Of a stretch of 64,000 nt of DNA, positions 1-64,000 are shown in pieces (position 1 is the first letter of the stretch; each line of letters opens with the position of its first letter). The translations under genes were made by a program, and so were the position numbers. The stretch is from an uncultured Alphaproteobacteria bacterium (GTDB taxonomy: Bacteria; Pseudomonadota; Alphaproteobacteria; Micavibrionales; CSBR16-224): the NCBI GenBank assembly GCA_950054485.1, contig CATLPD010000001.1, forward strand, positions 1 to 64,000, written 5' to 3'. The notes beneath the pieces were generated by a model, which was given only the letters and a program-made list of their open reading frames with translations, was not told where the DNA came from and searched no databases.

Positions 1-191
1 CCATAAGCACCAAAGGCAAATGCGTTCATATCGCTGATCTGGAATTGTTCGTTAATTGACAAGGTAACATCTGCCGTCCCTGTGGATGTGGCGCCCAGTG
101 TACCGTCAGCTGTTGCGGCCATTGCCGACCCTGCTGAGGCAACTGCAAATGCAAAGACTGCTACAGAAAGGACTTGGTTTATCTTCTTCAT
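1..191 (-). CDS. Secreted protein, N-terminal part only (runs off the left edge)
   Basis: Only the first 63 codons are inside the window. The reading frame starts at an ATG at 191-189, preceded on the minus strand by a good Shine-Dalgarno sequence (AGGGAGA). It opens with a clear Sec signal peptide: MKKINQ, then an Ala/Val-rich core ending near AGSAMA, followed by ATADGTLGATSTGTADVTLS. The mature start, rich in Thr, Ala and Gly and followed by beta-strand-like sequence, resembles small secreted beta-sandwich proteins of the DUF4402/spore-coat U kind, but too little is visible to assign a family. The gene is complete at its 5' end and truncated only by the window edge. Confidence 0.75.
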   Translation of the reverse strand, partial: MKKINQVLSVAVFAFAVASAGSAMAATADGTLGATSTGTADVTLSINEQFQISDMNAFAFGAY

Positions 192-641
192 TTTATCTTC
201 TCCCTAATGTTAAAAGTTCTTACTCACAAGTGACCCCGATCACTTATTTGCGGGTACTATTGTACTTTGACATAGATTCGTTAATGTTCCGTTACAATTA
301 GTTTCAATTTTATACGCTTTCGACATTAAGTTTAATAAAATCAGAATGTTATAAGCTTTAAAATAGATAAAAAATTCAAGAAACCTTTGGAAAAATCGAA
401 TCATTTTTTAGTGCTATGGTACTTATTCAGGGACTGTTTATATTTGAAACGAAAATCTCGTGCCTGATATTTAGCGCGATACTAACTCGGAGAAAAGTTC
501 GCGTTAGTCTGACATCACCCGTATGATTATTTAAAAAAGGTTTATCTGTTTGATGTTTTTTATTTTAAATCCATTTCTACTACGCAGGTAATATGCATCA
601 AGAATTTGACCAAATGGTTAAATTGATCTATATCTTCTTAC
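192..641. other. AT-rich intergenic region, no gene seen
   Basis: This 450-base stretch separates the divergent secreted-protein gene and tetR. It is AT-rich, with no reading frame that has a plausible start and Shine-Dalgarno sequence, and no RNA gene that I recognise. It must contain the promoters of both neighbours. The only clear element is the imperfect operator-like dyad at 604-623. Confidence 0.6.
604..623. promoter_or_regulatory. TetR-type operator dyad upstream of tetR (imperfect copy)
   Basis: Inverted repeat ATTTGACC-AAAT-GGTTAAAT with 8-base arms, a 4-base spacer and one mismatch. It ends 18 bases before the tetR start. The same dyad, without the mismatch, occurs at 1257-1276 in front of the efflux operon. 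The pairing suggests autoregulation by the TetR protein encoded between the two sites. Confidence 0.7.
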
Positions 642-1256
642 ATGGTTAAGAAAAATACGAAAGAAAAACTAATCGAAACAGCGCTTAATCTGATCTGGAA
701 AGACAGTTACGCCAGCGTTAGTGTCGATGAAATCTGCAAGACATCCGGCGTGCTTAAGGGCAGCTTTTATCATTATTTTCCATCCAAAAAAGATCTGGCC
801 CGCGCGGCCCTCGAGCAATGCTGTGAACAATTCAGAACCACTTACAATCAGATTTTTTCGCCCCTAAACCCGCCTTTGCAGCGTTTTGAAAAAATGGCCG
901 ATTGCAAAATTGAAATGCAGGAGGAGCTCCTGAGAGAAAATGGTTACGTTATGGGCTGTCCAACCGCAGGTTTTCGCAATGATTTGTCGAATCAGGCCGA
1001 AAACAGCACAGACATGGGTTTGGGCAATATACGCCAAGAAAGCCTGACATATTTCAAAGCTGCTTTAAAAGATTTACAGGATGCGGGCATGATCGATTCG
1101 GATATCGACATTGACCTTAGGGCTCAAGAAATTTTTATTTTCATTACAGGCACGATGACTACGGCCCGTATGACAAACGATCTGGCCTTTTTAAAGACAT
1201 CTTTTAAACCGTCTCTGATGCGGATCATCGGCATTAAAAATTATGAGCTTGACTAA
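642..1256 (+). CDS. TetR/AcrR-family transcriptional repressor of the adjacent RND efflux operon
   Basis: A 204-residue protein of usual TetR length. The N-terminal helix-turn-helix is clear at about residues 8-55 (SVSVDEICKTSGVLKGSFYHYF, the hallmark xGxxKGxxYxYFxSKxxL pattern). The rest is the variable ligand-binding helical domain, with a TetR-like C-terminal segment around FIFITGTMTTARMTNDL. It lies 48 bases upstream of, and in the same direction as, a three-gene RND pump, the usual place for a local efflux repressor. An inverted repeat before its own start and a perfect copy before the pump genes support control of both. The inducing ligand cannot be read from sequence. Confidence 0.9.
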   Translation: MVKKNTKEKLIETALNLIWKDSYASVSVDEICKTSGVLKGSFYHYFPSKKDLARAALEQCCEQFRTTYNQIFSPLNPPLQRFEKMADCKIEMQEELLRENGYVMGCPTAGFRNDLSNQAENSTDMGLGNIRQESLTYFKAALKDLQDAGMIDSDIDIDLRAQEIFIFITGTMTTARMTNDLAFLKTSFKPSLMRIIGIKNYELD

Positions 1257-1276
1257 ATTTGACCATTCGGTCAAAT
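1257..1276. promoter_or_regulatory. Perfect TetR-type operator dyad before the RND efflux operon
   Basis: Perfect inverted repeat ATTTGACC-ATTC-GGTCAAAT directly after the tetR stop codon and 28 bases before the adaptor gene start. It has the same arms and spacing as the site at 604-623. It is most likely the binding site through which the TetR protein represses the pump genes. Confidence 0.75.
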
Positions 1277-1304
1277 ATATAGCGTGAGGTTCTAGAGGTA
1301 TATT

Positions 1305-2495
1305 ATGAAGAAATTATTTTTAAGCGCTTTTATTCTTGTCGCTGCCATTCTGTCTTTTTTCGTTTTAAGGTCTGGTGATGCTGCAGAAAACGAAACCCCG
1401 GGTGAAATGCCTCCAATGGCTGTCAGCACCTATGTTGTTCAACCTGAACAGGCCATTATATGGAATGAATTCACAGGTCGTATCGAACCTGTTGCACATG
1501 CAGTTATAAAACCTGAAGTCAGCGGCCGCATTACAGAAGTAAACTTTGAAGACGGTAGTGAAGTCAACGTGGGGGACACTCTATTCGTCATTGATCCCGC
1601 CCCCTTGATGGCAAGCTTGAAAGAGGCGGAAGCTGCCCTTGATATTGCACGCAGTGAAGCCGCCCTTGCCGAAACGGAATATCAGCGCGCGCGAAAACTG
1701 CGCGAAAGTGATGCCATATCAGAGGGGCTTTTCGAAGAGAGAACACGCAATCGGAATAATGCCGCCGGTGCTGTGAAAGCAGCCAAGGCCCTGCGCGACA
1801 GCGCAAAGATTAATCTGGATTACGCCTATATCAAGGCCCCTATTGCAGGAAAAACAAGCCGTGCCGAACTGACTGTCGGAAACCGCGTCGAAGCCGGGTC
1901 TAGCGCACCTGTGTTAACTGAGATCATTCAGCATAACCCTCTATATGCTGAATTTGATATCGATGAACAAACGTTCATACGTATAAAAACAGCCCTGACA
2001 AACGCAAGTGAAACACCTGTCCGCATGCGTGTCGATGGAACAGATACTGTTTTTGATGGGACCATACATAGTTTTGACAATAAAATCAGCGTCGGCAGCG
2101 GCACAGTTCGTGCGCGTGCCCTATTTGAGAACAAAGACGATATCCTTCTACCGGGCATGACAGCTGATATAAATGTCGGTCTTGCCGATGAGCAACTCAA
2201 AATTTTAATTCCGCAATCCGCAATAGGTACAGATCAGGACCGTAAATTTGTTTATATCATGAATGACGAAAACACCATCGAATACAGACCCGTTTCTCTG
2301 GGGGCGACACTGGATACACGGCGCGTAGTGCTGAGTGGCCTGTCTGAAGGCGAAAAACTGATCACCAGCAGTATTATCAAGCTTCGTCCGGGTAGTCCTG
2401 TGAGCGAAAAACAGGATCCTGACGACAGTCATATGGATGCGCCATCCGAACTAGCTGAAGAAACTGCCGCCCCCATAGAACCGGCAGGGGAATAA
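1305..2495 (+). CDS. RND efflux pump periplasmic adaptor (membrane fusion protein)
   Basis: A 396-residue MexA/AcrA-type adaptor. It has an N-terminal membrane anchor/signal (about residues 1-25, FLSAFILVAAILSFFVL), then the biotinyl-lipoyl-like hairpin (GRIEPVAHAVIKPEVSGRIT, about 57-76), an alpha-helical hairpin rich in Ala, Glu and Arg (about 105-165), the returning lipoyl half (INLDYAYIKAPIAGKTSR) and a beta-barrel domain. It links the inner-membrane RND pump to the outer-membrane channel. The start ATG has an AGAGGT Shine-Dalgarno sequence. The stop is 5 bases before the pump gene, so the three genes form one operon. The C-terminal tail is acidic and Pro/Glu-rich. Confidence 0.95.
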   Translation: MKKLFLSAFILVAAILSFFVLRSGDAAENETPGEMPPMAVSTYVVQPEQAIIWNEFTGRIEPVAHAVIKPEVSGRITEVNFEDGSEVNVGDTLFVIDPAPLMASLKEAEAALDIARSEAALAETEYQRARKLRESDAISEGLFEERTRNRNNAAGAVKAAKALRDSAKINLDYAYIKAPIAGKTSRAELTVGNRVEAGSSAPVLTEIIQHNPLYAEFDIDEQTFIRIKTALTNASETPVRMRVDGTDTVFDGTIHSFDNKISVGSGTVRARALFENKDDILLPGMTADINVGLADEQLKILIPQSAIGTDQDRKFVYIMNDENTIEYRPVSLGATLDTRRVVLSGLSEGEKLITSSIIKLRPGSPVSEKQDPDDSHMDAPSELAEETAAPIEPAGE

Positions 2496-2500
2496 AAAAA

Positions 2501-5500
2501 ATGAGCGCAGTGGGCAAATATATAGATCGTCCGATACTGGCTGGTGTCGTATCATTCATCATATTTCTTTTGGGACTGATTGCGATGTTTCAGCTCCCCA
2601 TTTCGGAGTATCCCGAAGTGGTGCCGCCCTCCGTCCAGATTTCTGCCAGCTTTCCGGGTGCAAATCCGCAGGTTATTTCCGAAACAGTCGCCGCCCCGCT
2701 CGAGGAAGAAATTAACGGCGTAGAAAATATGCTTTATATGAACTCCCTGTCGACGACAGACGGTGTGATGCAATTGTCCGTAACATTCGACGTCGGAACG
2801 GATGTCGATCTGGCGCAACAGCTTGTACAAAACCGGGTATCACAAGCCTTGCCAAGGTTACCGGATGTTACGCGACAATTAGGCGTACGTGTTCAAAAAA
2901 GCTCCCCGGATTTGACCATGGTTGTGCACTTGATTTCACCGGGTGAAAAGTACGATATGCTATACTTGCGTAACTACGGCACCCTACGCATTAAGGATCA
3001 GCTCGCAAAAATCGAAGGGGTCGGCCGCGTTGCCTTGTTCGGTTCGGGTGATTATGCCATGCGAATCTGGCTAAACCCCGATAAAATAGCTGCCAGAAAC
3101 CTGAGCGCAAGTGAAGTTCTGGATGCCATACGCCGCCAAAATATACAGGTCGCGGCCGGTACAATCGGCGGCCCGCCTTATGATGATAATACGGTCTTGC
3201 AATTACCGGTGAATGCACAGGGCCGCCTGTCATCCCCCGAAGAATTCGAACAAATCGTAGTCAAAAACGAAGACGGTGTTATCACACGCCTGGGCGACGT
3301 TGCGCGAACGGAACTAGATGCGCAAAGCTACTCGCTCCGCTCAATGTTAAATAACCAGCCCGCCGTTGCGATTCCAATTTTTGCCGCCCCTGATGCAAAT
3401 GCACTGGCTTTGTCCGAAGCCGTCCGCGCACGCATGGCGGAATTAAAGAAAGATTTCCCTGAAGGGGTCGATTATTCTATCGTCTATGACCCAACTGTCT
3501 TTGTGAAATATTCGATTGATGCTGTGATCAATACCCTGCTGGAAGCCATCGCGCTTGTAGTGTTGGTCGTTATTGTATTCTTGCAAACATGGCGCGCATC
3601 TATCATCCCGCTTTTGGCCGTTCCCGTGTCGATTGTCGGAACATTTGCCGTCATGTTGCTTCTGGATTTCTCGATAAATGTTTTATCACTTTTCGGCCTG
3701 ATCCTGTCGGTCGGTATTGTGGTCGACGATGCCATTGTTGTGGTCGAAAACGTTGAACGTAATATCGAAGAAGGCAAAAACCCGCGCGATGCAACCGTTC
3801 AGGCAATGAAAGAAGTAACCGGGCCCATTATCGCTACATCCCTTGTTATTGCGGGGGTCTTTATACCTATCGCCTTTTTGGGTGGACTGACAGGCATGTT
3901 CTACCAACAGTTTGCTCTGACAATTGTTATCGCAACATTTATTTCGACGCTGAATTCCTTAACACTCAGCCCTGCGATGTCAGCAGTTTTGCTGCATAAT
4001 AAAAACGATGCACCTGATAAATTAACGCGCGGCATGAATAAGACTCTGGGCTGGTTTTTCCGCCTGTTTAATTTCGTCTTCGAAAAGGCACAAAATTTTT
4101 ACCACCGCTTAGTTACCCTTGTTACACACCACCGTATTACGATGATGGTTATTTTCCTTGCCTTGGTGATCGCAACTGCATTTGCTTTTCGTGCTGTTCC
4201 GACTGGTTTTGTCCCCGCACAGGACAAACAATATCTGATCGGTTTTGCACAATTATCGTCCGGCGCCACACTTGAAAAAACCGAAGAAGTCGTGCGACAA
4301 ATGGGCGATATTGTGGAGGCTGAAAAGGGCGTTGCAAACGCCGTACAATTCCCAGGGTTATCCATTAACGGCTTTGTTAATTCATCCAGCGCCGCCATTG
4401 TTTTCGTTCCGCTTGATGATTTTGAAAACCGTAAAAGCGAAGAGCTGAGTGCGGCTGCCATCGCCGGCCGCCTGCAGGAAAAATTTATGATGATTGAAGA
4501 TGCATTCATCGCAATTTTCCCGCCCCCGCCCGTGCGTGGTTTGGGGACGACCGGTGGTTTCAAATTACAAATACAGGACCGTCTTGACCGGGGCCCGAAA
4601 GCTCTGGATGATGCTGTAAAAGCCGTTTTAAACCGAGCTTATGCAGACCCCGCACTGACAGGTATATTTACCGGATATAACATTAACGTGCCCCAGCTTT
4701 ACGCTGATCTGGACCGCACCAAAGCCCAGCAAATCGGTTTATCAATTGATGATATCTTCAGAACGATGCAGATATACCTTGGATCGGCTTACGTGAACGA
4801 CTTTAACCAGTTCGGGCGCACCTATCAGGTCATTGCGCAAGCAGAAAAGGAATATCGCTCCAAACCCGAGGACATCCTGAGATTAAAAACCAAAAATGAA
4901 AACGGAGAGATGATCCCACTGGGAAGCGTCATCGATGTTCAGGAATATTTCGGGCCTGAACTGGCTATGCGGTATAATGCTTTTCGCTCGGCAGATCTGA
5001 ACGGTTCACCCGCAGAGGGGTATTCATCAGGCGAGGCCCAAGCCGCCATCACCCAGATACTGGATGAAACACTGCCGGAAGGCTTCGGGTTTGAGTGGAC
5101 CGAACTGACCTATCAGCAAATTTTGGCCGGAAATAAAGCCATATTTATTTTCCCGCTATGTATCTTTTTTGTCTTTCTGGTTCTGGCTGCACAATATGAA
5201 AGCCTAGCCCTTCCGCTCGCGGTCATTTTCATTGTCCCGATGAGCATTTTGTCAGCCGTAATCGGCGTTCTGATTTATGGCGGAGATACAAATATTTTCA
5301 CGCAAATCAGTATGTTTGTTCTGGCCGGGCTTGCCTGTAAAAATGCGATTTTGATTGTGGAGTTTGCCCGTGATCTTGAACTTCAGGGCAGAGGAATAAT
5401 TGAAGCCGCCATCGAAGCTTCACGCATTCGTCTGCGCCCGATCCTGATGACTTCATTTGCCTTCATTATGGGTGTCGTGCCATTGATGCTGAGCACAGGT

Positions 5501-5689
5501 GCCGGCGCCGAAATGCGTCAGGCAATTGGTGTTGCCGTTTTCTCGGGCATGCTTGGCGTTACGTTCTTCGGCCTTGTTTTTACCCCCGTCTTTTATGTGA
5601 TCTTCCGTCATCTGGCAGACCGTATCAAAGGCGTCAAATCATTTGATGAAAAACCTGCAAAAAAGGATTTGGGGGATCAGCATGCATAA
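2501..5689 (+). CDS. RND multidrug efflux transporter, HAE1 family
   Basis: A 1062-residue inner-membrane proton antiporter of AcrB/MexB type, full family length. It starts with the typical FIDRPI-like segment (YIDRPILAGVVSFIIFLLGL, first TM helix) and the PISEYPEVVPP motif. TM4 carries the paired aspartates used for proton relay (GIVVDDAIVVVENVER). The second repeat begins near residue 545 with the TM helix at MMVIFLALVIATAFAF and the VPTGFVPAQDK motif. Two large periplasmic loops follow TM1 and TM7. The gene sits between its adaptor and its outer-membrane factor, overlapping the latter by 8 bases. Substrates are probably hydrophobic or amphipathic drugs, but specificity cannot be read here. 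Confidence 0.97.
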   Translation: MSAVGKYIDRPILAGVVSFIIFLLGLIAMFQLPISEYPEVVPPSVQISASFPGANPQVISETVAAPLEEEINGVENMLYMNSLSTTDGVMQLSVTFDVGTDVDLAQQLVQNRVSQALPRLPDVTRQLGVRVQKSSPDLTMVVHLISPGEKYDMLYLRNYGTLRIKDQLAKIEGVGRVALFGSGDYAMRIWLNPDKIAARNLSASEVLDAIRRQNIQVAAGTIGGPPYDDNTVLQLPVNAQGRLSSPEEFEQIVVKNEDGVITRLGDVARTELDAQSYSLRSMLNNQPAVAIPIFAAPDANALALSEAVRARMAELKKDFPEGVDYSIVYDPTVFVKYSIDAVINTLLEAIALVVLVVIVFLQTWRASIIPLLAVPVSIVGTFAVMLLLDFSINVLSLFGLILSVGIVVDDAIVVVENVERNIEEGKNPRDATVQAMKEVTGPIIATSLVIAGVFIPIAFLGGLTGMFYQQFALTIVIATFISTLNSLTLSPAMSAVLLHNKNDAPDKLTRGMNKTLGWFFRLFNFVFEKAQNFYHRLVTLVTHHRITMMVIFLALVIATAFAFRAVPTGFVPAQDKQYLIGFAQLSSGATLEKTEEVVRQMGDIVEAEKGVANAVQFPGLSINGFVNSSSAAIVFVPLDDFENRKSEELSAAAIAGRLQEKFMMIEDAFIAIFPPPPVRGLGTTGGFKLQIQDRLDRGPKALDDAVKAVLNRAYADPALTGIFTGYNINVPQLYADLDRTKAQQIGLSIDDIFRTMQIYLGSAYVNDFNQFGRTYQVIAQAEKEYRSKPEDILRLKTKNENGEMIPLGSVIDVQEYFGPELAMRYNAFRSADLNGSPAEGYSSGEAQAAITQILDETLPEGFGFEWTELTYQQILAGNKAIFIFPLCIFFVFLVLAAQYESLALPLAVIFIVPMSILSAVIGVLIYGGDTNIFTQISMFVLAGLACKNAILIVEFARDLELQGRGIIEAAIEASRIRLRPILMTSFAFIMGVVPLMLSTGAGAEMRQAIGVAVFSGMLGVTFFGLVFTPVFYVIFRHLADRIKGVKSFDEKPAKKDLGDQHA

Positions 5690-7046
5690 AGCTTTGAGTA
5701 TTATTTTACTTTGTACATTTTTGGCCTCCTGCGAGACGGCTGATCTGGACATTTCAAAACTGAAGGCCCCGCAGAACTGGCAGCAACCTACAGAGTCCGT
5801 AGAGTACATTAGCACCCAAGGTTTAAAAAAATGGTGGATGCGATTTGAGGAGCCCACCCTCAATAATCTGGTGGAAACCGCCCTTCAAAACGGCCCCGAT
5901 CGAAACATTGCCGCAGCTCGCATCGCCGAAGCCCGCGGCATGCGCCGTACCGCACGTTCCTTCTTGTTTCCCAGTCTTGATGCCAGTGGCACGTTTGGCC
6001 GCCAGGACACAGGGTTCGGCGGCGCAAATGGCATAGACGAGTTCTACGATGCGGGCTTTGATGCATCTTATGAAATTGATCTTTTCGGTAAAAACCGTAA
6101 TAACGCCAAAGCCTCGCTTTTTAATCTGTTTCAAAGACAGGCCGAATATGATGATGTGTCGCTGTCACTGGCAGCCGAAGTCACCCGCACCTATATTGAA
6201 CACAAACGCGCTTTGAAACGCATTCTGGTTTCAAACCGCAATGTTGAATCACAGCAAAAAACTGTCGATCTTGTGCGCAAGCTTAACGAGTATGGGGAAG
6301 CTCCACAAATTGATGTCGAGCGCGCAGAAAATCTTTTAAATACTACCCTTGCACAAATTCCGGAAGCCGAGCGCCTTGCCGAAAACGCCCGCCTGCGTCT
6401 TGCCGTTTTAACCGGACAATTGCCCGATCAGGTCATTCTTGAAAATTACGAAGACGCACGTTATCAGCTATCAGCAGATGTTGTGCCCGTTTTGATGTCA
6501 CCCATTGATGTTTTATCAAACCGTCCTGACATTCAGGCTTCGGCACTTGCGCTTGAGCAGGCCACAGCCATATCAAACTCTACAATTGCTACGCTGTTCC
6601 CCAATATAAGCCTTTCGGCCTTTTATGGTGTCAGTGATGGTGCATTCGTTAGCAGCTCGACTGTTTGGGATATCGCTATTAATGCTGCGGTCAACCTCAT
6701 TGATTTTGGTCGTATCGAAGGCCGTATTGATGCCGCAAAAGCCCGCGAAACCGAAGCCTTTGAAAACCATCGAAAAACAATACTTCAGGCCATTGCCGAA
6801 GTTGAAACTGCCCTTGTCGATTACACCAAACACGCTGAGCGCGAGGCTCTTCTTTACGACGCTTATCTGAACGCAAAAAAAAGCGCCGAGATTTCAGAGC
6901 TTTTATATCGTGAAGGTGAAAGCCCACTGATTGACGTTCTGGATGTTCAGCGCCAGCTTAACAGTGCTGATCTGTCCCTGACCGGTGCCGTTGCAGACAA
7001 GGCTGAAAGCCTCGTACGTTTATACAAAGCACTGGGCGTTTATTAA
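5682..7046 (+). CDS. Outer-membrane efflux lipoprotein (OprM/NodT-type)
   Basis: A 454-residue outer-membrane factor completing the tripartite pump. I choose the ATG at 5682, inside the end of the RND gene, because it is preceded by GGGGGA and gives a lipoprotein signal peptide, MHKALSIILLCTFLASC, with lipobox LASC. An upstream in-frame start at 5643 would bury the signal. The body shows the duplicated helical-hairpin layout of the OEP family, including NRPDIQASALALEQATA and the closing GALVDKAESLVRLYKALG-like stretch (GAVADKAESLVRLYKALG). Translation is coupled to the RND gene by the 8-base overlap. Confidence 0.95.
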   Translation: MHKALSIILLCTFLASCETADLDISKLKAPQNWQQPTESVEYISTQGLKKWWMRFEEPTLNNLVETALQNGPDRNIAAARIAEARGMRRTARSFLFPSLDASGTFGRQDTGFGGANGIDEFYDAGFDASYEIDLFGKNRNNAKASLFNLFQRQAEYDDVSLSLAAEVTRTYIEHKRALKRILVSNRNVESQQKTVDLVRKLNEYGEAPQIDVERAENLLNTTLAQIPEAERLAENARLRLAVLTGQLPDQVILENYEDARYQLSADVVPVLMSPIDVLSNRPDIQASALALEQATAISNSTIATLFPNISLSAFYGVSDGAFVSSSTVWDIAINAAVNLIDFGRIEGRIDAAKARETEAFENHRKTILQAIAEVETALVDYTKHAEREALLYDAYLNAKKSAEISELLYREGESPLIDVLDVQRQLNSADLSLTGAVADKAESLVRLYKALGVY

Positions 7047-7132
7047 AGTACCGGTACACGGACCCTATGTATAAATCATAACAAATATGCAACCATACTC
7101 TGAAAAAAATTATTTAAACCCTTAGGATCATC

Positions 7133-8050
7133 ATGAGCTGGACACCCTGCCCGACACCTGAAACCGAAGCAAAAGAAAACAATGATGTAGAAATGGTCAT
7201 TGTACCCCGTACTGGTGACATCGGTAACTTTGAAGTGCACCGGGCTTTGCCCTTTAAAGACCGTCGCATGGTCGGCCCCTTTATTTTTTGGGATCAAATG
7301 GGACCCGGGGAATTTCTGACAGGACAAGGCGTTGACGTCCGCCCCCACCCCCACATCGGCCTTTCCACATTGACCTATCTTTTTGACGGGAGCCTGGACC
7401 ATAAAGATTCATTGGGCAATGATACGCGGATCATGCCGGGCGATATGAATCTGATGACAGCAGGGGCCGGCATCGTCCATTCGGAGCGCACCGGCCAGGA
7501 TATCCGGAAAACGCCGTCTCGCCTTTTCGGAATTCAAAGCTGGATCGCACAGCCTAAAAGGTTTGAGACTGCCGAAGCTTCTTTCAAACACTATGCGGAA
7601 AGCGATTTACCCAACTTTGATGATACGGGCATTTCAGGTCGGCTTTTGCTTGGCAAGCTTCATGGCATCACTTCACCTGTAGAAGCGCAATGGGATACCC
7701 TATACGCCGAAGTCAGAATCAACAAAGGGCATAAATTTGATATTCCAAAAGATATTGAAGAACGCGCCATTTATATATTACACGGCACAGTAAGTATTTC
7801 AGGAAAGGATTACCCCGAACAAGAAATGATTGTCCTGCAAAGTGGGAAGGACATTACAGTGACGGCGGTCAGCGATGTTCATATGATGGTCTTGGGCGGG
7901 GCAGCTATGGATGGTCCGCGCTATATCTATTGGAATTTTGTCGCGTCCGATCGCGATATGATTGATCAGGCCAAGCGCGATTGGAAAGACGGAAAATTCG
8001 CCAAGGTTCCCGGTGATGAAAAGGAATTCATACCTTTGCCTGATAAATAG
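7133..8050 (+). CDS. Pirin family protein (bicupin)
   Basis: A 305-residue pirin-type double cupin. The metal-binding N-terminal cupin is marked by RPHPHIGLSTLTYLFDG (about residues 67-83) and the downstream HSER segment (about 117-120); together these give the usual His, His, His and Glu ligands. The C-terminal cupin contains ERAIYILHGTVSI. Family members include quercetinase-like enzymes and transcription cofactors, so the reaction is not certain. The gene stands alone behind the efflux operon, after an 86-base gap that contains a 10-base palindrome (GTACCGGTAC, 7048-7057), and faces the convergent membrane-protein gene 14 bases downstream. Confidence 0.93.
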   Translation: MSWTPCPTPETEAKENNDVEMVIVPRTGDIGNFEVHRALPFKDRRMVGPFIFWDQMGPGEFLTGQGVDVRPHPHIGLSTLTYLFDGSLDHKDSLGNDTRIMPGDMNLMTAGAGIVHSERTGQDIRKTPSRLFGIQSWIAQPKRFETAEASFKHYAESDLPNFDDTGISGRLLLGKLHGITSPVEAQWDTLYAEVRINKGHKFDIPKDIEERAIYILHGTVSISGKDYPEQEMIVLQSGKDITVTAVSDVHMMVLGGAAMDGPRYIYWNFVASDRDMIDQAKRDWKDGKFAKVPGDEKEFIPLPDK

Positions 8051-8064
8051 GCCCAGTTAAAAAT

Positions 8065-8589
8065 TTACAATGTCTGCGGCAAAATTGCGCCATTGCGCAC
8101 CATACAGGTTTTGGCTTTTTCCTGAAGATTTGCATTCGCTGCCTTAACCATCAGGGCAATGCCCCCTGTTTTAATCTCCTGCTTTTCTTTTTGTAAGAAA
8201 CGCTGTCCAATTTTTTTTGAAAGGAAATAGCAGATCGCAAATGTGGGAACAAGAATAATAGCCGTATATCCTAAAAAGCCCCAAGGCGAGCTATATAGAT
8301 AATCAAGCCCCAAAAAGCTGAGCGCAATGACACAGGCAATATAAAGGCTGATAAACGTGAAGGTGCCTTTGGCAATAAAGAAACTATCTCTCTTATGCGG
8401 CTCCAGACGCTCAAGTCTGTCTATATTTTGTACAATGTGGTCCATCTTTTGCTGATGGGTGGAGGCCTGTTTCATTTTCGAATTCAAAATACTGATCATC
8501 GCGCGGTCAAAACCCGACGTTTCCAGATCATTAATTGTTTTCTCCAAAGGTTCTAAATCATCAAATAAACCAACAACGTCTTTTGTCAT
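8065..8589 (-). CDS. Small membrane protein with a general-stress-17M-like N-terminal domain
   Basis: A 174-residue protein with the start chosen at 8589, where a strong AAGGAGT Shine-Dalgarno sequence precedes MTKDVVGLF; an upstream in-frame ATG lacks one. The N-terminal part (VVGLFDDLEPLEKTINDLE, then SGFDRAMISIL) matches the pattern of YflT/general stress protein 17M-like domains, in which a paired element predicts and positions a short helical domain. Two hydrophobic segments at about residues 75-95 and 105-125 are predicted membrane helices. A weak EcfG-like promoter (TGAAC-N16-CGTA) lies upstream on the same strand. The function is unknown; a role in stress is only inferred. Confidence 0.75.
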   Translation of the reverse strand: MTKDVVGLFDDLEPLEKTINDLETSGFDRAMISILNSKMKQASTHQQKMDHIVQNIDRLERLEPHKRDSFFIAKGTFTFISLYIACVIALSFLGLDYLYSSPWGFLGYTAIILVPTFAICYFLSKKIGQRFLQKEKQEIKTGGIALMVKAANANLQEKAKTCMVRNGAILPQTL

Positions 8590-8750
8590 TTTCTTACTCC
8601 TTGTACTGTTCACACTTTCAGTAGATCAGGGGTTACTCAATAGACATACGTATCGGCAGGTCAAAGGTTCAATGATTTTCCTTTAACTTTAATGCGCTTA
8701 AGACGTCCTGATTCAAAAATAATATTCGGGATCATTCAAAAAACTAAATC

Positions 8751-8767
8751 TAGGCACGATTCTTGCA
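8751..8767 (+). promoter_or_regulatory. Sigma-54 (-24/-12) promoter of the flagellin-like gene
   Basis: The sequence TAGGCACGATTCTTGCA contains GG and GC exactly ten bases apart and agrees with the RpoN consensus TGGCACG-N4-TTGC at all but one conserved position. It lies about 106 bases upstream of the flagellin-like start codon, with predicted transcription starting near 8778 and a leader of about 95 bases. Sigma-54 control is common for flagellar genes of Caulobacter-like alphaproteobacteria. Confidence 0.75.
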
Positions 8768-8812
8768 AATATTTGCTATAGCCTGTATCGCCTGCGGTAC
8801 GGGCGCATGCAC

Positions 8813-8837
8813 CCTGCAAAATATAGTGTTTTGCAGG
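8813..8837 (+). promoter_or_regulatory. Hairpin in the predicted 5' leader of the flagellin-like mRNA
   Basis: A perfect inverted repeat, CCTGCAAAA / TTTTGCAGG, with 9-base arms and a 7-base loop. It lies downstream of the sigma-54 promoter and 35 bases before the start codon. No T-run follows, so it is not an ordinary terminator. It could affect mRNA stability or translation, as leader structures do for flagellin mRNAs controlled by FlbT-type regulators. That role is inference. Confidence 0.5.
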
Positions 8838-8872
8838 CAGCGGCGCATGTGTAATGAAAAGAATTGTTAAAT

Positions 8873-10411
8873 ATGGCGTTTGATAAAAACATTGCCATCG
8901 GAGCCTCCCTGCGCAGTCAATTGCTTGCGATTGACAGGACTGCGCGTAACCTGAGTATTTCCTCGGGACGTTTAGCCACGGGTAAAAAAGTGAATTCAGC
9001 CATCGAAAACGCACCCAGTTTTTTTGCGGCGCGTGAACTGCAAAATCTTGCCGAAGATTACAGTCGATTAACAGATCGTATGGGGCAAAATATTCAAACC
9101 ATCAAAGAGGCTGATAGCGGACTTGGCGGAATTACCAAATTGTTACAGCTTGCAGAAACCCTCGGGGTTGATGCTTTGGAAGCCATCGGCGGCGCGAATT
9201 CTTTGACCGGTTTGTCATTGCCCGAGCTGATAGCAGCCGAAAACCCAAATGCCTATTGGCAACTGGATAATTCCAGCGGGGCAAACAATCAGGGGACCAT
9301 TGGCGCCAGTGTAAACGGAAGTCCGGGCACCGGTGTAACCTTTAATCAACCCGCCATATATCCGGGCGGAGGAACCGCAGCGCGCTTTGATGGGACAAGC
9401 AATGCGATTATACAAATCCCCGACAGCGCCCAGATTAATACAACCCCGCGTCCGGAACGCACAGTCGAGCTGACCTTTAATGCAAATACGACAGCAGGCC
9501 GTCAGGTCTTATACGAGGAAGGCGCCACCGTAAACAGCCTTGGCATTTATATTGATAACGGCGAATTATATGTTTCAGGACGCGATAACGGTGACTGGGG
9601 CCCTCTTGGTCTAAGTCAACCGATTGTTGCCGGAGAAACCTATCACGTAACGATGGTGCTTGATCAGCCGAATGGCGAATTTCGCGGCTATGTCAACGGC
9701 CAACAAATGTCGACGGTTGGGGTCGTGTCTATCCCCCTGTCCAGTCATAGCGGTAACATCGCCATCGGCGGCACGCAAGATGGTCTGGTGTTCCATGATG
9801 GCCCGGACGGCGCTGCGGGTAAAAACTTTGACGGTCTGATTTCTGACGTTGCCCTGTACAATCGTGTTCTGGATGATGCCACAATTTTACAGCATGGCGA
9901 AGCAACACAGGACCCGGCCACAATTGAATACCAAAGAGATTTTAACGTTTTGATGGACCAGATAACACAACTGGCGCAGGATTCATCCTATCGCGGCACA
10001 AATCTGCTATTTAATGACAGTATCGTATCTGTCTTTAACCCCGATGAATCTTCTCAGTATACAACAGCTGGCAGTGATTTTACCGCCGAAGGGCTTTCGC
10101 TGGACACCTTAAGTCTGGGCAGCGCAAACCAGATTACCACAACCCTTGATGCTATTCGAAACGCGATTCAAAAAGTGCGCAGCTTCCGCGGCTCTCTTGC
10201 CACCGATATAAATGTTATTCAAAACCGGATTGACTTCACACAGTCTTTCGAAAACACCCAGATTGAAGGGGCCGATAAACTGACCCTTGCCGATTTAAAC
10301 GAGGAAAGCGCAAAGCTTTTGACCAGCCAGACCCGCCAGGCCATTCAAATGGATACACTGACCAATTCCGTGCGTGGAAGGGCATTGGCAGACCTTCTTT
10401 TTAACAGCTAA
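8873..10411 (+). CDS. Flagellin-like protein with an inserted LamG/concanavalin-like domain
   Basis: A 512-residue protein with flagellin ends. The N-terminus (about residues 1-105) has the coiled helix with NLSISSGRLATGKKVNSA and the FFAARELQ pattern. The C-terminus (about 420-512) has the matching helix SFRGSLATDINVIQNRIDF and ends in ALADLLFNS. Between them, residues about 125-345 form a beta-rich LamG/ConA-like domain: NAYWQLD, then AARFDG, LGIYIDNGELYVSG, YHVTMVLD, RGYVNGQ, IAIGG, FDGLISDVALYNRVL. Flagellin sequence resumes at about 352 with FNVLMDQITQLAQDSSYRGT, so the insert splits the N-terminal D1 region rather than the usual variable D2/D3 site. I use the ATG at 8873; an in-frame TTG three codons earlier is possible. 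It probably forms a surface filament displaying a sugar-binding-type fold. Confidence 0.88.
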   Translation: MAFDKNIAIGASLRSQLLAIDRTARNLSISSGRLATGKKVNSAIENAPSFFAARELQNLAEDYSRLTDRMGQNIQTIKEADSGLGGITKLLQLAETLGVDALEAIGGANSLTGLSLPELIAAENPNAYWQLDNSSGANNQGTIGASVNGSPGTGVTFNQPAIYPGGGTAARFDGTSNAIIQIPDSAQINTTPRPERTVELTFNANTTAGRQVLYEEGATVNSLGIYIDNGELYVSGRDNGDWGPLGLSQPIVAGETYHVTMVLDQPNGEFRGYVNGQQMSTVGVVSIPLSSHSGNIAIGGTQDGLVFHDGPDGAAGKNFDGLISDVALYNRVLDDATILQHGEATQDPATIEYQRDFNVLMDQITQLAQDSSYRGTNLLFNDSIVSVFNPDESSQYTTAGSDFTAEGLSLDTLSLGSANQITTTLDAIRNAIQKVRSFRGSLATDINVIQNRIDFTQSFENTQIEGADKLTLADLNEESAKLLTSQTRQAIQMDTLTNSVRGRALADLLFNS

Positions 10412-10418
10412 ATCCGGA

Positions 10419-10988
10419 TTAGATATCAGACAGTGCCTTTATAATATCTTTGACTTTTAAGACTTCAGCTTTTGGCACCGACTTGATGGCGGCTTTCGGC
10501 ATAGCTTTCGCACTGGCCTCTTTCGGATCCTGAACGATAACACGCCCGCCCTTTTCAAAAATGGATTTCAGGCCATTTGCCCCATCAGCATTGGCGCCGG
10601 ACAAGACAATACCCACAAGTTTTTCGCCGCATGCATCCGCAGCAGTTTCAAACAAAACATCAATCGATGGCCGTGAAAACAAAACAGGCTCCTCAACTGA
10701 AAGGGATATTCTATTGTTTTTTTCAACCATCATATGATAATCAGGCGGCGCGATATAAACATAGCCCGGTTCGATCCGTTGTTTATCGTCAACCTCGATC
10801 ACTTTTACTTTTGATTTTTCATTCAACAGACCTGCCATCAGGCTTTTTTTGTCCGGCGGCAGGTGAACAACCACAAAAACAGAAAAATCAATTTCAGCCC
10901 TAAGGCTTGAAATAATTTCGCCCAACAGTTCGAATGACCCCGCCGAACCGCCGATAACAATTGATTTTGGCTTATTATCGATTGTCAC
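10419..10988 (-). CDS. cheB: CheB-type protein-glutamate methylesterase without a receiver domain
   Basis: A 189-residue protein covering only the CheB catalytic domain. The Ser-His-Asp triad is visible: Ser15 in GGSAGS, His42 in VVVHLPP, and Asp135 in LSGANADGA. The SRPSIDVLFETAA segment is typical. Full-length CheB has an N-terminal receiver that controls the esterase, and it is absent here. The gene overlaps the end of cheR by 4 bases (ATGA), so both are translated together, downstream of a large hybrid kinase. No chemoreceptor, CheA or CheW gene is in the window, so this is probably a signalling module other than classical chemotaxis. Confidence 0.92.
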   Translation of the reverse strand: MTIDNKPKSIVIGGSAGSFELLGEIISSLRAEIDFSVFVVVHLPPDKKSLMAGLLNEKSKVKVIEVDDKQRIEPGYVYIAPPDYHMMVEKNNRISLSVEEPVLFSRPSIDVLFETAADACGEKLVGIVLSGANADGANGLKSIFEKGGRVIVQDPKEASAKAMPKAAIKSVPKAEVLKVKDIIKALSDI

Positions 10989-11818
10989 GTTACTCTCTCC
11001 GGCTTCTTCTGATAAATTTTTTCATTACGGTTAAAGTCTGTGAATTCATTCGCATGTTTGGAAAAATGTATAGTTTCCTTGGCACCAAGCCCCAGAAATC
11101 CGTTATAACGCAGCGCCCCTTCAAACAAACCAAACGCACGGTCCTGTAAATCACGATTAAAATATATCAAAACATTGCGACAGGACACAAGGTGAACCTC
11201 GGCAAAGACATTATCTGTAACTAGACTATGATCAGAAAAAACAGCGTATTTTTTAAGGTCTTTAAAGAAAACGGCCTTGCCGTATGCCGCGGTATAATAA
11301 TCGGAAAGCGAACCTTTACCGCCGGCATCGTGATAATTCTTACTATATTCTTTAATCTTCTGTGTGGAATAAATCCCCTTTTCAGCAACTTCCAAAGCTT
11401 CGCTACTGATATCAGTACCATAGAAAATTGTGCGTTCTAGAATGCCTTCCTCGTAGAACAAAATCATCAGTGAATATAGTTCCTCGCCCGTGCTGCACCC
11501 CGCAACCCAGACCTTCAAAGAAGGATAAGTTTTAAGGTGCGGGATTACTTCTTCCCTTATCGCTTTAAAGTAAGACGGGTTGCGAAACATCTCGGTCACC
11601 TGAACCGTCAGGTAGGATAAAATTTTATGCGCAACCTTGTCGTCACGCAGAATCACATCCTGCAGCATCGAATAGCTGGAACAATTAAAATCTTCGCATG
11701 CTTTACTCATACGTCTTTTTATCGACGCCATGGCATAATTGCGAAAATCAGAATGATATTTATGATAGATTGCCTCCAGCAAAAGCCGCAGCTCTATGTC
11801 TTCGATTGTGTCTTGCAA
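10985..11818 (-). CDS. cheR: CheR-type protein-glutamate O-methyltransferase
   Basis: A 277-residue S-adenosylmethionine-dependent methyltransferase. The N-terminal helical CheR_N domain (IYHKYHSDFRNYAMASIKRR) is followed by the Rossmann-type catalytic domain with SAM motif I in VWVAGCSTGEELYSL and the VSCRNVLIYF motif. The start is a TTG at 11818, supported by a GAGG Shine-Dalgarno sequence 8 bases upstream; no ATG fits. It lies 17 bases after the hybrid kinase and overlaps the CheB gene by 4 bases, giving the order kinase-cheR-cheB. Its methyl-acceptor is not evident in the neighbourhood. Confidence 0.93.
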   Translation of the reverse strand: MQDTIEDIELRLLLEAIYHKYHSDFRNYAMASIKRRMSKACEDFNCSSYSMLQDVILRDDKVAHKILSYLTVQVTEMFRNPSYFKAIREEVIPHLKTYPSLKVWVAGCSTGEELYSLMILFYEEGILERTIFYGTDISSEALEVAEKGIYSTQKIKEYSKNYHDAGGKGSLSDYYTAAYGKAVFFKDLKKYAVFSDHSLVTDNVFAEVHLVSCRNVLIYFNRDLQDRAFGLFEGALRYNGFLGLGAKETIHFSKHANEFTDFNRNEKIYQKKPERVT

Positions 11819-11835
11819 TTTTTATACCTCGATAT

Positions 11836-14800
11836 CTATCTGGGCATCCATACGCGTAATAAAGACAATAGTTTCTCGACATCAAGGGGCTTGGTCATAT
11901 AATCGTTAGCCCCCGCCTCAAGACATTTTTGCTGATCATCCTTCATAGCTTTTGCTGTCAAAACGATAACAGGAAGATTATTCCAAGCCTTGTTCTGGCG
12001 TATTTTGCGTGTTGCGGTTAACCCATCCATTTGAGGCATCATAACATCCATCAGAACGATATCATAGTTTGCTTCTTTGGAGCCTTCCGTTTTCTCAAGC
12101 GCTTCTAAAGCCTCTATACCATTTTGAGCAACATCAACAATAGCTCCGCGCGGTTCCAGAATGCTGGTCAGGGAATAAACGTTGCGCATGTCATCTTCCA
12201 CCACAAGAATGCGCCGTCCATCAAGGACGCTATCGCGGTGTCGCGCCTTCTGAAGCATGTCCTGTTGCTCCTTGGAGAGGTCCGAGACGACCTGATGCAA
12301 GAACAAGGTAACCTCGTCCAATAAACGTTCCGGGGAACGAGCACCCTTTATTATTATTGATTGGGAATATTTACGCAGTTTCCGTTCTTCTTCTTTTGTC
12401 AATTTTTGACTGGTATACACAATGACCGGCGGGAATGAATATTCATCTTCCTCGCTTAAGGTTTTCAAAAGCTCGAAACCTGATGCATCCGGCAAATTTA
12501 AATCAAGAACCATGCAATCGAATGTTTCTTTTTTAAGTTTATTCAAACAGGCTTTTGCAGATTTTGCCCCGACAGCCTCGACACCATTTGCACCTAACAG
12601 GTTTTTCATGATGTTTAACTGTACATTATCATCTTCAACGATCAAAAGACGTTTCATACGCTTTGTAATACGGGTCTCGAGGTCTTTCAATGTATCCTGA
12701 ATTGTTTCACGTTTTACAGGCTTTAAATCATAACCTGCAGCACCAAGGGACAGGGCTGTATTGGAATAATCTTCCGCCGAAATGATATGAACCGGTATAT
12801 GGCGGGTTTTAGGATCACGCTTAAGACGGTCCAAAACCGAAAGGCCGGAACCATCGGGAAGACCAATATCAAGAATGACGGCATCTGCTCTATATTTAAA
12901 GGCCAGATACATCCCCTCTTCTGCTGTGGTCCCTATAAGAGCCTGAAAGCCCATCTCATGCATCATATCGCGCAGAATGGCAGCAAAAGCCTCGTCATCT
13001 TCAATAACCAGAATTCGGTGGACACCGTCTACAAGATCGTCTCTGTCATCATCTATTGAAGAATTAACCTCTCTGGGTGTATCCAGGATATCGACATCAT
13101 CAAAATCAGCGAATTCTTTATCATCATCCAGATCAACATTTGTGTTGATTTGTTTTACATTTTCTCCGTCGTAGTGTGTCGGAATAACAATGCTGAAAAC
13201 ACTTCCCTTGCCGCTCTCGCTTTCCAGAGAAATTTCACCGCCTAACAGGTGCGTCAATTCACGAGAAATCGAGAGACCAAGTCCTGTGCCTCCAAATTTT
13301 CTGCTGGTTGTGCCATCCGCTTGCTTAAAAGCTCCAAAAACATCTTTTTGCTTTTCCAGATCAATACCTATACCGGTATCCTCAACATAAAATTTGATCT
13401 GGCCTTTCGGCACGGCAGAACATTGAACCCCAAGCTTTACATGTCCCGTTTCTGTGAACTTGCATGCATTGGATAAAAGATTCTTTAAAATTTGTTCCAG
13501 ACGCTTTGAGTCCGTATATATCTTTTTCGGGCATTTGCTCTCGATATCGATAACCAGCTTTATGCCTCTTTTATCTGTCACCGGTGCAAATATATTTTGC
13601 ATCTCGTCTGTGACTTTTTTGACATATAGGTTCTCAGGCTGAATTTCCATGTATCCGGCTTCGATTTTTGACAGATCAAGAATATCATCAATCAAGTTCA
13701 ATAAGTCATGACCTGCAGAGTGGATTGTCTCGGCATATTTGACCTGATCATCCGTCAGGTTTTCTTCTTTGTTTTCTGAAAGGATTTTTGCAAGGATCAA
13801 TGTCGAATTTAGAGGCGTGCGCAATTCATGGCTCATGTTAGCCAAAAAGTCTGATTTATGCTGACTTGCTTTTTCAAGGTCATTTGCACGCAGTATTAAA
13901 TCAGCTTTTGCCTGTTCAAGCTCGGTCTTTTGAACTTCCAGCATCTGCGCTTGTTCTTCAAGTTGGGTGTTTGTTTGTTCGACTTCGGCCTGCTGCAGCT
14001 CGAGACGGCTTTGCGATTCCTGCAAGGCCTTACTCTGTTCTTCCAACTCTTCATTGGCCACCCGCAGCTCTTCACTCTGGGCCTGCAACTCTTCCGATTG
14101 GCGCTGCGTTTCTTCCAACAGCCTCTGAAGGTTGCTGCGATAATCCGAAGACCTGACAGTTACACCGATAAGCTCGGAAACCCGATTCAAAACCTCAACG
14201 GAGTTGTCATCATACTTTGATGCAAAGGCAAGTTCAAAAAGTGCAACGGTGCGCCCCTCCACAACCGCGGGCACAATAACGGCCCTTTCAGGCTTCGATT
14301 TAACAAGGGTTGACCCAAAATCGAGAAACCCATCTTCCACATCATCAATAATTATAACGCGCTTTTCTTTTGCAGCCTGACCGGCAAGCGTTTCTCCGTC
14401 TTTGAATTCATCGATGCCGGTTTCAGGGGTCAGCCCATAGCTTGCCACTCTTTTAAAAAACTTGCCATCGCGCATAAAAAAGGCGCCGCCAGCAGCATCG
14501 AGATAAGCTGATAAAAACCTGAGTACGTTCTCTCCGACTTCTTCAATGCTTTTTTCACCTGATATTTCGTTGTTAATTTCTGTGTAGGCTGTCTTGATCC
14601 ATTCCTCGCGACGGATTGCGACCTTGTTTCTAACATAGAAAAAACCCACGATTGCCATGACCCAAATACTTGACAGACCCATAACGCGGTTAAGCTGTGC
14701 AACCTTCTGGCTGACCCCGGGATCATCCGTGACAAAACCGAGCACCATAAAAAAAGTTGCGCCGCAAGCCGTCAAAACCGGAACAGTCGGAACCCATGCC

Positions 14801-15006
14801 ATCAAAGACATCGTTAGGGGAATAACATATAAAACCCAAACCGCCACACCCAGAACGGTTTGATAGTCTGCAAGAAAAATCCCAAAAGTAATAAGGGCTA
14901 ATAAAGTATAAAGCACCGGTCCGGGGATAAATATCCCCTGTGGCCCCTTCTTCAGCTTTTGTATATTTCTGCCTTCACTGTCTGCATTTTTATTGTTTTT
15001 GTGCAT
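11836..15006 (-). CDS. Membrane hybrid histidine kinase: TM-GAF-coiled coil-HisKA-HATPase-REC-REC-REC
   Basis: A 1056-residue hybrid sensor kinase. Residues about 28-125 hold four likely membrane helices, followed by a GAF-like sensor domain (about 150-285) and a long Gln/Glu-rich coiled coil (about 295-385). The kinase core has His393 in MSHELRTPLN, then HATPase motifs (N-box LLSNACKF, G1 VEDTGIGID, G2 GGTGLGLSIS). Three receivers follow, at about 675-790 (VILDIGLPD), 795-915 (MVLDLNLPD) and 940-1056 (VLMDVMMPQMDG). No HPt domain is present in the protein, but a divergent HPt gene starts 89 bases away. The kinase lies upstream of cheR and cheB in one operon, a known non-chemotaxis arrangement. 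Confidence 0.93.
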   Translation of the reverse strand: MHKNNKNADSEGRNIQKLKKGPQGIFIPGPVLYTLLALITFGIFLADYQTVLGVAVWVLYVIPLTMSLMAWVPTVPVLTACGATFFMVLGFVTDDPGVSQKVAQLNRVMGLSSIWVMAIVGFFYVRNKVAIRREEWIKTAYTEINNEISGEKSIEEVGENVLRFLSAYLDAAGGAFFMRDGKFFKRVASYGLTPETGIDEFKDGETLAGQAAKEKRVIIIDDVEDGFLDFGSTLVKSKPERAVIVPAVVEGRTVALFELAFASKYDDNSVEVLNRVSELIGVTVRSSDYRSNLQRLLEETQRQSEELQAQSEELRVANEELEEQSKALQESQSRLELQQAEVEQTNTQLEEQAQMLEVQKTELEQAKADLILRANDLEKASQHKSDFLANMSHELRTPLNSTLILAKILSENKEENLTDDQVKYAETIHSAGHDLLNLIDDILDLSKIEAGYMEIQPENLYVKKVTDEMQNIFAPVTDKRGIKLVIDIESKCPKKIYTDSKRLEQILKNLLSNACKFTETGHVKLGVQCSAVPKGQIKFYVEDTGIGIDLEKQKDVFGAFKQADGTTSRKFGGTGLGLSISRELTHLLGGEISLESESGKGSVFSIVIPTHYDGENVKQINTNVDLDDDKEFADFDDVDILDTPREVNSSIDDDRDDLVDGVHRILVIEDDEAFAAILRDMMHEMGFQALIGTTAEEGMYLAFKYRADAVILDIGLPDGSGLSVLDRLKRDPKTRHIPVHIISAEDYSNTALSLGAAGYDLKPVKRETIQDTLKDLETRITKRMKRLLIVEDDNVQLNIMKNLLGANGVEAVGAKSAKACLNKLKKETFDCMVLDLNLPDASGFELLKTLSEEDEYSFPPVIVYTSQKLTKEEERKLRKYSQSIIIKGARSPERLLDEVTLFLHQVVSDLSKEQQDMLQKARHRDSVLDGRRILVVEDDMRNVYSLTSILEPRGAIVDVAQNGIEALEALEKTEGSKEANYDIVLMDVMMPQMDGLTATRKIRQNKAWNNLPVIVLTAKAMKDDQQKCLEAGANDYMTKPLDVEKLLSLLRVWMPR

Positions 15007-15095
15007 GTTTTACCAATTCATATTGTTGTTTTATTATTAAATCAAATGTAGGCTATGTACAAGACTTAACACCTCATACGCACAAGAGAGGAAAT

Positions 15096-15431
15096 GTGAC
15101 AAAAAATAACGGAATAAATGATTTTCTAAACTCTCTACCTGCCGCGAAAAGACAGGACATTCTGGAACAATTTCGCGAAAGCTTTGATGATCACCGTCAA
15201 AAATGCATTTCAGCATTCAATAGCAAAGATTTTAAAGCCCTAAGAGCCGGTGCGCATGACCTAAAAACTCTTTCGCGATTGATCGGATCTAAAGATCTGG
15301 GCGACATGTGTGAAAAAATCGAAATCGGCGCCTTGAACGAAGATCCTGATTTATACGCCCTTCAAGAAAATTTTTCCAGAACCAGCGCGGATGTTGATAG
15401 CGAACTTCATAAATTCAGACTAGCTGAATAA
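15096..15431 (+). CDS. Stand-alone HPt phosphotransfer protein
   Basis: A small helical protein of 111 residues. The start is a GTG at 15096 preceded by AGAGAGGA; the upstream part of the open frame is Cys/Phe-rich and looks non-coding. The HPt signature AHDLKTLSRLIG contains the phosphorylatable His and the following Lys of the HxLK motif. It is transcribed divergently from the three-receiver hybrid kinase, which lacks its own HPt. The protein could therefore relay phosphoryl groups from that kinase to another regulator; this partnership is inferred from position only. Confidence 0.82.
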   Translation: MTKNNGINDFLNSLPAAKRQDILEQFRESFDDHRQKCISAFNSKDFKALRAGAHDLKTLSRLIGSKDLGDMCEKIEIGALNEDPDLYALQENFSRTSADVDSELHKFRLAE

Positions 15432-15432
15432 T

Positions 15433-15457
15433 CGAACTTTATCCCTTTCGACGCGTT
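15433..15457 (+). promoter_or_regulatory. EcfG-like general-stress promoter before the PfpI gene
   Basis: CGAAC-N16-CGTT, one mismatch from the alphaproteobacterial EcfG/RpoE2 consensus GGAAC-N16/17-CGTT. It lies 37 bases before the start of a PfpI/DJ-1 protein, a family often stress-induced. It is weaker evidence than the three better copies near the right end of the window. Confidence 0.5.
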
Positions 15458-15494
15458 TGTCAAATACATGTTCATCAACGAAAGGGATTACATC

Positions 15495-16055
15495 ATGTCA
15501 AAACTTGAAGGAAAACGCGTCGCATTTTTAGCAACTGACGGCGTTGAACAAATTGAATTAACAAAACCATGGCAGGCGCTTAAGGAAGAAGGCGCGGAGG
15601 TTATTCTCGTCTCTTTAAAAGAAGGCGAGATACAAGGCTTCGAACACTTTGAAAAAAGAGATACTTTTGATGTTGACCTGACTGTCGATCAGGCAAATGC
15701 GGAAAATTTCGACGGTCTGGTTTTACCGGGTGGTGTGCATAATCCTGATGCCCTGCGCCAGAATGAAAATGCCGTTCAATTCGTGCGTGATTTCTTTATC
15801 CAGAAAAAACCTGTTTCCGCAATCTGTCACGGCCCATGGTTATTGGTAGAGGCCAATGTTCTTGATGGGCGCACAATCACGTCGTGGCCAAGCTTGCAGA
15901 CAGACATCAGAAATGCCGGCGGTCGCTGGGTAGATGAAGAAGTTCATTGCAGCCACGGGCTGACTACTAGCCGTAAACCCGAAGATCTGGACGTCTTCTG
16001 CCAAAAAACAATCGAAGAATTGTGCGAGGGCAAACACGCCAAACAAGCCGCATAA
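15495..16055 (+). CDS. PfpI/DJ-1 family protein (YhbO-like deglycase/protease superfamily)
   Basis: A 186-residue single-domain class I glutamine amidotransferase-like protein. The nucleophile elbow SAICHGPW carries the conserved Cys, followed by the WPSLQTDIRNAGGRWVDEEV pattern of the YhbO/PfpI subfamily. The start at 15495 follows AAAGGGA; an in-frame ATG nine codons earlier has none. Related proteins act as heat- or oxidative-stress proteins, with deglycase or amidase activities that remain debated. An EcfG-like promoter upstream agrees with stress expression. A strong bidirectional terminator follows the stop codon. Confidence 0.92.
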   Translation: MSKLEGKRVAFLATDGVEQIELTKPWQALKEEGAEVILVSLKEGEIQGFEHFEKRDTFDVDLTVDQANAENFDGLVLPGGVHNPDALRQNENAVQFVRDFFIQKKPVSAICHGPWLLVEANVLDGRTITSWPSLQTDIRNAGGRWVDEEVHCSHGLTTSRKPEDLDVFCQKTIEELCEGKHAKQAA

Positions 16056-16072
16056 AGTCTGAAAATATATAG

Positions 16073-16098
16073 AAAAGGCGGCTTATGCCGCCTTTTTT
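16073..16098. terminator. Bidirectional rho-independent terminator between PfpI and metY genes
   Basis: Perfect stem GGCGGC / GCCGCC with a TTAT loop, flanked by AAAA on the left and TTTTTT on the right, so it can end transcription from both convergent genes. It slightly overlaps the last codon of the minus-strand gene. Confidence 0.88.
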
Positions 16099-17380
16099 AT
16101 GCCGATTTCAGGGCCTGATCAAGATCAGCAATTAGGTCATCCGCATTCTCGACACCGACTGAAAGACGAATTGATTCCGGCAAAGCGCCCGCCGCGATTT
16201 TCTGATCGTCATGCAGTTCGGAATGGGTCGTTGACGCCGGGTGAATAATCAAACTTTTGGTATCGCCGATATTAGCAACATGGCTGAAAAGTCGTGCATT
16301 CTCGACAACTTTCACGGCCGCTTCGTATCCGCCTTTGGTTCCAAAGGTAAATAGGGCGCTGCATTGTCCGCCGCGCATATATTTCTTGGCCAAATCATGG
16401 TAACGGCTTGATTTAAGGCCCGCATAATTCACCCATGCGACCTTGTCGTGCTGCTCCAAAAACTGTGCGACTTTCAGCGCATTTGCACTGTGCCGTTCCA
16501 TACGCAAATGCAGGGTTTCAATACCCAATAATGTATAATACGCATTTGCAGCCTGCTGGTTCATGCCCAGATCACGCAATCCGACCGCATGGTTGTGAAC
16601 CGCCAGCGGGTTTTTCGGGAAAGCCTCGGCAAAAACCAAATCATAACTGGGGTCTGCTTTGCCAAGGGCCGGAAACTTATCCGCATATTTCATCCAATCG
16701 AAACTGCCGCCATCAATAACGGCTCCGCCCATCGATTGCCCGTGGCCACTGAGGTACTTGGTTGTCGAATGCGTAATCACGTTCGCGCCATAGTCAAAAG
16801 GATTGCACAAGTAAGGGGTTGCAACCGTGTTATCCACAATCATCGGAATCCCTGCGTCCTCTGCTATGCGGGCAACTTTTTCAAGGTCTATGACCGCCCC
16901 TTCGGGGTTCGACATGCTTTCAACAAACAGCAGTTTTGTTTTATCGGTAATCGCGGCCTTAAAATTATCAGCCTTGGTCGGGTCAACGAAATGACAGTTC
17001 CAGCCGAATGCGCGTTTGAACGTATCACGAAACTGACTGGTTGTTCCGCCGTAGATTTTACAAGAGGATACAAAATCATCACCCGTTCCCATAACCGCAC
17101 TAAAGGCCAGCATAGATGCGGCAAGCCCGGATGCTGTACAGGTCGCGCCCACGCCGCCTTCCAGCGTCGAAAGGCGGTCTTCTAATGCCGCAACTGTCGG
17201 GTTATTTATGCGTGAATAGATAAAGCCTTCATCTTTTAAATGAAACAGATCTGCGGCATGTTTGCTGTCCTTAAAAACAAAAGCACAGCTTTGATGCACC
17301 GGCGTGCTACGCGCGCCCGTTGATTTATCCGGATCCGTGCCGCCGTGAACGCTTAAAGTTTCAAATTGGTATTCAGACAT
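16097..17380 (-). CDS. metY: O-acetylhomoserine aminocarboxypropyltransferase (sulfhydrylase)
   Basis: A 427-residue PLP enzyme of the Cys/Met metabolism family that makes homocysteine from O-acetylhomoserine and sulfide. The PLP-binding lysine lies in THSTTKYLSGHG, and the N-terminus QFETLSVHGGTDPDKSTGARSTPVHQS is characteristic of this subgroup, as are the length and the SLIIHPASTTHSEL segment near the C-terminus. GGGAGA precedes the ATG. It stands alone, between PfpI and DedA. Together with metH further along, it points to direct sulfhydrylation and cobalamin-dependent methionine synthesis. Confidence 0.94.
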   Translation of the reverse strand: MSEYQFETLSVHGGTDPDKSTGARSTPVHQSCAFVFKDSKHAADLFHLKDEGFIYSRINNPTVAALEDRLSTLEGGVGATCTASGLAASMLAFSAVMGTGDDFVSSCKIYGGTTSQFRDTFKRAFGWNCHFVDPTKADNFKAAITDKTKLLFVESMSNPEGAVIDLEKVARIAEDAGIPMIVDNTVATPYLCNPFDYGANVITHSTTKYLSGHGQSMGGAVIDGGSFDWMKYADKFPALGKADPSYDLVFAEAFPKNPLAVHNHAVGLRDLGMNQQAANAYYTLLGIETLHLRMERHSANALKVAQFLEQHDKVAWVNYAGLKSSRYHDLAKKYMRGGQCSALFTFGTKGGYEAAVKVVENARLFSHVANIGDTKSLIIHPASTTHSELHDDQKIAAGALPESIRLSVGVENADDLIADLDQALKSA

Positions 17381-17485
17381 TTTTTCTCCCCGTTTTCTAG
17401 ATTTTTAAAAGAATAGCCGAAAATGAAAAAAGGCGATAGTAAAAATCAGATGGAATGAAGTCCTGAAAAATATGTATGTAGGGCC

Positions 17486-18085
17486 ATGATTGAATGGACA
17501 GAACAGATTTTTCAGCAGTTCGGACACGCCGGCGTCTTTTTCCTGATGTTGCTTGAAAATATTTTCCCGCCAATCCCGTCCGAAATTATACTGCCTTTAT
17601 CCGGGTTTATGGCCGCCCAAGGTACGTTAAATCCAATTGCGTTGCTTGCATCATCAACCGCAGGTGCGGTTTCAGGGGCCCTTTTCTGGTATTATATTGG
17701 CCACAAATTAGGGGAAGCACGTGTTGAAAAATGGATTGGAAAACACAGCCGCTGGCTTGCCTTATCGACACAAGACTATGATAAAATCGTATCATTCTTT
17801 AACAAACACAGCGCGGCATCGGTTTTCTTTGCGCGAATGATCCCCGCATTTAGAAGTCTTATCTCACTGCCTGCCGGCATTTTTGCAATGGGGTTTTCAA
17901 AGTTTTTGATATATACCACAGCAGGAACACTTATATGGAACAGCACGCTGATATTTACAGGTTATATGCTGCAGCAAAAATACACCTACATCAGTGAAAT
18001 GATCGGCATGGCTGCCAATCTGATCATTGGCGGCCTTTTACTGATTTATGTCTATAGGCTTACGCGTGCTGGCTTAAAAAAATAG
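17486..18085 (+). CDS. DedA family membrane protein
   Basis: A 199-residue inner-membrane protein with the VTT/SNARE-associated domain of the DedA family. Diagnostic motifs are FPPIPSEIILPLSGFMAAQG near the N-terminus and FARMIPAFRSLISLPAGIFAMG in the middle, with several hydrophobic helices. Members help recycle undecaprenyl phosphate or phospholipid and support membrane homeostasis. It is followed 57 bases later by sodC in the same direction, but they are not clearly an operon. Confidence 0.92.
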   Translation: MIEWTEQIFQQFGHAGVFFLMLLENIFPPIPSEIILPLSGFMAAQGTLNPIALLASSTAGAVSGALFWYYIGHKLGEARVEKWIGKHSRWLALSTQDYDKIVSFFNKHSAASVFFARMIPAFRSLISLPAGIFAMGFSKFLIYTTAGTLIWNSTLIFTGYMLQQKYTYISEMIGMAANLIIGGLLLIYVYRLTRAGLKK

Positions 18086-18142
18086 GGAACTTTTAAGTCC
18101 TTTATCTATTTGCATATATGAATAAATCTGATAAAAGAGGCC

Positions 18143-18712
18143 ATGATGTCGAACCACACAAAAACTTTTGCTCTATTAATTGCGGGATGTATGCTTTTCA
18201 GCCCTGCCGCACATGCGAAAGTTGCTGATAGCGACATGCCTGAATTGACTGCCTATTTTAAAACAGATAACGGCCTTGATGCAGGACATGCTAGAATGAT
18301 TGAAGGGCCGAACGGTATTCTTATTAAGCTTGATCTTGAAAATATCGCGCCCGGCCCCCACGGTTTACACCTTCATGATATTGGTGACTGCACCCCGCAT
18401 GGCGAGCTAAGCGAAAACGAAAGTCCTTTCAGTCACGCCAGCGGCCACTTTAATCCGAATGATAAGCAGCATGGTTTTTTAAACCCGAATGGCTCACATG
18501 CAGGAGACCTGCCAAACATAACGGTGCCCGAAAATGGAAAACTGACACTGGATGTTTTCGCCCATGGGCTCGCCTTGAACCAAAGCGAGCAAATGCCATA
18601 TCTTCGGGATGCTGATGGCAGCGCCATTATGATTCACGAAGGGGCGGACGATTATACATCTGACGCTACAGGCAATGCCGGCCCGCGTCTTGCGTGTGCC
18701 GAAATTAAATAG
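18143..18712 (+). CDS. sodC: Periplasmic Cu/Zn superoxide dismutase
   Basis: A 189-residue precursor with a signal peptide cleaved near AAHA-KVA. All metal ligands are recognisable: GPHGLHLHDIGDC (Cu His pair and first disulfide Cys), FSHASGHFNP (His), NGSHAGDLPN (Zn His and Asp), and the final MIHEGADDY His, with the partner Cys in RLACAE. It converts superoxide to peroxide in the periplasm. Two adjacent ATG codons at the start follow AAAGAGG. The enzyme protects the envelope from external superoxide. Confidence 0.96.
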   Translation: MMSNHTKTFALLIAGCMLFSPAAHAKVADSDMPELTAYFKTDNGLDAGHARMIEGPNGILIKLDLENIAPGPHGLHLHDIGDCTPHGELSENESPFSHASGHFNPNDKQHGFLNPNGSHAGDLPNITVPENGKLTLDVFAHGLALNQSEQMPYLRDADGSAIMIHEGADDYTSDATGNAGPRLACAEIK

Positions 18713-18736
18713 AGGACCTTTTAAGGCCCCCTGTCT

Positions 18737-19192
18737 CTATCTTTTAAATGTACTAGATGCTTTAGGCGGCAAGAACCTATCGATAAAAGCCTGATTAAAT
18801 GGCAGCATTTTTCCAAACCACTTAACATTTTTCTCATTGTGATCTCTTATGAAATCTCCCGTTTCCGGATGAACCAGAACTGACAGAGGCGCCTTACCTT
18901 GCGCCTGAAGCCGTTGGTTAAAAAGTTGAATTTCAAACAGAACGCTCTGTAATTCAGATCTAGATTTATCACCAACAAGATTTAATTCCGTATTCGACTT
19001 TACATGCGGCCCCACGGCACCCACATCAAACGGCCCCTTAAAGTGCCAAGAAGATTTTAGCCCCTGACGCCTCAAAAGTTGCTGGGCCAGTTTCATGTCA
19101 TCGTTGCTATCATTCTTGTAAATATGAATATGAAATTCGTTTATATTTGCGTTTTTCCACTCATCTCTCAGCTTTATCAAGGGTAAGCACAT
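18737..19192 (-). CDS. DOPA 4,5-dioxygenase-like protein
   Basis: A 151-residue protein of the DOPA dioxygenase family (PF08883 type). Characteristic blocks are FHIHIYK near residue 20, GAVGPHVKSNTELN in the middle and LSVLVHPETGDFIRDHNEKNVKWFG; the histidines are the likely iron ligands. Fungal and plant members open the ring of L-DOPA. Bacterial members are mostly uncharacterised, so the substrate here is unknown. AAGGAG precedes the start. It is divergent from a LysR-type regulator 102 bases away, the usual arrangement for a regulator and its target. Confidence 0.85.
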   Translation of the reverse strand: MCLPLIKLRDEWKNANINEFHIHIYKNDSNDDMKLAQQLLRRQGLKSSWHFKGPFDVGAVGPHVKSNTELNLVGDKSRSELQSVLFEIQLFNQRLQAQGKAPLSVLVHPETGDFIRDHNEKNVKWFGKMLPFNQAFIDRFLPPKASSTFKR

Positions 19193-19218
19193 TTTTTTCT
19201 CCTTTATTATGTGTTGAT

Positions 19219-19267
19219 CTTGTATAAAGCTTAACCGTGATTTATATATAAATAAAATATATACAAG
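19219..19267. promoter_or_regulatory. Inverted repeat in the divergent LysR/dioxygenase promoter region
   Basis: Perfect 8-base arms CTTGTATA (19219-19226) and TATACAAG (19260-19267), 33 bases apart, inside the 102-base gap between the divergent genes. A LysR tetramer often contacts two sites in such a gap. No textbook T-N11-A box stands out, so the assignment is tentative. Confidence 0.35.
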
Positions 19268-19294
19268 CTATATTTATAATAGGTAAATTTTATT

Positions 19295-20161
19295 ATGATA
19301 TCCGCAACAGATATAAAATATTTTGTCGAAATCGCAGACACCGGCAATATTTCGCGCGCAGCAGAAAGACTGGGGGTTAGCCAGCCTTCGCTGAGCCTAG
19401 CCATGCAACGCATGGAAGAGAAAGTCGGGACACAACTTATACAGCGTAGCCGCAAAGGCGTGCGGTTAACACAAGCGGGCCTGAAATTACGCTCACACTC
19501 ACACAAAATGATAGAATTGTGGGATGACATCAAATCCGAGGCCTTAGCATCAGTGAACGAAGCGCGGGGGGTTTTCACGCTTGGCGCCCATCCGTCAGTT
19601 GCGCAGAATATTCTGCCGACAATTCTTCCTGATTTGATGGAAAAACATTCGGATCTGACCTTCAGCCTTGATCATGCGCCGTCCAGACTGATCACAGAAA
19701 AAGTCATTAGTTTTAAAAATGATATAGGATTTGTTGTAAAACCGGTGCCCCACCCCGATTTAATTATCCATGATCTCTATCAGGGGGAAATAACGCTGTG
19801 GCGATCAAAACAAAAGACATCCGCCAATACGCCCGAGGACGGGACGGCTGTTTTAATCGCAGACCCCGATTTAATCAGAACACAAATGATTTTAAAACAA
19901 ACTGAAGAGCAAGGTATAAAATTTAACCGCATCATTCGTACGTCAAACATTGATGTTATAGCAACACTGACAGCTAAGGGCGGCGGCATTGGTATTTTAC
20001 CCACCAAAGATGCCGATAGATATGTCCGCAACCTGGTGCGGATTGAAAATGCACCTGTATACCGCGACACACACAGCATGATATACCGCGCAGAAAATAA
20101 GAACGTTCAAGCCATAAAAGTTATAAAAGAGAAAGCCCTATCAGTATTCAAAACCCCCTGA
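19295..20161 (+). CDS. LysR-family transcriptional regulator
   Basis: A 288-residue LysR protein. The N-terminal winged helix is clear (FVEIADTGNISRAAERLGVSQPSLSLAMQRMEEKVGTQLIQRS), followed by a linker helix and a periplasmic-binding-like effector domain. It is divergent from the DOPA-dioxygenase-like gene, its probable target. It ends exactly where the convergent response regulator gene ends. Confidence 0.93.
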   Translation: MISATDIKYFVEIADTGNISRAAERLGVSQPSLSLAMQRMEEKVGTQLIQRSRKGVRLTQAGLKLRSHSHKMIELWDDIKSEALASVNEARGVFTLGAHPSVAQNILPTILPDLMEKHSDLTFSLDHAPSRLITEKVISFKNDIGFVVKPVPHPDLIIHDLYQGEITLWRSKQKTSANTPEDGTAVLIADPDLIRTQMILKQTEEQGIKFNRIIRTSNIDVIATLTAKGGGIGILPTKDADRYVRNLVRIENAPVYRDTHSMIYRAENKNVQAIKVIKEKALSVFKTP

Positions 20162-21208
20162 TCAGGCGTAAATTTCAATTGCCTTTTGAATGATGCGTTT
20201 AAGCTCCATAGCTTCAGGACTGTTACTATTCATCAGCTTTTGTTTCATCGTCACACCGATAGTATCAATATAGGCCTTTAAGATGACCAAATGTTGTGGC
20301 TGGTTGGGATTAATTTTTTCGCAATAATCACGCAACGACAAGCTCAGTTCATATAATAAACTGCGGTTATAAGTTGCCGTCAGGTCTTTGATATTATTTG
20401 CACAGAGATGGATAGATTTGACATTTGCAGATCTTTCGCCATCGTTCTTTTGGATACGCAAAAAAGCGCCCAACATTTTTTTGTAAACTTTTTCAATCTC
20501 GGCCGTGTAATGCTGGCCTTTTTTCTCAAGCGCCTTGGTTGCTTTTTTAATTTTTTCGGGATTGACACGTCCCTTTACATCATCGCGCTCGGGCAGGCCC
20601 GCCTTGCGCTTCAGCGCGTAATCTGCCGGATACATGACAATATCGTTCGCATCTTTGTCTTTGATATTGCCCAGCATGACAGGCTGTCTTTGACGGCGAT
20701 CCTGACCTTTGTAATCCCTTTTACCACCACGCCGGTTAGGTCCAAAATAAGTCGGAGAATCTATGAAAGGTTCAGGGTTATCAATCACATACTGAATGCG
20801 ATTTACAAGCTTTTCAGCTGATAGCGGTTTTACAATGATGTTCGTTGCGCCCAAATTGCGCGCTGTCATCGCCAAATCCTGTGTCACATAGGCGCTACAG
20901 ACGATAACAGGCAAAAAGCGCACATTATCATTCTTGGAATTACGTATCCAATTGATCAGCGCATCGCCGTTCTCTTCGGGCATTAGCCAATCCATGATGA
21001 CAAGATCTATATTATCGCGTGAGTTTTTAGCATTAACATCGGACATGATTTCGCGGGCTTCGGCGCAGCTTTTTGCCGTAAGGCAGCGGCCAATTCCCAT
21101 TTCTTCCAACATCGTAACCAGAAGTTCGGCAACAAATTCAAAATCATCAACAACAAGAACCGTGAAATCATCAAGGTTGTATATTTTACTGTTACCTAAA
21201 TTAAGCAT
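20162..21208 (-). CDS. Response regulator with a long C-terminal helical region
   Basis: A protein of about 348 residues. The receiver occupies about residues 12-140: acidic pair in VLVVDDFEF, phospho-Asp in LVIMDWLMPEENGD, and Lys in IIVKPLSAEK. Right after it comes YFGPNRRGGKRDY, a linker seen in many alphaproteobacterial regulators. The rest (about 200-348) is Lys-rich and helical, with no DNA-binding or enzymatic motif that I recognise. The start is either ATG 21208 (used, 6 bases after GAAGGGT) or the GTG codon just before it. No kinase is adjacent. Confidence 0.85.
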   Translation of the reverse strand: MLNLGNSKIYNLDDFTVLVVDDFEFVAELLVTMLEEMGIGRCLTAKSCAEAREIMSDVNAKNSRDNIDLVIMDWLMPEENGDALINWIRNSKNDNVRFLPVIVCSAYVTQDLAMTARNLGATNIIVKPLSAEKLVNRIQYVIDNPEPFIDSPTYFGPNRRGGKRDYKGQDRRQRQPVMLGNIKDKDANDIVMYPADYALKRKAGLPERDDVKGRVNPEKIKKATKALEKKGQHYTAEIEKVYKKMLGAFLRIQKNDGERSANVKSIHLCANNIKDLTATYNRSLLYELSLSLRDYCEKINPNQPQHLVILKAYIDTIGVTMKQKLMNSNSPEAMELKRIIQKAIEIYA

Positions 21209-21258
21209 CACATACCCTTCACATATCTAAAGTATAGCAAATATTATTAATAAAATAA

Positions 21259-22290
21259 TTAATCCCAGTTTAATATAACTTTTCCACAATCGCCCGTGAT
21301 CATGGCGTCAAAGCCTTTCTGAAAATCATCCGCCGCAAACTGATGCGTCACGACGGGAGAGATATCAAGACCGCTCTGCAACATGGCCACCATTTTATAC
21401 CATGTTTCATACATTTCACGGCCGTATATGCCCTTGATTGTAAGGCCTTTAAATATAACGTTATTCCAATCTATATCCATCTTACCACCGGGCGGAATGC
21501 CCAACAGGGCAATTTTACCCCCCGCGCGCATCGTCTCTACCATCTGTTGAAACGCCTTTTCCGCACCTGACATTTCAAGCCCTACATCAAAACCTTCGCG
21601 CATTCCAAGGTCTTGCATAACGTCACGCAGGCTTTCATTTTTGACATTGACCGTTACAGATGCCCCCATGGCCTTTGCCAGTTCAAGGCGGCTGTCATTC
21701 ATGTCTGTTACGACAATATGGCGCGCACCGACATGGCGGCAAATCGCGGCCGCCATCATGCCGATTGGCCCGGCGCCTGTAATCAAAACATCTTCACCGA
21801 CCAGATCAAACGATAGCGCAGTATGTACAGCATTTCCGAACGGATCAAAGAAAGATGCCAATTCATCCGAAATATCATCGGGCAGTGGAAAAACGTTGCT
21901 GGCCGGTATCGACAGGAATTCCGCAAAACAGCCCTGTCTATTCACACCTACGCCTTTAGTATTGGGACACAGGTGGCGCTTTCCAGCTTTACAGTTACGG
22001 CAATGTCCGCAGACCAGATGGCTTTCACCCGATACGCGCTGCCCTTTTTTCAGGTGTTTCACTTCACTGCCGAAATTCTCGACACGCCCCACAAATTCAT
22101 GCCCGATAATCATCGGAACAGGAATGGTTTTTTGCGACCATTCGTCCCACTTATATATATGAAGGTCTGTTCCGCAAATCGCCGTTTTGGTTATTTTGAT
22201 TAGAACATCATTCGGGCCGACCTCTGGCATCGGGTTATCATGTGTCAGCCACAGCCCTTGTTCCGGCTTTAATTTTGCAAGTGCCTTCAT
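21259..22290 (-). CDS. tdh: L-threonine 3-dehydrogenase
   Basis: A 343-residue zinc-dependent medium-chain dehydrogenase oxidising threonine to 2-amino-3-ketobutyrate. The catalytic zinc site is marked by [14 protein letters not shown] and GHEFVG, the structural zinc by [15 protein letters not shown], and the NAD site by [17 protein letters not shown]. It overlaps the upstream kbl gene by 4 bases (ATGA), giving the classic kbl-tdh threonine degradation operon that yields glycine and acetyl-CoA. Confidence 0.97.
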
Positions 22291-23492
22291 GCTGCCTGCC
22301 CCTTTAAAACGCCGAGATCCTTGCCGACTTCTCCGAATGCCGCAACGGCGCGGTCGAGATGTTCGCGATTATGTGCGCAGGACATCTGCACCCTGATGCG
22401 GGCCTTATCTTTCGGCACAACAGGATAGGAGAAACCGACAACATAAACACCGCGCTTTAACATCTCGTCGGCAAACTTGCCCGCCAGAGCTGCGTCATAC
22501 AGCATAACAGGTATAATAGGATGGTTTCCCGGCAGTAAATCAAAGCCAAGCTTGGTCATTTCAGAACGGAAATATTCGGCATTATCCTGTAACTTTTTAC
22601 GCAAATCCGCGCCCTGTTTATTCAACAAATCCAGGACCGCGATTGACGTTGCTGTAATCACAGGTGCAAGCGTATTTGAAAACAGATAAGGGCGCGATCT
22701 TTGACGCAGAAATTCAACCACCTCGGCCTTGCCTGATGTATACCCGCCCGAAGCACCGCCAAGGGCTTTACCCAGCGTACCTGTAATAATATCAACCCTG
22801 TCTGTCACGCCGTAATAATCTGCAGTACCGGCTCCATTTTCTCCCATGAAGCCTACGGCATGGCTGTCATCCACCATGACCATTGCATCGTATTTTTCTG
22901 CCAAATCACAAATGTCGGGTAAATTGGCCAGATAGCCATCCATAGAAAAGACACCATCTGTCGCAATCAAACGAAAACGCGCGCCTTGGGCCTCCTTCAA
23001 TGACTTCTCCAGATCAGCCATATTGTTATTTTTATATCTGTAGCGTTCAGCTTTGCAAAGGCGCACGCCATCAATGATGCTGGCGTGGTTCAGCTCGTCA
23101 CTGATAATCGCATCCTCTGCTGACAAAAGCGTTTCAAACAGTCCCGCATTCGCATCGAAACAGGATGAATATAAAATCGTATCTTCCATACCCAAAAAAG
23201 CTGAAATTTCCGTTTCAAGTTTTTTATGAATATCAAGCGTTCCGCAGATAAACCTGACAGATGCCATACCAAAACCGTAATCGTCCAGCGCCTTTTGCGC
23301 CGCCGAAACCAGGGCCTTATTATCCGCCAGCCCCAAGTAATTATTGGCACAAAAATTCAAAACCTCGGCTGTGTTTGCAACCTCTATATCGGCGCTTTGC
23401 GGTGATGTGATTATGCGCTCGCCCTTATAAAGGCCCGCCTGTTTAATATCCTGAATTTCTTTTTGAATGTGCTCTACAAAATTTTTCGACAT
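22287..23492 (-). CDS. kbl: Glycine C-acetyltransferase (2-amino-3-ketobutyrate CoA ligase)
   Basis: A 401-residue PLP enzyme of the alpha-oxoamine synthase family that splits 2-amino-3-ketobutyrate with CoA. Key segments are NNYLGLA, the [15 protein letters not shown] aspartate/histidine block, and the PLP-lysine block [15 protein letters not shown]. The substrate comes from the product of tdh, with which it is translationally coupled. The upstream 95 bases must hold the promoter. Confidence 0.97.
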
Positions 23493-23587
23493 ATTAAGAT
23501 CCGAATTAATGATTAATTTTATCCATATGCTACATCATTCGCCTAGGCAATCATAGGATTTTGTGACAAAACAACCCTTGCAGATAG

Positions 23588-25843
23588 CTACATTCTTTCC
23601 AGGTATTTTCGTGCTTCTTGAAATTTTTCTTCAAGGTCTTTCAACCTTATCTCCAGATCAATTGGGGGCAGTTTTTTTCCATTCAAACAGAATTCTTCTA
23701 TTTCTTTTGCAGCCATCGACAATTTGACGGCTCCCATACGCATGCTGGTCGATTTAATAGTATGGGCCGGTAAAATTGCCTGCTGTGTGTGACCGTCCTC
23801 GAAAGCTTTTGCAATCTGACGGATATATTCGGGCGTATCTTCGGCAAAAATTGCATAAACCTCATAATATTGGTCACCAAAAGTCTGCTTGATTTCCTTT
23901 AAAATCCTTTTATCAATAACATGTAATGACTTTGGATTTTCAGGCCTTTTAAGAGCAACAACATTATCTGACCGATTATATTCTTGATCTGCAATATCAA
24001 CATGTTTCAAAACCATATCGACCAATGACTTCGCCCGCATCGGTTTAGACAGGTAATCATTCATGCCAGCCTCAAGACATTTTTCCTTGTCGCCTTTCAT
24101 GGCATTTGCCGTCATCGCAATGATCGGTGTCTCTCTATCTGTTTCCTGCTCTTTTATTCTAATAATGCGCGTTGTCTCGAAACCGTCTAGAACCGGCATC
24201 TGGCAGTCCATCAGAATCAAATCAAAAGGCCCGCTTTCTTTTTCAATTTCCATGGCAGCTTTTCCGTTATCGGCTGTCACAACCTGCGCGCCCAGCCTTT
24301 CCAAAACTTCTTTTACAAAAGCCTGATTCAAGCGGCTATCCTCGACAATCAGGATATAAAAACCGGATAAAATGTTTTTATCATGGCTGTGGTCCTTCTT
24401 TCCTTGTTTTCCCGACACATGATCTTTTTCACCGTTATTGTAATCTGACCATATGACTGCTAGATTATTTAGCAGCTCATCGTTTCTGAAAGGCTTTGTA
24501 AGGTGCGCCGAAAACCCCCGCTCGTAAAACTTTCTTTCATCCAACGGATTTCCCGTTGATGTCAGCATAACCAGACACGTATCTTTCAAATTATTGTCGG
24601 TTTTTATCTTCTCTGCCAATTCTTCGCCATTCATTCCGCCCATGATATAGTCAATTAAAACCAGATCATACGGAGCGTCCTCTATAGCCGCCTCGGTCAG
24701 AAAAGCCAAAGCCTCTTCACCACTTTTAGCCGAAGTACACTTCATACCCGCAAGAGAAAACTGTTCCTCAAGCAAAGTCCGCATCACACCCAAGTCATCA
24801 ACAATCAAAGTTTTGACACCGACGAGAACTGACAGATCCTTTGAAAGGTCATTGTCCCTTGCGCTCTTTTTCAATGGCAAAATAACTTTAAATTCCGCGC
24901 CCTCACCAACAGCACTATCAAGCAGAATATTCCCGCCCATCAAATCAACGAGGCGTTTGCAAATTGTCAGCCCCAAACCTGTACCTCCGTAGTTACGGGT
25001 GGTTGATGAATCGGCCTGACGAAATAATTCAAATACTTTTTCGTGCTTATCGGCGTGAATTCCGATGCCCGTATCCTTGACCGAGACGACTATATTCGAC
25101 ACATCCTTATTATTGGATTCACATTCGGATACCGTAATTAAAACATGGCCTTTTTCAGTAAATTTGATCGCATTATTTATGAGGTTACCAAAAATTTGCT
25201 TCAAGCGAACGGGGTCTGCTATAAAAAAATTTTCGCAGCCCGGCGTGTAGTGTACAACAACTTCCAACGCTTTCTCGCGTGCCCGTGAATAATGAAGGGC
25301 GCACAATTCGTCAAGCAGGTCTTGAAGGTTAACGCGCTGCGAATGTAATTCAATCTTGTTGGCCTCGATCTTTGAAAGATCAAGAACATCTTCAATGATA
25401 TTCAAAAGCGTCTCGCCTGAATCAATAATAGTACGGGTATAGTTTTTTTGATCCTCGCTTTGGTCACTGGCTAAAAGCAATTCCGCCATTCCCAAAACAC
25501 CCGTCATTGGCGATCTGATTTCATGACTTATGGTGGCGACAAATTCTGATTTAAGCCTGTTTCCCTCTTCCGCCTTTTCGACCTGATGCGAAATATATTT
25601 CATGGTCGGGCGAAAAATAAAATGTACCGTCAAAGCCAGAACAAAAAGCATTAAAGAAAGGAAGAAGAATTGTAAGTTTTTATAGCTTTCAAGCTTATCC
25701 TGAAGTCCAGGCAGATCACGAACCATATCAAATACGATAATCTGATTTGCACAAAAAACGGTCAAAGCCAACACCGCCGCGACTGTTATCGCCAACCAAA
25801 ATCTTGTTGTTAATTTTTGCATCATTAGCATCTTTGCTACCAT
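23588..25843 (-). CDS. Hybrid histidine kinase with full phosphorelay: TM-HisKA-HATPase-REC-REC-HPt
   Basis: A 751-residue sensor kinase. Two membrane helices (about 15-32 and 50-75) flank a short external loop, so ligand sensing outside the membrane is probably limited. The phospho-His is in TISHEIRSPMTG. HATPase boxes are NLINNAIKF, VKDTGIGI and GGTGLGLTI. REC1 has LVLIDYIMGGMNG, REC2 has LILMDCQMPVLDG and KP, and the C-terminal HPt has AHTIKSTSMRMGA. It is the last gene of a six-gene operon that begins with a secreted-type repeat protein and its transporter. It overlaps the preceding REC-HATPase gene by 7 bases, so kinase and secretion genes are co-expressed. Confidence 0.93.
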   Translation of the reverse strand: MVAKMLMMQKLTTRFWLAITVAAVLALTVFCANQIIVFDMVRDLPGLQDKLESYKNLQFFFLSLMLFVLALTVHFIFRPTMKYISHQVEKAEEGNRLKSEFVATISHEIRSPMTGVLGMAELLLASDQSEDQKNYTRTIIDSGETLLNIIEDVLDLSKIEANKIELHSQRVNLQDLLDELCALHYSRAREKALEVVVHYTPGCENFFIADPVRLKQIFGNLINNAIKFTEKGHVLITVSECESNNKDVSNIVVSVKDTGIGIHADKHEKVFELFRQADSSTTRNYGGTGLGLTICKRLVDLMGGNILLDSAVGEGAEFKVILPLKKSARDNDLSKDLSVLVGVKTLIVDDLGVMRTLLEEQFSLAGMKCTSAKSGEEALAFLTEAAIEDAPYDLVLIDYIMGGMNGEELAEKIKTDNNLKDTCLVMLTSTGNPLDERKFYERGFSAHLTKPFRNDELLNNLAVIWSDYNNGEKDHVSGKQGKKDHSHDKNILSGFYILIVEDSRLNQAFVKEVLERLGAQVVTADNGKAAMEIEKESGPFDLILMDCQMPVLDGFETTRIIRIKEQETDRETPIIAMTANAMKGDKEKCLEAGMNDYLSKPMRAKSLVDMVLKHVDIADQEYNRSDNVVALKRPENPKSLHVIDKRILKEIKQTFGDQYYEVYAIFAEDTPEYIRQIAKAFEDGHTQQAILPAHTIKSTSMRMGAVKLSMAAKEIEEFCLNGKKLPPIDLEIRLKDLEEKFQEARKYLERM

Positions 25844-26793
25844 TTAAATGAACTTTCACTGGCCATAAACACAATGACCTGATTACCTGCCTCGTTGTAG
25901 GTCAGTCGGTCAAAGCAACGACTCTTGGCTTTGACAATTCCGCGCCCATGCGTATGGCTAGCCCGCGCCGGGTCAATCATCAAATAATTCTTCCATTCAA
26001 ACCCATTACCTTCATCGGTAATCACAACATAAACCCCGTCTTCCTGCCTCTTAAGAGTTACAGTAACGCTGCGGTCTTTATACTTATGCATTGCCTGACG
26101 GTTTAAAATTTCCTTGTACCAACGTCCGGTTTCAACCAGACGTGTTTTTTCATCAAAACCGATTTCAAGATTACCGTGCTCAATTGCATTGGTCAGCAGC
26201 TCTGACAGACCACTTGCTGCCCGCTCTACATCGCTAAAACATAGCGCCAGAAATGCCGAGAGGCTTTCCGCTTCGCCCAAAGTTTTAAAATTAAATTTTG
26301 AATACTCAATAAACTCGAAACTATCCTTGTGCCTTTTCAATTCACTTGTAAGGCTCTTGTTTCTTTGCACTTCCTGAGTAGCTGCCGTCAAAACGGATTT
26401 TAAAACACCCCCTTCAACCGGCTTATTCAGATAATAGAAAACCCCCGCATCTATTCCTTGCTTAATGTCTTTCGGGGTGGTCGCAGATGACACCATAATA
26501 ACGGGTATATTTTTAAACTTTGAATTCTTTTTGATTTCTTTAATTGCCGCCATCCCATCCAGGTTTGGCATCAACCGGTCCATTAAAATCACATCGATAT
26601 CAATCGCAGGGTCGGCTAGAATTTTCAAGGCCTCCTCGCCGTCGCTTGCTTGAATCGTTGCGTGGCCCAAATCAAGAATCTGTTTTTTTAAAAACACCTG
26701 TTCTAACCGGTCATCTTCGACCGATAAAATTGTGATTTTCCCGGGTCGGTCTGCCATCAACCGATCACTGGAATTTGATACTATATTAAGCAT
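25837..26793 (-). CDS. Response regulator with an anti-sigma-type HATPase (RsbW-like) output domain
   Basis: A 318-residue protein. The receiver (about residues 18-140) has the acidic pair SVEDD, phospho-Asp in VILMDRLMPNLDG, and Lys in YLNKPVEGG. After a linker, residues about 175-318 form a HATPase_c_2 domain like RsbW/SpoIIAB anti-sigma kinases: N-box ELLTNAIEHGN, G1 ITDEGNGFEW, G2 HTHGRGI. Such regulators act on protein partners rather than DNA. GAGGGAGG precedes the ATG. It lies 13 bases after the HlyD gene and overlaps the following kinase gene, its probable phosphodonor. The partner of its HATPase domain is unknown. Confidence 0.9.
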   Translation of the reverse strand: MLNIVSNSSDRLMADRPGKITILSVEDDRLEQVFLKKQILDLGHATIQASDGEEALKILADPAIDIDVILMDRLMPNLDGMAAIKEIKKNSKFKNIPVIMVSSATTPKDIKQGIDAGVFYYLNKPVEGGVLKSVLTAATQEVQRNKSLTSELKRHKDSFEFIEYSKFNFKTLGEAESLSAFLALCFSDVERAASGLSELLTNAIEHGNLEIGFDEKTRLVETGRWYKEILNRQAMHKYKDRSVTVTLKRQEDGVYVVITDEGNGFEWKNYLMIDPARASHTHGRGIVKAKSRCFDRLTYNEAGNQVIVFMASESSFKW

Positions 26794-26806
26794 TTAAGCC
26801 TCCCTC

Positions 26807-28123
26807 TTATCTTTCCGAAAACGCAGTTTGAACCGACCTTTGAATTGGCTTCAAAAGATAATCCATAATTGTTTTTTCACCGGTAATGACATCGGCCATG
26901 ACTGTCATTCCCGGAACAATAATATTCTTCATATCCTCGCCAACATATTGACGATCAAGTGAAACCAAACCTTCATAATATCTTTCCCCGTCATCTGTTG
27001 AAAAAGTGGTGGCAGATATCTGTTTCAGAATGCCGTTCACAGATCCATATCTGGAAAAATCAAAACTGCTGAATTTCAGTCTAACCTGCTGGCCTGTTGT
27101 GATATGCCCGATATATTGGGGCTTTATTCGCACTTCTGCGATCAGCTTTTCCTGAGTTGGTAAAATGTCCATCAACGGTGCGCCGGGTCTGACGACTTCA
27201 CCGATGGTATTCACCTCAAGACCTTTTATGACACCCGATGATGGCGATCTAACAACCAGTCTTTCATTGCGGTTTTGCAGCTTTTGAATCAGCTCTTCAT
27301 TCTGGGATTGCTCCGCCATAACGATTGACAAACGTTGGTTGACGTCATCGATTTGATCTGCCGCTGTTGAATTCATGCGGATCTCGAATTCGCGTATCTT
27401 TTTATCTGCAATTTCGATTTCATTTTTCAGGCGGAAGATCTCTCCATTTTGAATTTGAAGGTCACGTTTGGACTGCATCATCTGCATATCCGAAACATAG
27501 CCATCCGCGTTCAATTTTTGCCGTCTGTCAAAAATTTCTTGTGATATCGCAGCGTTTTCACGTGCTGTTTTCAGTGTACCGTACAGACCAGACCTTATCT
27601 GTTTCTGTTCTTTCAATTGCTGGGATGCCAGTTTATTTTTTTCAAGGCGGGCGCCCCGCATTGAATTAAAATGATTTTCAGCATCATAGATTATGGCCGG
27701 ATCGCTGTTTTTGAACTGTGTCCAGTCCGGGTCACGCCCTTGTAAAAAAGCGCGGAGACGTTCTTCTTCAATCTTTAAAATCAGTCCGGCTTTTTCTGCG
27801 CGCATTAAATCCTGCGCCGTACCGGCACCGTCCAAAACCACGAGCACGTCCCCCTTTTGCACAACTTGACCGTCACGAACGTTCAATTGCTTTACGATTC
27901 CCCCCTCAAGGTGTTGAACCGTTTTAATATTACCTTCGGGTATGACTTCGCCTGGTGCGCGCGCAACTTCGTTTATATTTGTCGCGGCCGCCCAAAGGAC
28001 AAAGCCCAGTATCGATATAGATATTACAAGCATTGTTGATCGCAGCAATGTTGGATTCATCGCCTCCTCAAGCTGAATGGCTTGTGAAAGATATTTTTTT
28101 TGATTGTCAGGAATATTTGACAT
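26807..28123 (-). CDS. HlyD-family type I secretion adaptor
   Basis: A 438-residue periplasmic adaptor: a short cytoplasmic N-terminus, one membrane helix (about 30-50, MLVISISILGFVLWAAATNI), then a lipoyl half-motif (GEVIPEGNIKTVQHLEGGIVKQLNVRDGQVVQKGD), a long coiled-coil hairpin (about 110-290), the returning lipoyl half and a C-terminal beta domain. Its length and IKTVQHLEGGIV motif are characteristic of T1SS adaptors such as HlyD and PrtE, not of RND adaptors. It shares one base with the preceding ABC gene (TGATG). It would connect the inner-membrane ABC pair to the divergently encoded TolC. Confidence 0.94.
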   Translation of the reverse strand: MSNIPDNQKKYLSQAIQLEEAMNPTLLRSTMLVISISILGFVLWAAATNINEVARAPGEVIPEGNIKTVQHLEGGIVKQLNVRDGQVVQKGDVLVVLDGAGTAQDLMRAEKAGLILKIEEERLRAFLQGRDPDWTQFKNSDPAIIYDAENHFNSMRGARLEKNKLASQQLKEQKQIRSGLYGTLKTARENAAISQEIFDRRQKLNADGYVSDMQMMQSKRDLQIQNGEIFRLKNEIEIADKKIREFEIRMNSTAADQIDDVNQRLSIVMAEQSQNEELIQKLQNRNERLVVRSPSSGVIKGLEVNTIGEVVRPGAPLMDILPTQEKLIAEVRIKPQYIGHITTGQQVRLKFSSFDFSRYGSVNGILKQISATTFSTDDGERYYEGLVSLDRQYVGEDMKNIIVPGMTVMADVITGEKTIMDYLLKPIQRSVQTAFSER

Positions 28124-30315
28124 CAGGCAGCCTCCCTTTCAAAAAGTTTTTGCTGTATATTCTCGAATTTCACAGTTTCCGCCGGCTCGCCACGATGCAG
28201 TAAAATGATACGGTCAGCCAAGGCCATATAATCACGCCTATAGGTCACGAAAATAACCGTCTTTTTACCTTTGGCATTTTCAATATATTTCTTTAAATTG
28301 CGCCCTGTTTTGCTGCCTAAAATAGTATTCGGAATTTCATCAATCAGCATTAAGGGTGATGGATGCAGATACCCGCGCGCCAAAGACAGGCGTGTACGAA
28401 GCGACACCGAAATATGGCTTTTTGTTTCACTGCCCAAATGACTATCCAAACCGTCTTCCAGCTTCATGACATCCTCATAGGCATCTGCCGCTTTCAAAGC
28501 TTCCTCGATATCATTAATTGTGGCCATAGGGTGAACGGCGCGCATATTTTCTGCGATACTGCCTGCAAAGAATTCAGGCAACTGCGGCACATAAGAGACC
28601 TGACGCCTAAGATCGTGCGCATTCAACTGTCGAATATCAAAACCGTCGATTTGAACAGCACCGTCATCCGGACGATACAGACCCTGTATCAATTTCAGTA
28701 TACTGGTTTTCCCCGATCCGTTTTCACCGGTCAGGGCCAAAACCTCACCCGGCTTGATGACAAAGCTTAAACCGTTCAATACGGTGTCGGACTTTCCAGC
28801 ATAATTTAAGCTGACATTTTGAAAGCCAATTCGACCATCTATTTTCGGCAATCGGGCCAAGGTCTTCAGCTCTGTTTCTTCTGTGTCAATTTCCATCAAC
28901 TTATTGACCTGAATAATGCTGTTTCTGATTTGCTCCAACCTTGGGATCATCGTGCACAAGCTGTAAAAAGGGGTCAGAACGCGCCAGACCAAAATCATGG
29001 TCGCGACAAGTGCACCCGTCGAAAGGCTGCCGGCCCAAACCATTGAAACACCAAAGCCGACGGTAGCAACAGCCGCCATCAAAGTTAGACCGTGCGCAAT
29101 CGTTTCCCCAAAAATGCCAAGCCTGTTCAGGCGAAAATGTAAAACACGCTCTTGTCCGGACAACAGGCGATAACGCGCAAGCCATTTTTCAGTCATCCCC
29201 AACAAGCGAAGGCTTTCTATTTTCTCAAGACCCTCTATGGTGAATGCCTGACGTGCCGAGGTCGCTTTAGCCGCCAGACGTATCGCAGATTTGACCTTGT
29301 GGCGCACACTGTAAAACAAGGACACATATAAAAAACCGAAACCCAGCGGAACAAAAACAAGTGGGCCCGCGATTGCATAAATGGCGATAGCTGCGATCAT
29401 TACAAAAGGCAGTTCAAGTAGAGATAAAAAAACAGATCCACTGAAAAAATCCCGTATGGCCTCGAAGGTTTTTATGCGGGCAATCTGTGATGATATAGAG
29501 GCCCTCTCGATCAATTCCGGCGAAAGCCCCAAGAGATGAGAGAAAATTTTATTACTGATAATGTTATCCATACGGCCAGCCAGCCATGACAGCCCTTTGG
29601 ATCTAAGATTGCGCATAACCCATTCAAGAACAAGCGCACCAAGGGCCCCTATCGCCAAAAGCGGCAAAACATCCGGAGCATTTGCAGCAATAACACGATC
29701 ATAAACCAGCATAATAAAAAGCGGCGTTGCAAGCGCCAACAGGTTTAGAAAAAAACCTGCAATGAATATTTGTATCAGGTTTTTCCTGAACCTTTGCATC
29801 AGGGCCCTGAACCATCCATAACGGGTTCCCTGGCGCATAAATTTTGATGTTGGCGTTCTGTTTTCATCATAGGGCTGAAAGATATATGCATATGACGTCT
29901 TCTTATCTGCGTCGGATATTCTTCTTACATATTTATGACCGATATTTTCATCGGTTTTATTGTCAAATAGAATATAAGGATCACCACCATTAATGTCTGT
30001 GATCAAACAAGGCAGTAAACGCGGATCAATATCCTGAGGTTTGACTTTTATTCTTCGGCTGTAAAAACCAAGCCGGGCCATAATGTTCAGTAAGTCGGAG
30101 GCCCCCATTGAACGATCCTTGTGCGGTAAAGCATCCAGAATTTGATAGGCCTTTGCTGACGGGTTATACGCAAGAATAAGAGCACAGAGACAATTCTCAA
30201 AACCATTTTCAGAGGTGAAATTCTCCCGCCCCGCATTATACAAAGCCTGCGACATGCGGTCAAAGACCGTAAGGCTTTCGGTTGATGCTGCCGGGACGGG
30301 CTTAAAACCACTCAT
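28123..30315 (-). CDS. T1SS-type ABC transporter with C39-like N-terminal domain and degenerate nucleotide-binding domain
   Basis: A 730-residue half-transporter. Its start at 30315 overlaps the preceding ABC gene by 4 bases (ATGA) and follows GGGAGA. The N-terminal ~140 residues look like the catalytically dead C39-like domain of HlyB-type exporters: no QxxxxxC active-site Cys pattern is seen. Residues about 175-470 hold the six-helix membrane domain. The NBD has Walker A (GENGSGKTS), a Q-loop (SYVPQLPEF) and Walker B with Glu (LMLIDEI). However, the LSGGQ signature is replaced by ISVSLRTRLSLARG, the D-loop Asp is missing (NTILG), and the H-loop His is Tyr (VTYRRD). It is the partner of the upstream half-transporter. 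Confidence 0.88.
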   Translation of the reverse strand: MSGFKPVPAASTESLTVFDRMSQALYNAGRENFTSENGFENCLCALILAYNPSAKAYQILDALPHKDRSMGASDLLNIMARLGFYSRRIKVKPQDIDPRLLPCLITDINGGDPYILFDNKTDENIGHKYVRRISDADKKTSYAYIFQPYDENRTPTSKFMRQGTRYGWFRALMQRFRKNLIQIFIAGFFLNLLALATPLFIMLVYDRVIAANAPDVLPLLAIGALGALVLEWVMRNLRSKGLSWLAGRMDNIISNKIFSHLLGLSPELIERASISSQIARIKTFEAIRDFFSGSVFLSLLELPFVMIAAIAIYAIAGPLVFVPLGFGFLYVSLFYSVRHKVKSAIRLAAKATSARQAFTIEGLEKIESLRLLGMTEKWLARYRLLSGQERVLHFRLNRLGIFGETIAHGLTLMAAVATVGFGVSMVWAGSLSTGALVATMILVWRVLTPFYSLCTMIPRLEQIRNSIIQVNKLMEIDTEETELKTLARLPKIDGRIGFQNVSLNYAGKSDTVLNGLSFVIKPGEVLALTGENGSGKTSILKLIQGLYRPDDGAVQIDGFDIRQLNAHDLRRQVSYVPQLPEFFAGSIAENMRAVHPMATINDIEEALKAADAYEDVMKLEDGLDSHLGSETKSHISVSLRTRLSLARGYLHPSPLMLIDEIPNTILGSKTGRNLKKYIENAKGKKTVIFVTYRRDYMALADRIILLHRGEPAETVKFENIQQKLFEREAA

Positions 30316-32018
30316 ATTGTAATCTCCCTGTATGGTTTGACCTGACCCGGAACAACCTCGGGTATATCTTCCACAACATTTCCATCTGACAATGTCAAAA
30401 AGCGGTCTGCCAGATCGCAAATGTTGAAATCGTCCGAAACTAGAATCATCGTTGCTTGCCCCTTTAAGCGTCCTAAAAGATTGTAAAGTGCATTATAGCC
30501 CTCCACATCAAGGCCCCTGTCGGCATTATCAAACAAGATTATTTTTGGTCTTAGCGCGAGTGCCCTTACGATTGAAATGCGTTGTTTTAATCCGGGGGGA
30601 ACGCCATCCGCACCTGACGAGCTGAGCGGCGTATCAAATCCACGGGAAAGCCCCGCAACGTCACGATCAACGTTCAGCAATCTTGCAATTTCATAGACCT
30701 TATATTCGGGAATCAAGCCAAAGCAGGTCATATTTTCCCGAATGGTTCCGATAAACATGGCCCCTTCTGTTGAAATATAACTCACGTATCCCGGCTTTAT
30801 ACGCGCAGCATAGCTCTGCACATTCATGCCATCAATCAATACACCACCGGCTGACGGCGGGTACAGACCTGCAATAAGATTTAGTAAAACCGTTTTTCCC
30901 TGGCCGTGTCCGCCCGATAACAAAACGGTTTCACCTGCATGAATGTCCAGATTTATATCCTTTAGAATAAGCGAAGCATCATCACCAAACCGGAAAGAAA
31001 GATTATCAATTTCCAGATGACCTGACGGCGAACGCTTAGGGTCGCTGACACCCTTATGCCTCACGGGAGAAGTGAATATATTCTGCAAACGTTCTTGCGC
31101 AATTTTAAAATCCTGATAACGCGCCCATAAAACAACGGCTTTTTGCACCGGCTGCATCATCCGCCCAGAAAGCAAGATCGTCGAGATCAAAGCCCCGGTT
31201 GTGATTTGCCCCTTCAGCACAAAAATTGCGCCGGCAATGACAACCAATGTAACCATCAAATGCGAGAAGACAGTCGTTGCATTAAAGCTTTTGGAGGTTG
31301 ACTGCGTCACATCAAAATTTGCAATAGCGGATGGCGTTTCAAGATTCTCGTATTTTCGTGCCAATGTCTTTTCTGCAGCAAATGATTTCACAGCATGTAT
31401 ATTTTCAAGCGTTGAGATCAGAAAATTATAACGACCGTCATCATGTTTTTCACGTGCATATAAACGCCGACATAAGTCCTGCCCCATTGACAAAGAAACA
31501 AGTGTAAAAACCATTAAGACGGCAACTGGCACAACAACCAATGGCCCGGCCACATATGCGGTCACACAAATATATACAGGTACAAAAACCAGTTCGAATT
31601 TTGCAAGAAAACTATGACCGTTATAAAAGTCTTTCAAACGATTAATGGCAATCATACGGTTCAGGTTTTCCCCTATTCCCGCCATTCCCAAACGGGATAA
31701 ATCCGCATTTAAAATATGATCCATCGCTGTGCACGACATTTTATGTTCGTATGCAGCCCCTGACCATTCCAAGACGTAGGAACGGATTAATCTTAAAATT
31801 ATCTCGAGCAGAACCGCCAGACACACGCCGGCAATTAAAACCGGCAATGTGCCTGACCCGGGGTTAGGAAGAACTCTGTCATATATTTGCAATGTCATGA
31901 TAGGCAGCGCCAAAGATAAAATCGTAATTGCCGTTGTTGAAATTACCAACGGCACATGGGGCGCCTGGGTTTTCCACCCATCCAAAAGATCGGATTTAAT
32001 TTCACCGTTTTCTATCAT
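30312..32018 (-). CDS. ABC half-transporter of a type I secretion-like system, degenerate nucleotide-binding domain
   Basis: A 568-residue half-transporter without a peptidase-like domain. Six membrane helices occupy about residues 20-300. The NBD has Walker A (GGHGQGKT), but the Q-loop region reads SYISTEGAM (no Gln), the signature reads VPPGLKQRISIVRAL, the catalytic Glu after Walker B is Asn (IILFDNADRGLD), and the H-loop is VSDD (no His). It overlaps the substrate-like gene upstream and the second ABC gene downstream by 4 bases each, so both half-transporters should be made in equal amounts. This implies a heterodimer. It is related to T1SS exporters by its neighbours and membrane domain. 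Confidence 0.87.
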   Translation of the reverse strand: MIENGEIKSDLLDGWKTQAPHVPLVISTTAITILSLALPIMTLQIYDRVLPNPGSGTLPVLIAGVCLAVLLEIILRLIRSYVLEWSGAAYEHKMSCTAMDHILNADLSRLGMAGIGENLNRMIAINRLKDFYNGHSFLAKFELVFVPVYICVTAYVAGPLVVVPVAVLMVFTLVSLSMGQDLCRRLYAREKHDDGRYNFLISTLENIHAVKSFAAEKTLARKYENLETPSAIANFDVTQSTSKSFNATTVFSHLMVTLVVIAGAIFVLKGQITTGALISTILLSGRMMQPVQKAVVLWARYQDFKIAQERLQNIFTSPVRHKGVSDPKRSPSGHLEIDNLSFRFGDDASLILKDINLDIHAGETVLLSGGHGQGKTVLLNLIAGLYPPSAGGVLIDGMNVQSYAARIKPGYVSYISTEGAMFIGTIRENMTCFGLIPEYKVYEIARLLNVDRDVAGLSRGFDTPLSSSGADGVPPGLKQRISIVRALALRPKIILFDNADRGLDVEGYNALYNLLGRLKGQATMILVSDDFNICDLADRFLTLSDGNVVEDIPEVVPGQVKPYREITI

Positions 32019-33877
32019 CCGAACAGCCCGCCTGACAACAAGCCGTCACTATCACTATTGATATCAAGACCACCAAGCCCCTCGGCAACATTGGCAGAGG
32101 CATCAGGCATAAAGCTATTCAAACCACTATCATCGCCAGCGCCATATCCGAATATGTTGTCTGAATCGACAAGCGGTGTTTCAGTCCAGCTTTCGATCGC
32201 ATCATAATCTTCACTACTGGAAAGATCAGACGCATCATCCAAAAGACTTACAGCCGCTTCTAGGTCGAGTTCGATATCACTATCATGGGTTAGCTCTTCG
32301 ACGATATCGGCTGTCAAATCTCCTGCATATGATAACAGCCCGTCATCCGCGCCGCCGCCATCATATTCATCTACAAGCGGGTCAGCAGCGTCACCCAGAA
32401 CATCCAGTGCTGCAGATAAATCTACATCCACATCACCGGTTATTGTTTCAACAGCATCAAGTTCTACATCCAGATCAAGATTGCCAAGGTTTTCGTCCAC
32501 CAGATCAATATCACTGTTTAAAACCAAATCATGATCGCCTGTATCATTTTCAGTACTGTCGCTGTTTAATAGATTTGTATCCAGACTGCCGGCAACATCC
32601 ACATCACCGACCAGATCCTCAACCGGATCCATAACAAGGTTTAGATCCGTATCATCGATGAGGCCGTTTTCTAACAGAATATCCGTGTCCTGTCCGTCAC
32701 CTGTATTCAAGATATCAAGCGTTTCATCAATCGTAATATCCAGATCAATATCACCGACTAGGTTTTCTATACTGTCAAGCGAGACCTCCTGATCAATGAC
32801 AGGAATGTCCGCACCTGCAAAACCCAAGTCGGCCAAAAGGGTTAAATCCGTGTCACCTTCACCGGCCTCTTGCGGATTCAAAAGATCCAGATGCGCTTGT
32901 ATGGATAGCGGATCAAAACCACCCAATTGAATGATATTATCCAGCGCATCTGTTACATCTGTCAGATCTATTACTTTTTCAAATCCCGTTACAAGACCGT
33001 TTACGGTTTCGATGTCCAGATCTATATCTGTAATCTCTCCAACTGTGGCATCAAGATCAAGCGTCAATAAGGTGCCAAAATCAAGCTCGGTATCTAAAAG
33101 GTTCGTTACCTCGTTTAATATCGAAATCGTCAGATCGGAAATGACATTTAAAATTTCAACAATTTCTATGCCTTCAATAAGATTAAAGACGTTATCGATT
33201 GTCTGGCTTAAAAGTGTAAAAGCGTTTTCAGTGACGCTATCAAGGTCTATATCAATCAGTGGGCCCTCGATATTTATAATGGGGCCGTCACACGAACAAC
33301 AATCACCACCCCCGTTACTTCCGTCGGTCCCATCATCGCCGTCACGACCATCACTGCCGGTTCGAGCCGTGTTTTCGTTCAGGGAAACACCATTGAAAGC
33401 ATTTGTCCCTGTACCCGAAGCATTAAAGCCAAATGCGGATACGGGGTTTTGACTGGAAGAATTGACAGCAAGGTCTGACAAAGCTGCCGTATTCAAACTG
33501 CCGTTATAGCCATTTGTCTGAGGAACGTAGCCTGCAACTTCATAACCCTGCCCTAAAGAGGTACCAGAAAAACCGGACAGGTCCGGAAAGCTTTCCGACG
33601 CAGTATTTGTGCTTCCTTCTATTTCATGAAAATCATGCGTTTCATTTACAAGCCCGCCATCACTCAATTTGAACATGGCATCACTGATGCCAGACTGCAG
33701 GGTCAAATAATTAAGGTTCCCTGATCCAAAAAGGCTTTCCGTCACGCCATCCAAATCTTCTGCGGAATATTGATCTGCGTCCAGCTTATGTCTTGGCATC
33801 GCGAAGGGTTGAAACAATTCGTATTGATTCGAATTTTGCCCCGCGTTGTTTTCTGTTGCATCACTTTCATTTTCCAT
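32015..33877 (-). CDS. Large acidic repeat protein, likely substrate of the adjacent type I secretion system
   Basis: A 620-residue, very Asp-rich protein with no N-terminal signal peptide and no cysteines apart from one cluster. Residues 174-191 are six Gly-X-Y triplets (collagen-like), followed by DCCSCDGP. The rest alternates Asp and Leu/Ile/Val; the motif LDxxE(N/D/T)(L/I)(V/T)GD(I/V)D(L/V) recurs at about 367-380, 416-429 and 473-486. No canonical RTX nonapeptide is present. The C-terminus has ESWTETPLVDSDNIFGYGAGDD and ends in GLFG. Lack of a signal peptide, its place as first gene of the exporter operon and its 4-base overlap with the ABC gene argue for C-terminal-signal export. AAGGGG precedes the ATG. 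Its function could be adhesin or matrix protein. Confidence 0.8.
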   Translation of the reverse strand: MENESDATENNAGQNSNQYELFQPFAMPRHKLDADQYSAEDLDGVTESLFGSGNLNYLTLQSGISDAMFKLSDGGLVNETHDFHEIEGSTNTASESFPDLSGFSGTSLGQGYEVAGYVPQTNGYNGSLNTAALSDLAVNSSSQNPVSAFGFNASGTGTNAFNGVSLNENTARTGSDGRDGDDGTDGSNGGGDCCSCDGPIINIEGPLIDIDLDSVTENAFTLLSQTIDNVFNLIEGIEIVEILNVISDLTISILNEVTNLLDTELDFGTLLTLDLDATVGEITDIDLDIETVNGLVTGFEKVIDLTDVTDALDNIIQLGGFDPLSIQAHLDLLNPQEAGEGDTDLTLLADLGFAGADIPVIDQEVSLDSIENLVGDIDLDITIDETLDILNTGDGQDTDILLENGLIDDTDLNLVMDPVEDLVGDVDVAGSLDTNLLNSDSTENDTGDHDLVLNSDIDLVDENLGNLDLDVELDAVETITGDVDVDLSAALDVLGDAADPLVDEYDGGGADDGLLSYAGDLTADIVEELTHDSDIELDLEAAVSLLDDASDLSSSEDYDAIESWTETPLVDSDNIFGYGAGDDSGLNSFMPDASANVAEGLGGLDINSDSDGLLSGGLFG

Positions 33878-33930
33878 TCCGCACCCCTTTGAATAACTTA
33901 TGGTTGCCTACATATTTAAATGTAGCACTT

Positions 33931-33998
33931 TTAGGTTGTAAATAGCTTAAAGCTGTGTTTCAATTAGGTTGCAAAATATTTCATTTAGATTTCAAAAT
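33931..33998. promoter_or_regulatory. Three direct repeats in the divergent promoter region of the secretion locus
   Basis: Direct repeats TTAGGTTGTAAAT (33931), TTAGGTTGCAAAAT (33964) and TTAGATTTCAAAAT (33985), spaced 33 and 21 bases apart, that is about three and two helical turns. OmpR-type regulators usually bind such in-phase direct repeats, and one is encoded just to the right. A TATAAT box follows at 34000-34005, with no good -35 element in front. A short dyad CTACAT/ATGTAG lies at 33908-33925, nearer the substrate gene. Confidence 0.5.
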
Positions 33999-34021
33999 TT
34001 ATAATTTTACATGCAAAACCC

Positions 34022-34776
34022 ATGAATAAACCTAAAACAATTATTGACGCAGAAAATGACCATGAAGAAAGACACAACCTTAAGGAGCATTTTAGCGATC
34101 AGGGCTTTATTGTTTTAGAAGCCTCCCTGGGGCGCAGACTGCTTGAAATTGTAAAACAGCATTCCGTAGATCTAATTTTGTTGAATTACAGACTGCCCGA
34201 TGCCGTCGCAATCGACTTTGTAAAGATTATCCGCGACCATACGAATGTTCCGGTATTGATCACTGGCGGCCACGCAGAAATGGGACACGGATCGCCAGCC
34301 TGAATCTGGGGGCAGACGACTTTATTTTAAAACCATACAACATTCACGAGTTAACAGCCCGCATACAAGCCAGCCTGCGCAGAACCATACCTATGGATAA
34401 CAATAAGGAACAAGAGTCAGATTTAATCAAAACCGCACCCCGGCTTTATTTCAAAACCTGGGTTCTGGACCGCACCCAAATGCAGGTCTTTGATCTTAAA
34501 AACACATCTGCCGGGCTCAGCCACTGTGAATATTGCCTGCTTGATATTTTGATTTCATCACCGAATACAATTTTACACCGCGATGATATCCGAAAAAATC
34601 TCGGACGTGCCAGCAAGCCTGTAAAAAACAACAGAACTCTCAACATTAAAATCGCACGTCTTCGTCAAAAACTGGGGGATAACGCCCAAAACGCAGAAAT
34701 TATAAAAACTGTCCGCAATGTCGGATATCTATTTTGCTGCCCTCTCACGACAGACAATCAAAGGAAGACCCTATGA
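34022..34776 (+). pseudogene. OmpR-family response regulator split by a frameshift
   Basis: Two reading frames form one OmpR-type regulator. The first (34022-34303) is the start of a receiver domain and stops after PVLITGGHAEMGHGSPA. From about 34290 the next frame continues with RIASLNLGADDFILKPYNIHELTARIQASLRR and then the winged-helix domain (about 34450-34740: FDLKNTSAGLSHCEYCLLDIL, NNRTLNIKIARLRQKLG, IKTVRNVGYLF). A one-base loss near 34280-34292 explains the break. The receiver is also odd: where the phospho-Asp should be it has Asn (LILLNYRLPD), and the acidic pair reads DAEND. The stop overlaps the TolC gene (ATGA). Whether the break is real, a sequencing error or programmed cannot be told here. 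An internal start at 34393 could still make the DNA-binding part. Confidence 0.85.
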
Positions 34777-36134
34777 AAAAATTACAATTTTTCTCCATTC
34801 TTTTTATCTTCATCTTTGTTTGTTCGCACAGGGCCTCTGCACAAGATATGGACTTCAAGTCTATTTTAACGCAAGTACTGCAAAATAATCCCTCGCTCCA
34901 ATCATCCCGCCATGAGCTTGATGCATTGATCGAGCGCTACCCCATCGCGCTGGCTGGTTGGCGGCCTGATATTTCCGCCAATGCATCCATTTACCATTCT
35001 GATATTGAAAACAGTAACTTTACGGGCGCGCGCGGCGCGACAACAAAAGATTTTGGCATCGACATTGAACAGCCCATATATAAAAGCGGGCGGACAACTG
35101 CAGAGATAAATGAAGCCAAAAACCTGATCTATGCCGGCTTCATGTCGGCCAAATCATTACAACAACAGATCATACTTGAAACAATTCAATCACAAATAAA
35201 TATAAGACGTAGTTTTGAACTGCTCGGCGTGGAACAGAAAAATGTCAGTCTCATCAGTGACGAATTGAATGCGGTCATAGCCCGGCATAAAGGCGGCGAA
35301 CTGACTAAAACAGACGTTGATCAGGCCTCTACACGGCTTGCCGGGGCACGCTCATCCCTCCTGATTGCGGAGGCAGAATATAATAACGCACGCACAGAAT
35401 TCGAACGCTTGGTTGGAATTTATGTAGCAAATCCATACAGTTTCGATCATGACTTCGGCACTATGCCGTCTGATATTAATGCAGCCCTTGAACAGGCAAT
35501 GTCAAATAACCCTCAGGTCCTTGCTGCTGAATACGCATACAAATCCGCAAATAACGCAAAAGATGCCAGTGTCAGGTCCCTGTTTCCTACCCTATTTGCA
35601 TTCGCATCATATAACCGTCAGTTCGATCCGCAACCGGGTATTGTGGACGAAAGCGAAGATAAAACCATTGGGATGCGTTTAAGTGTTCCAATTTATCAGG
35701 GCGGTGCTGCCCGCGCATTTGCCCGCCAAAATAGGTATGAATCCTATGCCAGAAAAACAGATACTGACCGCATAAAGCGGGATATAAAAAATGATTTTAT
35801 TCTGGCTTGGCGCCGATATCAAACATATGCGGCAGAAACAAACCTGCGTCAGGATCAGGTCAAATCATCACATCTGGCCAAAAAGGGGGGTTCAATCGCT
35901 GCGAAAACGGGTGAACGCAGTATTCTTGATGTTCTGGATGCAGAACAGGAATACAATCTGGCGCATCGTGCAATGATAGAAAGTTATTACAAATATCTGG
36001 GTGCCAAAGCTGAGGTCAGAATGATCATGGGCGATTTAACACCCGCCTTTTTCGGTGTGGATAATCCACTTTCCGATCCGGATAACTTAATTGTGCAGGC
36101 TGGCCGTAGAATATTATCGGTTTCCGTAGATTAG
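34773..36134 (+). CDS. TolC-family outer-membrane channel of the type I secretion locus
   Basis: A 453-residue TolC-like protein. The start at 34773 overlaps the regulator stop by 4 bases and gives a signal peptide ending near HRASA-QDM; an upstream in-frame start would not. Typical features are the first helix NPSLQSSRHELDA, the repeated helical pairs, and the conserved ARSSLLIAEAEYNNARTEFERLVG and GERSILDVLDAEQEYNLAHR segments. It is the outer-membrane exit for the HlyD/ABC pair on the other strand. Confidence 0.94.
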   Translation: MKKLQFFSILFIFIFVCSHRASAQDMDFKSILTQVLQNNPSLQSSRHELDALIERYPIALAGWRPDISANASIYHSDIENSNFTGARGATTKDFGIDIEQPIYKSGRTTAEINEAKNLIYAGFMSAKSLQQQIILETIQSQINIRRSFELLGVEQKNVSLISDELNAVIARHKGGELTKTDVDQASTRLAGARSSLLIAEAEYNNARTEFERLVGIYVANPYSFDHDFGTMPSDINAALEQAMSNNPQVLAAEYAYKSANNAKDASVRSLFPTLFAFASYNRQFDPQPGIVDESEDKTIGMRLSVPIYQGGAARAFARQNRYESYARKTDTDRIKRDIKNDFILAWRRYQTYAAETNLRQDQVKSSHLAKKGGSIAAKTGERSILDVLDAEQEYNLAHRAMIESYYKYLGAKAEVRMIMGDLTPAFFGVDNPLSDPDNLIVQAGRRILSVSVD

Positions 36135-36823
36135 CGGGCAATCAGAACGTGATAAAACGCATAGTTACCATCAGTTGAATCGTGAACACAACCTGACTTT
36201 TCACCTGCCAACTGTGAGACGGTAATCACATTAACGTTGTCGTTATATTCACCTGTTGTCGCAACATTACCGCCATTGAAAAAATCATCTTCGTCCAGTC
36301 TTGCGGATGATGCAGGCGGGTTACCACTGGGGTTTGTAATATCCATATGGGTGTTAATCTGTTCGCAGGCCTGCTCTGTCACCAAGGCACTAAAAATCAA
36401 TTCGCTTTTTGTTGTACCGACATCATCAATCGACTGCGTTCCAATAAAACGATAGTAATCAGCTGTTACACCTGCGTCGATAATCATATCCGGACGGGAT
36501 GCATAGCTCATCCCCCCGCCTTTGGGGTGAAATACATTACATCTGAAATTGCTATCGGCATGTTGATAGTTTGCATGCGTAACACCTGAAACGTAAAAAT
36601 CTATGTCGTTATCATCACAGCCGTTAATAGTTTTCAACTTTTGTACGACACTTTGCATGGTGCTGGCATAGTTATACAGTTCGCCCAACTCGGCCTTAAA
36701 CTGTTCAGTATCTGTGTTAAAATCGGATGCGCCGTCGGAATTTGACAGGGCAAAGGTCAGCGCGCCATATAAAACAATCGCGATCAATATAAAAAGCAGA
36801 ACGTTTCCGTTTTCATCTCTCAT
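36131..36823 (-). CDS. Single-pass membrane protein with pseudopilin-like N-terminus
   Basis: A 230-residue protein with a short polar start (MRDENGN), one hydrophobic helix at about residues 8-26 (LLFILIAIVLYGALTFAL), and a soluble extracytoplasmic part containing four cysteines. The layout resembles type IV pseudopilins or TadE-like proteins, but the usual G-F/E5 prepilin peptidase site is not evident. It is convergent with the TolC gene, overlapping it by 4 bases. No family was recognised. Confidence 0.7.
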   Translation of the reverse strand: MRDENGNVLLFILIAIVLYGALTFALSNSDGASDFNTDTEQFKAELGELYNYASTMQSVVQKLKTINGCDDNDIDFYVSGVTHANYQHADSNFRCNVFHPKGGGMSYASRPDMIIDAGVTADYYRFIGTQSIDDVGTTKSELIFSALVTEQACEQINTHMDITNPSGNPPASSARLDEDDFFNGGNVATTGEYNDNVNVITVSQLAGEKSGCVHDSTDGNYAFYHVLIAR

Positions 36824-36869
36824 AGGAAAATTCTATCAGAAAAACCTTTTAAAAGGGATAATTTTTAGA

Positions 36870-37559
36870 TTATGGCCTTGGAGCCTGCGGCGTCGCTGTT
36901 GCGGCAGGACCTGATGCGGATTCACTGGCCTGTGCAGGTGTCTCTGCACTGAATTCAAACCCGACCCTGACGGTAACACCACCATTGGCATTCGGGTTTA
37001 CACTTTCCAACTGTCCGCGCCCATCAATGCCCGTTGCGATTTCAAAAATATCAACAGCAACCCTTTGTTGGGCACGGCGCTGCAGGGTCGAAATTTCAGC
37101 TTCAGTCCGAGCATCCGTGCAGGCCTGAACGCGCGCCTCATCAAAAGCAGCACGCATTAACCGAGTTTCAGAGAGTATAACCTCGCCGCGGCGTTCCTGC
37201 TCGACAAAAAAGCGGTTCATTAAAACACAGTTTTCGTTAAATTCATCGCCAAGATAGGTTGCATAAACGCGCTCTGTACGCCGTTTCCAGTTACCATCCA
37301 TCTCGTCTTCGCATATGTCTTCGGAATCAACCTCCAATTGCGGTACGCGATCAATCTCGCAGCGTCTAACCTTTATTTTGGCAACACGTGTACGCTCGCC
37401 CGGCTCGAAATGTTCAGCATAGGGACGCAGATCATCGTCATCATTATCTTGAGCCAGTGCAGGCATCGGTGCCATAGCTGTACAGACTGCCGCAAACCAC
37501 AAGGCCGGCGATTTAAAAAATGAATTGCCGAATAAGATATTTGTAATGGTTTTATTCAT
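36870..37559 (-). CDS. Secreted protein of unknown function
   Basis: A 229-residue protein; the ATG at 37559 is 8 bases from AAGGGG, while the one at 37565 is too close. A signal peptide ends around MPALA-QDN. The mature part begins with a run of acidic residues (DNDDDDLRPYAEHFEPGERTRVAKIKVRRC) and contains several cysteines; the end is Ala/Pro/Thr-rich. A strong sigma-70 promoter stands directly upstream. No domain was recognised. It lies in a run of exported unknown proteins. Confidence 0.75.
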   Translation of the reverse strand: MNKTITNILFGNSFFKSPALWFAAVCTAMAPMPALAQDNDDDDLRPYAEHFEPGERTRVAKIKVRRCEIDRVPQLEVDSEDICEDEMDGNWKRRTERVYATYLGDEFNENCVLMNRFFVEQERRGEVILSETRLMRAAFDEARVQACTDARTEAEISTLQRRAQQRVAVDIFEIATGIDGRGQLESVNPNANGGVTVRVGFEFSAETPAQASESASGPAATATPQAPRP

Positions 37560-37589
37560 CCCCATGTCCCCTTAAAAAACATATATAAA

Positions 37590-37618
37590 ATACTACAATA
37601 TTATTTACATAATGTCAA
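37590..37618 (-). promoter_or_regulatory. Sigma-70 promoter of the secreted-protein gene at 36870
   Basis: On the minus strand, -35 TTGACA and -10 TAGTAT with a 17-base spacer, about 30 bases before the start codon. Its spacer closely resembles that of the promoter at 39095-39123. Confidence 0.75.
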
Positions 37619-37650
37619 GGTTTTTTGCTTTTGTCATGCGGGCGGATACA

Positions 37651-37678
37651 AAAAAGGCGCCTTTTGACAGGCGCCTTT
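37651..37678 (-). terminator. Rho-independent terminator after the N/S/T/G-rich protein gene
   Basis: Stem AAAGGCGCC / GGCGCCTTT with an 8-base loop. On the minus strand the stem is followed by a T-run. It lies 20 bases after the stop codon at 37699. Confidence 0.85.
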
Positions 37679-37698
37679 AATGCGTTGTGTTTTATTAA

Positions 37699-38904
37699 TT
37701 AGTTACCGCCAGTTCTAGCAGACGAAATGTTTGCCTGTGGCGCAGCAGGGCGACGTGCACCTGTTGTAGCAGGGCGACGTGTCGCTGGTGCAACCGTTGT
37801 TTCACGGTTATCTTCACCCGCGCTGTATGAGCTAGAGCTTTGACGCTGTTGCTGGGCCTGTGATACCGCAATTTCAGTATTCTGGTATGTCGCACCAGCG
37901 GCTGCAACGTCAACCTGCTGGTTGTATACAGTTTGCAAATCGCCGCCTTGTGTATTGACGTCAAAGCCCAGAGCCTGACCGAATGCTGCGCCAAGTGCGC
38001 GGCAGTCAGCTGTCAGAACACCGGAACCTTCTACACATGCTGTTTGCGTAACAACACGCATACCTTCTTGTGCTGTATTCATACGTGCGCTTGTTGCAAT
38101 CACGCGCTCAGCTGCTGCAGTCGCGATAGCTGTTTGGCTTCCGCAAGCAAGTTCGTTATATTTTGTTTCAGATTCTGCGTAACCGCCGCCGATCTGGAAG
38201 CCGATAAAGCCGACGCCACCGTTAGCGCCGCTTGATTCTGATTCCATACCGCAACCTTGAATGGCAACGCCGCTTAGAACAGTTGATCCAAGTGACAGGT
38301 TTGAAACCTGATCGCCTTCAACGTTAAAGCTGTTTCCACCGGAATTTGAACCTGATGTAGAAGATGAATCGCCTGTGCGTGCATTTGATGTTGAATCACC
38401 GGATACTGCGCTGGATGTTGAATCGCCAGAGATAGACTGTGAAGTCGCATCTGAGTTTGATCCTGCCAGAGCTGTTCCGCCGTGCGCAACAGAGTTACCG
38501 CCAGTCGCATTCGCGTTACCGCCTGTTGCGTTACCACCTTGACCACCTTGTGAATAAGATGACGCGTTTCCGCCGTCACCGCCGGCTGCATTTACGCCAA
38601 CATTTGTCGTTACATCATTTGTATTTGCAACACCAACGTTTGTGCTGTTGTTAACACCAATGTTGTTTGTGTTGTTATTTGTGTTGGTATTATCTGATGT
38701 GGATGTTGCTGTACCATAACCCTGACCAACTGCTGTTGCGTCAGATGTTGCTGTTGGGCCGCCGTTGTTATTGTTTGATGGGCAACCGCGTTCGCATGTC
38801 GGTGTACCTGGATCGGTATCTGGTGTTGCGTATGCTGGTGCTGCGCTTAGGCCTAGTGTTCCTGCGGCCAGTGCTAGTGCTAATTTTAGATTACGTGTAG
38901 TCAT
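37699..38904 (-). CDS. Secreted Asn/Ser/Thr/Gly-rich protein, possibly a surface protein
   Basis: A 401-residue protein with a signal peptide cleaved near AYA-TPD, then CERGC and a long low-complexity region (about residues 45-205) of N, T, S, G and A. Short patterns such as SGDSTS and GGNA recur in it. A more ordinary folded part (about 205-330) contains Cys pairs (GCGMES, ACGSQ, TACVEGS, ADCRALG). The end is Gln/Ser- and Pro/Arg-rich. The gene has its own TTGACA promoter and terminator. It resembles heavily exposed or curli-like proteins in composition, but no family was recognised. Confidence 0.75.
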   Translation of the reverse strand: MTTRNLKLALALAAGTLGLSAAPAYATPDTDPGTPTCERGCPSNNNNGGPTATSDATAVGQGYGTATSTSDNTNTNNNTNNIGVNNSTNVGVANTNDVTTNVGVNAAGGDGGNASSYSQGGQGGNATGGNANATGGNSVAHGGTALAGSNSDATSQSISGDSTSSAVSGDSTSNARTGDSSSTSGSNSGGNSFNVEGDQVSNLSLGSTVLSGVAIQGCGMESESSGANGGVGFIGFQIGGGYAESETKYNELACGSQTAIATAAAERVIATSARMNTAQEGMRVVTQTACVEGSGVLTADCRALGAAFGQALGFDVNTQGGDLQTVYNQQVDVAAAGATYQNTEIAVSQAQQQRQSSSSYSAGEDNRETTVAPATRRPATTGARRPAAPQANISSARTGGN

Positions 38905-38991
38905 GTTTAAGTCTCCTTAATAAACGTTTTTAATTCTGTTATCCCCAATTAAATCCTTAACAAAGATTTAACAACTGAAGTCACTGGAAAT

Positions 38992-39021
38992 AATATACCC
39001 CGAATCATTGAATTATGTCAA
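38992..39021 (-). promoter_or_regulatory. Sigma-70 promoter of the N/S/T/G-rich protein gene
   Basis: On the minus strand, -35 TTGACA and -10 TATATT with an 18-base spacer. The leader of about 80 bases ends in AAGGAG before the ATG at 38904. Transcription diverges from the promoter at 39095. Confidence 0.7.
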
Positions 39022-39094
39022 GTTCTTTTTTCATAATTACTTAACTGTTTATATTTATATTGAATCAATTCCCCGCCCAAATAAATATTCCCTC

Positions 39095-39123
39095 TTGACT
39101 TTTATGTAAAATTAATATAGTAT
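39095..39123 (+). promoter_or_regulatory. Sigma-70 promoter of the membrane-anchored acidic protein gene
   Basis: -35 TTGACT and -10 TAGTAT with a 17-base spacer, 56 bases before the ATG at 39180. It is divergent to the promoter at 38992-39021. Confidence 0.65.
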
Positions 39124-39179
39124 TATCCAAGATTAATTTTCGGTTAAGCCGATACAAACGATATATATAGGGAAACAAA

Positions 39180-40796
39180 ATGACAGCTAACAACGCACCA
39201 GAAAAGACAGTCGAAATAGAATCACCTGCAGCAGACAACTCCGCAGCAAAACCAAAAAAATGGACCAAAGGTAAATTGGCCGGTGTATTCGGCCGCGTTG
39301 CCGTTGGAGGTTTTGCAGCCTTTATGATTAAAGGCGGTGTGACGATGGGAATCGCCGCAATGGGCATGAGCACTGTTTTACCGGCGACAATAATGACCGT
39401 CACCACATTGGCTGTTGGCGCCCTTGCCGTAGGTGCGATCTTTACGACATTCAAGGCCGCACGTGATTATAGAGCACAAAAAGATGCAATGTCGCCCGAA
39501 TCAAAGGGCTTTATGAAGTTCATGATGAATAAAGACAACCGCGCGAATCCTGAAACAAATTATTTGAAAGAATTTTTATGGACATCCGGCCTCAGCTTTG
39601 TCGGTGCCGGCATATTCGAACTTATTAATTTCGGTGAAGCCCTTGAAAGTGGTAAAGAACTGCTGTTTGGCGGAGACGGCGCAGAAGCGACAGCACCTGA
39701 CAGCACCGGTGTTGATAGCGCAGACAATGTTGATAACGAAAACAATAGTGACACTTCAAATGAAGACGGCGTTGATAATGAAACCGCCGAAGGAACAGCC
39801 CCGGCATCCACACCCGATAATGGCGGCGCCGATACTTCAACAGCAGAAACGCCCGACAGCGCACAGCCTTCGGATGAGTTTAAAGAGGCTTTTGAAGGAC
39901 TGGAAGATGATCTTGCCGGCGATAACGGCACATCAGCAGAAGGCACACTGACAACCGGTTCAGGCGATGTTGAAAACACAACAGCAGATAACACAGGGTC
40001 GGAGAATACAGAAAACGCTTCAGGTCAGAATACTGATGGTTCAAACGAGAATCCACAAGATTCTTATCCGATTGTAAGCGTGACAGACACCGACCCGATT
40101 ACAATTGAAATAGATCACGAAACACTGCACGACCTTGTATCCGAAATAGAAATTACAGATTCTGCAAACGGTGATGTAAATATCAGCATCGCTGAAACCA
40201 GCGGGTCTGCTGATGGAACATCCATTGAGGTCTCGCAAAGCCAGTCAGGCGGCGGACATCAAAGCCAAAGCATAAGCATTTCAACTGATAACGGCCATAC
40301 GCCATCAGTCCAAGAAGGCATTAGTCTGGAACTTGAAAACGAGATCGTGACAGAAATTACAGATACCAGCGCGGGCGAAATTGTCGTGGAAACACAACCT
40401 ACTCAACCACAAACGGTTCCCGCACAGCCCGTTTCAGCAGTTACGGCAGAGCCGATTGTCGCAGCACCGACAGTTGCAGCCCCCATTTCGATTGAGGCTC
40501 CTGAAAACTTTGCATGGACCAATCCTGAAGGGGAATGGAGCATTGTCGGCGCCGATGACGTACTCGATCCTGGCGAAGAAATCGAATTTGCCAAAGAAAT
40601 TGACGGACGTGTAAACAACTTTGTCATTGCCAATGACGGCAATGCCAGTGTGCCTCTTTCACAGGCATTTGAGCAGGCGCAACCTGTCGCAGACCGTGCC
40701 TTTGCAGTGATTGAACAAACACAAAGCGGCGGCGGCACACAGACACAGCAGGTCAGCATTTCAACCAATAATGCACGTATAAATCTAGGCCGATAA
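39180..40796 (+). CDS. Membrane-anchored acidic protein with a duplicated Gln/Ser/Gly motif
   Basis: A 538-residue protein with AGGGA before the start. After a polar start (1-32) come two or three hydrophobic segments (about 33-62, 66-90 and 133-150), rich in Gly, Ala and Met. Residues about 165-300 are acidic, low-complexity and probably disordered (D, E, T, N). A beta-type region follows. Two similar stretches stand out: residues 352-371 (QSGGGHQSQSISISTDN) and 513-531 (QSGGGTQTQQVSISTNN), one mid-protein and one at the C-terminus. No family was recognised; the layout suggests a membrane anchor with an exported tail. Confidence 0.7.
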   Translation: MTANNAPEKTVEIESPAADNSAAKPKKWTKGKLAGVFGRVAVGGFAAFMIKGGVTMGIAAMGMSTVLPATIMTVTTLAVGALAVGAIFTTFKAARDYRAQKDAMSPESKGFMKFMMNKDNRANPETNYLKEFLWTSGLSFVGAGIFELINFGEALESGKELLFGGDGAEATAPDSTGVDSADNVDNENNSDTSNEDGVDNETAEGTAPASTPDNGGADTSTAETPDSAQPSDEFKEAFEGLEDDLAGDNGTSAEGTLTTGSGDVENTTADNTGSENTENASGQNTDGSNENPQDSYPIVSVTDTDPITIEIDHETLHDLVSEIEITDSANGDVNISIAETSGSADGTSIEVSQSQSGGGHQSQSISISTDNGHTPSVQEGISLELENEIVTEITDTSAGEIVVETQPTQPQTVPAQPVSAVTAEPIVAAPTVAAPISIEAPENFAWTNPEGEWSIVGADDVLDPGEEIEFAKEIDGRVNNFVIANDGNASVPLSQAFEQAQPVADRAFAVIEQTQSGGGTQTQQVSISTNNARINLGR

Positions 40797-40884
40797 TTTT
40801 TCCTGAACTTTTCCTGCTCTCAAAAGTATGTAGGGCGTGATTAGGAGAATTTCGTTCCGTAAAAATGCGCATTGCCATTTGGGA

Positions 40885-42459
40885 ATGATCAAATATCTTT
40901 TTTTTGTTTTAGTTTCGGTCAGTTTTCTGGCAGGTTGCGCGCATGCAAAGGCCGAGGAAACCCGCGCCGATCGTGAACCATCTTATGCTATATCCCCTGA
41001 CACCGATACGACATTGCGCCGCACCATAGTAAAAAGGGCCGCAAAATTCAAAGGAATGTCAGGTTTTAAAGTTCTTCGCACAGGCGAGGAATCTTTTGCT
41101 TTGCGACTTGCGCTGATCGAAAACGCGGAAAAATCGCTCGACCTGCAGTATTATGCCATTCACGATGATGTCTCTGCCAATATGCTGGTTCAGGCCGTTG
41201 TCCGCGCTGCTTCACGTGGAGTGCGCGTTCGTTTTATCATTGATGCCATTAACCTGGGTGAAGTCGAAGATACATTCGTCACACTCGATACACTGGAAAA
41301 TATAGAAATTCGTGCCTTTAATCCGCTGACCACCCGAAAGCAGGGTTTCATTTCGCGTATGTTTACGCGGGTTACCAATTTGGGAAGCCTGAACAAGCGC
41401 ATGCATAATAAGGCACTGATCGCTGACAACCAGATGGCCATCATGGGCGGGCGCAATTTGGGCGATGCGTACTTTGAAAAATTCACCAATGCGACATTCA
41501 AGGATATTGATATTCTGGCGGCAGGACCAATCGTTCCGCAAATATCGCGCAGTTTTGACGAATATTGGAATGACGAAAACACGATTACCATTAAAAACGT
41601 TGTGCCACCTGTCACAGATGAAGACAAAAGACAGGAAATTCTGAATGACTTATCAGACAACTGGAATCAGGTTGTTGCCACGCGCGAGGGTATGGAATTC
41701 ATTGATCGCCGTCTGTCAGATGATTTGGCCGATGGCAGAATATCACTTAACTGGTCACACGCGACAATGAATGCGGACGACCCTGATAAAATTGACGATG
41801 ATGCGGAAGAAACCGGCGAGGACGTCAGTCGTGTCTTGCTTAAACTTGACGAATTGCTTAACCGCGCAGAAAAAGAATTTATTATCGTAACGCCCTATTT
41901 CGTACCGACAGAGGCTGGCGTTGAATGGCTGGCCGGGCTGGAAGAAAAAGGAATTGAGGTTAAGGTCCTGACAAACTCGCTCGCCACAAATGATATTGTT
42001 GCTGTACATACCGGGTATGAAGATTACAGACGACCGCTGTTAAAGGCCGGTGTCGACCTCTATGAATTGAAACCCATATCGGACGAACCGACAGATCAGC
42101 GCCTTTTGGGTCTTGCCTCCCCTTCCCAGACAAGCCTGCATTCAAAAGTCTTTATTGTCGATCGTCACGATTCAATGATCGGATCATTCAACCTTGATCC
42201 GCGCTCGATAAACCTGAATACCGAAGCTATGCTGTCAATATACAGCCCCGCTATATCAGCTGAGATTGCTGAAATGTTTGACGAAGTTTCAGCCCCCGAA
42301 AGCAGCTATAAAATCGAATTCGACCAACGTGGTAGCCTTGTGTGGGTTACAGAGGAATATGGAAAGCTGAAATCATACTACAATGAGCCCGAGGTTACGT
42401 TTACAAGACGACTGCAGGCGTTCTTAATGTCCTTTCTACCAATTGAAGAACATCTTTAA
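40885..42459 (+). CDS. Phospholipase D family lipoprotein, ClsC-like cardiolipin synthase
   Basis: A 524-residue protein from the ATG at 40885, which gives a short lipoprotein signal with lipobox LAGC; a GTG start at 40837 is possible and would add 16 residues. Two HKD motifs are present: MHNKALIADNQMAIMGGRNLGDAYF and LHSKVFIVDRHDSMIGSFNLDPRS. The segment IENAEKSLDLQYY, then HDD, matches E. coli ClsC-type enzymes, which make cardiolipin from phosphatidylethanolamine and phosphatidylglycerol. The role is an inference from family likeness. It lies just before a KefB-type antiporter. Confidence 0.88.
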   Translation: MIKYLFFVLVSVSFLAGCAHAKAEETRADREPSYAISPDTDTTLRRTIVKRAAKFKGMSGFKVLRTGEESFALRLALIENAEKSLDLQYYAIHDDVSANMLVQAVVRAASRGVRVRFIIDAINLGEVEDTFVTLDTLENIEIRAFNPLTTRKQGFISRMFTRVTNLGSLNKRMHNKALIADNQMAIMGGRNLGDAYFEKFTNATFKDIDILAAGPIVPQISRSFDEYWNDENTITIKNVVPPVTDEDKRQEILNDLSDNWNQVVATREGMEFIDRRLSDDLADGRISLNWSHATMNADDPDKIDDDAEETGEDVSRVLLKLDELLNRAEKEFIIVTPYFVPTEAGVEWLAGLEEKGIEVKVLTNSLATNDIVAVHTGYEDYRRPLLKAGVDLYELKPISDEPTDQRLLGLASPSQTSLHSKVFIVDRHDSMIGSFNLDPRSINLNTEAMLSIYSPAISAEIAEMFDEVSAPESSYKIEFDQRGSLVWVTEEYGKLKSYYNEPEVTFTRRLQAFLMSFLPIEEHL

Positions 42460-42492
42460 TAATGCTAGGCTGTGTCGAGATAAAGGAACGAC

Positions 42493-44172
42493 ATGCAAAG
42501 CCTTATTGAACATCTTCACCAATCAAGTTTTTACGAATTTGCGGCCCTCCTAATTCTGGCAGCAACAGCCGGCCTGATCATCAGCGCCGTTCTGCGCCAG
42601 CCCATCATAATTGCCTATATCACCGTTGGTATTCTGGCCGGATCATCCGGCCTCGACATCGTGCGTTCCGGTGAGGCCTTGGAATTACTTTCTGAATTAG
42701 GTATCGCAGTATTGCTCTTTATCGTTGGCTTAAAGCTGGATCTGGGTTTGATCCGGAATCTAGGTTCTGCCGCATTGGTGATTGGCGGCACGCAAATCGT
42801 TCTAACAGGCGGACTCGCATTTCTAATATGCAGCCTGATGGGTATTGCAACACAGCCCTCATTGTACATTGCAACAGCGCTGGCTTTCTCCTCGACCATT
42901 ATTGTCGTTAAAATCCTGTCCGACAAACATGAAATTGATCAGCTGCATGGTCAGGTTGCATTGGGTATACTGATCATACAAGACTTTGTCGTCATACTTG
43001 CCATGATGTACATATCAACGCTTGGAAATGCCAATGGTAGCGCTGATGTCAATATCATGTCCGAATTGATACGCGTTTCAGGCTGGGTCATCCTTCTCGG
43101 CGGTCTTTTATGGGTTTTCATCCGCTTTATTTCCGACAGACTGGCTGGCAGCATGGCGCATTCACCTGAATTGCTTTTATGCTTTTCCATGGCGTGGGCG
43201 ATCGCCTTGGCCGCCCTTTGCCATCATATCGGCCTTAGTAAAGAGCTGGGCGGCTTATTGGCAGGAATCTCATTGGCATCGACAGAATATCGAAACGCCA
43301 TTATTTCGCGACTAACATCCATTCGTGATTTTTTGCTGTTATTCTTTTTTATACTACTTGGCGCGCGGCTGGACCTTTCGAACCTGAACGAACAAATTCC
43401 GGCAGCATTGGTTCTGTCTACCTTCATCCTTTTATTCAAACCGCTGGTAATTACATCGACCGCAGGCTTTATGGGGTTTCGAAAACGCACGGCCTTTCTA
43501 TCCGGTCTATCATTAGGGCAAATTAGCGAGTTCTCCTTCATTTTTATGGCGATGGCTGTTGCCGCAGGCGCTGTCAACGAAGATGCATTGGGGCTCGTAA
43601 CATTGGTCGGTTTAATCACAATCGGTATATCAGCCTATGCCATAAAATTTTCAAATCAAACCTATCACATGCTTGAACCCGTTCTGGGGCTTTTTGAACG
43701 CAGCACAAAAATCCACAAGGCCCATCAATCTCAGAAAAAGGCAAAGAAGTATGATGCGATTATCTTCGGGTATGGCCGATATGGTCAGGAATTAACCGAT
43801 GCCTTGAATAAAAAGAAATATAAAGTATTGGTTGTTGATTTTAACCCGGAGGTGATTGAACGCTGTAAAAAAGACAAACGTGACTTTATATACGGCGATG
43901 CCAATGATCCCCATTTCTATAAGAATCTGCCGCTGGATGACACAAAATGGATTATATCTGCCATGCCGCGCCATCACACCGGCCTGACCCACGAAGACCC
44001 CAGACACTATATGGTCGAGGCGCTGAAACAACATAAATTCGACGGTCAAATAATCGTTGCTGTCAGCCGTAAACAAGACGAAAAAAGCCTGAAAAAATCA
44101 GGTGCCGATATTGTCTTTTATCCTTTTCGCGAGGCGGCTGACTTCGCCGTTAAAACCCTGTCTCAAAAATAG
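42493..44172 (+). CDS. KefB/CPA2-type monovalent cation:proton antiporter
   Basis: A 559-residue protein with about twelve membrane helices in the Na+/H+ exchanger fold (residues 1-400), then a TrkA_N/RCK NAD-binding domain (about 415-530) with YDAIIFGYGRYGQEL and the acidic VVDFNPEV end of the second strand. The segment GLKLDLGLIR is typical of CPA2 transporters. KefB/C proteins export potassium under control of glutathione adducts; here the ligand is unknown. AAAGGA precedes the ATG. It does not overlap the following membrane-protein gene, if that gene starts at 44249. Confidence 0.93.
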   Translation: MQSLIEHLHQSSFYEFAALLILAATAGLIISAVLRQPIIIAYITVGILAGSSGLDIVRSGEALELLSELGIAVLLFIVGLKLDLGLIRNLGSAALVIGGTQIVLTGGLAFLICSLMGIATQPSLYIATALAFSSTIIVVKILSDKHEIDQLHGQVALGILIIQDFVVILAMMYISTLGNANGSADVNIMSELIRVSGWVILLGGLLWVFIRFISDRLAGSMAHSPELLLCFSMAWAIALAALCHHIGLSKELGGLLAGISLASTEYRNAIISRLTSIRDFLLLFFFILLGARLDLSNLNEQIPAALVLSTFILLFKPLVITSTAGFMGFRKRTAFLSGLSLGQISEFSFIFMAMAVAAGAVNEDALGLVTLVGLITIGISAYAIKFSNQTYHMLEPVLGLFERSTKIHKAHQSQKKAKKYDAIIFGYGRYGQELTDALNKKKYKVLVVDFNPEVIERCKKDKRDFIYGDANDPHFYKNLPLDDTKWIISAMPRHHTGLTHEDPRHYMVEALKQHKFDGQIIVAVSRKQDEKSLKKSGADIVFYPFREAADFAVKTLSQK

Positions 44173-44248
44173 AGAATGGAACTTTAATAGATCATTTCCA
44201 TTTGTGTCGATGAGTACTAATCCTAATTTTAACGACACAGGTGTGATA

Positions 44249-46006
44249 ATGAAAAAATATATCTATGCAATCCCCACGCTTTCAGCGCTTTTTTATTCTT
44301 CTGATGCCGCGGCACAGGCAACCAGCCAAACCTATATCTTCGAAGGGAGCAGTTTTTGGGTTGCTCTTTTCTCGGGCCTTCTTTTGGCTCTGGCCTTCCA
44401 ACTGGTGCTGACCGGCTTGTCCTTTGCTATGGGAATGTCGATGACACCCAATTTAAAAAAAGCATTGGCAAAAGCAAAAGCCAAACCATCAAAAAACGAT
44501 GATCGACATTTTGGTGAAGACGAATATGACGATGATGATGATAATGAAATGATCAGCACACGCATGAAGATCGTAAACGGAATGGGTATCTGGTCTTTGA
44601 TCACGACATCAATCGCACTCTTTTCTGCAACATGGATTGCTGTGCGTTTTAACTACATCACGCTCGATTCAACTGGCCTTTTAGTCGGTCTGGTTATATG
44701 GGCGCTTTTCACTGTTTTCATTAGCTATCTGGAATTAAAATCAGTGCGTTCACTTACGGGCGGTTTGACATCGATTGTTACATCAGGCCTGCAATACGGC
44801 GCGAATGGATTGAAGTCAATTTTCAGTCGCTCGGAAGCCCATCATGCTGAAAACATCGGCCGTCACGCCGTGCGCGGAATTTACGAAGAACTGGTTTATC
44901 TGGATCGCAAGAAAAACCTTGGTCGTAATATTGAAAAATATATTTCGCAAGTGACGCCAGACATGCCGAGCTATGGCCGGATGAAAGCGGACATTAAAAG
45001 AATGATTAATGATATTAAGGTCGCAGAAAAATACGACATTACGCACGATGAAATGATACGCGAATTATCGGTACATCTTGAAAAAGATCATAAACATATG
45101 AATAAAGACAATGCTGATAAAATTTATCGCGCGGCAGAACGTGCATTCGATGGTGCAGAAAATGCAAATACGAAACGCGGTAAAATGGCCGCCGTATCGG
45201 ATGCATTGGCCCCTGTCAAAGACAGTGATGCCAAAAAATATCGCGAGAAATTGGCCAAGGCCCTTAAAAATTCGGGCCGCAGTGAAGTTGACCCCGATGA
45301 TCTTGTCAAAGACCTAGAGAAAATTGTCGCCAGCCCGAAAACGGCAAAAGATGTTGTGCGTGCACGCCTGGCATTATTTGACCGCAACACAGTCAAAGCG
45401 GTTCTGGCCGAGCATGAAAAACTCGACAAGAAAAAAGCTGACAAAATCGTTGAAGGTGTTTTGAGCGCCGCTGCAACCTTATCCGACAAATATGCCGGAA
45501 CAAAAACTGCCGCTGCGAATAAAAAAACAGCTGCCAGCGTTAAATCGAAAGGCCTGCCTGCCGGTGCAAAACGCCGCATTGCAGAATATTGCGATTCTTT
45601 GGGGCGCCCCGAAGTTTCATATGAACGCATCAAGCACGATATCGAAGAAATCATGCATGATCCGACTTCTGCACCAACCGTTCTTAAAGCGCACTTGGCT
45701 GAAATGGATCGCGGTACATTGGTCGCCATTCTGGAATCAAACCGCCATATTGATCATGATCGCGCCGAAGATCTGGCAGACAGCATTCTTGCCATGCGCG
45801 ATTCAACGATTAAAAACATTGACCGTGCAAAACATGGTGCATTGAAAAAATACGATGATCTCAGCCGCCGCGCTGCCATTCACGCCGAACACACACGTGA
45901 AGTTGTTATGGCCGCTGGCTGGTGGATGTTCCTGACTGCAATATTGTCAGGCGTCGCTGCCGCAGCGGGTGGATTGATCGGTACAGTGCCACTGCTAACA
46001 TTGTAA
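44249..46006 (+). CDS. Membrane protein with three tandem ~74-residue helical repeats
   Basis: A 585-residue protein. I use ATG 44249 (AGGTG six bases upstream); ATG 44210 and further in-frame starts are less likely. Membrane segments are at about 34-62, 112-133, 143-160 and 555-580. Between the last two lies a cytoplasmic or periplasmic region of three repeats at about 228-301, 335-408 and 443-516. Shared features are a GR-x-E(V)-type start, an (I/L)(K/V)xD(I/L)xx(I/M) helix, DR(N/G)T(V/L)xA(V/I)L and (R/K)A(E/D)x(I/L). Such repeats occur in some large membrane proteins of cyanobacteria and others. The function is unknown. A strong terminator follows. Confidence 0.78.
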   Translation: MKKYIYAIPTLSALFYSSDAAAQATSQTYIFEGSSFWVALFSGLLLALAFQLVLTGLSFAMGMSMTPNLKKALAKAKAKPSKNDDRHFGEDEYDDDDDNEMISTRMKIVNGMGIWSLITTSIALFSATWIAVRFNYITLDSTGLLVGLVIWALFTVFISYLELKSVRSLTGGLTSIVTSGLQYGANGLKSIFSRSEAHHAENIGRHAVRGIYEELVYLDRKKNLGRNIEKYISQVTPDMPSYGRMKADIKRMINDIKVAEKYDITHDEMIRELSVHLEKDHKHMNKDNADKIYRAAERAFDGAENANTKRGKMAAVSDALAPVKDSDAKKYREKLAKALKNSGRSEVDPDDLVKDLEKIVASPKTAKDVVRARLALFDRNTVKAVLAEHEKLDKKKADKIVEGVLSAAATLSDKYAGTKTAAANKKTAASVKSKGLPAGAKRRIAEYCDSLGRPEVSYERIKHDIEEIMHDPTSAPTVLKAHLAEMDRGTLVAILESNRHIDHDRAEDLADSILAMRDSTIKNIDRAKHGALKKYDDLSRRAAIHAEHTREVVMAAGWWMFLTAILSGVAAAAGGLIGTVPLLTL

Positions 46007-46027
46007 TCTTTTTCCACTTAAATAAGG

Positions 46028-46054
46028 AGGCCGCCAAAACTGGCGGCCTTTTTT
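46028..46054 (+). terminator. Rho-independent terminator after the repeat membrane protein
   Basis: Perfect 9-base stem AGGCCGCCA / TGGCGGCCT with an AAAC loop, followed by a run of T. It lies 22 bases after the stop codon at 46006. Confidence 0.9.
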
Positions 46055-46109
46055 ATATGGGAACCAAAGCTTTCATGCTATCGTATGCTTTATTGAAAAG
46101 AGCAGGATA

Positions 46110-46748
46110 ATGATTAAAGAAACAGACATCATAGATTCGGATGCACCGCGTAATTTGTGCCAGATGATCGCAGATTTGCAGGATGACCTGTCGCTTAGAA
46201 ACGATCAGGTTGAATTCGGCTGGTTGCTTGATCGTGTCAGTAATCGTGTCTATGCTGCCGTTCTATTCCTGCCTGCTTTAATGGCGGCATCCCCTTTGAC
46301 ATTGATCCCGGGAATATCTTTTATTTTTGCCCTGATCACCGTTCTGATTATTTTGCAGATGCTGGTCCGCCGACAACGTGTTTGGCTGCCAAAACGTCTG
46401 CGCAATGTTTATTTTGATAAAAACAAAGTGGCAAAGGCGCTGAGATACATGGAAAAGCCTGCCGTAAAACTCGACCGCTTTTTCCGCCCGCGTTTGATGT
46501 TCCTGACAAGTCCCTGGGCCGGTCAGAAAGTCATACTGCTCTTTACGCTTATACTCGCGATATTATCCGGTCCGGCCACTCTGGTGCCTTTTGCAAATCT
46601 GCTGTTTTGTATAGCGATTCTTATTTTGGCGATGGGACTTTTGACACGTGACGGTTTCGTGATTATCTTCGGCCTGATCATTACAGCCCCGCCTGTTATT
46701 CTATTTTTCAACTTTATTCATACGCAAATTAATGGGGTTGCGGGCTAG
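46110..46748 (+). CDS. ExoD family membrane protein
   Basis: A 212-residue protein of the ExoD family, which in rhizobia affects exopolysaccharide production and alkaline tolerance. It has a polar N-terminal region, the typical VEFGWLLDRVSNRVYAAV block, then hydrophobic helices with SPLTLIPGISFIFALITVLI and a final pair in the C-terminal half (LILAILSGPATLVPFANLL and following). It ends 4 bases into the convergent EEP-phosphatase gene. Confidence 0.9.
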   Translation: MIKETDIIDSDAPRNLCQMIADLQDDLSLRNDQVEFGWLLDRVSNRVYAAVLFLPALMAASPLTLIPGISFIFALITVLIILQMLVRRQRVWLPKRLRNVYFDKNKVAKALRYMEKPAVKLDRFFRPRLMFLTSPWAGQKVILLFTLILAILSGPATLVPFANLLFCIAILILAMGLLTRDGFVIIFGLIITAPPVILFFNFIHTQINGVAG

Positions 46749-47497
46749 ATATCCAGTGTCAGCAGCAGGGCCTGATGATCCGAGAAGGGCTGGTCAATAA
46801 TATCGAGATCTGCTTTTTGCGCCAACCCGCGCGAACACAGGCACAGGTCCAGCGCCAATTCACGATTATAAAATAAAAATGTGTGATGATCTTCATCATT
46901 CATAATTTCAAGGTCTGTTCCGCGTGTCAAAGTTTCCAGCTCTTTGAACCCTGCAAAAATATTAAAATCAGCCATAACGATAGTCGGGCGCTTTTCCTGT
47001 TTGATCAGGCAGTTCATGTAAGAGAACTGTTTGGCACGTGTGCGCCGGTTAAGGGAAAAATGCAGGAAATAGAGCGCTATATCATTGGGTAGATGTAATT
47101 TATAAATCAATCTTTTTGAACCGTACGGTAAATACAAGTGACGAAAGTCAATGTCATGCTTTGATAAAAAGCCATTCGATTTCCCTTTATGAAACGGCAC
47201 ATAATTCAGATAACTGGCATTGCCGTATTTATCTGCCGCATCCATATAGGGGTAATCATCGTCGGTAATATGATCTAAATGGTTCAAATAGGCCGAGCTC
47301 CACGATCCCTGATCGACCTCCACAAAACAGCATAAATCAGGGTGACAGCAATCTATAACATCGCGCACCTGTGATAATACTTTTTCCTGATGGTAACGGC
47401 TGGTATAGAAATTTCTGTGAAAGCCTTTAACATGCTGCAATAGGGTCCCGTCAATGCCGCGTGCATAACCTATGTTAGAAAAGAAAACCCTATACAT
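46745..47497 (-). CDS. Endonuclease/exonuclease/phosphatase (EEP) family protein, YbhP-like
   Basis: A 250-residue EEP-superfamily hydrolase. It shows the metal-binding Glu in FVEVDQGS, the MADFNIF block (D-x-N) and the terminal SDHQALL. Its ATG overlaps the stop of the PLD-type gene by one base (TAATG), so the two are translationally coupled. E. coli has the same pair: ybhP next to clsB (ybhO). The substrate is not known. Confidence 0.88.
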   Translation of the reverse strand: MYRVFFSNIGYARGIDGTLLQHVKGFHRNFYTSRYHQEKVLSQVRDVIDCCHPDLCCFVEVDQGSWSSAYLNHLDHITDDDYPYMDAADKYGNASYLNYVPFHKGKSNGFLSKHDIDFRHLYLPYGSKRLIYKLHLPNDIALYFLHFSLNRRTRAKQFSYMNCLIKQEKRPTIVMADFNIFAGFKELETLTRGTDLEIMNDEDHHTFLFYNRELALDLCLCSRGLAQKADLDIIDQPFSDHQALLLTLDI

Positions 47498-48513
47498 TAC
47501 AGATACCGTCTGATCATTCGCCCCACAACGCCTGCGATTTTTTGTGTAACCGGTAAATCGTCCCAGTCCTTACGCGTGGCGGTTCGGCATTCGGATAGCA
47601 TGTCGTTAAAAATATCCTGAAGCTGGTTGATCACATCCCGGCGTTCCACAAAGATATTCACTTCCTTGTTCCGGCACAGGCTGAGGTAATCAAGATTGGT
47701 TGAACCGAACGTCGCCCATTTACCATCGATAATTGTATATTTAGCATGCAAAACGCTTTTATCATAGAAATGAACCTTCATGCCCATGCGCAATAATTTT
47801 CTGAGATAATATTTGGCTGTGTGATCCGCAATCGGATTATCGGTTTCATCAGAAATAATCAATGTAATATCGACCCCGCGTTTAATTGCCCGATCCCAGG
47901 CTTTTAATAAGCTTTTGGGCGGAACACAATAGGGCGTTGTCATCAACATGTAATCCTGCGCGTTATCAATTCTTTCGAGCAATGCCTGATAGACCTGACG
48001 GCGAGATTTACGTGACGGATGCTGGTTGCTGTGAACCATACGGATGCCATCCGCATTCTCAAGATCTCCCGTGATCTTTGCGTGCAAATCCCGCCAATCC
48101 GCCATAAAATCGGCAACGCACATTCCCCCGACATAGGTCAGGTTATCATCGATATACATTAATTTACTGTGATTGCGGGGAAACCAGCGGTGCGGCGTAA
48201 AGATATTCCACCATTTAACATCATTGTAAAAGCTGATTTTGCCGCCGGCCTGTTTAATGCGATCGATATAACTGATATCACGTACCATGTGACTGCCAAC
48301 CGGGTCGAACAACAGGTCAATCTTGACACCGTCTTTGGCTTTCTCTTCAAAACAGTCGAGGAATTTGCACCCGATATTATCATCATAAATCATGTACTGG
48401 GTAAAATGGATGCGCTGTTCAGCCTTTGTGCAGTCGGCATGCATATCGTCCCACAGATCTGTGGTCTTGGTATAAAACTGGATATCAACGTCGTTATTTT
48501 GTTTTTTTGTCAT
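47497..48513 (-). CDS. Phospholipase D family protein, ClsB-like cardiolipin synthase
   Basis: A 338-residue protein from the ATG at 48513 (an ATG at 48537 would add 8 residues). The two phospholipase D motifs are NHSKLMYIDDNLTYVGGMCVAD and LHAKYTIIDGKWATFGSTNLD, both complete H-x-K-x4-D. It is shorter than typical Cls enzymes with N-terminal membrane helices, and like ClsB it has no such helices. Gene order with the EEP partner resembles E. coli clsB-ybhP. It likely transfers phosphatidyl groups to make cardiolipin or related lipids. Confidence 0.9.
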   Translation of the reverse strand: MTKKQNNDVDIQFYTKTTDLWDDMHADCTKAEQRIHFTQYMIYDDNIGCKFLDCFEEKAKDGVKIDLLFDPVGSHMVRDISYIDRIKQAGGKISFYNDVKWWNIFTPHRWFPRNHSKLMYIDDNLTYVGGMCVADFMADWRDLHAKITGDLENADGIRMVHSNQHPSRKSRRQVYQALLERIDNAQDYMLMTTPYCVPPKSLLKAWDRAIKRGVDITLIISDETDNPIADHTAKYYLRKLLRMGMKVHFYDKSVLHAKYTIIDGKWATFGSTNLDYLSLCRNKEVNIFVERRDVINQLQDIFNDMLSECRTATRKDWDDLPVTQKIAGVVGRMIRRYL

Positions 48514-48558
48514 GTGTACACTGTCCTGAAATAACAACGGTTATAAACGGCGAATGGT

Positions 48559-49503
48559 TCAGGGCGTTTCGTTCTTTTTTATTTTGGCCACATAATCTTT
48601 ACGATCTTTGGCTTCGATATATACGCGCTTGATCTCAGGAAAGGCCTGTTTAATCTCGCTTTCGAAAACAACGCCCATTTGTTCAACGTCACTAGAGGAT
48701 AGGTCAGCATCAAAATCGAGCGAGGCGACAAGCAAAATAGTCCGCGGCCCCATATGCATGGTTGCAATCTCATTAATAAAGACTTTTTCGTTATTTTCAA
48801 AAATCTTGCGGACGGCCTCTACGACTTCCGGCGATGCGGCCTCGCCCAACAGCAAGCCCTTACATTCATATGCCAGCGTCATAGCAACAAAAGCAAGGAT
48901 AACCCCGATACAAATTGACGCCGCAGCATCCGCCCATGTTATGCCATAGTGCGAACTGATCCAGATACCGATGAAGGCAACGATGATACCCAGCATAGCG
49001 GCGCTATCCTCGAACAGGACCACAAAAACACTGGGGTCTTTACTGGCGCGCACCGCATCAAAAATGCCTCGTTTCCCACGCAGCTTGTTAAATTCCTTAT
49101 AGGCAACCCACCAAGCATAGCCCTCAAAAATAAAAGCAAGGGTTAGAACGATATAGTTGATGTGAATGTTTTCCATCGGCTCGGGGTCATGCAATTTGTG
49201 CCAGCCTTCGTAAAAAGACACCCCTGCACCAACGGCAAACAGCAAAATAGCAACGACAAAAGCCCAAAAATAAACCTCGCCGCCATAACCGAAAGGATGC
49301 TGGTCATCTGCCGGCTTTTGGGATTTTTTCAACCCCAAGAACAACAGCGCCTGATTACCCGTATCCACCAGCGAGTGAACCCCTTCGGAGAACATCGCCG
49401 AACTGCCTGTATAAAAGGCAGCCGCAAACTTGCTGATCGCAATCAGCAGGTTGCCGAAAAAGGCTGCTGCAATAACTTTAACTGTACCTTGGTTCGCTTT
49501 CAT
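48559..49503 (-). CDS. Cation diffusion facilitator (CDF) family metal transporter
   Basis: A 314-residue protein with about six membrane helices. The N-terminal block FYTGSSAMFSEGVHSLVDTGNQALL is the diagnostic CDF segment, with the first metal-binding His and Asp; a DSAAMLG motif marks the later helix. The cytoplasmic C-terminal domain (about 230-314) contains the EIATMHMGPRTILLVASLDFD stretch. Members export zinc, iron or manganese; the metal cannot be told here. It is divergent from the RluA gene, 55 bases apart. Confidence 0.92.
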   Translation of the reverse strand: MKANQGTVKVIAAAFFGNLLIAISKFAAAFYTGSSAMFSEGVHSLVDTGNQALLFLGLKKSQKPADDQHPFGYGGEVYFWAFVVAILLFAVGAGVSFYEGWHKLHDPEPMENIHINYIVLTLAFIFEGYAWWVAYKEFNKLRGKRGIFDAVRASKDPSVFVVLFEDSAAMLGIIVAFIGIWISSHYGITWADAAASICIGVILAFVAMTLAYECKGLLLGEAASPEVVEAVRKIFENNEKVFINEIATMHMGPRTILLVASLDFDADLSSSDVEQMGVVFESEIKQAFPEIKRVYIEAKDRKDYVAKIKKNETP

Positions 49504-49558
49504 GAAAAACAGTGTATTAAAGGTTGATGATGAATACCAGTCTTATATAGTAGCAACC

Positions 49559-50218
49559 ATGCAAAAACGACCTTTTATATATGATCCGCCGATTGATCCA
49601 CCCTATAAGATCATATATCAGGATGATGACCTTCTGGTTCTGGACAAGCCTGCAGGCCTGTTATCCGTGCCCGGGCGCCCCGCAGAGCATAAAGACAGCC
49701 TATCCGCACGCATTCAAACAGATTTTCCATCGGCCACCGTTGTCCACCGCCTTGATCTTGCAACGTCCGGCCTGATGATCATGCCCCTGAACCACACAGC
49801 GCATAAGCATTTAGGCCAACAGCTGGAATACCGCAAGGTCTCAAAGACCTATATCGCCGATATTTTCGGACAGCCTGTGGCCCGCAAAGGCATTATAGAG
49901 GCCCCGATGATTGTCGACTGGCCAAACCGCCCGCGACAAATTATCGATTTTGATAACGGTAAAAAAGCCGTCACGCACTGGCGTTTACTAAAAGAAAAGG
50001 AAAACGTCTCGCGGGTTCTGTTAAAACCCGTTACAGGCCGCACGCATCAACTGCGTGTTCATATGCAATATCTGGGGCATCCGATTTTGGGCGATGATCT
50101 CTATGCACATGATGATGCCTATGATATGACTGACCGACTACATTTGCATGCTGCAAAAATCCGTTTCGTTCATCCCAAAGGGCATTGGTGCCGTTTTACA
50201 TCCGAGGTTCCGTTTTGA
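49559..50218 (+). CDS. RluA-family pseudouridine synthase
   Basis: A 219-residue RNA-modifying enzyme. I choose ATG 49559, giving a protein that starts just before the catalytic domain; the longer open frame overlaps the divergent CDF gene. The catalytic Asp lies in [11 protein letters not shown], with the [26 protein letters not shown] block downstream. It lacks an S4 domain, as do RluA proteins acting on tRNA U32/23S U746. The stop codon overlaps the metH start (TTGA), so both may be on one transcript. Confidence 0.93.
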
Positions 50219-53200
50219 AAAAATCATCCGCATTTGAAAGACTTGAAAGACTGCTAAAAGAACGCATCCTGATTATCGACGGCGCCATGGGCACAATGAT
50301 TCAGGAGCGTGGCCTAGAAGAAGCGGACTATCGCGGCGAACGTTTCAAAGACTGGCCATCCGATTTAAAAGGTAATAATGATTTACTGTGCCTGACCCAG
50401 CCGCAAATCATTGAAGACATCCATACGGAATATATCAACGCGGGTGCCGATATTATTTTAACGAACAGTTTTAATGCAACATCGATATCACTGGCAGATT
50501 ATACCATGGAAAAACTGTCCTATGATATTAACAAGGCAGCTGCTGAAATTGCACGCAAGGCAGCGGACAGTTCGGACAAAACAGTTTTTGTCGCCGGGTC
50601 CCTTGGTCCGACAAACCGCACCGCCTCCATATCACCTGATGTAAACAATCCCGGTGCACGCAATGTCACTTTCGATGAATTGGCCAATGCCTATGCCGAG
50701 GCCATTCGCGGCCTTGTCGACGGCGGCGCGGACATTCTTTTGATCGAAACGATCTTTGACACACTAAATGCAAAGGCCGCTATTTTTGCCGTTGAAAATC
50801 ATTTCGAGGAAACCGGCGTGCGCCTGCCGCTGATCATTTCAGGAACCATCACGGATGCTTCAGGCCGCACATTATCGGGGCAGACAACCCGTGCGTTCTG
50901 GCATTCTGTACGCCACGCCAATCCACTGATCATCAGTTTAAATTGTGCCCTGGGCCCCAAGGAATTGCGCCCCTATATCGAGCGTCTATCGAATTCTGCA
51001 GATTGTTACGTCGCGGCATATCCGAACGCAGGGCTGCCGAATGCCTTTGGTGGATATGATGAAAGCCCGGACGAGATGATCAACGAAATGTCGGAATGGA
51101 TCGATAGCGGTTTCGTGAATTTGATCGGCGGCTGTTGCGGGACAACGCCGGAACATATTCGGGCCTTTAAAAAAGGGTCTGATGGAAAGGCGTCCCGCAA
51201 AATTCCCGAAATTAAAACGGCGTGCCGCCTTTCCGGTCTGGAGCCTTTTATCATTGATGATAAATCGCTCTTTATAAATGTCGGCGAACGCACGAACGTC
51301 ACAGGATCTGCTAAATTCAGGAAACTGATTAAAAATGAAGACTATGAAACCGCCCTGTCTGTCGCGCGCGAGCAGATCGAAGGCGGCGCACAAGTTATCG
51401 ACATTAACATGGATGAAGGGTTAATTGATTCTGTCTCTGCTATGCGTGTCTTTTTAAATCTGATCGCGGGTGAACCCGATATCGCACGTGTGCCAATCAT
51501 GATTGATTCTTCCCGTTGGGATGTTTTGGAAGAAGGATTAAAATGCGTTCAGGGCAAGGCGATTGTTAATTCAATCAGCCTGAAAGAAGGCGAAGACGAA
51601 TTTCTGCGTCACGCCCGTTTGATCCGGAAATATGGCGCTGCTGTCATTGTCATGGCCTTTGATGAAACGGGCCAGGCTGACACAGCAGACCGTAAAGTTG
51701 AAATCTGCACCCGCGCCTATAAAATTCTAACCGAAAAATTATCTTTCCCGCCTGAAGATATCATTTTTGACCTTAATATTTTTGCCGTTGCCACAGGGAT
51801 TGAAGAACATAACCGCTATGGCCTCGATTTCATCGAAGCAACACAGCGCATTAAACAGACCCTACCCCATGTTATGGTCTCAGGCGGCGTTTCAAACATT
51901 TCGTTTTCGTTTCGCGGTAATGATGCAGTGCGCGAAGCCATTCATTCGGTCTTTTTATACCACGCAACACGCGCAGGTATGGATATGGGGATCGTCAATG
52001 CAGGTCAGCTGACATTATATGATGATATTGACAAAGACCTGCGCGATACGGTTGAAGACGTTATTTTAAACCGCCGTGATGATGCCACAGATCAGCTTTT
52101 GGAAATTGCAGAAAATTATCGTGGTGATAAAAAAGAGAAAAAAGAAAAAAATCTGGAATGGCGCAAATGGAATGTCAATAAACGCCTGGAGCATGCCCTT
52201 GTCCACGGTATCACAGATTACATTGATGAAGATGTTGAAGAGGCGCGGCAAGGTTTTGATAAATCCCTGCATGTCATTGAAGGGCCATTAATGGACGGCA
52301 TGAATATTGTCGGTGATCTGTTCGGCGCTGGAAAAATGTTTTTACCACAGGTGGTGAAATCTGCCCGCGTCATGAAAAAAGCTGTCGCATATCTGCTACC
52401 GTTTATGGAGGCCGAAAAAGACAAAAACGTTAAAAGCGCGGGAAAGATTTTATTGGCAACCGTAAAGGGCGATGTCCATGACATCGGTAAAAATATTGTC
52501 GGGATCGTTTTTCAATGTAACGGTTATGAAATCATTGATCTGGGTGTGATGGTCCCCGCAGAAAAAATTCTGCAAACCGCAAAAAAAGAGGATGTCGATA
52601 TTATCGGCCTGTCCGGTTTGATTACACCATCACTTGAAGAAATGAGCCACATGGCAAAGGAAATGCAGCGCCTTGGTTTTGATATTCCGCTTTTGATTGG
52701 CGGGGCGACTACATCCGAAACCCATACAGCGGTTAAGATTGCACCCCATTATGATGGTGCGGTTGTTTATGTGCCCGATGCATCACGCGCGGTTGGCGTT
52801 GTCCGCAATTTACTAAGCCCTACTGAATGCCCATCTTATATTCAAAGCATTGACGATAAATATGCAGAAGTGCGCGAGCGTTTTGAAAATAAAGCCCCGA
52901 ATAAAAAAATGCTGACACTGGCCGCGGCCCAATCGCAGTCATATAAAACAAATTGGGCGACATACCAAACGCCAAAGCCCGCCAAGCCCGGCATCCATAT
53001 TATAGACGATGTGACGTTTAAAGACCTTGAACCCTATATCGACTGGTCACCTTTTTTCTATACATGGGGACTTAAACAAAAATACCCGAAGATTTTTGAA
53101 GATGACCAAATCGGGGGAGAAGCGCAAAAGCTTTTTGATGATGCGCAGCACATGATCGCGACCTTTAAGAATAGCGATATGAAGCCGCGTGGTATTCTTG

Positions 53201-53865
53201 GCCTGCTGCCCGCCGTATCCGATGGTGATGATATTATCGTCTATGAAGGATTTGATTACAAAAAAGAACAGCGTCGCATCATCGGCCTACGCCAACAAAT
53301 TGACCGTGCAGGCAAACCGCTTTATTGTTTGTCTGATTTTATTGCACCAAAAGGTTATAAAGATACGCTTGGTATCTTTGCGGTTACGGCAGGTAACGGA
53401 TTGGATGAAATGATCAAGAAATTCGAAGATGCAAACGATCCCTATAACGCCATGATGGCAAAGGCCGTTGCCGACCGTTTCGCCGAAGCTTTCGCAGAAT
53501 ATCTTCATAAATGTGTGCGAACCGATTTCTGGGGCTATGCCAAAGACGAAAATCTGGACAATAACGATTTGATTGCCGAAAAATACCGTGGAATCCGCCC
53601 TGCCCCCGGTTATCCTGCCAACCCCGATCATTTGCAGAAAAACGATATCTGGGCTTTGATGCCTGTTGAAAAAGAAACCGGTATAAAATTGACCGAAAGC
53701 CTTGCAATGTGGCCGGCATCATCGGTTTCAGGCTTTTATTTCTCGCACCCTGACAGCCGGTATTTTTCGGTTAATAAGATTGGGCGTGATCAATTGGAAG
53801 ATTACGCGAAACGTAAGGAAATAGACATTCAGGAGGCTGAAAAATGGCTCGCACCGATTCTGTAA
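50215..53865 (+). CDS. metH: Cobalamin-dependent methionine synthase
   Basis: A 1216-residue enzyme transferring methyl from methyltetrahydrofolate to homocysteine via cobalamin. All four modules are present: the homocysteine domain (DGAMGTMIQ; zinc ligands in LNCALGP and [10 protein letters not shown]), the pterin domain ([11 protein letters not shown]), the B12 domain with the axial-ligand motif [10 protein letters not shown], and the C-terminal AdoMet reactivation domain ([18 protein letters not shown]). I place the start at a TTG (50215) because the longer frame adds residues unlike other MetH; GAGG lies upstream. It overlaps the RluA gene by 4 bases. No cobalamin riboswitch fits upstream. 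Confidence 0.97.
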
Positions 53866-53974
53866 CAGCAATTTTACTTTTGTTAACCAAAAAAAGATAA
53901 AATTAAGCACGGTTATGGAACCTTTTCAAGAATTATTGTTATGTAGCGCGCAGATTAACAGTTAAAATAAAAAA

Positions 53975-54343
53975 ATGACATCTTACAATATATTATACGT
54001 GGAAGATTACGAACCCGCCGCAATTACACTGGACTACGTCTTCAAGGATCTTGGGTACACATCTAGCCATGCCGCCAGCGGTGCAGAGGCTCTGAAACTT
54101 TATAATGAAAACGCATATGATATTATTTTTCTGGATATCCATCTGCCGGATATGAGCGGCTATGAAATCGCCCAAAAATTCCGTGCGCACAAGAATTATA
54201 AAGACAATGTCATCATCATCGGACACTCTGCCGATATTGATACGATTGACCGCGACCTCAGCAATGTTTTTGATTTCGTAACGACCAAAAACTTCGACCC
54301 CGCCGAAATCAAAAGAAAAATCCTGAAATGGATGAAGAAATAA
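53975..54343 (+). CDS. Single-domain CheY-like response regulator
   Basis: A 122-residue protein that is only a receiver domain. The acidic pair lies in LYVEDYEP, the phospho-Asp in FLDIHLPDMSG, and the switch Ser in IIGHSAD. The conserved Lys is in TTKNFDPAE and lacks the usual following Pro, a mild variant. No kinase is adjacent. It stands alone after metH with a 109-base gap. Confidence 0.9.
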   Translation: MTSYNILYVEDYEPAAITLDYVFKDLGYTSSHAASGAEALKLYNENAYDIIFLDIHLPDMSGYEIAQKFRAHKNYKDNVIIIGHSADIDTIDRDLSNVFDFVTTKNFDPAEIKRKILKWMKK

Positions 54344-54348
54344 ATCCG

Positions 54349-55086
54349 TTATGGCTGTAGTAATGCTGTCGCTGAAACGGACATCGTAACTTCGCTCATA
54401 CCCGGCTCTGCAGATGGTGCTTCCATCATCGCAGATTCATCACGCGCCATTGACATCATCATCGGCTGCGGGCGTGGCATGTTTCCGTTACTGCTGCCAA
54501 GATCAACACGGATCAATTCTGCGGATGATTTACCAAGGGCATCAGCTGCGGCATCTGCACGGGCCTTTAATTTTTGCAGGGCAGCTTCCATCAGACTATC
54601 TGATACTTCTTCATATTTCTCTGGCGACAGCATATAGCTGAGATTCACCATTGTCAGGTTCATGGACTGAAGCTCACCCGCCAAATCCAGCAATGCCTCG
54701 CTATCTTTTGACTTCAGCATAATCTGCTGCTGACCGCGCCAAAGTTTTGTCGTTGTCTTATCGCGGTTGTAGCGTTCGTTCATATAGACCTGATAATTCT
54801 CGGTTGAAAATTGCACATCTTCTTCATCTTTCGCCGCATCGACAACAGATTTCATTTTTTTATTTATATCATTTTGCACAACATCACGCGCTTTGTTTTC
54901 AACAACATATTCCAAACGCGCAACCAGCGTATCCTGCGTGACTTCTGTGCGCTCGCTTGCATCCAGATTCATCAAAACCTGCCCCGGCTTTAACTGGTTC
55001 ATTTCATAGGCTACTTGTGCCTTGGCTGTTGCAGGTAATATCAAAAGTGCACCAAGTGCCAAAACTTTAAAATTCATTTTCATCAT
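54349..55086 (-). CDS. Secreted SIMPL (DUF541) domain protein
   Basis: A 245-residue protein with an N-terminal signal peptide (cleaved near ATAKA-QVA). The repeated beta-alpha-beta layout with LSYMLSPEKYEEVSDSLMEAALQKLKARADAAADALG fits the SIMPL/DUF541 family of periplasmic oligomeric proteins. The tail is rich in Met, Pro and Ser. Its start overlaps the stop of the upstream ABC-F gene; a start at 55077 is also possible. The function is unknown. Confidence 0.85.
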   Translation of the reverse strand: MMKMNFKVLALGALLILPATAKAQVAYEMNQLKPGQVLMNLDASERTEVTQDTLVARLEYVVENKARDVVQNDINKKMKSVVDAAKDEEDVQFSTENYQVYMNERYNRDKTTTKLWRGQQQIMLKSKDSEALLDLAGELQSMNLTMVNLSYMLSPEKYEEVSDSLMEAALQKLKARADAAADALGKSSAELIRVDLGSSNGNMPRPQPMMMSMARDESAMMEAPSAEPGMSEVTMSVSATALLQP

Positions 55087-56996
55087 CCTTGTGTTGTCAT
55101 TTTTAATTCTTCCAGCTCCAGCCAGCGTGTTTCGTATCTTTCCAAACGCGCCTGCTGGTCGGCCAGTTCCTTTGTTGCCGCATGAAAGGCATCGGGGTCG
55201 CTCTTGTAAAAATCGGGATCCGCCAGCTTTTTATTCAGCGCCTTTATGTCCTCCTCAACCTTTTCCCATTTTTGCGGCAAATGTTCCAGCTCGTATTTAT
55301 CTTTATAAGACATTTTTTGAGAGGTTTTTCGCGACTGTTTGGAAATGGTGGCTACAGCGGGTTTATCTTTTGTCGGCAAACTTGTCGCAGCATTTTGCGA
55401 TTTGCTCTTAGTTTTTTCAACATACTCCAGATAATCGCTGTAACCACCTATAATACGTTTGATCTCGGTATTTCCCTCGAATGCCAGAATTTGACTAACG
55501 GTCTGATCCAGAAAATCACGGTCATGCGAAACAATAAAAAGTGTACCTTGATACTTGCTCAGGATCTCCTCCAACATATCCAGCGTATCCATATCCAGAT
55601 CATTTGTCGGTTCATCCAGAATTAAAAAGTTTCCGGGCTTGGCCAATACCCGTGCCAACATCAGCCGGTTTTTTTCACCCCCTGACAAGGTTTCAACCGT
55701 TCTGTCAACATCTGTCGGATCAAACATAAAGTCTTTAATATAGCCGCAAATATGACGCTGTTTATCGCCGACCTCCAGATAGTCACCGCCTTGGGGGCAT
55801 AATGTTTTTTTGATGGTGGCCTTTGGGTCAAGGTCGGATCGTTTCTGATCAAAATAAGATATCTCCGCTGTCTTCGAAAGCTTCACACGTCCGGCATCCG
55901 GTTCCAGCTGGCCAATCAAAAGTTTTAAGAACGTTGTTTTACCTGATCCGTTCTTTCCCAAGATACCGATGCGGTCACCCTTTTTAATGCGCAGATTGAA
56001 TTTTTCCATTATCGGAATCTTATTTCCGTCACGCTCAAAACTTTTTGAAACATTGTAAAATTCAGCTACGACCTTGGATGATTTATCATCAATTTCTGGC
56101 ACATCAATTTCAACCTTGCGCGTTGCACGGCGATAGGCACTTTCATCGCGTTTTAATTTGTCGCGCATCTCGCGCATCTGTTCTACGCGGCGCACGTTTC
56201 TTTTGCGGCGAGCCTTGACCCCACGTGATGCCCATTCGACTTCTTGCGCGACAATTGACTTACGGTTTCTCAGCTCGCGGGCCTCTTGCTCCAACAGCAT
56301 TTCTGACCATTCTTCGAAATGGGCAAAACCTTGCGGGGAGACTTTGACCTCGCCCCGATCCAGCCAGAAAACCGTATCGGTGATATTTGATAAAAAGGTT
56401 CGGTCGTGCGAAATACACAAAACTGTTCCCGGATAATTCTTTAAATAACTTTCCAGCCATTCGATAGCTTCCAGATCCAAATGGTTGGTCGGCTCGTCCA
56501 TTAACAAAATATCGGTTTCTTCGACCAGCGCCCGCGCCAAACCCGCGCGGCGCAACTGTCCCCCAGAAAGATTTGTCATGAGAGCCTTTGGGTCAAGCGC
56601 CAGTTTGTCGGTCACAATATCAACTTTATATTCGTGCGCCGCTTTAAATTCGGCGTCAATTTCTTCCATGATAAAGTCAAAAACGCTCTGCCCTTCTTTG
56701 GGTGTAATGTCCTGTTTCAGATAGCCGATTGAAATGCCGTTTTCGACCCATCGCTCGCCATCGTCCAAATCCTTATCGCCTGTAATAACGCGCATCAACG
56801 TTGTCTTACCCGCACCATTCCGGCCGACCAACGCAATTTTGCGGTTTTCGTGAATATTAAAGGACAACCCTTCAAAAACGGGTTTTCCTGAATAGACAAC
56901 AGCGCCGTCTGTTATTGAGAGTAAAAGCGAGGACAAATCGGTTCCCTGTTTATTAAGCTTCTGTTTATAATTGATCGATAGACTGTACCCAGCCAT
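55083..56996 (-). CDS. ABC-F family ATPase, Uup-type
   Basis: A 637-residue soluble protein with two ABC domains and no membrane part. The first has GRNGAGKTT and LSGGQLRRAGLARAL with LLMDEPTNHLD; the second has GKNGSGKTT, LSGGEKNRLMLARVL and LILDEPTNDLD. The linker between them is Arg/Lys-rich and helical, and the C-terminal ~90 residues are a coiled coil (ending near LERYETRWLELEE), as in Uup rather than EttA. Such proteins act on ribosomes or on DNA repair intermediates. I use ATG 56996, since the frame's earlier start is GTG without a good ribosome site. It is divergent from the haloperoxidase gene by 24 bases. Confidence 0.93.
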   Translation of the reverse strand: MAGYSLSINYKQKLNKQGTDLSSLLLSITDGAVVYSGKPVFEGLSFNIHENRKIALVGRNGAGKTTLMRVITGDKDLDDGERWVENGISIGYLKQDITPKEGQSVFDFIMEEIDAEFKAAHEYKVDIVTDKLALDPKALMTNLSGGQLRRAGLARALVEETDILLMDEPTNHLDLEAIEWLESYLKNYPGTVLCISHDRTFLSNITDTVFWLDRGEVKVSPQGFAHFEEWSEMLLEQEARELRNRKSIVAQEVEWASRGVKARRKRNVRRVEQMREMRDKLKRDESAYRRATRKVEIDVPEIDDKSSKVVAEFYNVSKSFERDGNKIPIMEKFNLRIKKGDRIGILGKNGSGKTTFLKLLIGQLEPDAGRVKLSKTAEISYFDQKRSDLDPKATIKKTLCPQGGDYLEVGDKQRHICGYIKDFMFDPTDVDRTVETLSGGEKNRLMLARVLAKPGNFLILDEPTNDLDMDTLDMLEEILSKYQGTLFIVSHDRDFLDQTVSQILAFEGNTEIKRIIGGYSDYLEYVEKTKSKSQNAATSLPTKDKPAVATISKQSRKTSQKMSYKDKYELEHLPQKWEKVEEDIKALNKKLADPDFYKSDPDAFHAATKELADQQARLERYETRWLELEELKMTTQG

Positions 56997-57020
56997 ATAA
57001 TCTTTTCCAAGGCACACTAT

Positions 57021-58403
57021 ATGACATCCAGAAGAAAATTTCTAAAAAATCTGACATACGGGGCATCCGCACTATATCTTGCAGGCTGCACACCGTCTAT
57101 GGGGAATAAATATTCATACATAACCGGCCGCGTGGATGCCGGAAAAATGAATCCTGTATATTATTGGACGGATATCATGTTGCAAACGGTGCGCGACCAA
57201 TCGGTTAACCCGCCGCGCGCGACGCGCGCCTTTGCGATGGGGCATCTTGCAGGGTTTCTGGCCGTGAATGGGATATACGATCAATATGATCAGAATTTCG
57301 TAGATATCGGTACGGGCCCGCGCGATGCCGATCCGGCTGTCGCCTATGGTGTGGCCTGTTCCGAAGCGATGGCAGATGCCTTTCAATCGGTCTTTACCTT
57401 TGACCGAATGGAGTTTTTGAACAAATTTCCATCTTCCGATGCCAAGACCCGCGGCATTCAGTGGGGACGCGCTGTTGCTGACAAAATTATAAAGCTAAGA
57501 ACCCGTGACGGGGCCGAACCGTCGCAATCCGAATTCTACCTTGGGCGCTACCCACGCCGTGAAGGCCCCCTGAAATGGAGCCCGACCGGACCATTCTATG
57601 GCGCGCTGGAGGGCCCTGCTTTCTCAACCTTCAACCGTGGCCTTTTGCCCGGCTGGGGCGCACAAAAACCATGGGTTATGCAGGAAACAAAACAGTGGCG
57701 TGCGCCTGAGTTTCCTGATCATCGCAGTGACGAATTCGCACGACAATATCACAAGATCAGACTGCTTGGCGGCTCGGACAGTATTATGCGATCGCCCGAA
57801 CAAACCCAAATTGCATTTTTCTGGGAAGACGGCCCGCGCGGTATTACACCACCCGGTCATTGGCAATTGCTCGCGATGCAATTGCTACAGGATAAAAACC
57901 TCAGCTTCATTGAACAGGCGCGTGCCTTCGCCCTAATGAGTATGGCACAGGCCGATTCCGGTATCACAACATGGGATAGTAAATTCCACCATGATATCCT
58001 GCGCCCTGAAACGGCCATTCGCAGCCGGACGCTTGCCTTTGGCAATGCCAGCCCCCTAATCGAACAGGACGAGAATTGGGAAAGCCTGATTCCAACGCCG
58101 CCTTTTCCGGCCTATACATCGGGCCATTCAACGTTCAGCGGTACATCTGCAAAAATGCTGGCTCTGGTATTGGGGCGTGATGATATTTATTTCAGCGGCG
58201 CATCGCCGGATCTTGTCAACTGGCCGCGCCAGCTAACAGATGTAACGCGCAGCTGGCCCAGCCTCAGCGCCTGCGCGGATGAAGCCGGTGCAAGTCGCGA
58301 ATATGGCGGCATTCACTGGTCTGCCGACAACGTAGAAGGTCTTAAAACGGGACGCCGCCTTGCCGAATATATTTTTAACAACGCATTCAAACGAAAGGTG
58401 TAA
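57021..58403 (+). CDS. Vanadium-dependent haloperoxidase/PAP2-like lipoprotein
   Basis: A 460-residue exported protein. The N-terminus TSRRKFLKNL is a twin-arginine motif followed by a lipobox (LAGC), so it is probably a Tat-exported lipoprotein. The acid phosphatase/vanadium haloperoxidase core shows KFHHDILRPETAIR (K-x6-RP), YTSGHSTFSGTSAKML (SGH), and SREYGGIHWSADN (R-x5-H). The reaction may be phosphatase or halide peroxidation; sequence alone does not decide. It precedes a beta-barrel gene by 4 bases. Confidence 0.88.
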   Translation: MTSRRKFLKNLTYGASALYLAGCTPSMGNKYSYITGRVDAGKMNPVYYWTDIMLQTVRDQSVNPPRATRAFAMGHLAGFLAVNGIYDQYDQNFVDIGTGPRDADPAVAYGVACSEAMADAFQSVFTFDRMEFLNKFPSSDAKTRGIQWGRAVADKIIKLRTRDGAEPSQSEFYLGRYPRREGPLKWSPTGPFYGALEGPAFSTFNRGLLPGWGAQKPWVMQETKQWRAPEFPDHRSDEFARQYHKIRLLGGSDSIMRSPEQTQIAFFWEDGPRGITPPGHWQLLAMQLLQDKNLSFIEQARAFALMSMAQADSGITTWDSKFHHDILRPETAIRSRTLAFGNASPLIEQDENWESLIPTPPFPAYTSGHSTFSGTSAKMLALVLGRDDIYFSGASPDLVNWPRQLTDVTRSWPSLSACADEAGASREYGGIHWSADNVEGLKTGRRLAEYIFNNAFKRKV

Positions 58404-58407
58404 AAAT

Positions 58408-59385
58408 ATGAAACGCTTTACATCTTTACTCTGCGCTTTTGCAATTTGTTTTGGGACTGCCGATGCCTTGGCCCAAACATCGCCGCTATCATTAAACTAT
58501 GACAACCTGTCCTTTTTTGAAGAGCCACTGGCCCATGAAATCGGACCCGCCACGGCCAGCGTCAAACTGCTGATTGATCAGGCGGTGAAATATAATATTG
58601 AATCTGACGATGACACATATCCGACGCGCGTGAACGGTCAGCTGAACATCGAAGGGCAATTGCCGAACAGCTGGACATTAGGCGCGCAATATTTCGGATC
58701 TTATGATGACAGTGCGGCCGATGAATATACCGATAACGCTGCTGTATACCTAAGTGATGAATGGGGTCTGATTTCAGGCGGAAACGTAACGGGCGCCGTA
58801 CGCGAAAAGGTCCGCCGTCGCCGCGGGGTTGGTAATGCGAACCTACGTCTTGATAACTTTCTGGGCGAACTTGACGAGACCGGTGGTTTCTATACCGTTC
58901 GCAGCAATGCTTATGAATTTTCGATCACATCCGATTTTGAAAATAATATCGAGGCGGGGGCAACATATTCACGCCCGATCGGAAACAGTTTTTATCGTGT
59001 CGGCCTGCGCGGCAGAACAGGTGAAACACCAGTCGGCAGTTTGGTTGGTGCGGGTGATAGTATTGGCGGGCTTGCGATTGCCTCATATGCCTATTCGCGA
59101 TCTGTCTATGAAGCGCAGATCGGATACGAAGATATCGACCTTGATACGGGCAGCAATATTGAACGCGTTTTCGGATCAGCAGGTTTTCAGCACAGCTTTA
59201 ACCGTGCGCTCGTTTCGTTAGAAGGACACCTCGGCGATTTGGATGGCACAACCGAATATGGTGCGGCCGCAGGTTTACGATATAATCTGGCGCGCGGCGC
59301 ATCGCTGAACTTTGGCTATAACTATTCCGATGTCGGTGCAGCAGAAATTCAGGAATTCCTCGCTTCGATCAGATACGAATTTTAA
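58408..59385 (+). CDS. Outer-membrane beta-barrel (porin-like) protein
   Basis: A 325-residue protein with a signal peptide cleaved near DALA-QTS. The body alternates hydrophobic and polar residues (GAQYFGSYDD, GLISGGNVTG, YRVGLRGRTG, GFQHSFNR, LNFGYNYSDVG) and ends in Phe (IRYEF), as outer-membrane barrels do. I choose the ATG at 58408, which gives the signal peptide; the earlier in-frame start overlaps the previous gene. It follows the haloperoxidase gene by 4 bases, so the two are probably expressed together. Confidence 0.85.
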   Translation: MKRFTSLLCAFAICFGTADALAQTSPLSLNYDNLSFFEEPLAHEIGPATASVKLLIDQAVKYNIESDDDTYPTRVNGQLNIEGQLPNSWTLGAQYFGSYDDSAADEYTDNAAVYLSDEWGLISGGNVTGAVREKVRRRRGVGNANLRLDNFLGELDETGGFYTVRSNAYEFSITSDFENNIEAGATYSRPIGNSFYRVGLRGRTGETPVGSLVGAGDSIGGLAIASYAYSRSVYEAQIGYEDIDLDTGSNIERVFGSAGFQHSFNRALVSLEGHLGDLDGTTEYGAAAGLRYNLARGASLNFGYNYSDVGAAEIQEFLASIRYEF

Positions 59386-59453
59386 ACCCGCCCTTTTCTT
59401 TTGAACTTACCACCTTTTTGTTTGTATATTTATAAGCAAACAAAAGGATCATC

Positions 59454-60527
59454 ATGCGTATTTTATTCTCTCTATTTTTTATTCTAATAGCCGTAACAGC
59501 CTGCAAGGCCGAACCCAGTGAAGATAAACTTATAAATTCAAACACGGCCCTTAAAACAGCTGTCATTACGGCTGGGCTTGATCATCCGTGGGCGCTCGCC
59601 TTTTTACCGAATGGTGAATACCTGATCACCGAGCGATCAGGTCAGCTTTTGCGCCTATCAAAAGACGGGAAAAAAACTGAAATCACAGGCGTTCCAACAG
59701 TCTATGATAAAGGACAAGGTGGTCTATTGGATGTGATTACAGCACCGGATAATAAAATCTACTTTTCCTATGCGGCATCTGACAACACAGGCAAGGCCAA
59801 TACGGAGGTTGCACGCGCTGACTTAAACCTCGATCAAAACCGTCTGGAGAATGTTGAGGTTATATTTAAATCCGCGCCCAAAGTTGATGGCAATAACCAT
59901 TGGGGCAGCCGTTTACTGCTGATGACCGATGGTGGATTACATGTGACATTGGGCGAGCGTTTTGATTACCGTGATGAAGCGCAAAATTCGGAGAACTATC
60001 TCGGCACGACTGCATATATCTCCCCAAGCGGAGAGGCTAGTGTTTTCACCTATGGCAACAGAAACGTTCAGGGCATCGCGATGCACCCTGAAACAGGCGA
60101 AGTCTGGGCACATGAACATGGCCCCAAAGGCGGTGACGAAGTTAACATTTTAAAACAAGGCCAAAACTACGGCTGGCCCGTTGTCAGTTACGGTCGTAAT
60201 TATACAGGGACGGAAATATCTGAAACCGGTAAACATGAACCCGATTTTGAACCCCCTGTTCTACATTGGACGCCGTCTATCGCGCCCAGCGGTATGATGT
60301 TTTACACAGGTAATAAATTTAATGAATGGCAGGGTGATTTATTCGTCGGTGCGCTTGCCGGCAGTCATTTGCGCCGCGTTAAGATTGACGGCACGAAAGT
60401 CGTTGAACAGGAAGAATTGCTTAAAGATCTTGATGCCCGCATACGCGATGTGCGTCAGGGGCCTGATGGCTATATTTATATTTTAACCGATTCAGGTGAC
60501 GGACAGCTTATTCGTCTTACAAAATAA
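59454..60527 (+). CDS. PQQ-dependent sugar dehydrogenase-like lipoprotein (YliI-type)
   Basis: A 357-residue protein with a lipoprotein signal (VTACK lipobox). The six-bladed propeller of soluble glucose/sorbosone dehydrogenases is recognisable: LDHPWALAFLPNGEYLITERSG, NNHWGSRLLLMTDGGLHVTLGE, NVQGIAMHPETGEVWAHEHGPKGGDEVN, and NYGWPVVSYGRNY. These enzymes oxidise aldose sugars with pyrroloquinoline quinone. AAAGGATC precedes the ATG. PQQ synthesis genes are not in the window. Confidence 0.92.
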   Translation: MRILFSLFFILIAVTACKAEPSEDKLINSNTALKTAVITAGLDHPWALAFLPNGEYLITERSGQLLRLSKDGKKTEITGVPTVYDKGQGGLLDVITAPDNKIYFSYAASDNTGKANTEVARADLNLDQNRLENVEVIFKSAPKVDGNNHWGSRLLLMTDGGLHVTLGERFDYRDEAQNSENYLGTTAYISPSGEASVFTYGNRNVQGIAMHPETGEVWAHEHGPKGGDEVNILKQGQNYGWPVVSYGRNYTGTEISETGKHEPDFEPPVLHWTPSIAPSGMMFYTGNKFNEWQGDLFVGALAGSHLRRVKIDGTKVVEQEELLKDLDARIRDVRQGPDGYIYILTDSGDGQLIRLTK

Positions 60528-60536
60528 AAAAATATC

Positions 60537-60561
60537 GGAACATGCGGTTTTCTGTTTCGTT
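60537..60561 (+). promoter_or_regulatory. EcfG-type general-stress promoter before the hemerythrin gene
   Basis: GGAAC-N16-CGTT, a perfect match to the alphaproteobacterial EcfG/RpoE2 consensus. It lies 36 bases before the hemerythrin-like start codon, directly after the previous gene. Confidence 0.75.
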
Positions 60562-60596
60562 TGAATATATGCGAAACACCAAAAAAGGAGCCCGCA

Positions 60597-61067
60597 ATGA
60601 GTATTTATACCTATTTAAAAAACGACCATAAAAAAATCCTGAAGCTGCTGCAACGCATAGAGGATGAAGGCCCTGAAGAAAGCGAGAGCAGAACCGATCT
60701 TTTTAATGAACTGAAAGAAGTACTGCTGATTCACGAGCACGCTGAAGAAGAGGCATTTTACAAGCCATTAAAGGAAAACAGCAACCTTGATGAAGAACTC
60801 GACGAAAACGAGGAAGAGCATGAAGAAACCGAAAACCTTCTACAGCAACTGACAGATCCCGGACTGGTCGGAGAAGACTGGTACGACGTTTTCCTGGAGC
60901 TGAAAAGTGAAATGGAAGCCCACATCGAAGAGGAAGAAGACGAGCTGTTTGAAAAAGCGCGCGGCGTTTTCTCTACAAACGATGCGCAAGATCTGGAAGA
61001 TGACATGAAAAACCAATCACGTCACGAACGGGAAAATACAAATTTCAAGAAACGTAAAAGCCGCTAA
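60597..61067 (+). CDS. Hemerythrin HHE domain protein
   Basis: A 156-residue helical protein; the ATG at 60597 follows AAAGGAG, whereas an ATG-like start 12 codons upstream has none. Iron-ligand residues of the HHE cation-binding fold are visible: NDHKKILKLL, LLIHEHAEEEAFY, EEEHEETENLL and EMEAHIEEEEDELF. It is very acidic. Such proteins sense or buffer oxygen, iron or nitric oxide. The EcfG promoter suggests stress expression. A terminator follows. Confidence 0.92.
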   Translation: MSIYTYLKNDHKKILKLLQRIEDEGPEESESRTDLFNELKEVLLIHEHAEEEAFYKPLKENSNLDEELDENEEEHEETENLLQQLTDPGLVGEDWYDVFLELKSEMEAHIEEEEDELFEKARGVFSTNDAQDLEDDMKNQSRHERENTNFKKRKSR

Positions 61068-61091
61068 TGCGCACGCTTTAGAATTAAATTT

Positions 61092-61128
61092 GAAAGGCAC
61101 CTTTGAAAAACAGGGTGCCTTTCTTTTT
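61092..61128 (+). terminator. Rho-independent terminator after the hemerythrin gene
   Basis: Perfect 10-base stem GAAAGGCACC / GGTGCCTTTC with a 12-base loop, followed by TTTTT. Confidence 0.9.
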
Positions 61129-61138
61129 GGCCTATTTC

Positions 61139-61163
61139 GGAACTATGGTTTTTCGAAACTGTT
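61139..61163 (+). promoter_or_regulatory. EcfG-type promoter before the S/T-rich secreted protein
   Basis: GGAAC-N16-TGTT, one change from the EcfG consensus. It lies 11 bases after the preceding terminator and 31 bases before the start codon. Confidence 0.65.
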
Positions 61164-61193
61164 TGTATATGTGAAGAAAAAGGAGATCTAAAA

Positions 61194-61883
61194 ATGAAAA
61201 ATTTTAAAAAATCAATTGCAATGGCCGCCGTGATGACTGCCATTATCGCAGCCCCAAGCGTATCAAATGCAAAAATCAGTATTAATACGGATACTGGCGT
61301 GTCCTTGGATACTGTTTTAAATTCGGGATTAAAACCTGATGTAAAAATCATTAAACCTGAGGCTAAACCTGTTATCATTTCGTCCCGCACAGAAACAATA
61401 ATGCCAAGTGCAGAGCAATCAACGATGACAGCTGCGCAAATCACATCTGAAAGTGACACCGCCCTTATAACGGTGGACGGCGATGCACAAATAGCAACCG
61501 ATGGTACGTCACAAATTCTGCCACAGGGTAACACCCTGACAAAGTTGGGAACAGTTCGCACACATATGAATACGGATACAGGTGTTAACGTGATGCCATC
61601 GACTACGATTTCGAACCTGAACCGTTCGGATAATCAAAATCGTATTTTGAATAGTTTCGGTGCGACTGACAGCATGGGCGATACAATCGCAGATACAAAT
61701 ACGACAGTATCATCCAACAGTAGCCTTTCATCACAAAGCGGATCAAAGACATATAGCCCTGTAACAACATCAGGCAATACGACGCCGTATTCCGGCCCAC
61801 AAATGTCGACTACCAGCCGTAGCAGTATTTCCGGCAGCGTGAATTCTTCGCGATCTGGATCAATGGCTGGCACATCACGCTAG
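61194..61883 (+). CDS. Secreted Ser/Thr-rich protein of unknown function
   Basis: A 229-residue protein with a signal peptide (cleaved near SNA-KIS) and a low-complexity mature part rich in Ser, Thr and Asn. A short phrase, NTDTGV, occurs twice (near residues 28 and 128), once shortly after the signal peptide. No cysteine and no known domain were seen. AAGGAG lies before the ATG. It sits between an EcfG-like promoter and a bidirectional terminator. It is probably a stress-induced envelope protein, by inference from its promoter. Confidence 0.75.
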   Translation: MKNFKKSIAMAAVMTAIIAAPSVSNAKISINTDTGVSLDTVLNSGLKPDVKIIKPEAKPVIISSRTETIMPSAEQSTMTAAQITSESDTALITVDGDAQIATDGTSQILPQGNTLTKLGTVRTHMNTDTGVNVMPSTTISNLNRSDNQNRILNSFGATDSMGDTIADTNTTVSSNSSLSSQSGSKTYSPVTTSGNTTPYSGPQMSTTSRSSISGSVNSSRSGSMAGTSR

Positions 61884-61904
61884 AAAACTTAAGCTTTAAA
61901 CAAA

Positions 61905-61934
61905 AAAAGCCGCCCACAATTCCGGGCGGCTTTT
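61905..61934. terminator. Bidirectional terminator between the S/T-rich and OB-fold protein genes
   Basis: Stem GCCGCCC / GGGCGGC with an 8-base loop, with AAAA on the left and TTTT on the right. It serves both convergent genes. Confidence 0.88.
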
Positions 61935-61953
61935 CTGTTACTATCTAAAAACC

Positions 61954-62700
61954 TTATCGGTTCATCAGGGATATAACGCGGCTTGCAAGAATTTCCTTAC
62001 GCTCAAAGAAATCTTCGTCAATTTCTCCGTAAACTTGAATCAAATCGCCTTCACGGATTTGCTGAACGCCCTCGTTGTCCATGGGGTTATAGCCTAATTC
62101 ACCCAGGTCAACCTGCATGGCCATCTGGTTGCTGTCAACTAATGTGAACTCCTTGCCTGTCGGACTGATGTTGCTGACACGTCCGGACATGGCAACAAAT
62201 GTTCCGTCGCCAGCCATTGCAGCGGAGCTGGACTGACTGTCATATGTTGTGCCTATGATGGGATAAGCTGAAGACCCTTCACGATAGTAATAGACGTTGC
62301 TTGATCCCAGATAAATATTATCGGCTTCAATCTCGCGCCCCTCGAACAGATCGTCATCAATGCGCCCTGTTACTGTTACGCGGTCGCCGACACTGAGGTT
62401 TTTCATTTTTGAATCATCCCAATCCCAGTTTTCCATTTCAACTGTGATGGCACCTGTGCCATAGCTTAAAACGAATTCATCGTCCGACACACTTTGGATC
62501 GTCCCTGTCAATACAACAGGTGATTCATCAGGTGCCGTCGTGACGTTTGCGTTTAGGGCAGTATCTGTCGAGACAACAGGTGTTACCGTTTTAGATTGCA
62601 CTTTAGTTGTTGTCGTTTTGGTTACGGTTTCAGCATGTGCCATAGCAGAGCCGGCCGCGACTGAAATCGCCAAAACACTTGCGAAAATCTTGTGTTTCAT
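61954..62700 (-). CDS. Secreted protein with two OB-fold-like domains
   Basis: A 248-residue protein with a signal peptide (cleaved near AHA-ETV), a Thr/Val/Lys-rich linker, and two similar beta-barrel-like segments: VVLTGTIQSVSDDEFVLSYG, then VGDRVTVTGRIDDDLFEGREIEADNIY; and VAMSGRVSNISPTGKEFTLVD, then EGDLIQVYGEIDEDFFERKEILASRVI. They resemble the DUF5666/bacterial OB-fold type, with the two halves clearly related to each other. AAGGAG precedes the ATG. A weak EcfG-like sequence (GGAAC-N16-TGTA) lies upstream. The ligand is unknown. Confidence 0.82.
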   Translation of the reverse strand: MKHKIFASVLAISVAAGSAMAHAETVTKTTTTKVQSKTVTPVVSTDTALNANVTTAPDESPVVLTGTIQSVSDDEFVLSYGTGAITVEMENWDWDDSKMKNLSVGDRVTVTGRIDDDLFEGREIEADNIYLGSSNVYYYREGSSAYPIIGTTYDSQSSSAAMAGDGTFVAMSGRVSNISPTGKEFTLVDSNQMAMQVDLGELGYNPMDNEGVQQIREGDLIQVYGEIDEDFFERKEILASRVISLMNR

Positions 62701-62848
62701 TTTTTTACTCCTTAAAAGTTAGATTTTACATTTATACGTACATTAACGACGGCGAAACGTTCCATGTTAAAATGAAACTTATTGTATTTTTATTTGTATG
62801 TTCACTGTAAACACCACTGAGCAAACCAGAGACACAAGGGGCACAAAA

Positions 62849-63493
62849 TTGGCTGAAAAGATTACATTCGCCGGACATGAATTTTTACTTTATCCGTCAG
62901 GCGTCCTCTATCTTGATGAATATAATATTATGATCGTATCTGATCTTCATCTTGAAAAAGAATCTTCGCAAACCGTGATTAAAAGATTTTTACAGCCTAA
63001 TGACACACAGGACACTCTGAGTCGCCTCGAAAAATCAGCTGAAGATCTTAAGCCAAAAAAAATTATAATTCTTGGTGATATTTTTCATGATGGTGAAGGC
63101 TTCAACCGCATCAGCCTAGATGATATGGATCAACTCTACGGCTTTTTTAAAAAGCACAATATCGTATGGGTTGAAGGTCATCACAATGGCGGTTTCTCAC
63201 CACCTAATGTCGATATGCGCATTGAATATGCCTATCTAAATCTGAATTTTAGATATATAGCAACTGATAACGAAGATTTTGAAATCAGTGGTCATTATCA
63301 TCCTGAAGTTTTCACAGAAAGAAATAATATAAAACAACACCAACGTTGTTTTATTCACGATAAAACAAAACTGGTTTTGCCATCATTTACAACCAATCAT
63401 ATGGGCCAAGATATAAGCGACCCTGCCATCCAGACACTTTTCAAAAAAAATGTTAAAATTTATCCCATCGGCAAGAACAAAGTATACGGATAA
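62849..63493 (+). CDS. Metallophosphoesterase (DNA-ligase-associated-type family) with a changed GNHD motif
   Basis: A calcineurin-like phosphoesterase of about 214 residues. The start is probably a TTG at 62849, 7 bases after AAGGGG; an ATG at 62798 would add 17 residues without a ribosome site. Motifs in order: IVSDLHLEKESS, ILGDIFHDG, then EGHHNGG where most family members have GNHD, and finally ISGHYHPE. The family resembles the phosphoesterase often linked to DNA ligase. The change of Asn to His and Asp to Asn at the third motif could alter metal binding. Confidence 0.8.
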   Translation: MAEKITFAGHEFLLYPSGVLYLDEYNIMIVSDLHLEKESSQTVIKRFLQPNDTQDTLSRLEKSAEDLKPKKIIILGDIFHDGEGFNRISLDDMDQLYGFFKKHNIVWVEGHHNGGFSPPNVDMRIEYAYLNLNFRYIATDNEDFEISGHYHPEVFTERNNIKQHQRCFIHDKTKLVLPSFTTNHMGQDISDPAIQTLFKKNVKIYPIGKNKVYG

Positions 63494-63503
63494 AAATAAT
63501 TTC

Positions 63504-63528
63504 GGAACATCCGACCCGCCCAGGCGTT
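63504..63528 (+). promoter_or_regulatory. EcfG-type general-stress promoter before the PRC-barrel gene
   Basis: GGAAC-N16-CGTT, a perfect consensus match, 34 bases before the start codon of the PRC-barrel gene. Confidence 0.78.
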
Positions 63529-63561
63529 TGTGAAGCGTAACCAAAATAAAAGGAGACTATC

Positions 63562-63918
63562 ATGACACGCACACCTATTTTATCCGGAACATCTATCATC
63601 GGTGACGATGTAAGAAACGCACAAGGCGAAGACCTTGGAGACATTAAAGATATTATGATTGATTTAAATAGCGGCCGCATTGAATATGCCGTTCTTTCAT
63701 TCGGCGGATTCCTTGGAATGGGCGACAAATATTTTGCTGTTCCCTGGGAAGCTCTAAGCGTTGACCAAAAAGAAAAATGTATGGTCTTGAACGTCGATAA
63801 AGAGACATTAAAAGAAGCACCTGGCTTTGATAAAGACGAATGGCCGAACTTTGCAGATTCAACATTCCGTGAGTCTGTTTACGGGCATTACGGCCTGCGT
63901 TACAAGCGAGCTGCATAA
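63562..63918 (+). CDS. PRC-barrel domain protein
   Basis: A 118-residue protein with the PRC-barrel fold: SIIGDDVRNAQGEDLGDIKDIMIDLNSGRIEYAVLSFGG, followed by YFAVPWEAL. AAAGGAG precedes the ATG. Stand-alone PRC-barrel proteins are frequent members of the alphaproteobacterial general stress response, in line with the perfect EcfG promoter upstream; their exact role is unknown. The gene ends with a strong terminator. Confidence 0.92.
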   Translation: MTRTPILSGTSIIGDDVRNAQGEDLGDIKDIMIDLNSGRIEYAVLSFGGFLGMGDKYFAVPWEALSVDQKEKCMVLNVDKETLKEAPGFDKDEWPNFADSTFRESVYGHYGLRYKRAA

Positions 63919-63931
63919 TAAATATGATGCA

Positions 63932-63965
63932 AAAATGCGGGAGGCGAAAGTCTCCCGCATTTTTT
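63932..63965 (+). terminator. Rho-independent terminator after the PRC-barrel gene
   Basis: Stem AAAATGCGGGAG / CTCCCGCATTTT with an 8-base loop, followed by a T-run. The last 35 bases of the window show no feature. Confidence 0.9.
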
Positions 63966-64000
63966 ATTGAACTTATTCTCATAAAAATACGTATGTGACT

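Follow-up and report, generated by a model that had tools for sequence, protein, structure and literature searches.

Flagellins are usually pictured as an invariant D0/D1 core that carries variable cargo at D2/D3 alone. Among the closest described systems, the Caulobacter proteins FljK, FljL, FljM and FljN (PDB 8uxj, 9cem, 8uxn and 9cef) represent the alphaproteobacterial form of this core; they belong to a multi-flagellin system with sigma54 and FlbT, and are only 270-273 aa long, without an outer domain and with a short loop between helices ND1a and ND1b. Functional domains inserted in flagellins are exemplified by the flagellinolysins, in which a metallopeptidase located in the central hypervariable region has been shown on the filament (Eckhard et al. 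2017, PMC5595980). In the hypervariable regions of flagellins, the same study recorded 61 types of domain; its top-ten list does not include LamG, and the words 'lectin' and 'laminin' are absent from its main text. The full-text-searchable literature, which did not include Fields et al. 2024 (flagellar outer-domain clustering), yielded no relevant paper on a flagellin with a LamG, Laminin_G_3 or concanavalin A-like domain.

The protein described here is encoded in a 64,000-nucleotide stretch of DNA (the window) from an alphaproteobacterium placed in the Micavibrionales, a relative of the bacterial predator Micavibrio. With the Caulobacter flagellins it shares the D0/D1 core and a multi-flagellin setting that includes sigma54 and FlbT, and with the flagellinolysins the presence of an inserted domain, but its insert is a LamG domain that lies before ND1b. 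The favored reading, given a probability of about 0.6, is that of an accessory flagellin whose LamG domain would be displayed at the filament surface, binding glycans or surfaces.

Domain order of the LamG flagellin

The predicted architecture, a flagellin core with a LamG insert, is well supported by profile matches and structural models, and comprises the following features.

8873..10411, + strand: LamG flagellin gene, a single open frame of 512 aa (ATG at 8873; stop codon ends at 10411)
8873..9193, + strand: D0 N-terminal helix, spoke and helix ND1a, residues 1-107 (Flagellin_N at 19-101; model helices at 11-36 and 47-107)
9221..9910, + strand: inserted LamG/ConA-like jelly-roll domain, residues 117-346 (PF13385 match at 3.8e-15; isolated-domain model; Foldseek ConA-like matches)
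9914..9982, + strand: helix ND1b, residues 348-370 (model; the Caulobacter flagellin match begins at residue 353)
10019..10069, + strand: D1 beta-hairpin, residues 383-399, with no domain inserted downstream of it (model and flagellin alignment)
10124..10402, + strand: CD1 and CD0 helix, residues 418-510 (Caulobacter match and model)

In Pfam, Flagellin_N (PF00669) covers residues 19-101 (1.3e-8; 35.5 bits against a cut-off of 26.6) in a match that is interrupted after ND1a, at position 95 of the 139-position model, and Laminin_G_3 (PF13385) covers residues 177-338 (E 3.8e-15; 56.8 bits against a curated cut-off of 27.6). Against solved structures, residues 353-497 match FljN 113-259 (7.7e-8); a second alignment, weak taken alone, pairs residues 20-92 with FljN 19-91. 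Since these two segments are far apart in the LamG flagellin, approximately 240 residues have been added between them, compared with a gap of ~21 residues in FljN itself. The C-terminal D1/D0 region (353-497) also matches PRK12688. Flagellin_C (PF00700) falls below threshold in the window protein and is reached at E<=0.01 in five of its 22 LamG flagellin relatives, while Flagellin_N and Laminin_G_3 are both found in all 22 aligned LamG flagellins; the NCBIfam flagellin matches of the window protein lie far under their curated cut-offs. Two other identities were considered and rejected. The protein is not a flagellinolysin, as it contains no metallopeptidase domain (Flagellin_N and Laminin_G_3 are its sole Pfam matches at E<=1), nor is it the hook-junction protein FlgL, for which the best match in the genome is a separate gene (C1:263223-264185, itself scoring under the curated cut-off), with the window gene absent among the matches.

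The full-length AlphaFold2 model, made from an alignment of 22 LamG flagellins (mean pLDDT 86.9, pTM 0.57), predicts in order a helix at 11-36, ND1a at 47-107, the beta strands of a jelly roll at 127-329, ND1b at 348-370, a hairpin at 383-399 and CD1/CD0 at 418-510, and the LamG domain in isolation (residues 117-346, 36-row alignment) is predicted with a pLDDT of 95.9 and a pTM of 0.93. Foldseek searches with this domain retrieved ConA-like jelly rolls (TMq up to 0.72), including clostridial neurotoxin receptor-binding fragments, serum amyloid P and Limulus pentraxin, and searches with the full model additionally retrieved arabinanase AbnA domain 4 and trans-sialidases, all of which represent fold-level resemblance at roughly 10-20% identity. 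The neurotoxin fragments, although the top Foldseek matches, give no grounds for a toxin identity: they are ~10% identical, and the ConA-like jelly roll is the only common feature. A sequence profile search of the PDB matched an S-layer-domain protein (4qvs, 3e-12), pentraxins and the N-terminal domains of sialidases. Together, these results bear out the first-pass annotation of this gene, which had proposed flagellin ends (now Flagellin_N at 19-101 and the FljN match at 353-497) surrounding a LamG/concanavalin-like segment at about 125-345, with flagellin helix resuming at about 352; structure prediction and fold search agree on the ConA-like jelly roll, and the limits given were right within a few residues.

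Insertion site, conserved residues and spread of the LamG domain

In the short alphaproteobacterial flagellins L131, L133 and L136, ND1a is joined to ND1b via ~8 residues in the alignment. This empty site is the exact place of the LamG domain in the window flagellin, and the insert therefore splits D1, as had been claimed from the letters of the gene. Among 68 flagellins with both core ends, a biased sample collected by similarity to the window LamG flagellin, the site is empty in three and holds ~100-380 residues in the remainder, and none of the 68 has a domain inserted after ND1b. Many alphaproteobacterial flagellins contain inserts of 100-500 aa at this site, and further alphaproteobacterial families share the pattern of an insert before ND1b, including the 760-790-aa flagellins of one genus. 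The latter (L139-L146) are recurrent within that genus, in large alphaproteobacterial genomes, and contain an insert of ~500 aa. The first-pass placement of the insert off the usual D2/D3 site consequently stands with respect to position, but not as a peculiarity of this protein, as the junction is used by many alphaproteobacterial flagellins: the insertion site is ordinary for the lineage, and the LamG cargo is the unusual part. A classical D2/D3 outer domain was likewise rejected, given an insert between ND1a and ND1b and no added domain after ND1b.

Two conserved positions stand out within the LamG domain.

9515..9520, + strand: conserved acidic pair E215-E216 of the RQVLYEEG motif (E215 is 99% conserved across 102 LamG domains; the motif belonged to the search patterns, which in part builds in its conservation among the distant group)
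9746..9748, + strand: conserved H292, a candidate ligand or metal residue (99% across 102 LamG domains; outside the search pattern)

N189 and H292 are also retained in the LamG domains of non-flagellar proteins, and because they are kept beyond flagellins, their conservation would point more to a role in ligand or metal binding than to one in filament packing. LamG/ConA-like domains elsewhere include some that bind proteins and some that are purely structural. With respect to a phage origin of the domain, no match was found among phage records.

The genome (2.28 Mb) encodes three flagellins by Flagellin_N: the window protein, another with LamG on contig C3 (45% identity to the window protein) and, on contig C4, a 392-aa paralogue whose ND1a/ND1b site holds a Flagellin_IN motif (hook-IN motif). 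A search for flagellins with LamG inserts, which the first-pass annotation had suggested, recovered spanning examples from 21 of the 94 genomes in the relatives set, belonging to three families, and by a visual count of the table each of these 21 genomes also has one or more flagellins that lack LamG. The LamG flagellin gene is adjacent to a LamG-free flagellin gene in several genomes and directly follows the hook gene flgE in L013 and L014, positions that argue for a filament subunit. The matches of the alignment-based scan include several Micavibrio sp. assemblies and one labeled Micavibrionaceae, the order Micavibrionales being a placement made in the analysis; a scan of genome contigs with a single-protein query gave no matches. 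No spanning match at E<=1e-30 was found outside Micavibrionales in 385 class genomes and 399 phylum genomes, in scans that were tuned to the LamG subfamily of the window flagellin and that other LamG flagellins can escape (e.g., L106, L109 and L134). A contig filed as Cytophagales (L054) contains a LamG flagellin that groups among Micavibrionales sequences, together with a second flagellin; its label is probably a binning error.

The LamG tree unites the Micavibrionales flagellin domains (33) and RTX-protein domains (12) in one clade (support 100/99). Within it, RTX and flagellin domains are interleaved, with four RTX and nine flagellin domains (13 rows) grouping at 100/96, nested in a larger, flagellin-dominated group (99/83). 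A second, separate LamG clade contains the flagellins L106 and L109 (both labeled Rickettsiales) and L134, in which Flagellin_N is unbroken, so that LamG occupies the classical D2/D3 site. The first two (L106:3164-6514 and L109:3272-6664) are ~1120 aa long, with RTX repeats and two LamG domains, and the third (L134:1045-3012, - strand) is a 656-aa flagellin from another alphaproteobacterial genome. Judging from the separate clade and the different site, alphaproteobacterial flagellins acquired LamG independently at least twice, at two sites. In the core tree, most LamG flagellins stand apart from the flagellins with IN inserts (IN group 96/91). One flagellin adjoining a LamG flagellin (L015:3056-4372, - strand) contains a different, Pfam-unassigned insert at ND1a/ND1b and nests among LamG flagellins, a placement that suggests that LamG may be replaceable by another domain.

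Proposed function and alternative readings

Two sequence features lie upstream of the gene.

8752..8767, + strand: sigma54-type (-24/-12) promoter-like site AGGCACGATTCTTGCA (score 21/22; 105 nt upstream of the start codon)
8813..8837, + strand: perfect 9-bp inverted repeat CCTGCAAAA-N7-TTTTGCAGG within the presumed 5' leader

A sigma54-type score of at least 21 is reached in 1 of 1500 random 350-nt segments of the same sequence. Sigma54-type sites also occur upstream of at least seven other LamG flagellins (L017, L018, L020, L022, L023, L025 and L028); in the same search, the C3 paralogue and several other LamG flagellins showed no such site upstream. The genome contains genes for RpoN and FlbT, the latter a protein that in Caulobacter acts on a flagellin leader. 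The presumed 5' leader (8775-8875) forms strong predicted hairpins (-38.4 kcal/mol, z -2.5). No other flagellar structural gene is adjacent to the window LamG flagellin gene; the genes beside it (10419-15431) encode CheB and CheR, a GAF hybrid histidine kinase that bears three receiver domains, and an Hpt protein. The C3 LamG flagellin, too, has a response regulator and hybrid kinases as neighbors (L008:7216-12896).

In the proposed mechanism, the gene would be transcribed from the sigma54-type promoter late in flagellar assembly, and the exported LamG flagellin would co-polymerize with the LamG-free flagellin of the same cell. The jelly roll replaces the short ND1a/ND1b loop with the D0 and D1 helices retained, and the model topology suggests that LamG would protrude at the filament surface from the D0-distal end of D1; the direction of projection is not fixed by the full model (pTM 0.57), and, within the protofilament, the ND1a/ND1b end is near the next subunit. 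Binding of glycans or other surface ligands by LamG would make the filament adhesive. Comparative evidence makes such binding more likely, given a LamG subfamily common to RTX proteins and the independent recruitment of LamG in other flagellins, and the binding reading is strengthened because two of the LamG-bearing RTX proteins (L074 and L069) also contain C-type lectin domains (Lectin_C).

The main alternative, judged unlikely, is that LamG is a structural outer domain without an external ligand: neighboring domains would pair into a sheath or a screw-like surface, and the filament's waveform and its swimming through viscous media would be tuned in this way. The outer domains of Sinorhizobium meliloti, EHEC, EPEC and Achromobacter flagellins dimerize or tetramerize and modulate motility (PMC8931119), and in sister flagellins the same position is filled by unrelated IN-motif inserts, as though bulk alone were enough. 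However, N189 and H292 are common to the LamG domains of non-flagellar proteins, and LamG recurs in other alphaproteobacterial flagellins at another site and in company with RTX repeats. It is less probable still, and quite doubtful, that the LamG flagellin is a minor component near the hook or at the tip, or assembles poorly, because a D1 insert would disturb the 5-start contacts. ND1a and ND1b do form inter-subunit contacts in Bacillus subtilis filaments (PMC5643327), and the window gene lacks adjacent flagellar structural genes; yet large inserts are widespread at this site in alphaproteobacterial flagellins, including the recurrent 760-790-aa proteins, so that filaments evidently tolerate them, the FlgL-like gene is separate, and LamG flagellin genes elsewhere adjoin other flagellins or flgE. 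The reading of residues 125-345 as an ordinary D2/D3 region without a lectin-like fold can be dismissed, given the PF13385 match (3.8e-15), the isolated-domain pTM of 0.93 with ConA-like structure matches, and an insert that precedes ND1b.

Comparison with known systems

The window flagellin carries its lectin-like module inside D1, at a site used by a broad set of alphaproteobacterial flagellins. A wider proposal has about an even chance of being correct: outer domains of alphaproteobacterial flagellins would have a second docking site, so far overlooked, at the ND1a/ND1b junction, and Micavibrionales would have gained adhesive filaments through LamG exchange between flagellins and RTX adhesins. 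The Micavibrio lineage includes a surface-attached bacterial predator. If glycan binding is true, the filament of Micavibrio relatives would serve both as a propeller and as a grip for surfaces or other cells, flagellum-mediated attachment to cells or particles would become open to direct test, and the ND1a/ND1b junction would provide a natural site for displaying domains on filaments.

Three further groups of proteins resemble the window flagellin in part. The alphaproteobacterial flagellins of NCBIfam PRK12688 and PRK14708 and the C4 paralogue of the same genome share the ND1a/ND1b insertion site and the same split of the N-terminal core, but the insert there is either a Flagellin_IN motif or a domain that has no name, and not LamG. 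The Micavibrionales RTX proteins (L074, L069, L030, L031 and L115) carry domains of the same LamG clade that are ~39-49% identical to the insert, but they are large proteins with RTX repeats and, in two cases, C-type lectin domains, and lack flagellin ends. The flagellins L106, L109 and L134 likewise combine a flagellin with one or two LamG domains, but at the classical D2/D3 site, from a separate LamG clade and, for L106 and L109, with RTX repeats in addition.
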